NCBI GenBank assembly: GCA_018673485.1 | Contig: JABHCP010000021.1 | Location: 1-40,574 of the forward strand | Source of the DNA: Candidatus Uhrbacteria bacterium | GTDB lineage: Bacteria > Patescibacteriota > Patescibacteriia > UBA9934 | DNA: 40,574 nucleotides | Reading direction: 5' to 3' | Part shown: positions 1 to 40,574 of the stretch, piece by piece | Position numbering within the stretch: position 1 is the stretch's first letter | Layout: every line of letters begins with the position of its first letter | Program-made: the position numbers and the translations under genes | Notes under the pieces: generated by a model | Database searches by the model: none | The model's input: only the letters and a program-made list of their open reading frames with translations | Told to the model about the DNA's origin: nothing

Positions 1-70
1 CCCCTGCCAAAAAACCACCAGTTTAATCGCTGGTGGTTTTTTGATAGAATGTTTTTGAATTGAAAAATAT

Positions 71-433
71 ATGAATGAATCAACGTCACTCAAACTTGCT
101 CGGACTTTTTTAGGGAAACGTGTAGAGCTTGAGTTTGATCAACAAGTCGGATCTTCTTATGAGCCCCATAAGATTGATTCGTATCCAATTAATTATGGAT
201 TTGTGCCAGGAACACTTGCTCCTGATGGAGATCCTCTTGATGCTTACCTCCTTTCTGTATACGAGCCACTAGAAAAAGCAGAAGGTGTGTGTATTGCAAT
301 TATTCACCGGCGAGACGATGATGATGACAAGCTTGTGGTTGTCCCAGAAGGTGCAGAGCTTACTGATGAAGAAATAATGAATCAAGTGAGTTTTCAGGAG
401 CATCTTTACGATTCTGTGGTTGTACGGAAATAG
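71..433 (+). CDS. ppa: Inorganic pyrophosphatase-like protein (short family I form, 120 aa)
   Basis: Motif YPINYGFVPGTLAPDGDPLDAYLL matches the family I PPase core; shorter than canonical PPases. Confidence 0.75.
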   Translation: MNESTSLKLARTFLGKRVELEFDQQVGSSYEPHKIDSYPINYGFVPGTLAPDGDPLDAYLLSVYEPLEKAEGVCIAIIHRRDDDDDKLVVVPEGAELTDEEIMNQVSFQEHLYDSVVVRK

Positions 434-507
434 TTTGCACGTCCAATACGAACCCCTGCCATAAAAACACCAGTTTGTCTGGTGTTTTTATGATAAGATG
501 CGAGTAT

Positions 508-1146
508 ATGAATAAATATTTTTCAATACTACTGCCTGTTGCGATAATGATTGTTTTAGGTTTTGGTTGTACACAGCCGATCGATACGAAAACAGAGGTA
601 ATGGATACCCAGGCGGAAGATGCGGAGGTTGTATCAGGTTCACTATTGATAGATCAAATTGCCGAAGATGCTGAGCCTGTCGTTGATGAGGTCGTTGCTG
701 ACGAACCTGCCATCGATGCGCCTGCGCAGGTTGAGCCTGAGGTGTCAGATGGAATCGTATACACTCAAGCTGATGTGGAAGGTTTAGTTTCTAGTATATT
801 GCCGTACGATCAGTGGCGTGAGGTTTCGCAATGGTTGCAGTTGGACAACGGTAATATTTGGTTGCTCACTCGGCCGATAGGGGCCAAGGGAGATCCTTTG
901 CAAGCAAATCCATGCGCGGCCGAAAACAATTGCCCAGTGGAAAGCTGGATCATCAATCCTCTGATAAGCGCTTATCATTTGTCCTCAACGCAAAACAGCT
1001 ATTTAGCCACGATCAATGTCGGTGTTGAGGAACTTGATGGTGATTACATTGTTGTGAACTGGGACGTTGTTGTAGGAAATGTTAGCCAAGCAGATCTTAG
1101 TCGGATTGAATATGTTAATAAGATTGACGGAAGCATGCGACCATAG
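508..1146 (+). CDS. Putative lipoprotein (start at internal Met MNKYFSILLPVAIMIVLGFGC)
   Basis: Hydrophobic signal peptide followed by lipobox-like LGFGC; ORF track start at 475 is probably too far upstream. Confidence 0.55.
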   Translation: MNKYFSILLPVAIMIVLGFGCTQPIDTKTEVMDTQAEDAEVVSGSLLIDQIAEDAEPVVDEVVADEPAIDAPAQVEPEVSDGIVYTQADVEGLVSSILPYDQWREVSQWLQLDNGNIWLLTRPIGAKGDPLQANPCAAENNCPVESWIINPLISAYHLSSTQNSYLATINVGVEELDGDYIVVNWDVVVGNVSQADLSRIEYVNKIDGSMRP

Positions 1147-1163
1147 GATATAATAGTATCAAT

Positions 1164-2606
1164 ATGAAAATAATATATAGTTTTATTGCGTTTATAGTTG
1201 TGTTGATGGCGGGTGTCGGTATGGTCCATGCCGCTCAAACAGAGGTGTCGACTGATACGAGTTGGGTGTCGGAGGTTGCGTCGCCTGGGGCGTATAATCA
1301 TGTTCGTGATGGTGATGTACAGCAAATTGATCCTGAGGAGTATCTGAATAGATACAGAGCTATGTTGGGGGTGTCAGAGCTTGCGACCAGCGAAACATTG
1401 CGTCAGAGTGCGCAGAACCATGCTGATTATTTAGCAATCAACGGACAGTATCAGGGTGATCCTCATGGACAGGGTGAATCTTTACCAGGGTTTACCGGTG
1501 CTACACCGGACGATAGGTGTAGTGCGGAGGGTTATGGCTTGTATTGTACCGAGGTTCAGGCCTATGGCGGCGGTGATTTGTATTCAGCGATTGATGCGCT
1601 GATGATGACGCCGTTTCACAGGGTATCGATGATACATCCGGGTATTACTGAAATTGGCTGTGCACAAAATGGTAGTTGGATGGTTTGTGACCTTGGATTA
1701 GACATTTCGGACTATTGGTCCATTGTCGCGAATAGTAGTGACCCGATAATGTATCCAGCTGATGGTCAGGTGATTAGTACAACATTTTTGGTAACTGAAA
1801 ATCCAAATCCATATCCAGCGCATTATGGTCAATTTATTGGGCCGACACTAATGTATTGGCCGGCAGGAGGAATAATATGGCCGGAGGCTGAAGTCTCAGT
1901 TTATGATTTAACTGATGGGCGATCTATTGATTCTATTTTATCGGTCGACACAGCAACTGGTAGTGCTGGAAATGCAATCTTTTTTAATCCTCTTGAGCCT
2001 CTGGAATTAGACCATGAGTACGCTGTTCACGTTATTGATATATCAGGTGATGATCTGTACGAAGCTAGTTGGACTTTTAAAACTCAGCAGAGTTCAAATA
2101 TTGATTTTCCAAATGCAGATCAAACAATAATTTACGATGCTCACGTTGATTGGGTTGACCCCAGCGGCGGTGAGGTTCTAGTTTCTGTTCCAAATTCAGG
2201 TACATCTGAACTCATCGATCGGCTTAAGGGGTATATCATGTTGGCTGTGGATTATCATGGTGAGGCTTGGTATGTCGATCCAATTACCGAGCTGCGATAT
2301 TATTTGAAAGATGGGCCTACAGCCTATGAGTTCCTACGATCATTTGGTTTAGGCATCACAAATGCTGACTTAGAGTCCATTCCAACGGAAGATGACGCTT
2401 ATGGCGGCGGCGCATTGGCAGAGCAGCTTTCTGGAAGAATACTATTACAAATTGAAGAGCATGGTGAAGCGTGGTACATCAATCCAGCTGACTTAAAACG
2501 ATATTATCTGGCAGACGGTGATGAGGCGTACAGAATAATGCGCGAGTTATCCTGGGGCACACTTCTTGCAGCAATCTCAGGAATCCCAATTGGTTTAGTT
2601 GAGTAA
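1164..2606 (+). CDS. Secreted CAP (SCP/PR1-like) domain protein with two C-terminal GEAWY[VI][DN]P...RYYL repeats
   Basis: Signal peptide; LRQSAQNHADYLAINGQ...DPHGQGESLPGFTG resembles CAP domain; C-terminal internal repeat aligns by eye. Confidence 0.65.
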   Translation: MKIIYSFIAFIVVLMAGVGMVHAAQTEVSTDTSWVSEVASPGAYNHVRDGDVQQIDPEEYLNRYRAMLGVSELATSETLRQSAQNHADYLAINGQYQGDPHGQGESLPGFTGATPDDRCSAEGYGLYCTEVQAYGGGDLYSAIDALMMTPFHRVSMIHPGITEIGCAQNGSWMVCDLGLDISDYWSIVANSSDPIMYPADGQVISTTFLVTENPNPYPAHYGQFIGPTLMYWPAGGIIWPEAEVSVYDLTDGRSIDSILSVDTATGSAGNAIFFNPLEPLELDHEYAVHVIDISGDDLYEASWTFKTQQSSNIDFPNADQTIIYDAHVDWVDPSGGEVLVSVPNSGTSELIDRLKGYIMLAVDYHGEAWYVDPITELRYYLKDGPTAYEFLRSFGLGITNADLESIPTEDDAYGGGALAEQLSGRILLQIEEHGEAWYINPADLKRYYLADGDEAYRIMRELSWGTLLAAISGIPIGLVE

Positions 2607-2620
2607 AAACTAAATAGCAA

Positions 2621-2732
2621 AATTACCCATCCAGAGGAGCCTGAAGGCGACGAAGGATCCCGTGCATCACGATCGAACGTAGGCGCATGCAACGGGATTC
2701 CTTAGTCGAAACAGCTTTCGGAATGGGTAATT
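2621..2732. repeat. Interspersed imperfect palindromic repeat (AATTACCCAT...ATGGGTAATT, inner ATCCCGT...ACGGGAT)
   Basis: Terminal and inner inverted repeats; diverged copy at 37514-37612. Confidence 0.7.
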
Positions 2733-2738
2733 ATTTTT

Positions 2739-3746
2739 TTATTGATTTGCAAGTTGTCCGCAGGCGGCGGATATTCCTGAGCCCAGTGATCGGCGTCGTA
2801 GGACGTCGATTTCTGATCTTTGCAAAATGTCACAGAACCTTTCCAAAGTAGCAGTGCTTGGCGCCTCAAACATTCCAGTGTCGTTGTAGGCGATGATGTT
2901 TACTTTTGCATGGCCGATTGAGTGAATATATCTCGCCAACTTCTTCGCATCAGTCTCTGAGTCATTGATGCCCTTGATGAGCAAGTATTCGAAAGTAAGG
3001 TGATGACGGTTGTTGCCAAACTTCTCTAAGTACCGCAGGCACCAATCTCTCAAGTCATTAAGAAAATCCGGAGTTGATGAGGGCATTAGTTTTTTACGAG
3101 CTATGGAGTCAACGCTGTGCAGGGAGATAGCGATGCGAACCTCTGGCCAGTCAGGGTCATCCAACATGAGGTCCATTCTTGGCAAAAATCCCACGGTCGA
3201 TACAGTGATTTTTACTGGTCCCAGGTCAGTGTTGTCCAAGATGGTATTAAGCGCAGATTTAACTGAGTCATAATTTGCCATTGGCTCACCCATTCCCATG
3301 AAAACCAAATTGCTAATTCTTTCTTCGAGTTGAATTTGTGATTGCCAAAATCGAACTTGATCTACGATCTCATCCTCTGTTAGGTTGCGTTTGAGCCCCA
3401 TCTTACCAGTTGCGCAAAACGCGCAATTCATAGCGCATCCAATTTGTGACGATAGACACACGGTCCATTGTTCCTTTGCGTTCATCATTAACACAGTCTC
3501 GATCATTTGTCCGTCTTGCGTTTTTAAAAGCGCTTTGCGCACATCAAAATCCTCTTGCATGGACTCCAACGTCAAAGACATCCAAGGGATAGACTTTGTA
3601 AGCTCTTCGCGGATAGGTTTGGAGAGAGTTGTAGCATCTTCCCAAGATCCGTCTGGAAATTTAAACAAAGCTTCCTGAATCTGCTTTATCCTGAATTTAG
3701 GCTCTTTAGGGAACTTTTTCTTGAATTGTTCTATTCGAGTAATCAT
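2739..3746 (-). CDS. rlmN: 23S rRNA (adenine2503-C2)-methyltransferase RlmN (radical SAM)
   Basis: CAMNCAFCATGKMGLKRNLTEDEIVDQV, NLVFMGMGEPMANYD, IAISLHS motifs. Confidence 0.95.
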   Translation of the reverse strand: MITRIEQFKKKFPKEPKFRIKQIQEALFKFPDGSWEDATTLSKPIREELTKSIPWMSLTLESMQEDFDVRKALLKTQDGQMIETVLMMNAKEQWTVCLSSQIGCAMNCAFCATGKMGLKRNLTEDEIVDQVRFWQSQIQLEERISNLVFMGMGEPMANYDSVKSALNTILDNTDLGPVKITVSTVGFLPRMDLMLDDPDWPEVRIAISLHSVDSIARKKLMPSSTPDFLNDLRDWCLRYLEKFGNNRHHLTFEYLLIKGINDSETDAKKLARYIHSIGHAKVNIIAYNDTGMFEAPSTATLERFCDILQRSEIDVLRRRSLGSGISAACGQLANQ

Positions 3747-3839
3747 ATCCCCATTAGTCTATATGGGTATTTACAAAAGATCCAGTTTTGTGTACTATTT
3801 CACCGCATTCTTTGGAAGAATTTCTATTCATTACATAGT

Positions 3840-3916
3840 GCCGACGTAGCTCAGCTGGTTAGAGCAACGGTTTTGTAAACCGTAGGTCCCCGGTTCGAAT
3901 CCGGGCGTCGGCTCCA
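3840..3916 (+). tRNA. tRNA-Thr(TGT), CCA encoded
   Basis: gccgacg acceptor pairs with cgtcggc; anticodon stem acggt-tttgtaa-accgt; TTCGAATC T-loop; encoded CCA. Confidence 0.93.
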
Positions 3917-4057
3917 GCCTTCGCTTTATTACGACTATCGTAGTAGATCAAAGGTTGATCTGCGGAATAATCCGCGTGGTTGTGCAGGTCTTGGCTTCGG
4001 CTGGCAGGCCAGCCAGTAAGTAATAGATGTGAGAACGGCCTTTTCAAAGTTCACCAT

Positions 4058-4132
4058 GCCGTTGTAGCTCAGTGGCAGAGCGCATCCATGGTAAGGATGA
4101 GGTCGGCAGTTCAATCCTGCCCAACGGCTCCA
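4058..4132 (+). tRNA. tRNA-Thr(GGT), CCA encoded
   Basis: gccgttg/caacggc acceptor; catcc-atggtaa-ggatg anticodon arm; TTCAATC; CCA. Confidence 0.93.
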
Positions 4133-4197
4133 GCCTTCGCTTTATTACTACTATCGTAGTAGGTCGAAGGTTGATCTGCGGAGCGATGTGAGCGGTT

Positions 4198-4398
4198 GTG
4201 CTAAGGTTGGCTTCGGCTGGCAGGCCAGCCTGTTTGATGAAACTATTTCGACCTTGGGTTATTGTCTATAAAGAAAGTTTTGAGACAAAAACGGAAGCTC
4301 GAAAAAGAGAAAATCAAATCAAGAGATATAAAGGAGGACAAGCTTTCAAAAAATTATTAGGGGTCGGTACCGAAGTGGTCAAACGGGGCAGGCTGTAA
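4198..4398 (+). pseudogene. Remnant of GIY-YIG endonuclease-like gene (C-terminal part only), overlapping the following tRNA
   Basis: RPWVIVYKESFETKTEARKRENQIKRYKGGQAFKKLL resembles the C-terminal half of YhbQ-type GIY-YIG proteins; the catalytic N-terminal GIY-YIG part is missing and the ORF runs into tRNA-Tyr. Confidence 0.6.
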
Positions 4399-4446
4399 AC
4401 CTGCTGGCTTCTGCCTTCGATGGTTCGAATCCGTCCCGGCCCACCA
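4361..4446 (+). tRNA. tRNA-Tyr(GTA), long variable arm, CCA encoded
   Basis: gggtcgg/ccggccc acceptor; gcagg-ctgtaaa-cctgc anticodon arm; class II variable arm; CCA. Confidence 0.93.
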
Positions 4447-4448
4447 GA

Positions 4449-4480
4449 AAACAACCGACATTAGTCGGTTGGTTTCTTTT
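4449..4480 (+). terminator. Rho-independent-type terminator after tRNA-Tyr
   Basis: accgacattagtcggt hairpin followed by a T-rich tract. Confidence 0.6.
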
Positions 4481-4624
4481 GGGCGATGTCCTTGATCGGG
4501 ACAAGGACGCTTATTGTATTATGTTATATTGAAGGGGTGGAGGCACTAAACTAGTTGAACTATTATTTGAGAGTTGGTATGATTCCAGCTAAATAATGGC
4601 AGTACAATCTTAACTGTATATAAT

Positions 4625-6058
4625 ATGAGCGAGAGAAGACAATTGGTTTCTGTGGAGCGAGCGCCAGATGCGCGAGATGCTGCTTATGCAGATTTGCACC
4701 GTGTTTTAGATAAGTGTTTAGAGATTTTGGAAAGCCATTCATCCAATTGGTTCACACGTCTTTACAGAACATTATTGAAGGAGAGAGAAAGAATTGATTT
4801 GCTTCCAGAGGATCAGAAGATTTTTTTAAGTACACAGATCGATCAGATTATTGATCTTTTTCAGTCTTGGGCACGACCTAACGGAAAGAAAAGAGATCAG
4901 AAGCTTGACTCTGAATTAGTTTTTTCTGACATGAAAGAACGAGTCCATGCTCTAGAATCGATATTTGAAATAGATAGAGAACATGTTTCATCTATTGAAC
5001 TGGACTCACGTGGATATGATGAGCTTGCCGAGTCGCACCCTGAACAAATTCAATTGATAGAAAAGGACGGTGATCGCATTTTGCAATTTCGTGAAAACGC
5101 AGAGGCAGATTGGGTAGAGGTTCAGATTCCATCCATGGATAATGTGTATTACAAGGGTGGCGCACCTAGGATTGTTATGAAAATAATGTCTGACTCCGAT
5201 CCATCACTTCTAGGCGCTGAAATCCCAATGAACGATATTGACATCCTTGCATGGTCAGATAAAGGTGATGAAAGTGATGTGGTAAAGGAGGCGCTTGATT
5301 TAGGGGCAGATTTGGAAGGGATCGAAGTCGTTGATGCAGATAAAACAATGGAGGAAACATTAGAAGTTAGAGATGTTGATCTTAATCAATGCTTGCTCGG
5401 AAAAGATGGTGTTGTTTTTTCACGTAAAGCGCAAGAGGCGGCTAACACTGGAAAGATAGAGATTATGGACCCAATAGAGCGAGGTCTGTGGGGAAGCGAG
5501 TCTTATTATTATAGCGAAGATAGCCTTAAGGTGGTTAAAGGCCGTGGTTTATATCGCTTATTTAAGTTTGTAGCAGAAGGAAAGGCAACATCATTTTCTC
5601 AGCTTAAGATTAACCGCCAGGTAAATATGGGAATATATTGGTTAGTTTTGGCTAGAAAGTTTTCTCGTAAGGCTAATTCGGGCCAATTATTAAACCGTTT
5701 GTATGAGATTGGTAAACGGGCAGGCCAAACAGATGAAGGTGAGAATGATATTTATGACGTTTTACATCGCGTTCACGATAAATATCCCTTCTTTACGTTT
5801 TCAGACGAGCAACAAGATACGGAAGATATTGTACGCTGGCTATCTCGTAAATTAAAAAAATTGGCTGATCGACAGTTTAGATCCAAACATCATGTGGAGC
5901 CTAATCAATTTCACGAAAGATTTGAGGGAGATGATGTAGAAGAGGTTATTTCACTAGAAGGATACGTCGATGATGAGAAGAAGGATGATGAAGCATCAGC
6001 AAATTGGAATGTATATATTGATAGCATTACAAGTAAGGAAAAGAGCCAGGCGGCTTAA
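4625..6058 (+). CDS. Hypothetical protein, 477 aa
   Basis: Long ORF with codon usage like neighbouring genes; no family recognised. Confidence 0.75.
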   Translation: MSERRQLVSVERAPDARDAAYADLHRVLDKCLEILESHSSNWFTRLYRTLLKERERIDLLPEDQKIFLSTQIDQIIDLFQSWARPNGKKRDQKLDSELVFSDMKERVHALESIFEIDREHVSSIELDSRGYDELAESHPEQIQLIEKDGDRILQFRENAEADWVEVQIPSMDNVYYKGGAPRIVMKIMSDSDPSLLGAEIPMNDIDILAWSDKGDESDVVKEALDLGADLEGIEVVDADKTMEETLEVRDVDLNQCLLGKDGVVFSRKAQEAANTGKIEIMDPIERGLWGSESYYYSEDSLKVVKGRGLYRLFKFVAEGKATSFSQLKINRQVNMGIYWLVLARKFSRKANSGQLLNRLYEIGKRAGQTDEGENDIYDVLHRVHDKYPFFTFSDEQQDTEDIVRWLSRKLKKLADRQFRSKHHVEPNQFHERFEGDDVEEVISLEGYVDDEKKDDEASANWNVYIDSITSKEKSQAA

Positions 6059-6283
6059 GATCGAAAAGTACTAGATTGAAACCGTCTCGTTCTATAAAAA
6101 AACCATCACATACAATGCGGTGGTTTTTTTAAATATGCGGTGAGAGTGGGAGGTGCATCCGTTTAAGTAGTGTTATTTTTTTATCCTCAGTTACAAAATT
6201 GATTTCCTTTAATAATGCTATAATAAAATTACTTTAATTTATAAATAAAAAAATTGACTCAATGTCAATTGTAAAAAATATTT

Positions 6284-9200
6284 ATGCAATTCATTATACA
6301 TCTTTTTCATTTTAAACGAAGAGGACAAGGTATGAGGCTTTTGGCTTTATTTCTTGTTTTAATTATGGCGTTGTCGTCTGTTTTCTTTTTGTTTAACATT
6401 CAATCAGCGAATGCAACTGCGCCGACTTTTTCAATCTCTGGATGGAAGAATGGGCAAACAAAGGTTGTGATTGAGTTTGACTCACCGGTTGACAATGGTT
6501 CTGAGGCAGCACTTGAAGCAACAGACTTTGTGGTTGCAGGAGCAAACGCTGTCTCGATTAGCTCTATTGATCACTTTGTTTTATCAAACACTGTAACCTT
6601 GACGCTGTCGGGAAGCCTTAACTCTGGTGGTGGAACAGACTTCACTATCGCATGTGCGACTGACGCCATTTACAACACAACGGCTGAGGCATGCGGGGCA
6701 ACAGCAGTAAATGTCTACACATCGGTGGCAGAAGATACTACAGGCCCAACAGTGCAGCAGGTAGGCTCAATGGGTAACACAGGGCTATATATTGACTTTG
6801 ATGAGATTGTTGCTACTGCGACAATGATCGCGGGTAATTTCACACTCGTTACTTCTGATGGAGGAGATAATTCTGCAATCACCAGTGTCACTGCTTTTGA
6901 TCAAGGACTGAATATTGAAGCCACCCAAGCGAATATCGGGTCAGGGGCAGGTAATACAATTCAAGTATCCACAGGTGTCACAGATGTATATGGAAATGCT
7001 TCTTTGGGACAGACCATTAATATCTTGCCATCTTTAAGGATTAGTGAAGTCTCAGTTGATGGTGTCGCAAATGCTAAGAATGAATTTATTGAGCTTTATA
7101 ACTACGGAGACACTGCAATTGATCTGTCAGATATGAAGTTGCATATTTACACTCAAGCTGGAACAGCGGATGTGAATGTAACTTTGACTAAGTTTGAAAC
7201 TACAATTCCGTCAAACGGATTCTATTTAATAGCTTCAAATTATTTTTCTTCAGCGACCACTGCTGAGCCAGATGCTACATATTCATCGAGTGAGGCCACA
7301 ATGGTAGCCAACGGTGGAGTTTATATAAGTTATTCCGCGACTGCTAACACAGATGTTATAGATACGGTTGGTTGGGGAACGTCGGCTAAGAAAGAGGGAA
7401 CTGCGGCGAGCAATCCAGCTGCAGGAAGTAGTATAGAGAGAATTGCTGACTTTGGTTCAACAGCTTCAACTATGGCATCGGCAGGCCTAGATGAACATCG
7501 TGGAAATGCATTTGATGAATCAGATAACTCAATTGATTTTGTTGTTCAGACAACACCGGTGCCACAGTATAGTAGCTCTCCGTCGGAATTTGCGTTTGGG
7601 GCATCATTTCATGATGAGGGCGGAGATACTGATGCGCCAACAGTAACCGATTCATTTCCAAGTGCTTCAAGCTCAGCATACATTCCTGCTGACTTGGATA
7701 TCGCAGGTGTTGCATTTAGTGAGTCGATGAATGTTGCTAGTCTTACAACATCAACCGTACAGCTTTATGCAGATAGCGCTCCGGGAGTAAATTTGTGCCA
7801 GACTGTAAGTTATGAAGATTCTAGTGGTTATACAATGTGCAATATTGACCCTAGTGCGTTGCCACTTAGTTCCGTGGCACATACTTTCAAAGTGACTACA
7901 GGGGTGACGGATATTACTATAAATGCAATGGCGTCAGACTATACAGTTAGCTTTACGCCGATTTCTGGAGGAACATTTGATTCGACCGCGATACCATACA
8001 TGGTTGGGTCATATCCACTTGACGGGTCTGCATCCTTCCCGCCTAATGCAGACAATATAACTATAGACTTTTCTGGTTCGCTTAGTGCCGCTACAGTAAC
8101 AAGTGGTAATGTAACTCTAACAAACTTGGATTCAAGCCAGGCGGTTGTATTTACCGGCATCACTACTCAAACCATTGAAGAGTCTGATGATTCAATTTTA
8201 ATTGATGTATCAGGGGTTGAATTGGGTACAAATGTAAATTATCGATTATCTGTAGAGGGTGTGACATCGGCAAATGATATATACGTGGCACCGTTCACAT
8301 TAGATTTTTCTACTGACCTTTTAAGCGATTCCACAGGGCCTACAGTTGAAGGTAGCGAGCCAAGTCGTGCAGAAACTGGTGTATCCGTTGGATGTACTAG
8401 CATTTTTATCGCTTTTGATGAAGGTTTAAACGCGTCATCTGTTGATTCTGATTCTGTGAAGTTGTATCAGGGAGCAGATGAGATGGCTGTTTCTGTTAAT
8501 TACTATTCTTCGTATAACGAGATAGAAATTATTTCGAGTTCTGTATTTGAAGCAAGTACTGAGTACACTGTGAAGTTAGATGCTTCAGGAGCGCCAGATC
8601 AGATTACAAATGCATCAGGAATTGCGCTGCAAGACACAGACGGAACAGGGGATAATTATTACACATTTAGCTTTACGACAGGTTCTGCCGATGTTGGTGT
8701 TCCTGACGTAATGTACGCAACAGCCACGCAGAACAAGGTTATGGTGACGTTTACTGAGTCTATGCGGGAGTCAAAGATTACGGACTTGGATAATTGGGTA
8801 TTGCAGAGTCCAATTGGAACCGCGGTGCCATTATCAGCGCTTGCCGGAGGTTCGGTTAGCTGGGATTCCAATTCATACACTGCTGAGATTTCCGGAATAA
8901 GCTTAACTTCTGACGATACTTTTGAAGTAACAGCTACTACAGCGCTTCAGGATATGTCCGGAAATGCATTATCAGAAAATAAACTTTTCGGTGGCGTTGT
9001 TATAGACTCAGCTATATATGGTGATTCAATGGGGCCAAGTGATGGATTTAGCGGTGAGATCTATGATTTCCCAGCAGGTTACAGCACAGATGACTTTGGT
9101 TATGTGCCACAAGCGTCAGTATTCCCAATGAATACGATGGCTGGAACTTCATCTAGCTATATAGTTGATTTCCCTATTTCAGAGCAAATACGGTCAAGTG

Positions 9201-12200
9201 CTAATGCTGGAAAAGCTGTTCTAACATTCCCATCTGGGTTTGACGTTACCGGCGCTGTTGCAGTTGCAGGAACGCATGTCAATGATGACGTGAATGGATA
9301 TGCTCCAGGAACAGTGGCCATAAATAGTGTTGCGGTAAATGTTTCTGCAAGAACTGTAACAGTTGACTTTAGTATTGCTACCACCTGTGGCGCAGGAAAT
9401 ACAGACCCATGTGTGTCAGGTGACGAATATGATTACATCAGTTTTGATCTTGAAGGAATAATAAATACAGATCAGCCACGAGACTGGGAGACATCTGGTT
9501 ATACAGTGGATGTAAAGACGATGACCGGTACAACGATGAATGAAACAATGACGTCAATGCCATTTTATATTTCATCTGCTGGGGATAGCTCTTTGAAAGT
9601 TGACCTAACTGCTTCGGGGCAAAATAGTGGAACTACAGATATTCATATCTGGTCACCAACAACGGGCGAAATGGTTCAATCAGTTAACTTCGCTACAGAA
9701 GCAGATGGTACAGCTCAGACTACATTTGCAGGTTTGCCAGATGATTACTTTGATGTTTGGACAGAAGACAGTATTTTGTCACTTGGTGGCGCAACAGATA
9801 ATTTCTTAGGAGTTGCAGGTGATCAGGTGAGTGTGTCCGGAGTTACTACAAAAAATATAACACTTCCAGCAACTAGTGGTTTAACAAGTGTGACTGTGAA
9901 TATATCGGGTGCAACTGGAAAGTATATTGATGTGTTTGCTAGTGGTTCAAACGGTTTCCAAATGCAAGAAGTAGCGAATACTGATGGCTCTGACACAGTT
10001 ACTTTGAAGTTGACAGATGGAGATTGGTTCGTTGGTGTCGGGCCTCACATGCCAAATGATGGAGGGTACATGATGCCTGAACCACCAGACTATGTGGTTG
10101 ATCCGGGTGATATTCAGTTAAACGTTGATGGGGCTACTGTGACAGAGTCAAGTGGAACGGCAAATGATGGCATAATCGCTTTTGCTCTTACCTCAGCTGA
10201 TTACGCGGTTACTGTAAACGTAGTTGATTCTGATGCAAATGCAATGATGGATGCCATGGTTTACATGGATGATACACAGGCTGGATGGGGTACTTTTGGA
10301 CAGACTTCAGGTGCAGGATCTGCGATATTAAACGTAAACGAAGGAACATTCCGTGTTGGTGCATTTATGGATGGAGCACCTCCAACTCGAGAGGTCCAGG
10401 TAAGAATTGATGGTTCTGGAAATATATATCAAGAAGGAACGTTGGTCTCTTCCATTACACTAGAGCTTTCAAAGGGTGAGCAGGCCATTAGTGGTACGGT
10501 GACTGATGGAACTAATGCGGTTTCTGGAGCATCTGTTCACGCATTTTGTTCTGCTAATTGTGTTGGATACTTCGACGCTGGTGCTATAACGTCTTCCAAC
10601 GGAACATATTCACTTTATGTGGGTAATGGAACTTGGAAGGTGGAGGCGTATATTCCTGGCTATGGTCCAACATTGCAAACCACTGTGACTGTTAGTGATG
10701 CAGATGAGGCAGGTATAAACTTGTCACCTGACAGTGCTACAACATTTAGAACAATTGCAGGTACAGTTTGTAAGGTTGCAGGTGGTGGAGCTGATTGTTC
10801 GGCTGCGACTGGTTTGGATGGAATAGAAGTATTTGCATGGAGTCCAAATGGAGGAAGTAACTTTGCAAACACTGCCGACGATGGAACATACACTTTGCGA
10901 GTCCCAGCGGCATCAGGTTACACAGTAGAGGCTTGGGATCCTCATAAGGGTCCATTGCCGATAATAACCAACGTGGATACAACTTCAGCAAATCAAACAG
11001 ATCAAGACATTGTTATTGATACTCCAGAGGCAGTTACTGTGAATCTTAAGGATTCATTGGGAAGTGCTGTAGCGATGGGAGAGGTATTTGTTGAATTCTT
11101 TGATGATTCGGCAAACATCAGACAACATTTGTTTATAGAAAATGCTAGCACAGCGGACATTGAGTTGCCAGAGGGTACATATGATGTTCTGGTATATACA
11201 CATGGAGTAGAGATTGACGAAGGCACTGATGTGATCACAGATAATGGTGGCACAACAGTAGTGAGCTCAGGAGTTGTAACAGTCGACGGAGCAGAGATTA
11301 TCAAGATTGAAATGCCTGATTTGAATACTATCTCAGGAACACTTACAGATGGTACAGATCCGATTGCGAATGCCTATGTTGAGATTTCTGATCCAACAAA
11401 TGGTTTATATATCGGCGCAGAGACTGACACATCTGGTGATTATTCGATTGTAGTTCCCGATGGTACTTATCAGGTTAATGCGTTTAACCCTGGACTTGTT
11501 CTTACTCCAGAGACTGTGACTATGGCTGGGTCTGATGTGACGGGTACGGATTTGGCTGGTTCCATATCTGATCAAAATATCACAGGTACGATTACAGATC
11601 TAAACGATGCCGTTGTTCCCTATGCCTTTGTGCAAGCAACAAAAGAAGGTGGTGGATTTGTCGCAATTCAAGCAGATGCTGATGGCGAATACTCATTACC
11701 GGTTGATGATGGAACTTGGGAGGTATCAGCAATTGGACACGGATATGATAGCGTTGCAGCTGTATCAGAAATTGCAATTGACGGAAGCTCATCAACTGGC
11801 AACAATATTCAGTTTGAAGCATTGGCTACTGGATTGAATGAACCAACAGTTAAGTCAATTACCCCGTCAGAAGGTGGTACAGTTCAGGATCAAGATCTTG
11901 GAATCTCAGTTAACATTCCAGGAAGAGCGACAAGTACATCTGAAAGTGCGGGTAGTGTAACGGTTAAAGAAACAAATAACGTTGTTAATACTGCGACAGT
12001 GGATGTTGTTGGAAACGGTTTCGAGGTTTCTATGACTGACGCAGGTGGAACAGTACTTTCCTCTGGTTTTGACGAGGAGGTTACAATTACTAGAACGATG
12101 GCAGTAGCAGACCTCGCAACAAACAGTATTGATACATACGCTGAGGCAGAGGATCTTACAATTTCATATTTCTCAGGAAATGGAACTTGGATTCCGGAAA

Positions 12201-13708
12201 ACACAACAACGGCATATCTTGACGCAAGCGGAGACACTGTTGCAACACCTGCAGCAGACCTGTCAAATGTAGCGAATGTGCAGTTTACAATGGCGGTAGA
12301 TCACTTTACTGTGTTCTCAATCACCGTGCCATCTGACGGATTGGCACCAGCGGCGCCAACAGGCGTTTCAGTAAGTGATAGTGGGTCACAGAGCGTGAGT
12401 GTTAGTTGGAGCGCAGTTACAACAAACTCCGACGCATCAGCAATATCTGACTTGCTTGGTTACGAGGTATACAGAGATACAAGCTCAACCGGACCATTTA
12501 CAACACAGGTTAATACTTCTGACGTACTAACAACATCATTTACAGACTCTACTGTTACAACTGGGACCACCTATTACTATAAGGTGACAGCAGCTGACAC
12601 TGGAGGGCTCGAGTCTGCGAAGTCTACAGTTTCAAGTGGAGTTTCTGCAGCTGCTGCGTCAAGCAGTGGCGGTGGTGGTGGAGGTGTATCGACCAGAGTA
12701 ACTTCTGCGACAATCGAAGTTGACAGTCCAGCCACTGATGGTGAATTGCAGGGTGGAGCTGATGTAGTTATCACGTGGAGCACCAGCGGATCCTCAGAAG
12801 AGGTTGACCTTTACGCGTCATATGACGGTGGTGAAACGTTCAGCACAATAGCGACAGACATTGATGCTGACGATGATTACACATGGTTGGTGCCAAATGT
12901 TGACTCAAACACTGTGGTTGTGCGAGCCGATGTTAGAGGGATCAGCAGTGTACTTGATAGCGATCAAACATCAGAATTCTCAATCGTGGCTGATACAGAT
13001 CAAGACGTTGAGACAATCGAGGAAGTTACAAGCGCAATTGATCCAGTGGTTGAGTATTACCCATCAGCAGAGGATGCAGAGGCGATGTTGCCTGACAGTA
13101 TCGATGTCGGTGATCTAATCAAGTCAGAGTCATTATCCACTGTTTACGTAGTTGGAGGTGATGGATTGCGACATCCTTTCCCCAACGAGTTAACATTCTT
13201 CTCATGGTTCACATCATTTGAGAGCGTAAAAGTAATATCAGGTGATGATTTGAGCTCAATCACGTTAGGTGGACCTGTACGAGTGCGTCCAGGAACTTGG
13301 ATGATAATGATCCAAAGTGATCCAAAGGTCTATGCAGTAGAGCCTGGTGGAGTTATAAGATGGGTTGAGACTGAGGAAGTTGCCACTGCACTATGGGGTG
13401 ACACATGGAATCAGAAGATTGTTGATATAGAGCCAACATACTTTAATAAGTACACAGTAGGAGATTCAATATCGGATACCACATTGCATCCACTTGGGTC
13501 AGTAGTGCGGTCGTCTAATGATTCAGCTTACTACCTAGCAGAAGATGGAACACTTAGACTTTTTGAAAGTGAATACGCGGTTCGTGATAATATGATTCAA
13601 ACTAGGTTCGAGCTTCATGCAACAACAGAAGATCTTGCCAAAACAGTTGGATCGATAATATCAGGGCTAGAAGATGTACTATATCTCTACCAAGATATTG
13701 GACGATAG
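6284..13708 (+). CDS. Giant secreted modular surface protein: SbsA-like Ig domains, lamin-tail-like domain, carboxypeptidase-regulatory-like repeats, FN3-like domain, conserved C-terminal region
   Basis: Signal peptide; ISEVSVDG..NEFIELYNYGDTAIDLSDMKL (LTD-like); ISGTVTDGTNAVSGASV / ISGTLTDGTDPIANAYV / ITGTITDLNDAVVPYAFV repeats; PAAPTGVSVSDSGSQSVSVSW FN3-like. Confidence 0.88.
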   Translation: MQFIIHLFHFKRRGQGMRLLALFLVLIMALSSVFFLFNIQSANATAPTFSISGWKNGQTKVVIEFDSPVDNGSEAALEATDFVVAGANAVSISSIDHFVLSNTVTLTLSGSLNSGGGTDFTIACATDAIYNTTAEACGATAVNVYTSVAEDTTGPTVQQVGSMGNTGLYIDFDEIVATATMIAGNFTLVTSDGGDNSAITSVTAFDQGLNIEATQANIGSGAGNTIQVSTGVTDVYGNASLGQTINILPSLRISEVSVDGVANAKNEFIELYNYGDTAIDLSDMKLHIYTQAGTADVNVTLTKFETTIPSNGFYLIASNYFSSATTAEPDATYSSSEATMVANGGVYISYSATANTDVIDTVGWGTSAKKEGTAASNPAAGSSIERIADFGSTASTMASAGLDEHRGNAFDESDNSIDFVVQTTPVPQYSSSPSEFAFGASFHDEGGDTDAPTVTDSFPSASSSAYIPADLDIAGVAFSESMNVASLTTSTVQLYADSAPGVNLCQTVSYEDSSGYTMCNIDPSALPLSSVAHTFKVTTGVTDITINAMASDYTVSFTPISGGTFDSTAIPYMVGSYPLDGSASFPPNADNITIDFSGSLSAATVTSGNVTLTNLDSSQAVVFTGITTQTIEESDDSILIDVSGVELGTNVNYRLSVEGVTSANDIYVAPFTLDFSTDLLSDSTGPTVEGSEPSRAETGVSVGCTSIFIAFDEGLNASSVDSDSVKLYQGADEMAVSVNYYSSYNEIEIISSSVFEASTEYTVKLDASGAPDQITNASGIALQDTDGTGDNYYTFSFTTGSADVGVPDVMYATATQNKVMVTFTESMRESKITDLDNWVLQSPIGTAVPLSALAGGSVSWDSNSYTAEISGISLTSDDTFEVTATTALQDMSGNALSENKLFGGVVIDSAIYGDSMGPSDGFSGEIYDFPAGYSTDDFGYVPQASVFPMNTMAGTSSSYIVDFPISEQIRSSANAGKAVLTFPSGFDVTGAVAVAGTHVNDDVNGYAPGTVAINSVAVNVSARTVTVDFSIATTCGAGNTDPCVSGDEYDYISFDLEGIINTDQPRDWETSGYTVDVKTMTGTTMNETMTSMPFYISSAGDSSLKVDLTASGQNSGTTDIHIWSPTTGEMVQSVNFATEADGTAQTTFAGLPDDYFDVWTEDSILSLGGATDNFLGVAGDQVSVSGVTTKNITLPATSGLTSVTVNISGATGKYIDVFASGSNGFQMQEVANTDGSDTVTLKLTDGDWFVGVGPHMPNDGGYMMPEPPDYVVDPGDIQLNVDGATVTESSGTANDGIIAFALTSADYAVTVNVVDSDANAMMDAMVYMDDTQAGWGTFGQTSGAGSAILNVNEGTFRVGAFMDGAPPTREVQVRIDGSGNIYQEGTLVSSITLELSKGEQAISGTVTDGTNAVSGASVHAFCSANCVGYFDAGAITSSNGTYSLYVGNGTWKVEAYIPGYGPTLQTTVTVSDADEAGINLSPDSATTFRTIAGTVCKVAGGGADCSAATGLDGIEVFAWSPNGGSNFANTADDGTYTLRVPAASGYTVEAWDPHKGPLPIITNVDTTSANQTDQDIVIDTPEAVTVNLKDSLGSAVAMGEVFVEFFDDSANIRQHLFIENASTADIELPEGTYDVLVYTHGVEIDEGTDVITDNGGTTVVSSGVVTVDGAEIIKIEMPDLNTISGTLTDGTDPIANAYVEISDPTNGLYIGAETDTSGDYSIVVPDGTYQVNAFNPGLVLTPETVTMAGSDVTGTDLAGSISDQNITGTITDLNDAVVPYAFVQATKEGGGFVAIQADADGEYSLPVDDGTWEVSAIGHGYDSVAAVSEIAIDGSSSTGNNIQFEALATGLNEPTVKSITPSEGGTVQDQDLGISVNIPGRATSTSESAGSVTVKETNNVVNTATVDVVGNGFEVSMTDAGGTVLSSGFDEEVTITRTMAVADLATNSIDTYAEAEDLTISYFSGNGTWIPENTTTAYLDASGDTVATPAADLSNVANVQFTMAVDHFTVFSITVPSDGLAPAAPTGVSVSDSGSQSVSVSWSAVTTNSDASAISDLLGYEVYRDTSSTGPFTTQVNTSDVLTTSFTDSTVTTGTTYYYKVTAADTGGLESAKSTVSSGVSAAAASSSGGGGGGVSTRVTSATIEVDSPATDGELQGGADVVITWSTSGSSEEVDLYASYDGGETFSTIATDIDADDDYTWLVPNVDSNTVVVRADVRGISSVLDSDQTSEFSIVADTDQDVETIEEVTSAIDPVVEYYPSAEDAEAMLPDSIDVGDLIKSESLSTVYVVGGDGLRHPFPNELTFFSWFTSFESVKVISGDDLSSITLGGPVRVRPGTWMIMIQSDPKVYAVEPGGVIRWVETEEVATALWGDTWNQKIVDIEPTYFNKYTVGDSISDTTLHPLGSVVRSSNDSAYYLAEDGTLRLFESEYAVRDNMIQTRFELHATTEDLAKTVGSIISGLEDVLYLYQDIGR

Positions 13709-13719
13709 ATAAATAAGTT

Positions 13720-13750
13720 AAAACAACCGCCACCCGGCGGTTGTTTTGTT
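13720..13750 (+). terminator. Terminator after giant surface protein
   Basis: aaaacaaccgccacccggcggttgttttgtttt hairpin plus T-tract. Confidence 0.8.
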
Positions 13751-13836
13751 TTAATAAGGTCCTTGATCGGGACAAGGACCTTGACGGTGCCGGGTCGTGG
13801 ATTGTAGCGTTTTGATATTTTCACTGGAAAAAAAGA

Positions 13837-13882
13837 AATTAATTACACTTATGAGTCGATCGACTCATAAGTGTAATTAATT
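13837..13882. repeat. 46-bp perfect loop-less palindrome (23-nt arms) centred on CGATCG
   Basis: aattaattacacttatgagtcga|tcgactcataagtgtaattaatt. Confidence 0.95.
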
Positions 13883-13920
13883 GATTAAAGCCTTGATAAT
13901 TCCTCTCAATCTGGCATAGT

Positions 13921-15186
13921 GTGGTTATGAAAAATGAAACTTACGATGTGATTGTTGTCGGTGGTGGGCCCTCGGGGATGATGGCGGCAGGAAGGGCTGG
14001 GGAGCTTGGAGCAAGGGTGCTTTTGATTGAAAAGAATGATCGACTTGGTAAAAAGTTGAGCCTTACGGGTGGAAGGCGATGTAACATCACCAATGCGGAG
14101 TTTGATGATCATTTATTTTTAGATAATTTTCCTGAGTCAAAACAGTTCTTGTTCTCACCTTTTTCACAATTCAACGTAGAAGACACATTCAAGTTCTTCA
14201 AAAATCAAAACCTGCCTCTTGTCATTGAAGATCGAAAGCGAGCTTTTCCAAAATCTCAGAGTGCTGAAGATGTTAGTTTGGCACTTGTTGATTATATGAA
14301 AGAGAGTGGGGGAGTTACGATTAAGCTTGACGCCTCGATCGAATCACTTATCGAAACTGATGGTATCATCAAAGGTGTGAAAACATCGGCCGGCTCGTTT
14401 GATGCATCATCAATAATCCTCGCAACCGGAGGGCTCGCCGCTCCTGATACTGGTTCAACTGGTGATGGTTTGTCGATTCTTGAAAAGCTTGGCCATACAA
14501 TTAAAGAGCCAGACTCGAATCTTTCACCATTGCGTACATCATCTAAATGGGTGCATGGACTTTCTGGAATAAGTGTTGATGATATGGTGCTTCGATATAA
14601 GCAGGACAATAAGACACAGTTAAAACTACGCGGACGATTATTGTTTACTCATTTTGGGATTTCAGGACCACTTGTGATCAACTCAGCATTCAAAGTGAAG
14701 ACATTATTGAAAGACGGACCGGTGGAGGCATCAATCGATTTGTTTCCAGACCATGATCTTGGCAGCTTGGACAAATTCATTCTAGATTTTTTTGAGCAGC
14801 ATGGAAAAAAGTTTGTGAGGACTGCGCTTAAAGAGTTGCTTCAGAACAAGCTTGTCGATACGGTTCTAAAACTCCCAGGACTCAGATTCGGTGACGTGCC
14901 AGCTCGTGATGTATCCAAAGAGCAGAGAAAGTTACTCGTTCATACATTGAAAGACCTTAACTTTCCGATCAAAGGAACTATGGGACTGGAATGGTCGATC
15001 GTGGCTGATGGTGGGGTTATCCCACAAGAAGTGGATTTTAAAACAATGAGCTCAAAGTTATTTCCAAACTTGTATCTGATCGGTGATATTATCGATATCA
15101 ACAGACCTTCCGGAGGATTCTCTTTGCAACTCTGTTGGACCACAGGCTACGTTGCTGGCTCACATGCAGTACAGAAATCAATATAA
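13921..15186 (+). CDS. NAD(P)/FAD-dependent oxidoreductase, HI0933/YhiN-like flavoprotein
   Basis: VIVVGGGPSGMMAAGRAGELGARVLLIEKNDRLGKKLSLTGGRRCNITN and C-terminal RPSGGFSLQLCWTTGYVAGSHA. Confidence 0.92.
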   Translation: MVMKNETYDVIVVGGGPSGMMAAGRAGELGARVLLIEKNDRLGKKLSLTGGRRCNITNAEFDDHLFLDNFPESKQFLFSPFSQFNVEDTFKFFKNQNLPLVIEDRKRAFPKSQSAEDVSLALVDYMKESGGVTIKLDASIESLIETDGIIKGVKTSAGSFDASSIILATGGLAAPDTGSTGDGLSILEKLGHTIKEPDSNLSPLRTSSKWVHGLSGISVDDMVLRYKQDNKTQLKLRGRLLFTHFGISGPLVINSAFKVKTLLKDGPVEASIDLFPDHDLGSLDKFILDFFEQHGKKFVRTALKELLQNKLVDTVLKLPGLRFGDVPARDVSKEQRKLLVHTLKDLNFPIKGTMGLEWSIVADGGVIPQEVDFKTMSSKLFPNLYLIGDIIDINRPSGGFSLQLCWTTGYVAGSHAVQKSI

Positions 15187-15197
15187 ACTTATCGATT

Positions 15198-15239
15198 CTG
15201 GCTTCACTTAAGGTCCGATCGGACCTTAAGTGAAGCCAG
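15198..15239. repeat. 42-bp perfect loop-less palindrome centred on CGATCG
   Basis: ctggcttcacttaaggtccga|tcggaccttaagtgaagccag. Confidence 0.95.
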
Positions 15240-15275
15240 CAATTAAAAAGCAATTGTTGTGTTAAAATAATACGT

Positions 15276-16088
15276 ATGAAAATAATTTCGTTAAATACTT
15301 ATTCTGGAGTTGTATTTGAACCTTTGATGAAATTCATCGTGGATCAGGCGCCATCAACTGACGTGTTTTGTTTTCAGGAGGTAACGAACGCAAATCGAGA
15401 TCAAGAGCAGGTGGGGGGTGATCCGAACGTGAACTTATTTACAGAGCTTCAAAAACGTCTACCAGATCATGAAGGGCATTTTGAGGTTATGGACGAGCAT
15501 TGCGCGGTTGATCATAAAAAAAATTGTGAGGGACCATTTGGTGTTGCGATTTTTGTTAGAAAAAATTTGAAAGTAAAAAATCGAGAAGGATTTTTTGTGT
15601 ATAAAGAATTGAATTCATACGACGGTAAGGATTATTCAACACTTGGTATGGTGGCATTGAGTATTACAGTTGATGTATCTGGGAGCGATGTGACATTCGG
15701 GACAGTTCATGGAGCGGCATTTCCAGCGCATAAATTAGATACACCCGAGCGCATCGTGCAATCGCAAAAGATAATTGATCGTATGGCGGGAAAATCTGGT
15801 GAAAAGATCGTGTTGGGAGACTTCAACCTGTTGCCTGAAGCAGAGAGTGTGAAGATGTTTGAAAAGGCTGGCTATAAAGATCTTATTAAGGAATTTCAGA
15901 TAAAGACTACGAGGGGTTCGCATATGCGCACTTTATTCCCAGAATACGAGCATGGTAAGTATGGATTCCAGGAGTTTGCCGATTACACCTTCGTGACATC
16001 GGGGATTAAAGTCGAGAGTTTCGAAGTACCAGACGTACCAATCTCGGATCACTTACCAATGATATTAAAATTTAATTTAAATAAATAA
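15276..16088 (+). CDS. Endonuclease/exonuclease/phosphatase (EEP) family protein
   Basis: ISLNTYSG, CFQEV, TFGTVHGA, KIVLGDFNLLPEAES, and C-terminal ISDHLPMILKF. Confidence 0.88.
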   Translation: MKIISLNTYSGVVFEPLMKFIVDQAPSTDVFCFQEVTNANRDQEQVGGDPNVNLFTELQKRLPDHEGHFEVMDEHCAVDHKKNCEGPFGVAIFVRKNLKVKNREGFFVYKELNSYDGKDYSTLGMVALSITVDVSGSDVTFGTVHGAAFPAHKLDTPERIVQSQKIIDRMAGKSGEKIVLGDFNLLPEAESVKMFEKAGYKDLIKEFQIKTTRGSHMRTLFPEYEHGKYGFQEFADYTFVTSGIKVESFEVPDVPISDHLPMILKFNLNK

Positions 16089-16093
16089 TATAT

Positions 16094-16462
16094 ATGTCAG
16101 GATTTCATGTGGAGCTTGAGAAGAAAACGCTTGAGAATGAGAATTATCGGGAGGTTTTGTTTACGGGTCCAAATAGTCAGCTTGTGGTGATGAGTATCGC
16201 GCCTGGGGATGAGATTGGAATGGAGGTTCACGAAGAACACGATCAGTTTATAAGGGTTGAGGCAGGTGAAGGGAAGGCAAGTATCGGCGGGGAAGAGTTC
16301 GATCTTATTGATGGAAGTGCAATCGTTGTGCCAGCAGGAGCTGAGCATAACGTTTGGAACGTTTCGACTGAGTCGAAGTTAAAGTTATACACTGTATACA
16401 CTCCACCAGAGCATGCAGATGGAACAATTCACGCATCGAAAGCTGATGATACTGGCCATTAA
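16094..16462 (+). CDS. Cupin-domain protein
   Basis: GDEIGMEVHEEHDQFIRVEAGEGKASIGGEEFDLIDGSAIVVPAGAEHNVWN. Confidence 0.9.
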   Translation: MSGFHVELEKKTLENENYREVLFTGPNSQLVVMSIAPGDEIGMEVHEEHDQFIRVEAGEGKASIGGEEFDLIDGSAIVVPAGAEHNVWNVSTESKLKLYTVYTPPEHADGTIHASKADDTGH

Positions 16463-16532
16463 TCGATAAATAAAACCACCATTCAATTGAATGGTGGTTT
16501 TTTTGTTTTTAGCTAAAATTAGGGTTTATTGA

Positions 16533-16561
16533 TTGACAAAGTCGTGATTTTGTGTTATATT
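16533..16561 (+). promoter_or_regulatory. Sigma70-type promoter of cassette 1: TTGACA-17-TATATT
   Basis: ttgaca 16533-16538, 17-nt spacer, tatatt 16556-16561. Confidence 0.8.
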
Positions 16562-16572
16562 AATCCTCCGTT

Positions 16573-16716
16573 ATAGCTGGCTAGAGAGCCAGTTTTCGGG
16601 TGACAACGCGTTGTTGGATGCTGGGGCGGTGTGACACTTTCGTCATATCCGTTCTGTCTGCCAAGGCGCGTAGTCCACCCCGTTGCCTCACGAGAGGGAC
16701 GGGGATAGGAGTCGGT
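16573..16716 (+). promoter_or_regulatory. Structured 5' leader of cassette 1, homologous to the leader at 20803-20947
   Basis: Shared blocks atagctggc, gttgttgg, tggggc, gttctg(t)ctgccaaggc, and cctca..gagaggg; terminal hairpin ccccgt-tg-CCTC-acga-GAGG-g-acgggg. Confidence 0.65.
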
Positions 16717-17811
16717 ATGAGTGAAAAGATCAACGCGATGATCGCGTGGATTGCCAAGAACACGGTTCGGGTTGCTCTGGGCCTGTTCGTTATCGTAGGT
16801 GCGTTTTTCGTACTCTACCTCAACCTCAACTCGTGGGAAGACCTGTCGGTCATGAACAAGATGCTGATCGCGCTTTTGCCGGTCGTTAGCCTGTCCCACA
16901 CCATCCTCCACGCCGTTGGTGAGATGGTCAAGAGTGATGCGGGTAAGACCCAGGTCTCTGACCTGGAGGGTCTGATCGAGCGTCACGAGGGCCAGATCAG
17001 TTCTCTCGAGAACCAGTTGTCCGAGAGTCGCAATTCTCTGGCAACTAAGGAGGCTGAGATCGTGAAGCTCAAGAGCACGCTTAGGGATATGAGCGGTATG
17101 AGCAATACGATGTGGAATGACCTCGTGTGGTTCCTCGGTGACAGTGTCAAGGGTCGTGTGAAGCGAATGGTCGACTTCGGCAATTGGCTCAACGATCGTC
17201 CCGAGTCGCTGAACGCCCTGGCTGACACCTTCTCCTTGCCCAATGGAAGGGGAGCAACGCTCCAGACCTTTAACCTGATCAAGGAAGACTTCATGCAGGG
17301 TTACGAGCTCTGGGATAGGAAGCGTTCCCGTGAGGCCTTTGAGCTCTCGGAAAAGCTGGACCTTTCCCGTAAGTGGGTTCGGCGGCTCATGCACCAGATC
17401 TTCAACACAGTCGGCTTCCTGAACATGGAGAAGGGACTGTCGGATGACATCCGAGACATGCAGGATCAGATGGTTCTTCGTGTGTTGGAGGCTCTCACAG
17501 AACTCATCCCGGCTCACAGAGAGCTCTACGTCGAGAACGAGTACCGCTCCTACTCGGATGATACGCGTTGGTGCACCAACCTCAACCAGGAGGGCGTGCG
17601 TTACGCACTGGCCATGGGATTCGGAGCTTTCGGAAACCAGCCAGACGCTGTCAGCAAGATCCTCTGCGACCTCAAGGTGCAGAAGTCTGATCAGTTGATG
17701 CCGCTGTTGGAGCAGATGCCTGACGATGTCTACCGATTCCTGACCAAGGTCATGATCGATCCGGCGAGTTTCACTTCGGTCCCTGAGACCGATTCGCCCG
17801 CGGCCGACTAG
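16717..17811 (+). CDS. ORFan membrane/coiled-coil protein (cassette 1), 364 aa from MSEKINAMIAWI
   Basis: SD-like aggag upstream; hydrophobic N-terminus, then coiled coil; diverged paralogue of 20948-22033; GC-rich relative to flanks. Confidence 0.75.
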   Translation: MSEKINAMIAWIAKNTVRVALGLFVIVGAFFVLYLNLNSWEDLSVMNKMLIALLPVVSLSHTILHAVGEMVKSDAGKTQVSDLEGLIERHEGQISSLENQLSESRNSLATKEAEIVKLKSTLRDMSGMSNTMWNDLVWFLGDSVKGRVKRMVDFGNWLNDRPESLNALADTFSLPNGRGATLQTFNLIKEDFMQGYELWDRKRSREAFELSEKLDLSRKWVRRLMHQIFNTVGFLNMEKGLSDDIRDMQDQMVLRVLEALTELIPAHRELYVENEYRSYSDDTRWCTNLNQEGVRYALAMGFGAFGNQPDAVSKILCDLKVQKSDQLMPLLEQMPDDVYRFLTKVMIDPASFTSVPETDSPAAD

Positions 17812-17834
17812 ATTCTCATCGCCGTTCCGTTCGT

Positions 17835-17873
17835 AAACCCCCGCCAGCGCAACGCGCGCAGGTGGGGGTTTAA
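17835..17873 (+). terminator. Cassette 1 terminator
   Basis: aaacccccgcc...ggtgggggttt hairpin. Confidence 0.75.
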
Positions 17874-18070
17874 TGCATCTACAGAATCGAGAACCCAGAC
17901 GACAGAACCCAGTTGATATTGAGAAGATCTCTCGTGGAGCTCGAGATGGGGTAATATTCACCATTTCGACGTCTAGGAGAAATCCTCTTATGATTTTGAG
18001 TTTAGCTATTTCAGCTAAGCTTACGAGGCTTAGCCTATTTGATTGATAGAAACGGTTTTTTGTACGACAA

Positions 18071-18094
18071 AGGCCCCCGAGTGGTCGGGGGCCT
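18071..18094 (-). terminator. Cassette 2 terminator
   Basis: aggcccccgaccactcgggggcct on the minus strand, followed by ttt. Confidence 0.75.
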
Positions 18095-18102
18095 ACGGTG
18101 GG

Positions 18103-18486
18103 TCAGAGGACCCTCTCGCTACGAACGATGGCCATGTGTGCCATTACGCTCGTCCGGACGGTGTCCCATTCCAGATCCCAGGAGGACGGAATGGCGTCCA
18201 TCACCTTGAGTGCCCAGAGCATCAGGTGATCGAACTGCTCGAGCTCTTCCTCGTTGCACGCCTCGGCGAGCGAGTCGATGCCGTTCTCGCAAGCGCTGTA
18301 GGTACGCGGCATGAGCTGCGCGAACAGGAAGTCGATGATTGACTTGTGCTCGCCCAGGTCGTTGCGCCGCCACCTGAGCACCTTGCTGCGCAGCACGCTG
18401 CCAAGGTATGCGTCAGACTTGGTGAGTGGGTGGCCTTCCACCGGCTTGATCACCAGGTCGAGGAGTAGGCTGAGGTCTTGTGACAT
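18103..18486 (-). CDS. ORFan protein (cassette 2), 127 aa
   Basis: SD-like acggagaaata upstream of ATG; dedicated promoter and terminator; GC-rich. Confidence 0.65.
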   Translation of the reverse strand: MSQDLSLLLDLVIKPVEGHPLTKSDAYLGSVLRSKVLRWRRNDLGEHKSIIDFLFAQLMPRTYSACENGIDSLAEACNEEELEQFDHLMLWALKVMDAIPSSWDLEWDTVRTSVMAHMAIVRSERVL

Positions 18487-18652
18487 TATTTCTCCGTTGA
18501 GTGCTTGCGCACCTTTGGGAGTTCTTTAATGTCCGCTGGCGCGCGTTGGGGGAGCGAATCGACACCATGCCGATCAGCCGAAAGTCGACTAGGTCGTATA
18601 GGTCAAGTTTCACCTCGCGGTTTGGGTTTGTGCGAGAGACTCGCGACAGTAA

Positions 18653-18681
18653 AATATAGCATGAAAAAGCCATTTTGTCAA
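18653..18681 (-). promoter_or_regulatory. Sigma70-type promoter of cassette 2: TTGACA-17-TATATT
   Basis: Reverse complement reads ttgaca-aaatggctttttcatgc-tatatt. Confidence 0.82.
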
Positions 18682-18723
18682 CAGAAAAGGCTAAAAATAG
18701 CGCTTATTTCAGGGCTTTTTTGA

Positions 18724-18752
18724 TTGACAGAAACAGATTTTGAGCGTACAAT
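18724..18752 (+). promoter_or_regulatory. Sigma70-type promoter upstream of typA: TTGACA-17-TACAAT
   Basis: ttgaca 18724-18729, 17-nt spacer, tacaat 18747-18752. Confidence 0.7.
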
Positions 18753-18789
18753 CCGCGAGTTATAGATAATTTATACTAGATTAATACTT

Positions 18790-20580
18790 GTGGATTTTCG
18801 AAATATTGCCATTATTGCTCACGTTGATCACGGAAAGACAACGTTAGTTGACGCCATGCTAAAACAGTCTGGTGCTTTTTCGCAGCGTGAAGAAGTTGTT
18901 GAACGCGTAATGGACAGCAACGATCAAGAGCGCGAGCGTGGAATTACCATTTACGCAAAGAATACAGCGATTCGAATTGGTGAGACAAAGATAAATATCG
19001 TCGATACACCAGGGCACGCAGATTTTGGGTCAGAGGTAGAGCGTGTTTTGCGGATGGTTGATTCAGTATTGTTGCTTGTGGATGCTTACGAGGGTCCAAT
19101 GCCACAAACAAAGTTTGTTCTGCGTAAATCACTCGAGCTTGGGTTGAAGCCGATTCTCGTGATCAATAAAATTGATAAGCCGTCAGCGCGTCCCGAGGAA
19201 GTGCTTAATATGGTGTTTGATTTATTCTCTGAGCTTGGTGCAACAGAGGAGCAGTTGGATTTTGAATATATTTACACAAACGCTAAGAGTGGAGTTGCGA
19301 AGAAAGAGATTGATCAAGAGAGCGAAGACTTACAGCCTTTGTTTGATTTGATTCTGGACAAGGTGCCATCAGCTAAGTCAAACACAGAGGCACCAATGCG
19401 TATGCAGCCAGTGAACTTGGCATATGACAACTTTGTTGGTCGTATGGCGCTTGGTCGAGTGTATGAAGGTACTGTAAAGGTTGGAATGCCAGTTACGGTT
19501 ACAAAACATGACGGTAAAAAAGAAAAGCAAAAGATTACAAAAATATTAACGTCAGAGGGTTTGCAGAAGATGGAAGTAAAAGAAGCAATTGCGGGAGATA
19601 TTATTTCAATCGCTGGAATCCCAAACATTAACGTTGGTGAGACAATCTCTGAGGACCCTGATGCGGAGATTCTGCCATTTATCCACATCGACCCACCAAC
19701 TCTGTCAATGACATTTTTAGTTAACAACTCACCATTTGCTGGACGTGAAGGTGATTATGTTACTACTCGTCAGATTCGAGAGCGTTTAGAGCGTGAGCTC
19801 GAGACCAACGTTGGATTGCAGATTCAGTTTCCAGAAAACGCAGACACGTTCGATGTTAGTGGACGTGGTGAAATGCATTTGGCAGTTCTCATCGAGACTA
19901 TGCGCCGTGAAGGATATGAGCTTCAGGTTAGTCAGCCAAAGGTGATTATGCACGAGGAAGACGGAAAGACACTGGAGCCATACGAGAGCGTAGTTGTAGA
20001 CGTGCCGGATGAGTATTCAGGAGTTGTTATTGAAAAGCTAGGAAACCGTAAGGGGGAGATGCTGGGAATGAACAGTGAGAATGGTTCAACTCGATTAGAG
20101 TACAGCATTCCAACTCGTGGACTGCTCGGATTCCGTATGGAGTTTATTACTGCAACAAAGGGTGAGGGAACTCTGTCTCACATTTTTGAAAAGTATGGTG
20201 AGTTTAGAGGTGATATTAGCAAGCGCACAACTGGATCGATGATTTCTGGATTTGACGGAAAGACACTTGCGTATTCATTAAATACCCTTCAAGATCGCGG
20301 AACATTGTTTATTGGTGCGGCACAAGAGGTTTACGAGGGTATGGTGATCGGAACGAGTTCAAAGAACTCAATCACAGTGAATCCAACTAAAGGAAAGCAT
20401 CTAACAAACATGCGTTCATCAGGAGCTGATGAGGCAATCAATCTCACACCGCCACTAGACATGAACCTAGAGCGCGCACTCGAATACATCGAAGATGACG
20501 AATACGTAGAGGTTACCCCAAAGACAATCAGAATTAGAAAGAAGTTACTAAAAGAAAACGAACGCAAACGTCAAAAATAA
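18790..20580 (+). CDS. typA: Ribosome-associated GTPase TypA/BipA (GTG start)
   Basis: [57 protein letters not shown], and full-length similarity to the family. Confidence 0.97.
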
Positions 20581-20613
20581 TCAATGATACTAGAACTAAT
20601 ACCATTTCGACGA

Positions 20614-20692
20614 ATGAAATGAGGGGAAATATTCTAGAAGATCTCCCTGCCTGCCGGGAGGCGGGTCGTGGATCTCGAGATGGTGATTATCA
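20614..20692. repeat. Interspersed palindromic repeat element (ACCATTTCGAC...CTCGAGATGGT)
   Basis: Terminal inverted repeat; internal agatctccctgcctgccgggaggcggg. Confidence 0.6.
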
Positions 20693-20802
20693 AAAAACCG
20701 CAGTTCAATCGAATTGTGGTTTTTTGTTTGATTGACCAATTTATTTTTCTGATATACTTTTAAGTGCCGATTGTGAGTGTGGAGCCAGTTGTCATTAAGG
20801 TG

Positions 20803-20947
20803 ATAGCTGGCACAAACTTGCACGGATGACAGTGTGTTGTTGGGTAGTGGGGCAGTTTCGGCGATGTTGTCGATTTTGTTCTGCTTGCCAAGGCATGCAA
20901 TTCCTAGCTCGGTGCCTCATGGAGAGGGCTGAGCAACGGAGTTAAAG
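20803..20947 (+). promoter_or_regulatory. Structured 5' leader of cassette 3, homologous to 16573-16716
   Basis: Shared blocks; terminal hairpin gctcgg-tg-CCTC-atgga-GAGG-g-ctgagc with different pairs from leader 1 in the lower stem. Confidence 0.65.
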
Positions 20948-22033
20948 ATGAGTGAAGACAAAAAGGTCGAAGTCCCTGTTCTCGAGCCGTTCCCTCAAGT
21001 GCCCATCGTGAACATGCCGGAGCCGAGTTTCCTCATGAAATACGGTGTTCAGTGTGCTTGGATCTGGGTAGCTATCTGTGTTGTGGCCACGGGGATCACC
21101 GCAGTAGTTTTCAGCGAGACTGTCGATTTGGAGATGTCTTTGTTCGCTGCTATTCTCATCGCGTTGATTGTTATCAACTCAGTTGTGGTAGCAGCGGTTG
21201 CCACAGTAGGTAAATTGTATTGTACCCGCGTCGAAAAACTTTTGTGGGACAGGGTTCGAGATCGTAATCAAGTAATTGAGGACTTTCGAAGCATGTGCAT
21301 GACTAAGCACGAGCTCTACGTCGAGGCCTGGACTCAGGTTCAGGAGAATCAGGAGCTCATTGGTTCGCTCAACAATCAGGTCGGAGATCTTGGGCAAGGA
21401 CTCAATGATATGTTCGACCTTCTAGTTTGGATCGTCAATGCTGACCACGCTGAGTTCATGGAGTGGTTCTGTGAGTGCGATACTGAGTGGGACCTTGCTC
21501 CTTCCGTGGTTTCGCGAGATGGTCCCGAGTACACCGACACCCTTCACGCTATTAAGGCACAGTATTTCGACGAGCGTGATAGTTGGCGGGAAATCAAGTA
21601 TGCGCAAGAGGTCAAGCTCAATCTTGAACGGAGTTTATCGCACAAGGCGCTTCTGGCACTCATTGAGTTTGTCATGATTGTGGCAGTGGAAGCTACCAAG
21701 ATCGAAGATACGCCCGATGAGATGAAATCCCAGATGGATCAGTTGTCGTTGGCGGTTTTTAATATCTTCGCCAAGCTCGTCTCCACGCATCGTGAGCTCC
21801 ACGCCAACGAGGTGACGCGAGCGGATGGTGATGAATGGGTGGTCAATAATATCGACTGCGGACTCCTTTGTGCCCTGGGTGCCAGGCAGAGTAAGCCTCA
21901 TGAAATCCAGAAGCTTCTGAACCTGCTGCGTGAGCATCAGCCCAAGAAGTTCCTCGAAGTGCTCAATGGCATGCCTGACGATATCAAGCTCGTCCTGACC
22001 AGTCTCATGATTCACGCTCCTGACAAGTGGTAA
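20948..22033 (+). CDS. ORFan membrane/coiled-coil protein (cassette 3), 361 aa
   Basis: MSED start, TM segments, coiled coil; C-terminal VLNGMPDDIKLVLTSLMI parallels LLEQMPDDVYRFLTKVMI of cassette 1. Confidence 0.78.
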   Translation: MSEDKKVEVPVLEPFPQVPIVNMPEPSFLMKYGVQCAWIWVAICVVATGITAVVFSETVDLEMSLFAAILIALIVINSVVVAAVATVGKLYCTRVEKLLWDRVRDRNQVIEDFRSMCMTKHELYVEAWTQVQENQELIGSLNNQVGDLGQGLNDMFDLLVWIVNADHAEFMEWFCECDTEWDLAPSVVSRDGPEYTDTLHAIKAQYFDERDSWREIKYAQEVKLNLERSLSHKALLALIEFVMIVAVEATKIEDTPDEMKSQMDQLSLAVFNIFAKLVSTHRELHANEVTRADGDEWVVNNIDCGLLCALGARQSKPHEIQKLLNLLREHQPKKFLEVLNGMPDDIKLVLTSLMIHAPDKW

Positions 22034-22054
22034 TCTAGTCAGGTGAATCGTACA

Positions 22055-22084
22055 CTCCCCACCGACTCAAAGTCGGTGGGGGAT
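22055..22084 (+). terminator. Cassette 3 terminator
   Basis: ctccccaccgactcaaagtcggtgggggat followed by tttgtt. Confidence 0.8.
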
Positions 22085-22183
22085 TTTGTTATAGGCTTTG
22101 ATTGATAGCCTGACCCCATGAAACCGCGGTTCGATCGAGTTGTGGTTTTTTTGCTCTATAAACACTCCTGACGATCGTCAGTA

Positions 22184-22216
22184 CCTGTGGATAGAGGTTG
22201 AACCTCTATCCACAGG
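22184..22216. repeat. Palindrome with DnaA-box-like arms (16-nt arms, 1-nt centre)
   Basis: cctgtggatagaggtt-g-aacctctatccacagg. Confidence 0.9.
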
Positions 22217-22354
22217 CGGACGGCTTAGCTATTCAGGCTCAGCTTTAGTCTGTGAGTTGGGAGGTATGATTGCTCGATTTGGTTCTTGACAACTGTTTCT
22301 TAGTAAAACAAAAACCGCAGTTTAGTAGAGCTGCGTTTTTTTTGATGTAATAAA

Positions 22355-22375
22355 GGCCCTGAGTCTATCAGGGCC
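22355..22375 (-). terminator. Cassette 4 terminator
   Basis: ggccctgatagactcagggcc followed by tttatta on the minus strand. Confidence 0.75.
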
Positions 22376-22392
22376 CTCACGGGTGATGCGCT

Positions 22393-22896
22393 TTAGGCTT
22401 TGTCAGCCTTCATATAGCACAGGGTGTGGTTGTGCCACTCCCAGCCACCTTTGCTTGCCTTTACTGACGCCGACATGACCAACTTTTCTCGGAGTTCGAA
22501 TACGAGGAGGTCGTGAAGGATCTTGAAGGCGGCGCTGGCGTCCTCGGTGCTTTCCAGGGTCAGGCTTTGGGTGAGCGGTCCATAACTTAGATGGACCGTG
22601 CGTCCCATGTTTTGCCACAGGAATGGGAGTATACGAGCGGGGCTCCAATTGGTCAGGAGCGCGACAGCCATACGTCCAGGTTGTGGCGTGTGAGGCACGG
22701 TATTGCGGCCGTTGAGCACCTGCTTCACTGCTGTGACTAGCTTGATGGCAGCCGCAGCATCAATGTCACTGCGCAGATCAGCTGTTCTTACGACTTTTTG
22801 GTTCGAACCGTCACCTTTCCGATAACGGATTTCGAGGTATGGTGAGTGAGTGCCTTTTTCTTCGTGTACTCGAATCAGGACGCTGTTGCTGGCCAT
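22393..22896 (-). CDS. ORFan protein (cassette 4), 167 aa
   Basis: SD-like ctggaggaacc-ATG; dedicated terminator; GC-rich. Confidence 0.7.
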   Translation of the reverse strand: MASNSVLIRVHEEKGTHSPYLEIRYRKGDGSNQKVVRTADLRSDIDAAAAIKLVTAVKQVLNGRNTVPHTPQPGRMAVALLTNWSPARILPFLWQNMGRTVHLSYGPLTQSLTLESTEDASAAFKILHDLLVFELREKLVMSASVKASKGGWEWHNHTLCYMKADKA

Positions 22897-23003
22897 GGTT
22901 CCTCCAGGGGTGTGTGTTTCGCTAAGAAAAGCTTAACAGTTATAACTTTTTAAGTAAAACAAAAAACCGCTCGAAAAATCGTGCGGTTTTTTATGAGGAT
23001 CAA

Positions 23004-23258
23004 TTACTCAGCCTTTGGCTTTGCAATGTTCACGTTGATTGGTCGTCCCAAGAAATCCTTCTCGTTTAGACCTTCAATCGCAGCTTGTGCTTCCTCAGCT
23101 GTGCCCATCTCTACAAAACCGAATCCACGGCTTTTGTTTGTGAACTTGTCCATCACAATTCGGGCAGAGATAACCTCACCATACTCAGCAAAGAGGTCTC
23201 GTAGAGAGTCGTCTGTTGCATCCCATGAGATGTTACCTACAAATAGCTTGTTTTCCAT
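23004..23258 (-). CDS. RRM-domain RNA-binding protein (start MENKLFVGN)
   Basis: KLFVGNISWDATDDSLRDLFAEYGEVISARIVMD...SRGFGFVEM: RNP2 and RNP1 motifs. Confidence 0.95.
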   Translation of the reverse strand: MENKLFVGNISWDATDDSLRDLFAEYGEVISARIVMDKFTNKSRGFGFVEMGTAEEAQAAIEGLNEKDFLGRPINVNIAKPKAE

Positions 23259-23480
23259 AAAAGGGAAATAGCTTAGATTGTCATCAAGATTTGATGACTT
23301 TGAATTAACGTTCTGAGCCAATTACCTTTTCGGGAAAACGGGCCAGGACACAAAAAGAATAGCATAAAGCTGGCAAAATGTCAATGTCTATTGGGCGTCA
23401 TTCCTTCATATTGCATTATAATCTACCGATTGGCATCATTACCTATTATCCACTGGCTTATTTTGCTATAATTGATTCAT

Positions 23481-23786
23481 ATGAAAAAACATCCAATATT
23501 TATAGGGTTTTTGCAGGCCCTAGGTGCAGCGCTTTATGTAGTGATTATCGCCGCTGTTATGTACGGTCTTGATTCTGTTGAAACAGTGCCATCGATATAT
23601 TTGTCGATGATCACAGTATTGTTACTGCTAGTTTTTTCAGCTGCAGTTACAGGGTCTCTAATTTTTGCATATCCAGCAGTGTTAGCAGTACGTAAAAAGA
23701 TCAAGCAAGCTTTTTGGGTTTTGGGAAGTACATTGGGCTGGATGGTTATCTTTTTGATTGTATTCTTGCTAATTATCCTGGTCTAA
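23481..23786 (+). CDS. Small multi-TM hypothetical protein
   Basis: Three hydrophobic segments; start MKKHPIF at 23481. Confidence 0.6.
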   Translation: MKKHPIFIGFLQALGAALYVVIIAAVMYGLDSVETVPSIYLSMITVLLLLVFSAAVTGSLIFAYPAVLAVRKKIKQAFWVLGSTLGWMVIFLIVFLLIILV

Positions 23787-23787
23787 T

Positions 23788-24591
23788 ATGACAGTGTTGT
23801 TTTACATAATCATTGCAACAGTGGCAGTGAGTCTGATTTCGTTTGTCGGTGCTTTCACATTAAGTTTTTCTAAAAAAATTCTTGAAAAGATCTTGCTAGT
23901 TTTAGTTGCCCTTGCCGCTGGTGGTTTATTGGGGGGCGCATTCTTGCATTTAATTCCTGAGGCCTTGCATGAGTTCACAGAGTTGCACGGACATGAGGCA
24001 TCGTCGATTTTATTTTTATTCGTGTTGATCGGATTCTGCCTCTTTTTACTAATTGAGCAGTTTTTACACTGGCATCACGCGCATCATGGTGAGCATTGTT
24101 GTGGAGATGTGCATCACAAGCGCAGTAAGAAGGAATTATCGGCAATGATTTTATTTGGAGACGGAATGCATAATCTAATTGATGGTTTAGTGATCGGAGC
24201 GGCATTCATGGTCAATGTTGAGACTGGAATTATCGCTACAATTGCTGTGATTTTACATGAGTTGCCTCAGGAGATTGGTGACTTTGGAGTTTTGATCTAT
24301 AGCGGTATGACAAGAGCTAAGGCACTTTTATTTAACTTCTTGTCAGGATTAACAGCGGTGCTCGGTGGAGTGATTGGTTTTTTCTTTACTGAAATAGCTC
24401 AGGGTGCAGCTTTGTATATCTTGCCAATTGCAGCCGGAGGATTTATTTATTTGGCAGCATCTGACCTTATCCCAGAGATAAAGCATGGAAAAAGCATGAA
24501 GCGGATGGCATTGCATTTTGGCATTATGATTTTGGGTATTGCCCTTATGTATGCACTATTGCACGTTCCATTATTGGAAGCCGTGCATTAA
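23788..24591 (+). CDS. ZIP family metal transporter
   Basis: HHAHHGEHCCGDVHH histidine-rich loop; LFGDGMHNLIDGLVIGAAF and VILHELPQEIGDFGVL signature. Confidence 0.95.
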   Translation: MTVLFYIIIATVAVSLISFVGAFTLSFSKKILEKILLVLVALAAGGLLGGAFLHLIPEALHEFTELHGHEASSILFLFVLIGFCLFLLIEQFLHWHHAHHGEHCCGDVHHKRSKKELSAMILFGDGMHNLIDGLVIGAAFMVNVETGIIATIAVILHELPQEIGDFGVLIYSGMTRAKALLFNFLSGLTAVLGGVIGFFFTEIAQGAALYILPIAAGGFIYLAASDLIPEIKHGKSMKRMALHFGIMILGIALMYALLHVPLLEAVH

Positions 24592-24627
24592 TCAATGGCA
24601 CAGTGATATAATAGTGTTAAGTTAAAT

Positions 24628-25074
24628 ATGAAAAAAGGCTTTACTTTAATCGAGATCCTTCTGGTAGTTGCAGCGATCGGAATTTTGGCAGGTGTTGTTA
24701 TTTTGGCTATCAATCCAGGGAAGCAGTTGGGAGACACTAGAAACGCTCAGCGTTGGGCGGATGTTAATACTATCTTGAATGGAATTTATCAATATTCTAT
24801 TGATAATAATGGTGACTTACCTGGGAGTATTCCTTCATCTTCGACTTGTAGTAGTTCAACCCCGAAAATATGTCAGATGGATGGGTCTTGCTCTGGTTTG
24901 ACAGATTTGTCTGATCTAACTGACGGATCTGTTTATTTGGTAGACATACCTGACGATCCTACAGAATCAACTGGCAATTCCACATACTACGCGGTTATAC
25001 AAACTACAGAAGGAAGAGTGACGGTGTGTGCACCAGGTGCTGAGCAGAGTGAGACAATCGAGGCGACACGTTAA
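24628..25074 (+). CDS. Type IV pilin-like prepilin
   Basis: MKKGFTLIEILLVVAAIGILAGVVILAINP prepilin motif. Confidence 0.95.
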   Translation: MKKGFTLIEILLVVAAIGILAGVVILAINPGKQLGDTRNAQRWADVNTILNGIYQYSIDNNGDLPGSIPSSSTCSSSTPKICQMDGSCSGLTDLSDLTDGSVYLVDIPDDPTESTGNSTYYAVIQTTEGRVTVCAPGAEQSETIEATR

Positions 25075-25092
25075 TATTAGATGAAAAGCTAA

Positions 25093-25845
25093 GTGAATAA
25101 TGTGGATAATGCTGCTTACATTTTGAGTTTTATTTTAGGAACAAGTATCGGTAGCGCACTTTTGTGCGCTGCTATGCGTTATGCTGATAATCAAAATTGG
25201 ATTAGTGGACGGTCAATTTGCGATAATTGCAAGAAAGTACTCACATGGGACCAGTTGATTCCCGTAGTGAGTTTTTTGATTTATCGCGGTAAGTGTAAAG
25301 AATGTCAGAAGGAGATGAGTTGGTTTTATTTAGTTTTTGAGGTGATTGCGGGGTTAGCTATTTTGATAATTGCGGCGCGCTTTATGGAGTTTGGTGATAT
25401 TTGGATATTAGCACGCGATCTTGTGATAGTTTTGATTGCGTTGTTTGCACTAGCACTCGATTGGTACAAGATGTTGGTCAATGTAAGGCTGATGATAGTT
25501 GGATCTGTTATTGTTGTATTGATGCCATCGGGTTTATCGATTGCAGAGATGTTGATAGGTGCATGTGTCGGGATTGCGTTTTTTGGAGTGCAATATTTAT
25601 TAACAAGAGGAAAGGGAATTGGTTCTGGCGATATGTTCCTAGGAATGTTCATGGGATTCGCACTTGGCTGGCCATATGTAATCATTTCGATATTCATCGG
25701 ATACATATTTGGATCGGTTCACGCGGTACATTTACTGGCAACAAAAAAAGCAAACAGAAAAACCAAGCTTTCACTTGGAATGTATTTAATGATCGGTCTA
25801 ATTTTAGCCCTCGGAGTTCAGATATTACAATTATCGATTTTGTAA
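25093..25845 (+). CDS. pilD: Prepilin peptidase (A24 family)
   Basis: CDNCKKVLTWDQLIPVVSFLIYRGKCKECQ zinc-binding-like motif; GKGIGSGDMFLG catalytic-type motif. Confidence 0.92.
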   Translation: MNNVDNAAYILSFILGTSIGSALLCAAMRYADNQNWISGRSICDNCKKVLTWDQLIPVVSFLIYRGKCKECQKEMSWFYLVFEVIAGLAILIIAARFMEFGDIWILARDLVIVLIALFALALDWYKMLVNVRLMIVGSVIVVLMPSGLSIAEMLIGACVGIAFFGVQYLLTRGKGIGSGDMFLGMFMGFALGWPYVIISIFIGYIFGSVHAVHLLATKKANRKTKLSLGMYLMIGLILALGVQILQLSIL

Positions 25846-25850
25846 TTTTC

Positions 25851-25879
25851 TGTGGATAACAGTTTAACTGTTATCCACA
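25851..25879. repeat. Palindrome with two perfect inverted DnaA-box sequences
   Basis: tgtggataacagtt-t-aactgttatccaca. Confidence 0.9.
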
Positions 25880-25890
25880 AGTACGAAAAT

Positions 25891-25932
25891 AATGTTTCAC
25901 TAAAGGGCCGATCGGAACCTTAGTGAAACATT
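25891..25932. repeat. Imperfect CGATCG-centred palindrome
   Basis: aatgtttcactaaagggccgatcggaaccttagtgaaacatt. Confidence 0.85.
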
Positions 25933-25973
25933 AGATGTGTTGAAATAAATGGACGTGCAAATCGAGTGCTATT

Positions 25974-26002
25974 TGTGGATAGAGGTTGAACCTCTGTCCA
26001 CA
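25974..26002. repeat. Palindrome tgtggatagaggtt-g-aacctctgtccaca
   Basis: 14-nt arms with one mismatch; same core as 22184-22216. Confidence 0.85.
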
Positions 26003-26027
26003 GGTGTGAAAATTTGGATGCGATAAG

Positions 26028-26048
26028 CCCCAGGCCGAGAGCCTGGGG
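26028..26048 (-). terminator. Cassette 5 terminator
   Basis: ccccaggctctcggcctgggg on the minus strand. Confidence 0.7.
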
Positions 26049-26068
26049 TTTCGAGATCTGTATGACCA

Positions 26069-26728
26069 CTAGTCCACGACACGAAGAGGTGTTTCGAAGT
26101 CGTAGCGCACAGACGCTTTATCGGTTTCGTGACTCTCTTCTTTGGCGTGGAACAGCAGACCGTCAGCACGCTTGATAGCCAGCTGTAGGGCTTCGTGCTC
26201 ACCTAGAAGCGTGCAACCAGCAGAGATGGTGACGCGCAGTTCTGAGTCTACTCGGCACCACGCGTCGTCTAGAACGCGACGAATGATGGTGTGCAGAATC
26301 TGTGCATTCGGTGCACTGAGAACCACCCAGAATTCATCTCCTCCCTCGTTGGGGCGGACGACAATGTCCTCTGGACGTAATGCTTCAAGGATTTTGCTAG
26401 AGATGAACCGGATGATTGCGTCGCCCTCGTCGTGACCGTGGTTGTCGTTGACTGACTTGAAGTTGTTCACATCGATCACCATGACGAGGATGGGGTTACC
26501 ATTTCTTCCCCAACGAAGTCGACGCCGATCAAAGTTCGTTTCAAGCCATCGTCTATTGGCGAGCCCCGTCATGAAGTCGTGCATCATGTTGTGCTTGAGC
26601 TCAATATTCTCAATGCTTAGCCGATAATGCTTCCAAGCAAGCACGATGTAGAGCGTGGTAAGGATCAGCGCAAAACCTATAGTCGATAGGGATGCTGCCG
26701 CGGCGACTGCGAGTAGAATTTCTGGCAT
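26069..26728 (-). CDS. Membrane-anchored GGDEF-domain (diguanylate cyclase-like) protein (cassette 5)
   Basis: N-terminal TM; HDFMTGLANRRWLE, VIDVNNFKSVNDNHGHDEGD, RPNEGGDEFWVVL, TISAGC. Confidence 0.92.
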   Translation of the reverse strand: MPEILLAVAAAASLSTIGFALILTTLYIVLAWKHYRLSIENIELKHNMMHDFMTGLANRRWLETNFDRRRLRWGRNGNPILVMVIDVNNFKSVNDNHGHDEGDAIIRFISSKILEALRPEDIVVRPNEGGDEFWVVLSAPNAQILHTIIRRVLDDAWCRVDSELRVTISAGCTLLGEHEALQLAIKRADGLLFHAKEESHETDKASVRYDFETPLRVVD

Positions 26729-26773
26729 GATTCATGTCTCCGTTCGGGTGAAAGTAAGATGGTACGGTCAACA

Positions 26774-26802
26774 AAAATAGCAAGAATTAGCCGCTTTGTC
26801 AA
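26774..26802 (-). promoter_or_regulatory. Sigma70-type promoter of cassette 5: TTGACA-17-TATTTT
   Basis: Reverse complement ttgaca-aagcggctaattcttgc-tatttt. Confidence 0.8.
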
Positions 26803-27014
26803 TACGTGAAAAGGTGATAAAGGTTGTTGAGGAAGTAATGGTGATTCTTGAAAATAAACATTTTAAACATTTTAAACAATTTAATCATTCGCCAGATTTG
26901 ACGTTTTTCTTTGGATCTGTAGCGGTTTGTACACAGGAACCCCTGTGTTTATTGAGGTTTTAGATTATAAGTGCTACTATTTAAGGGCTAAAAGAATTAT
27001 TAACATATTTTTTT

Positions 27015-27299
27015 ATGGACAAGCGACTAACAAAGTCTCAGTTGATGACCGCTATGGCTGAGAAGTGGGGTGTATCTAAGAAAGAGGCTGAAGAGCAGTA
27101 CAACACATTGGTTGAGCTCATGTACGAAGAGATCAAGCGATGTGGAGAGATCATGCTTCCTGGTCTAGGAAAGATGGCAAAGAAGCATCGAAATGCTCGA
27201 ATGGGACGAAATCCTGCAACAGGAGAGTCAATCCACATTCCTGCAAAGACTGTTCTAAAGTTTGGAGTAAACAAAGCGGCAAAAGACGCATTGTTGTAA
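27015..27299 (+). CDS. HU/IHF family DNA-binding protein
   Basis: KSQLMTAMAEKWGVSKKEAEEQYNTLVELMYEEIKRCGEIMLPGLGKMAKKHRNARMGRNPATGESIHIPAKTVLKF. Confidence 0.95.
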   Translation: MDKRLTKSQLMTAMAEKWGVSKKEAEEQYNTLVELMYEEIKRCGEIMLPGLGKMAKKHRNARMGRNPATGESIHIPAKTVLKFGVNKAAKDALL

Positions 27300-27452
27300 G
27301 GAAAATATAAAATCAGCTCCCTCACTCACCATATCGAGTGCAACGAGATATCTTTTAGAAGATCCCTCACTGCGTTCGGGATGGGGTGTGCGGCGAGCTG
27401 ATTTTTGTTTTTTCATCTACCCCTTGATCTGTTTTGCAAAACGCAGTAATCT

Positions 27453-28631
27453 ATGGCCATTATGAAGCGCAAGCTACTACTATTTTTCATAGCTCTTATA
27501 GTGATAGTCGTATTTGTGTTTGGTGTGAGTGCTATCGTGCAAGATTGGTCATGGGATGATGCACAGATGAAGCAAATTGAAAGTGTGTTAGATGAGGTCT
27601 CTGCAACACGATTGAATTCTGGCGAGTCAGATGTTGATTTTGGAGATAGTTCGCAGATCAATGTTTTGTTGTTAGGTCTTGATGCTCGTCAGGAGGATGA
27701 GGATCCACATTGCGATGCGATTCATATGTTTACACTCGATCTTGTTGATTGGGATATGGTAATTACCACTGTGCCGCGCGGAACATACGCTTATATTCCA
27801 CGGCAATTGGAAGAGACTGAATATTATTTAGCCAACGCCTGTTCGTATGAAGGGTTGGAGTATGGGATAGATCAAATAGAGAAAGTGGTTGGTGTGCAGG
27901 CGGACTATGTCGCGACTGTTAATTTTTCGCAGACTTTGGGGATACTAAGATTGTTTGACCTGCCAACAACGGAAACTTTGCAGTGGTTGCGTCATCGGCA
28001 GAGTTACCAAATTGGTGAACCTCAGCGTGCTCATAATCAAGCGGTGTTTATAAAGGACATGATTGTTGATCATTTACATAAGTTTGAGAGTGGCTTCACT
28101 CTCCCAATGCAATATCTGCTTTATTCGTTTGTCGACACTGACATGGACTTTGCTGTCGTGCGTGCATTGCTCGAGGGTTATATCGATGCCAGCATAGACG
28201 AGAATCCAGACAATATTAAGCTCGTTATGAGGCCTTATTATGAGACTGTTGATTATCATTATGATCCCGAGACTGTTGAAGGGCAAATTGAAGACTGGGT
28301 AGATTTTTTACGGCCGTATTTATCATCTGAAGATTTGAGTGAGTTGTCACTCGATGAGATCCAAGGCTCGATCATTGCATATCTATCAGATTCACTTACC
28401 TCAGGAGAATCAGTTGAACATATCATAGAGGGTAAGTTGTGGTTGCAAATTGAAGATGGTGATACTCGCGAGGAGTTGCATTATTTAGCAGTAGAAGTTT
28501 ACGTGGGGCAACTTGAAGGACCTGACGCCATCATCGACACACTGAGTTTATATATTTTAGAAAAAGAAGCACTCGAGCTTGACGACTGGGCGCAGAGAGG
28601 AAAAGAGCTGCTGGTAAATATGGTAGAATAA
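27453..28631 (+). CDS. LytR-CpsA-Psr (LCP) family protein
   Basis: NVLLLGLDAR, CDAIHMFTLDL, ITTVPRGTYAYIP, WLRHRQSYQIGEPQRAHNQAVFIKDMI. Confidence 0.85.
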   Translation: MAIMKRKLLLFFIALIVIVVFVFGVSAIVQDWSWDDAQMKQIESVLDEVSATRLNSGESDVDFGDSSQINVLLLGLDARQEDEDPHCDAIHMFTLDLVDWDMVITTVPRGTYAYIPRQLEETEYYLANACSYEGLEYGIDQIEKVVGVQADYVATVNFSQTLGILRLFDLPTTETLQWLRHRQSYQIGEPQRAHNQAVFIKDMIVDHLHKFESGFTLPMQYLLYSFVDTDMDFAVVRALLEGYIDASIDENPDNIKLVMRPYYETVDYHYDPETVEGQIEDWVDFLRPYLSSEDLSELSLDEIQGSIIAYLSDSLTSGESVEHIIEGKLWLQIEDGDTREELHYLAVEVYVGQLEGPDAIIDTLSLYILEKEALELDDWAQRGKELLVNMVE

Positions 28632-28653
28632 GCGGGTAATACAACCCGCTTTT

Positions 28654-29487
28654 ATGTTTATAATAAAGTCCAGTGGTAAAAAAGTAGAGTTTGATTCCAA
28701 GAAAGTCAGATCAAGCATGTTGCGTTCAGGCGCTGACTTGAAAACAGCTGATGCTGTTCTGGCAGAACTGCAAAAACAATTGCACAGTGGCATGACCACA
28801 AAGCAGGTTTATAAAATTGTATATGATGAACTTAAGCGTCGTACGGCATGCACAGCTTGTCGGTATAATCTGCGCAATGCATTACTTAGGCTTGGGCCAG
28901 CTGGATATAATTTCGAGAAATACGTTGCTTCGATTTTGAAAGCTTATAGTTATGATGCACATGTTCCTGATCAGGAAATTGAAGGGTCGTGCGTAATGCA
29001 CGAAGTAGATGTTGTGGCAGAAAAGGATCATCGCATTATTTTCATCGAGGCAAAGTTTAGAAATAGATTTAATGATAATGTTGATTTAAAGGATACGATG
29101 GCAACGTGGGCAAGGTTTTTGGATCTTGTTGATGGTTCAGCTGTAGGGAAGTGTCAGCATTTTGATGAAGCTTGGATTGTAACAAACGCCCGATTTTCAG
29201 ATCGAGCTCGGCAGTTTGGAATCTGCAAAGGTATCCACATGATTGGCTGGAATATTCCCCAAGAGAGAACATTTGCAAAGATGGTAGATAACGTTTCCCT
29301 TTACCCTGTGACAGTGCTCGACGATCTATCACAGACTGAACTCGACAAGCTCTCACATCACGGAATAATGCTTTGTAAAGAAGTGATTGAAATCGATTCA
29401 AATGAACTGCAGGAAAAGTTAGATGTGTCAGAAAAGCGTGCGATAGAAATTATTCAAATGTGTTCGGAGGTGGTGGGAGAGGAGTAG
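28654..29487 (+). CDS. ATP-cone domain fused to Mrr-like restriction endonuclease domain
   Basis: N-terminal KSSGKKVEFDSKKVRSSMLRSGAD (ATP-cone); C-terminal YNFEKYVASILKAYSYDA...EVDVVAEKDHRIIFIEAKF (Mrr/PD-(D/E)XK-like). Confidence 0.8.
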   Translation: MFIIKSSGKKVEFDSKKVRSSMLRSGADLKTADAVLAELQKQLHSGMTTKQVYKIVYDELKRRTACTACRYNLRNALLRLGPAGYNFEKYVASILKAYSYDAHVPDQEIEGSCVMHEVDVVAEKDHRIIFIEAKFRNRFNDNVDLKDTMATWARFLDLVDGSAVGKCQHFDEAWIVTNARFSDRARQFGICKGIHMIGWNIPQERTFAKMVDNVSLYPVTVLDDLSQTELDKLSHHGIMLCKEVIEIDSNELQEKLDVSEKRAIEIIQMCSEVVGEE

Positions 29488-29565
29488 AGCGTTCGTCATC
29501 CTGAGCGAGCGGAGCGAGTCGATTCCAAGTCCTCCGCAGCTTTAGCGAAGGGGGAAGGATCTACT
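29488..29565. repeat. Interspersed repeat of the GTCATCCTGAGCGAGCGGAGCGAGTCG...AAGGATCT type
   Basis: gttcgtcatcctgagcgagcggagcgagtcga...gaaggatct; related motif agtagatccttcactccgtttaagatgaca at 36881-36911. Confidence 0.7.
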
Positions 29566-29581
29566 TACTATAAAACGATAG

Positions 29582-29605
29582 ACACCCCGCCAGAGAGCGG
29601 GGTGT
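29582..29605 (-). terminator. Cassette 6 terminator
   Basis: acaccccgc-tctctg-gcggggtgt hairpin. Confidence 0.7.
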
Positions 29606-29625
29606 TTTGAGGACGAGCGCGAGGA

Positions 29626-29937
29626 CTAGTTGATGCCGAAGCCGATGTCGCGGATGTGTGGATCGGGATGATCGACTTCGATGGCCTGTAGGTCGTTGTT
29701 CGCGGCCATGATCATCATGACCACGAAATCGATCATCGAGTCGGTCAGCGGCTCGTCGAAGAAGAGCTCGCTCTCTCCGTCGATGTAGACACGGCGCGAT
29801 CGTCCGCGACGCATACCGAACTCCATGAACATGCTGTTCTGGTTCTTGTCGAAGATGATGCGTGTGCCGACTCGTACTCTGGTTGACGAGTTGTCGTCAA
29901 AAGTGAGGAGGAAAGGTTCTATGATGCGAGACGCCAT
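29626..29937 (-). CDS. ORFan protein (cassette 6), start MASRIIEPF
   Basis: SD-like cggagagg upstream of internal ATG at 29937; the ORF-track start at 30003 lies at the -10 box and is therefore unlikely. Confidence 0.65.
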   Translation of the reverse strand: MASRIIEPFLLTFDDNSSTRVRVGTRIIFDKNQNSMFMEFGMRRGRSRRVYIDGESELFFDEPLTDSMIDFVVMMIMAANNDLQAIEVDHPDPHIRDIGFGIN

Positions 29938-30002
29938 GTTGAGTCCTCTCCGGGTTTCACACCGGCGTTTAGTGGATTCGGTGTCGAGGTGTTCGACGTG
30001 CA

Positions 30003-30031
30003 AAATTAGCCTATTTTCTTATTGTTGTCAA
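30003..30031 (-). promoter_or_regulatory. Sigma70-type promoter of cassette 6: TTGACA-17-TAATTT
   Basis: Reverse complement ttgaca-acaataagaaaataggc-taattt. Confidence 0.78.
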
Positions 30032-30142
30032 TATCAAAGCAATTGGGGTCGGGCCGTTGATTGTAGCGTTTCGTACTTTTGTAAGGGTTTTTTTGTTTCT
30101 TTAAATATCTTCTCTTGAGTTTAAATGATCTATTTTTCCTTT

Positions 30143-30180
30143 AAAATATTAAAACGCTACAATCCACGACCCGGCACCGT
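30143..30180 (-). repeat. 38-nt repeat, copy of 13784-13821 with one mismatch, inverted
   Basis: Reverse complement acggtgccgggtcgtggattgtagcgttttaatatttt. Confidence 0.9.
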
Positions 30181-30234
30181 GATGGGTATTAAGCTGTGTT
30201 CTGGGTTCTGGTGTCTGGGTTCTGCACACCCCCA

Positions 30235-30263
30235 TTGACAAAAACCGTCGTATCCTCTACTAT
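30235..30263 (+). promoter_or_regulatory. Promoter upstream of rpmB: TTGACA-17-TACTAT
   Basis: ttgaca 30235-30240, 17-nt spacer, tactat 30258-30263. Confidence 0.7.
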
Positions 30264-30285
30264 TACGCCTGTAAACCTATATTTT

Positions 30286-30513
30286 ATGTCAAAGAAATGC
30301 GCAGTTACTGGCAAGAAACCACTTACTGGAAATAACGTCAGTCACTCTAAAGTAAAAACAAAGCGAAGACAGATACCAAACCTTCAGAAGAAGCGTTTGC
30401 TTAATCCTGCAACAGGACGAATGGTCACGCTTTCAGTATCAGCTCGAGGGCTTCGAACACTTGCAAAGTGGCTCAAGGAAGGAAAGAAGTACGACCTACT
30501 GAAGTTAAAATAG
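30286..30513 (+). CDS. rpmB: 50S ribosomal protein L28
   Basis: MSKKCAVTGKKPLTGNNVSHSKVKTKRRQIPNLQKKRL. Confidence 0.96.
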   Translation: MSKKCAVTGKKPLTGNNVSHSKVKTKRRQIPNLQKKRLLNPATGRMVTLSVSARGLRTLAKWLKEGKKYDLLKLK

Positions 30514-30585
30514 AATTCAAAAGAATAAGACCTATATGACCTATAGGTCTTATTTTGTTATAATAAAATTATTAAAAGGAGGACT

Positions 30586-31935
30586 ATGTCAAAAAATAAA
30601 TCTTTAGCACATGTTGTTGCGGTTAACATGGGCTATGGTCACGAAAGGCCAGCGCACTCACTTCGTCATTTAGCTTCGAAGGGGAAAATTATTATTGCAA
30701 ATGACTATGATGGCATTCCAGCGGCTGATAAAAAGTTGTGGGAGGACGGCCGTAAGTTGTACGAAAAAATATCCAGATTTAAAAAAGTTCCAATACTTGG
30801 AAAAATAGTTTTTGGGATCATGGATGAGTTGCAGAGGATTCCTGAGTTCTATCCAAGGCGTGATCTTTCCAAAACGTCTTTGCAAGTTTGGCAGTTTTAT
30901 CAATTAATCAGACGTCGAGGTTGGATGAAACATTTGATAGCCGAATTGGCGAAGGATCCAAAGCCACTCATTTGTACTTTTATGACTCCGGCATTTGCTG
31001 CTGAGGAACATGGCTATCCTGGGGAGATTTATGTTTTAGCAACCGATGCGGATATTTCGCGAGCTTGGGCGCCAATGCACCCAAAGAAATCAAGGATAAA
31101 ATATTTGGCACCTACGGGGCGCGTTCAGGAGCGATTGAAGTTGTATGGAGTGCCAGCTGAGAACATTGAGCTTACCGGTTTTCCACTGCCAATCAATGCT
31201 GTTGGTGGTGCAGTCCCAAAGGCGGCACACTCTGACATGGCTCGGCGTATTTGTCATCTAGATCCAAAGGCGATCTTTACCTCTCGTTCGGAGAAGACTC
31301 TAAAAGCTCACCTTGGTGCAACGTACTGTAAAGATGTGCGAAAGAAAAATGGGAAGCCAATTTCATTGGCGTTCTTGGTTGGTGGCGCTGGTGCGCAGCG
31401 TGAGATTGGAGCCGTAATTACGGAAAGTCTTAAAAGAGAGATAAGGCAAAAGAAGATCAAGTTAACATTGGTTGCGGGGACTAGGCCTGAGGTGGCAAAG
31501 TTTTTTGAAGATGCTATCTCCAAGGCTGGACTTGCAAAAGAACGAAAGCTGGGATTGGTCAATGTGATGTACGAACAGGATCGTGCAAAATATTTCACTC
31601 AGTTTGAAAAGGCAATTAGAGGATTTGATATTTTGTGGACAAAGCCTTCCGAGATCTCATTCTATACTGGCTTGGGGATTCCAATTATCATGGCACCAAC
31701 TGTAGGATCACAAGAGGACTTTAACCACCGATGGATTACGCAGATGGCAGGTGGTATGGATCAATTCGATCCAAAATATACAAATGAATGGTTGTTCGAC
31801 TGGATTAATTCAGGTGCGCTCGCGCGTATGGCGTGGAATGGATATATCGAAGCGCCAACTCATGGGGCATACAGAATTGAGGACGTTGTATCAGGTAGGC
31901 CAAATACGATTCATGATTTGCCATTGGTGGTTTAA
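30586..31935 (+). CDS. Putative GT-B-fold glycosyltransferase-like protein
   Basis: N-terminal MGYGHERPAHSLRHLA and C-terminal WTKPSEISFYTGLGIPIIMAPTVGSQEDFN resemble MurG/monogalactosyldiacylglycerol synthase-type motifs; remote. Confidence 0.5.
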   Translation: MSKNKSLAHVVAVNMGYGHERPAHSLRHLASKGKIIIANDYDGIPAADKKLWEDGRKLYEKISRFKKVPILGKIVFGIMDELQRIPEFYPRRDLSKTSLQVWQFYQLIRRRGWMKHLIAELAKDPKPLICTFMTPAFAAEEHGYPGEIYVLATDADISRAWAPMHPKKSRIKYLAPTGRVQERLKLYGVPAENIELTGFPLPINAVGGAVPKAAHSDMARRICHLDPKAIFTSRSEKTLKAHLGATYCKDVRKKNGKPISLAFLVGGAGAQREIGAVITESLKREIRQKKIKLTLVAGTRPEVAKFFEDAISKAGLAKERKLGLVNVMYEQDRAKYFTQFEKAIRGFDILWTKPSEISFYTGLGIPIIMAPTVGSQEDFNHRWITQMAGGMDQFDPKYTNEWLFDWINSGALARMAWNGYIEAPTHGAYRIEDVVSGRPNTIHDLPLVV

Positions 31936-31985
31936 AAAATAAGAAGATTAAAAACCGGTAATACGCCGGTTTTTACTTTATTTTT

Positions 31986-32546
31986 CTATGCAGCTCTTCT
32001 ACTCATACTTGCCAGTAGTTCTTTTTGTGAAATTTCTTGAGCGACTTGTATCTTAGATTGCTTAAGTACTTCGATTTTTTGTTGCAGTTCTCGCAATTCT
32101 GTAAGCTTAGCGGTGTTTGGGTCTGTAGTGAAAGCGCCTCCAACCTTTCTCCAAAAAAGACTTTTCCTGCCAGATGCATACTTGGCAATCTCTTTTGATT
32201 TTATTCCTCCATTTTTTATTTCGATTGCAAGGTTTTTTCTTTTTTGTTCTGCTGATTCAATCTGTTGCGTGATGTGTTCAAGGAGTTCTTCTAGGTCATT
32301 TGATTCCAGTTCTTGAGCTGGGCGAATGTCAGTGGCAATTTCTTGCGTTCTCGCTTTTGCAATTTTAAGATCGTCTACCGTTTCTGCTTGCTCCCTCGAT
32401 TGTTCTCTTTTTAGTTCTATTAATTTGCTTTTTGCTTGATCACGCTCAGCATTCCCCTGGGATCCTCGCATAGTATCCACCGACTTGTGCATCGATGCAA
32501 GCCCTCTGTCAATCGGATCTCCCACTGATTCGCGCTTATGTATCAT
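31986..32546 (-). CDS. Hypothetical coiled-coil protein, 186 aa
   Basis: Charged heptad-rich ORF; terminator-like aaaccggtaatacgccggttttt just downstream. Confidence 0.6.
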   Translation of the reverse strand: MIHKRESVGDPIDRGLASMHKSVDTMRGSQGNAERDQAKSKLIELKREQSREQAETVDDLKIAKARTQEIATDIRPAQELESNDLEELLEHITQQIESAEQKRKNLAIEIKNGGIKSKEIAKYASGRKSLFWRKVGGAFTTDPNTAKLTELRELQQKIEVLKQSKIQVAQEISQKELLASMSRRAA

Positions 32547-32780
32547 AAAAGTATTTTATGAATAGAGTTTAACATAATTATAATAGCTTTGTATATGCAA
32601 TATAGAATTGTGGAGTAAATAGATCTCGCAGCCTGCCGGTAAGCGAGTCCTGGGTGTCGAGATGATGACAAGGTTCTCCATTTCGAAGGACATCCGGTGT
32701 TCAAGAAATTTTCTATCATTAATAGTTAAGTTTCGAGTGGAAGCTCATTTGTTAACGTTTACTTAAGATTTTTTTGTTAC

Positions 32781-32820
32781 TGACATCACATAAGGTCCGA
32801 TCGGACCTTATGTGATGTCA
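32781..32820. repeat. 40-bp perfect loop-less palindrome centred on CGATCG
   Basis: tgacatcacataaggtccga|tcggaccttatgtgatgtca. Confidence 0.95.
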
Positions 32821-32950
32821 TTGTTTATTTATTGATGAGCCCTTATTGACTTTTGTGTGCTATTTTGATTAAATTGCATGTCCCCGGACAACCTCTGCAG
32901 GAGGGGCGAGAACGGGATAAATCAACACCCAGCCCCTTCAAGGAGGGATC

Positions 32951-33832
32951 ATGAGCGAAGATGTCGTACCCTTGGAACCCAAGAACCCAGTGAACAGGCG
33001 GAAAATGATGGCCTGGGCACGTGGGAAGGTTCAAGATGAGCTTGATGCTGCGAAGTGGCAGGTAGATCTTGCCAATACAAAGGCGCGTCGGGCTAGGCTT
33101 TGGGCGATAGCTTTTGCTGTGCCGTCCTTGGCCGCTGTTGCCGCTGCGACCACTGGTCTGACTGCTTGGGCTGGGTACTCGGTACTCCAGTCACAGTACA
33201 GCCTAGATCATCTGAGTCCGGCAGAAGTGTGTGCTGATCATGACATGGTACCGGCGCTCGACTTCAGCACAGGTTCGAACTTCACCGATGCGTGCATGGA
33301 GCCCGTGTTGTTGGGAGATGATGAGCTGGAGACCTGGTCATACAACTTGTGGTTTTACGCGCAGGATGTCGATGGCTGGTGGCCGATACCAAGCGATGCG
33401 TTGCATGCCTTCAACTTCATTCCGCTTGTCAGCGAAGGTCAGCGAGCGCGCTACGCGCAGGAAAGTGACGATGAGTTGTTCCGAGAGGACTTTCGACAGC
33501 TCGAGGCGCTGTGTGCCCTGGGTGGCGGTCGTCTGATTGCGCGAAGTGGCGGCAGTCTCGAGTTCGATGGAGTTTTCAATCGTAAACAAGGTTGGAGTAT
33601 CCAAGGAGTCGAGTCTCATGTCGAGGCTTTCACTTGGTGTCAGGGTGTTATCGAGCCTGGGAAGATCTTCCACTATGCACCCAAGGCACGTAGGCCTTAT
33701 GAGAAGTGTGAAGGTGAGCAACCAGAGAAAGGTGAAGCGGACACTCGTAAGTGCTCTTGGGTCGTTCTCGAGGACTATGACAACTCGCAACACATGACGG
33801 TCGTTGCGACTAACGCAGTGCTGCACTTCTAG
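32951..33832 (+). CDS. ORFan single-TM protein (cassette 7), 293 aa
   Basis: SD aaggaggg upstream of ATG; TM segment AFAVPSLAAVAAATTGLTAWAGY; dedicated terminator; GC-rich. Confidence 0.75.
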   Translation: MSEDVVPLEPKNPVNRRKMMAWARGKVQDELDAAKWQVDLANTKARRARLWAIAFAVPSLAAVAAATTGLTAWAGYSVLQSQYSLDHLSPAEVCADHDMVPALDFSTGSNFTDACMEPVLLGDDELETWSYNLWFYAQDVDGWWPIPSDALHAFNFIPLVSEGQRARYAQESDDELFREDFRQLEALCALGGGRLIARSGGSLEFDGVFNRKQGWSIQGVESHVEAFTWCQGVIEPGKIFHYAPKARRPYEKCEGEQPEKGEADTRKCSWVVLEDYDNSQHMTVVATNAVLHF

Positions 33833-33854
33833 TAGTTCAGGTATCGACGAATAT

Positions 33855-33883
33855 ACGCCGCTAAGGGTACTCCCTGGCGGCGT
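33855..33883 (+). terminator. Cassette 7 terminator
   Basis: acgccgctaagggtactccctggcggcgt followed by ttgtgctt. Confidence 0.7.
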
Positions 33884-34014
33884 TTGTGCTTAATCCATGC
33901 CCGCCGAAGCTTTAGCGAAGGAGGGTTGACATTCTTGATATATAATGTAAAACTAGCGCGTCGGCTACGGATATCTTTCCGACGACACGCGATCCAGTTA
34001 GGAGGTATCGCATC

Positions 34015-34380
34015 ATGACTACCCGGAAGCCCGCGCACGAAGCACTACTCGATCACCTGAACCACCTGGTCGCTCAGGGTGGGCTGGCAGAGCCCGAGAA
34101 GGGAGGGCAGATGCAGTACCGCGAATTCTACGCCCTGTCAGGGCTCAAGAACCGCGTGAACAGCGTCGCGATCCCCAACGGCAACGGCGAAGCGCGCGAG
34201 ATCGCGCAGCAGATCAACCAGCGGCTGAGCAAGCTCTACGAGCTGGCCATCGACCCCGGGGTCGGCGAGGAGATCACGGCCATGATCGAGGGCCTCACCA
34301 GCGACTACCTGGTGAGCGAGCCGGTCGCCATCATCCCTCCGCGTTCGAGCGCCGAGAACATCGGCATGTCCGACATCTAG
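34015..34380 (+). CDS. ORFan protein (cassette 8), 121 aa
   Basis: SD taggaggtatcgcatc-ATG; strongly GC-rich (38 of 60 nt are G/C in 34021-34080 by hand count). Confidence 0.75.
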   Translation: MTTRKPAHEALLDHLNHLVAQGGLAEPEKGGQMQYREFYALSGLKNRVNSVAIPNGNGEAREIAQQINQRLSKLYELAIDPGVGEEITAMIEGLTSDYLVSEPVAIIPPRSSAENIGMSDI

Positions 34381-34403
34381 CACGCTTGCGTGCATCGTAC
34401 TTA

Positions 34404-34427
34404 CCCTCGGCAGAGATCTGTCGGGGG
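34404..34427 (+). terminator. Cassette 8 terminator
   Basis: ccctcggcagagatctgtcggggg followed by ttt. Confidence 0.75.
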
Positions 34428-34592
34428 TTTGAGCTTTGTGGGATAAGGTGATAGAGGATTAAGAGGTGATGAAAGGTGATTAAAGGTTGATGAGGTGATT
34501 AGAAGTGATGAAAGGATTTGAAGTTTGTGGATAATTTTCACTGCCTACTGCCTACTGCATTCTGCCTACTGGTGTGATAAAATACCCCCACT

Positions 34593-36704
34593 ATGAGTGA
34601 ATTTGTTTTATCCCCAAAAGAACCAAAGGATTTGAAAATCGATTACATCAACGATCTTAATGATCAGCAGTTTGATGTTGTGCAGCAGGGTGATGGTCCG
34701 GTCTTGGTGTTAGCGGGAGCGGGGTCTGGAAAGACTCGCACAATTACTTATCGTGTTGCTTGGTTGCTCGAGCATGGCATTGCACCAAATAATATTTTGC
34801 TTTTAACTTTTACTAATAAGGCGGCACGAGAAATGATATCTCGTGTGGAAAGTTTACTAGGAGACTCGGCGCAAGGTTTGTGGGCTGGAACATTTCACTC
34901 AGTTGCAAATCGATTGCTTAGAAAATATGCACCCAAGCTGGGGTTTGAGTCTAATTTTTCGATCTTGGATCAGGAGGATTCTCGTGATTTGATTTCGCTG
35001 TGTGTTAAAGAGTTAAAGATCGATACAAAAGCGAAACGCTTTCCATCAGCTCGTGTTTTGCAGGAGATCTTTTCTTACTCTCGAAACTCTGGACTTTCAG
35101 TTTTAGAAATGGTTGAGTCCCGTCGGCCAAACTTTATACATCTAATCCAAGACATTGAAGCGGTCGCAAATGCGTACGAAGCTTATAAAAAAGCAAATAA
35201 CTCAATGGACTTTGATGATCTGTTGTTGAAGTTATTGATGTTGCTCGAAGTTGACCCTAAGGTTCGTGAACGATTAGCTACTCAATTCCAATACGTTTTA
35301 GTTGATGAGTTTCAAGATACTAATCATATTCAAGCGCGGATTGTGGCTTGGCTTTCAAGTGTTCATAAGAACATATTTGTTGTCGGGGACGACGCGCAGA
35401 GCATTTATTCCTTTAGAGCGGCTGATATTGCTAATATTTTGCAGTTCCCAGAGCACAATCCAAAAACAAAGACATTCAATCTTACGCGTAATTACCGATC
35501 AACCCCAGAGATTCTTGATATCGCAAATGACGTGATCGCACATAATACAAAGCAATTTAAAAAGAACTTGGAAGCAATGTCCCAAAGTGGTGATGCGCCA
35601 AAGTTTGTACCTGCAAATAGTCAGGGGCAGGAAGCACATTACATCGTTGATCAAATTTCAAAGTTGCAAATCCGAGGTGAAAATCCAGAAGAGATTGCGA
35701 TTTTATTCCGCGCTGCTTTTCACTCGCAAGCATTGGAGTTTGAATTAATGCGTCGTGACATTTCATACGAGTATCGAGGTGGTTTGAAGTTTTTTGAAAG
35801 AGCACACGTTAAAGATGCGATCGCACATCTGAGATTGATTCATAATGTAAAGGATGTGTCGGCATGGATGAGAGCTTTAAGAATTCATCCAGGAGTTGGA
35901 ATGGTTACAGCACAAAAGATTGCTAAAGCTGCATCTGCAGTGGATTTAATTGATAATGTATTTCACATAGCTCCGGTTAAAGGCGCCAAGGCGATGCAGG
36001 GTTGGCAGATGTTTTTAAACTTGTTGCAAGAGTTGCGCGGTTCGTTGCAAACCCCAGCTGATTATATTCGAGCATTGGCAGGTTCACGAATCTACAAAGA
36101 TTATTTAGATCATGAATATCCAAACGCACCAGAGCGTCTTGATGATTTGGAACAGTTTATTGCATTTGCTCAGCAGTATAATGATTTGCAGAGCTTCCTT
36201 GATGACGTCGCGCTGACACAGGAATACAGTGACGGTGAGGATGATGACATTAAAGATAAGATTATACTTTCAACGGTTCATCAGGCTAAAGGTCTTGAAT
36301 GGAATCACGTTTTTGTTATCAATGTTGCCGAGGGTGCATTTCCGCATAAGAATTGCTCTTCCGATGAGGAGGTTGAGGAGGAGCGTCGATTATTCTATGT
36401 GGCGATAACTCGCGCGCGTAAACAATTGCACCTTACATACCCGATGAGTAGCGGTCGCGGGTATGAGTTTCAGCAACAGTCAATGTTTATTGATGAGATT
36501 GGGGATGATCGGCTTGATAGGGTGGCGTTGCAGTCTTCTGGTATGCGGTTTGGAGGAGGCTTGAATCAACGTCGAAACTCTGACAGTATGTATGATGAAC
36601 CAACAATAGTGTTAAGTGATGATGGGGAAGTGGTGAATAAGCCTAGCCCTAGTTCATTTCTGAAAGATGTCGATGATCTCGGAGGTTCAGATTTTAATTG
36701 GTGA
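34593..36704 (+). CDS. pcrA: UvrD/Rep/PcrA-type superfamily 1 DNA helicase
   Basis: LAGAGSGKTRTITYRVAWLL, LLTFTNKAAREM, VDEFQDTN, VVGDDAQSIYSFRAA, STVHQAKGLEWNHVFVI, LFYVAITRAR. Confidence 0.95.
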   Translation: MSEFVLSPKEPKDLKIDYINDLNDQQFDVVQQGDGPVLVLAGAGSGKTRTITYRVAWLLEHGIAPNNILLLTFTNKAAREMISRVESLLGDSAQGLWAGTFHSVANRLLRKYAPKLGFESNFSILDQEDSRDLISLCVKELKIDTKAKRFPSARVLQEIFSYSRNSGLSVLEMVESRRPNFIHLIQDIEAVANAYEAYKKANNSMDFDDLLLKLLMLLEVDPKVRERLATQFQYVLVDEFQDTNHIQARIVAWLSSVHKNIFVVGDDAQSIYSFRAADIANILQFPEHNPKTKTFNLTRNYRSTPEILDIANDVIAHNTKQFKKNLEAMSQSGDAPKFVPANSQGQEAHYIVDQISKLQIRGENPEEIAILFRAAFHSQALEFELMRRDISYEYRGGLKFFERAHVKDAIAHLRLIHNVKDVSAWMRALRIHPGVGMVTAQKIAKAASAVDLIDNVFHIAPVKGAKAMQGWQMFLNLLQELRGSLQTPADYIRALAGSRIYKDYLDHEYPNAPERLDDLEQFIAFAQQYNDLQSFLDDVALTQEYSDGEDDDIKDKIILSTVHQAKGLEWNHVFVINVAEGAFPHKNCSSDEEVEEERRLFYVAITRARKQLHLTYPMSSGRGYEFQQQSMFIDEIGDDRLDRVALQSSGMRFGGGLNQRRNSDSMYDEPTIVLSDDGEVVNKPSPSSFLKDVDDLGGSDFNW

Positions 36705-36715
36705 CTTTAAATTGT

Positions 36716-36911
36716 CATTCTGAGTATAGTGAAGAACCCACTAGGTCGAGAGGATCTCTCCCCCTCGACAAGCTCAGGATCTGACGACGGTACGTCGAGA
36801 TGGAAGTAAATTTCCCATTTCGAACGAAGACCCGTCAGACGGGTCGAAGAGAGAAATCTTCTAGAATCAAGTTAAGCTCGATGAGTAGATCCTTCACTCC
36901 GTTTAAGATGA
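36716..36911. repeat. Composite block of interspersed palindromic repeats
   Basis: attgtcattctgagtatagtgaagaa ... tcgagatggaagtaaatttcccatttcga ... gacccgtcagacgggtc ... ttcactccgtttaagatgaca. Confidence 0.7.
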
Positions 36912-36924
36912 CAGACTGAAAATT

Positions 36925-37500
36925 ATGAAATACGCACAGCACAGATCGAGTAGGAAGGGATCGAGCAAAAAAATGCCATGGAAAGTTATTGGAGGAATTT
37001 TTGGTGGTTTGATAATAATATTGTTAATTATTTTACTTTTTTCTGGTAACGATCCTGAACAGGTCGAGAATGTGGTAGAAGTGGTTAGTGACGAGCAAGA
37101 TATTACAGTTGAAGTAATTGAGGCAAGCGCGTCGAGTGCTGATGCGTTGCTGTATGAGCAGATAGAATTATTAGCCGTTGATGGTTCCGGAAGTTCAGGG
37201 GTTGCTAGGCGTGGCTATACTGCCGGACTTTTTACACACGTCGTTATAGCGTCGCTACCTTCAATTGATACTGAGCAGTATTTTTACGAAGGCTGGTTGG
37301 TCAAGCCCGGGATTGTAGATTTCTTTTCAACTGGCGAGATGTTTCCACGTGAAGACGGAAAGTGGGGATTGGTTTGGGAGGTTGATAGTTTGAACGCACC
37401 AGATGATTTGGATGACTATTCACAGGTCGTGATAACATTGGAACCTCGCGATGATGATCCAGCGCCAGCTGCGCATCACGTAATTGAAGGGGAGTTTTAA
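36925..37500 (+). CDS. Hypothetical secreted/membrane protein with one TM
   Basis: TM segment IGGIFGGLIIILLIILLF; remainder predicted extracytoplasmic. Confidence 0.65.
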   Translation: MKYAQHRSSRKGSSKKMPWKVIGGIFGGLIIILLIILLFSGNDPEQVENVVEVVSDEQDITVEVIEASASSADALLYEQIELLAVDGSGSSGVARRGYTAGLFTHVVIASLPSIDTEQYFYEGWLVKPGIVDFFSTGEMFPREDGKWGLVWEVDSLNAPDDLDDYSQVVITLEPRDDDPAPAAHHVIEGEF

Positions 37501-37513
37501 TTATTAAAAAGCA

Positions 37514-37612
37514 CCCATCTCGAGGAGTCTAAAGACGACGAGAGATCCCGCGTATTACCGATCGAACGTCGACGTAAACAACGGGATTTCTCACTCCGTT
37601 CGAAATGGGTGG
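37514..37612. repeat. Interspersed imperfect palindromic repeat, diverged copy of 2621-2732
   Basis: cacccatctcgaggagtctaaagacgacgagagatcccg...cgggatttctcactccgttcgaaatgggtgg. Confidence 0.75.
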
Positions 37613-37624
37613 TGTGAATAATTT

Positions 37625-38968
37625 ATGAAAATTTCAATAGTCGGAACAGGATATGTTGGATTGGTGACCGGAGCGTGCCTTGCGTCGAGGGGGCATCAGG
37701 TTTCATGTGTTGATATTGATCAAGCTAAAATCGATAACCTTAAGCGTGGAGAGATTCCAATTTTTGAGCCTGGGCTTAATGAGGTTGTGAAGGAGGGTAT
37801 TAATCGAGGAGCTTTGACATTTACAACATCAGCAAAAGATTCAGTTGCAAATGCGCAGGTTGTATTTTTAGCAGTTGGAACCCCGCCAGCAGAAGATGGT
37901 TCAGCGGATTTGAAGTACGTTTTTCAGGCAGTTGAGGATATCTCGCCACATCTACCTAATGAATGTGTCGTTGTTAGCAAGAGCACAGTTCCAGTAGGGA
38001 CAAATAGAAAGATAAGTGAAAAGTTTAAACTAGAAAGCGAAAAGACGGTATTTGTAGCATCAAATCCTGAGTTTTTACGTGAAGGGAAGGCGATTGATGA
38101 TTTTATGAATCCTGATCGTATTGTCTTAGGTGTTGATGAGCCTAAGGCTGGTTTGATTTTGAAAGAGGTTTATAAGGACTTTGACTGTCCGATTGTTGAA
38201 ACATCGATTGAAAGCGCGGAGATGATAAAGTATGCATCTAACGCGTTTTTAGCAACGAAAATTTCGTTTATCAATGAAATTGCTAATATTTGTGAAGGAG
38301 TTGATGCGAATGTTAAAGACGTATCTAAGGGCATGGGACTTGATCCTAGAATAGGTGAAGCTTTTTTGAGTGCCGGAATTGGATATGGTGGGAGCTGTTT
38401 CCCTAAAGATGTACGTGCTCTTGATCAGATCGCGGGACTCAATGGGTACGATTTTAAACTTTTGAAGTCAGTTATTCAGGTGAACAACGATCAGCGATGG
38501 CGGTTTTATAAAAAAATTGAAGGTACTCTCAACCCCCCCCATTTCCCTGCCTCGCCGGCAGGCAGGCAAGGGGGAGCTGGAGGGGGTTGCCGGAGTTTTG
38601 AAGGCAAGAAGATCGCGGTTCTAGGCTTGGCATTTAAAGCTGGGACTGATGACATTCGTGAATCCATTGGAATTGATTTTGCACTAAAGCTTATTGAGGA
38701 TGGCTCTCAGGTTTCGGTGTATGATCCGCAAGCAATGGACAATGCGCGTGAAGTTCTCGATGGCGTTGAGTTCTGTAATTCGATCGAAGAAGCCGTTGAC
38801 GGCTCAGACGCAATAGTAATCACAACTGAGTGGCAGGAATTTAGAGATTTTGATTTTTCAAAAATAGCGGATAGATTGAAACAAAAAAATATTTTCGACG
38901 GAAGAAATTTATCAGACCCAGATTGTATGCAATCTCTTGGGATTAAGTATTTTGGTGTTGGTTTGTAG
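37625..38968 (+). CDS. ugd: UDP-glucose 6-dehydrogenase with in-frame repeat-derived insertion
   Basis: MKISIVGTGYVGLVTGACLASRGHQV, GYGGSCFPKDVRAL, AVLGLAFKAGTDDIRES; atypical segment NPPHFPASPAGRQGGAGGGCR. Confidence 0.95.
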   Translation: MKISIVGTGYVGLVTGACLASRGHQVSCVDIDQAKIDNLKRGEIPIFEPGLNEVVKEGINRGALTFTTSAKDSVANAQVVFLAVGTPPAEDGSADLKYVFQAVEDISPHLPNECVVVSKSTVPVGTNRKISEKFKLESEKTVFVASNPEFLREGKAIDDFMNPDRIVLGVDEPKAGLILKEVYKDFDCPIVETSIESAEMIKYASNAFLATKISFINEIANICEGVDANVKDVSKGMGLDPRIGEAFLSAGIGYGGSCFPKDVRALDQIAGLNGYDFKLLKSVIQVNNDQRWRFYKKIEGTLNPPHFPASPAGRQGGAGGGCRSFEGKKIAVLGLAFKAGTDDIRESIGIDFALKLIEDGSQVSVYDPQAMDNAREVLDGVEFCNSIEEAVDGSDAIVITTEWQEFRDFDFSKIADRLKQKNIFDGRNLSDPDCMQSLGIKYFGVGL

Positions 38969-39050
38969 TGTGGATAGGTTTCTTTAGTTAAGTCATCAAA
39001 AAACGTATAATACTTATATAATTTTAATAATGTTTTAATTAATCTTTTTT

Positions 39051-40574
39051 ATGTCAGAAAAATTGAGAAATCGACTAACGTCGTACCTGGGCACCGCGGT
39101 AATATTTACACTGGTGTTTGGAGTATTTGCTACGATAATAAATATTCCAGTGGCGTATGCTGCGGCACCTACGATGACCGCTGTTGCATCTGATCAGAAT
39201 TCAGATGGATCAATTGATAGAATCGTAATCACTTTCAGTGAAGCCTCAGATATTATTGACGGTAATGCTGGCGATGGACTTGCGAGCCTTGGCTTAGGAA
39301 GCGGTTGCACTATTCCTAATGCAGACTATGCAGCTGACAACACCACTACTCTTACTTTGGATAATCTGACTGGTTGCACCCCGTTTGATACAAGTATCAC
39401 ACCGTCAGTAACTTATACAGCAGTAGCAAGTTGTGCGACAGCTAATGCTATTTGTGATGATGCATTAGCAAACCAGATGGCAAACGCGGAGACAACTAAC
39501 GCCACTGATGGCGCAGCACCAATCATTCGTCAGCATAGATACTATGACACAGACAATGATGGAATGATCGACCAAATTCAGTTACGTTTAACTGAGGACA
39601 TTGTAATAGGTTCAACTTTTGCAGCCGCGAATCTTACGTTAAGTAATGTTGGAGATTTCACAGGCGCAGTTGTTGGTGCAGATGCCGTAGATTTAGTGAC
39701 CGGCACCGTGAGTTCAATCAGTGTGGATTTGGGCACCGAATCGACAGAAGTGGACACATATGATGATTCTACAAACCTAGCTATCAGCACGGCTGGAGTT
39801 TTTACCTTGACTGATGCTGCGACTAATACATACTCCACTGCTACAGGGCAGAGCCAATCATCGGCAGTTGATAGGGCAAAGCCAGTAATTACGTCAGCAA
39901 CACCGACAGATGCTTCATCTGTCCAGTCACGAACAAATGCAGTTGTGTATAACTTCTCAGAGCCAATGGCAGCTGACACTTGGGCACATGCAACAGATTT
40001 TACATCAACTCCAGATCCAGGAGGTTGGAGTGGTTCAATTTTAGCAGACGCAACGTCGATTACACTTACTCATGCGCCATTCTTATGCATTCAGGCGTAT
40101 TCAATCGCTTTTACAAATGCTGAGATCGAAGCAGCTAATGGAGATACTGGATATACAATTTTGAAAGCTCCAAGCACAACTCCAATAGGAGTCGCTCACA
40201 CTTTCACAACAATGTCATGTGGAACAGCTTCTACCTCAGCTACAGAGTCTACAGAGACAACCTATGAAATAGATGTTCTAACACCAAACGGAGGTGAAGA
40301 GCTCACTGAAGGTGAAGAATACGAAATCACATGGGAAGCTTCTCCTGAAGGTATGTATTACATCGATCTTTACTATCTCGGAGCAGACGGAGAGTATGTT
40401 GAGATCGCAACAGGCGAAACAAACGACGGATCATACGACTGGACAGTCCCAGCAGACGTTGAGGATTCAATGATCAAAGTTGTATGGACTGACCTTGCAG
40501 AAGAATTGGGTTCTGACACATCAGACGCTGACTTTAATGATACAGACACAGATACAACATCAGACGATGACACA
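39051..40574 (+). CDS. Partial secreted surface protein (SbsA-like/Ig-like), truncated at window end
   Basis: Frame from ATG 39051 read by hand has no stop through 40574 (508 codons); signal peptide MSEKLRNRLTSYLGTAVIFTLVFGVFATIINIPVAYAAAP; missing from supplied ORF track because it is open-ended. Confidence 0.85.
   Translation, partial: MSEKLRNRLTSYLGTAVIFTLVFGVFATIINIPVAYAAAPTMTAVASDQNSDGSIDRIVITFSEASDIIDGNAGDGLASLGLGSGCTIPNADYAADNTTTLTLDNLTGCTPFDTSITPSVTYTAVASCATANAICDDALANQMANAETTNATDGAAPIIRQHRYYDTDNDGMIDQIQLRLTEDIVIGSTFAAANLTLSNVGDFTGAVVGADAVDLVTGTVSSISVDLGTESTEVDTYDDSTNLAISTAGVFTLTDAATNTYSTATGQSQSSAVDRAKPVITSATPTDASSVQSRTNAVVYNFSEPMAADTWAHATDFTSTPDPGGWSGSILADATSITLTHAPFLCIQAYSIAFTNAEIEAANGDTGYTILKAPSTTPIGVAHTFTTMSCGTASTSATESTETTYEIDVLTPNGGEELTEGEEYEITWEASPEGMYYIDLYYLGADGEYVEIATGETNDGSYDWTVPADVEDSMIKVVWTDLAEELGSDTSDADFNDTDTDTTSDDDT

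Follow-up and report, generated by a model that had tools for sequence, protein, structure and literature searches.

A structured 5′ leader RNA ahead of foreign-looking membrane-protein genes in Candidatus Uhrbacteria, and its candidacy for control of translation

The stretch of DNA analysed here, which we call the window, is a 40.6-kb contig within a 1.03-Mb genome of Candidatus Uhrbacteria. The window's own genes have a GC content of about 40%, and scattered single genes at 50-60% GC break into them. Two of these GC-rich, foreign-looking genes are preceded by the leaders that concern us, leader 1 and leader 3. Cassette 1 (16717-17811, + strand) encodes a protein of 364 aa with N-terminal membrane segments, a coiled coil and a helical C-terminal domain, which belongs to no named family; cassette 3 (20948-22033, + strand) encodes a homologous protein of 361 aa. 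All eight of the GC-rich single-gene cassettes (16717+, 18486-, 20948+, 22896-, 26728-, 29937-, 32951+ and 34015+) carry a GGAG-type Shine-Dalgarno (SD) sequence. Such an SD is lacking from 16 of the 18 AT-rich window genes tested, with starts taken from the uncurated ORF list, and some AT-rich genes look leaderless, with a -10-like box near the start, as at 18790. The 16S rRNA carries the usual intact anti-SD GGATCACCTCC, so the SD can work. Further GC-rich orphan genes lie at 22393-22896 (-), 29626-29937 (-), 32951-33832 (+) and 34015-34380 (+). None of the four has a match in Pfam, and 22393-22896, 32951-33832 and 34015-34380, the three that were scanned against PHROGs, PADLOC and NCBIfam, have none there either. 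When the synteny of typA was used for an empty-site comparison, the neighbours differed in genomes G020 and G006.

Leaders 1 and 3 align over about 125-145 nt, much as had been described in an earlier note made from the letters of the window, and a covariance-model search of the kind which that note proposed yields two further copies with the stems kept in both. The first model was built from leaders 1 and 3, with one loop base of leader 3 omitted to aid alignment. Across the order it found a copy on contig C21 of genome G061 (L010/L094; E 1.3e-11), here U061, and another on contig C87 of genome G062 (L011/L105; E 1.4e-8), here U062; a GTDB pattern scan places these contigs in Ca. Uhrbacteria RIFOXYB12_FULL_58_10 and nzgw368. 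Both genomes belong to another family than the window genome, and the four copies represent two families of one order.

Searches beyond these four copies came back empty within their reach. The first model found no copy in the other 22 genomes of the window's family, giving two weak non-matches, and a plain DNA search with the leader across that family returned nothing real. A second model, built from all four copies, found no further convincing copy in the 73 genomes of the order, nor in 383 genomes of the class and 382 of the phylum, where about ten candidates per genome were scored and distant copies may be missed. A degenerate pattern picked out 73 stretches in IMG/VR, none a true copy by covariance model, while a fixed-gap pattern picked out none; a pattern of the same kind gave 30 stretches in GTDB, among which the model scores only the two Uhrbacteria copies, and leader 3 has no match in plasmids. 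Several weak covariance-model matches were set aside: L013 and L119 fall within coding sequence (ORFs that by eye look DUF192-like and phosphomannomutase-like), L012 is antisense inside a long ORF, L036 lies on a phage contig and has a broken core, and L008, L009, L117 and L118 lack the core. The distribution is patchy: 3 of the order's 73 genomes have the leader, which within these searches appears rare and confined to that one order. Within the window the motif matches only twice.

The leaders are about 150 nt long and share an overall fold in which a variable hairpin P1 is followed by a long central one, P2, and by a third, P3. All features of leaders 1 and 3 lie on the + strand. Upstream of leader 1 is a promoter at 16533-16561 (TTGACA at 16533-16538, a spacer of 17 nt and TATATT at 16556-16561; 11/12 in a consensus scan), and the transcript probably starts near 16567. 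In the MFE fold P1 occupies 16567-16600; its sequence is variable, and it has counterparts in all four copies. P2 (16606-16671), delimited from folds, covariance-model matches and pair counts, bears the conserved core UGUUGGRU / UGCCAARG. It is followed by the anti-SD UCC (16674-16676), whose pairing with the SD's GGA has a probability of about 0.5, and by the covarying hairpin P3 (16678-16704), in which 7 of 10 pairs are changed on both sides and 100% of cells are paired. Ensemble pairing and helix enumeration place the SD GGAGU (16708-16712) and the 3′ strand of a short helix P4, GUCG (16711-16714), together at 16708-16714; the 5′ strand of P4 is UGAC (16601-16604), and two of its four pairs change on both sides across the four sequences.

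Leader 3 has the same parts. Its probable promoter at 20732-20758 (TTGACC, 15 nt, TATACT, with the extended -10 TGA) was read from the sequence and was not called by the consensus scan. P1 takes a long form in the MFE fold (20767-20825) and is followed by the P4 5′ strand UGAC (20827-20830; partner GUUA, 20941-20944), by P2 (20832-20898; fold, covariance-model match and pair counts), by the anti-SD AAUUCC (20899-20904), which pairs GGAGUU with a probability of 0.97-1.00, and by the covarying hairpin P3 (20907-20934; fold and pair counts). The SD GGAGU and the P4 3′ strand lie at 20938-20944. In the two outside homologues TTGACA-17-TATAGT/TACACT stands just 5′ of the leader, and a promoter thus lies directly 5′ of P1 in all four copies, that of leader 3 being probable. 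GGAGU follows P3 by 1-3 nt in every copy.

This regularity bears on whether the motif might be a signature of mobile cassettes: an element for transposition or recruitment, or else an independent RNA whose place before a gene is incidental. The patchy distribution and the setting of GC-rich cassettes within an AT-rich genome would suit such an origin, as would the transposase-like gene that lies just upstream of the U061 leader (L010/L094 161-1009, -; a zinc-ribbon and transposase-type sequence, judged by eye). The order of promoter, leader, SD and ATG is nevertheless fixed in 4/4 copies, and the motif is absent from other GC-rich cassettes of the window, so we regard this explanation as very improbable.

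The case that the leader is a structured RNA rests on comparison as well as on folding. Against dinucleotide-shuffled sequences the folding z-scores are -3.25 for leader 1, -5.69 for leader 3, and -4.28 and -3.26 for the two outside homologues. When the four copies are aligned, standard pairs fill 94.5% of the pair cells vs 80.8% in shuffles, 13 pairs change on both sides vs 5.9 in shuffles, and sliding the partners by 1-3 columns lowers pairing to 40-49%. Since the alignment had been made to fit the first model, the weight of this covariation rests on the two outside copies and not on the founders. The P3 pairing that the earlier note had written out, with its compensatory changes, is 100% paired over the four copies, and one P3 pair appears as U-A, G-C, C-G and A-U across them. 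Where that note ended the structured region at P3, we find that it continues to the SD at 16708-16712; the note had also missed the long central P2, which bears most of the conserved sequence, as well as the pairing of the SD itself and the homologues elsewhere. The base of P2 is 100% paired, and its middle (P2b) breaks in U062. An exhaustive helix enumeration found helices with at least two covarying pairs only in the P2 base, in two parts of P3 and in P4, while column-shuffled alignments yield 0.24 such helices per alignment. Taken together, the sequence comparison gives good support to a leader RNA that acts in cis and is both conserved and structured.

These folds might of course do no more than make a rigid 5′ UTR, which would set a low level of translation or protect the mRNA constitutively, without switching. 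The folds are very stable, as such an element would have them, and the enumeration over the four copies found no conserved alternative (ON) structure with covariation; one alternative 5-bp hairpin (alignment columns 8-12 with 16-20) is present in 4/4 copies and excludes P2/P4, but it shows no covariation. A stem alone, however, needs no conserved primary sequence, and yet UGUUGGRU/UGCCAARG and ACA persist in P2 from one family to the other, which makes a constitutive role improbable in our judgement.

The proteins that follow the leaders are far more diverged than the leaders are. Identity between the two window proteins, which the earlier note had called highly diverged, is 22% (E 2e-15), and the U061 and U062 proteins are akin as well, with an E of 9e-7. 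The window pair and the outside pair meet in the C-terminal domain in a profile comparison, with an E of 1.9e-4 and a probability of 48%, and for this reason we take kinship between the pairs as likely but not as proven. All four leaders would then precede members of one diverged, unnamed protein family. All four proteins have N-terminal hydrophobic segments and a predicted coiled coil; their alignment contains no conserved stretch, and AlphaFold2 gives an all-helical model of the cassette 1 protein at low confidence (pLDDT 57). Pfam, PHROGs, PADLOC and NCBIfam hold no convincing match for any of the four, and the cassette 1 protein has no match in phages. A probable relative in genome G002 (L123 1450-2013, 187 aa; E 5.7e-4) has a membrane segment and a similar C-terminus, and its leader is short and without the structured motif. 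At the DNA level, U061 and U062 share a leader block of 153 nt (72.5%, E 6e-18) and almost no CDS match. In those cassette comparisons that match at all, the leader is the longest conserved DNA block; between cassettes 1 and 3 a coding stretch of 41 nt matches as well.

This divergence weighs against autoregulation, in which the encoded protein or a partner from the same cassette would bind P2/P3 and repress its own translation. Ribosomal-protein leaders are structured leaders with SD control ahead of a single gene, and the present leader resembles them in its structure, its predicted SD control and its single gene; moreover, it is found only upstream of one protein family. In contrast to those systems, the cassette gene is not ribosomal, and the RNA is conserved where the protein is poorly so: the RNA core is far better conserved than the proteins (about 20% identical), and blastn finds the leader blocks and hardly any CDS. 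The proteins are also membrane-anchored with no RNA-binding domain found, and the G002 homologue does without such a leader. Since the RNA core has been kept while the proteins have diverged to about 20% identity, an outside ligand or factor is more likely than the encoded protein, and we consider autoregulation unlikely.

What the leader might control is suggested by the position of the SD. MFE folds pair the SD in all four leaders. Its GGA pairs a conserved upstream UYC (UCC or a U-rich UUCC/UUCU-type sequence) just 5′ of P3, and its GU with the next two bases can pair UGAC in the window leaders, or GAAC in the outside copies, just 5′ of P2. The latter helix, P4, is predicted to close a three-way junction with P2 and P3 as arms and the SD on its 3′ side. 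Four P4 pairs are possible in 4/4 copies, and the outer two change on both sides (UG, UA, GC, GC; GC, GU, AU, AU); taken alone, this covariation is only suggestive (54/500 shuffles), because there are only four sequences. In the ensembles computed for single sequences, P4 competes with a longer anti-SD helix for the GU of the SD. The mean unpaired probability of GGAG is 0.34 in leader 1, 0.006 in leader 3, and 0.046 and 0.047 in the outside copies. When the leaders were shuffled upstream of the SD, an occlusion as strong arose in 110/200 shuffles for leader 1, 1/200 for leader 3, and 29/200 and 32/200 for the outside copies; only leader 3 is thus extreme, leader 1 is no better than shuffled, and the outside copies are moderate. 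For the hiding of the SD, comparison is therefore a stronger ground than folding energy, and leader 1 makes the weakest case.

The earlier note had taken the leader for a cis-regulatory RNA of riboswitch-, thermosensor- or attenuator-like kind. Its structured, cis-acting nature stands, and riboswitch-like control of translation appears to fit best, while the other two kinds fare poorly. Transcription attenuation is disfavoured because there is no U-tract terminator: P3 is followed by AUAGGAGUCGG / AACGGAGUU with no U-tract, the SD lies 1-3 nt beyond, and a terminator scan found none at P3. RNA thermometers of the fourU/ROSE type pair the SD with a U-rich anti-SD, which warming opens, and the leader is like them in its U-rich anti-SD. 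It differs in its conserved distal core, which a thermometer would not be expected to have, and in its predicted opening: the leader 3 SD opens only gradually (0.00 at 10 C, 0.06 at 55 C and 0.24 at 70 C), leader 1 is predicted to go the opposite way at low temperature, and the model shows no narrow range of SD opening from 10 to 70 C. With no sharp melting predicted, a thermosensor is highly unlikely. Nor is the leader an N-terminal extension of the protein, as in-frame stops lie inside two of the four copies.

The leaders also match no known RNA family. Rfam 15 recognizes only three tRNAs in the window at gathering thresholds; leaders 1 and 3 gave only unrelated weak matches below gathering, lax thresholds included, and the two outside copies gave nothing at E<=2. 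An aptamer-like conserved core together with covarying helices in a 5′ UTR is a general mark of riboswitches, and the leader has both. The SD of the SMK box helps to bind the ligand and is covered by an anti-SD (PMC6152003), and SAM-VI has a three-way junction (PMC11274715). A likeness to the SMK box (SAM-III) would lie in the SD predicted to be paired at the junction, partly covarying and weak in leader 1, and is an analogy of working rather than of membership: the leaders have no match to the SMK covariance model, stand upstream of neither metK nor any SAM gene, and have another conserved core, a larger size and an extra 5′ hairpin. Rare structured-RNA and riboswitch classes are expected in large numbers (PMC10043782). 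Like orphan riboswitch candidates, the leader is rare, structured, conserved in sequence and placed before one gene family, but it has only four representatives, and since the controlled gene is without known function, no ligand can be guessed from it.

We suggest that the leader is probably a cis-acting 5′ UTR RNA that controls translation of the membrane-anchored coiled-coil cassette protein, its SD predicted to be hidden and a ligand or factor inferred. On the best reading of these results it would be a rare translation-level cis-regulatory RNA, a new candidate family that may work like SMK-type riboswitches. The RNA would adopt a compact fold in which P1 is followed by a three-way junction closed by P4, with P2 (the sequence core) and P3 (variable in sequence but conserved in its pairing) as its arms. 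This closed fold is predicted to hide the ribosome-binding site, with GGA on the anti-SD at the foot of P3 and GU in P4. The conserved P2 core might then be the recognition site of a ligand or factor, which by stabilizing or opening the junction would turn translation off or on. A more specific and rather tentative version, which we hold to be possible but doubtful, is that the leader is a new riboswitch class of a few Uhrbacteria, with the SD serving as a junction strand and a conserved metabolite or host-derived signal acting at P2 to gate translation of laterally acquired membrane proteins.

Native gene regulation is little known in Patescibacteria, which are host-dependent and mostly uncultured, and the literature found on Patescibacteria and riboswitches proposes the latter only as candidates for engineered expression control. 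The leader is a defined RNA open to testing: its secondary structure is set out above, and its predicted SD switch can be assayed in ordinary laboratory bacteria. If the leader senses something, it would give a lead on what this protein family, so far without an assigned function, does.

Two other GC-rich cassettes of the window may be mentioned here. Ahead of cassette 2, a 127-aa orphan for which no relative was found in the order, stands a separate leader of about 150 nt (18484-18662, -). Its hairpin differs from those above and pairs CUCC with the SD GGAG (folding z -3.32; SD unpaired 0.02). The product of the cassette at 26069-26728 (-) is a GGDEF protein (PF00990, E 8.5e-31) whose N-terminus is hydrophobic, possibly a cyclic-di-GMP synthase.
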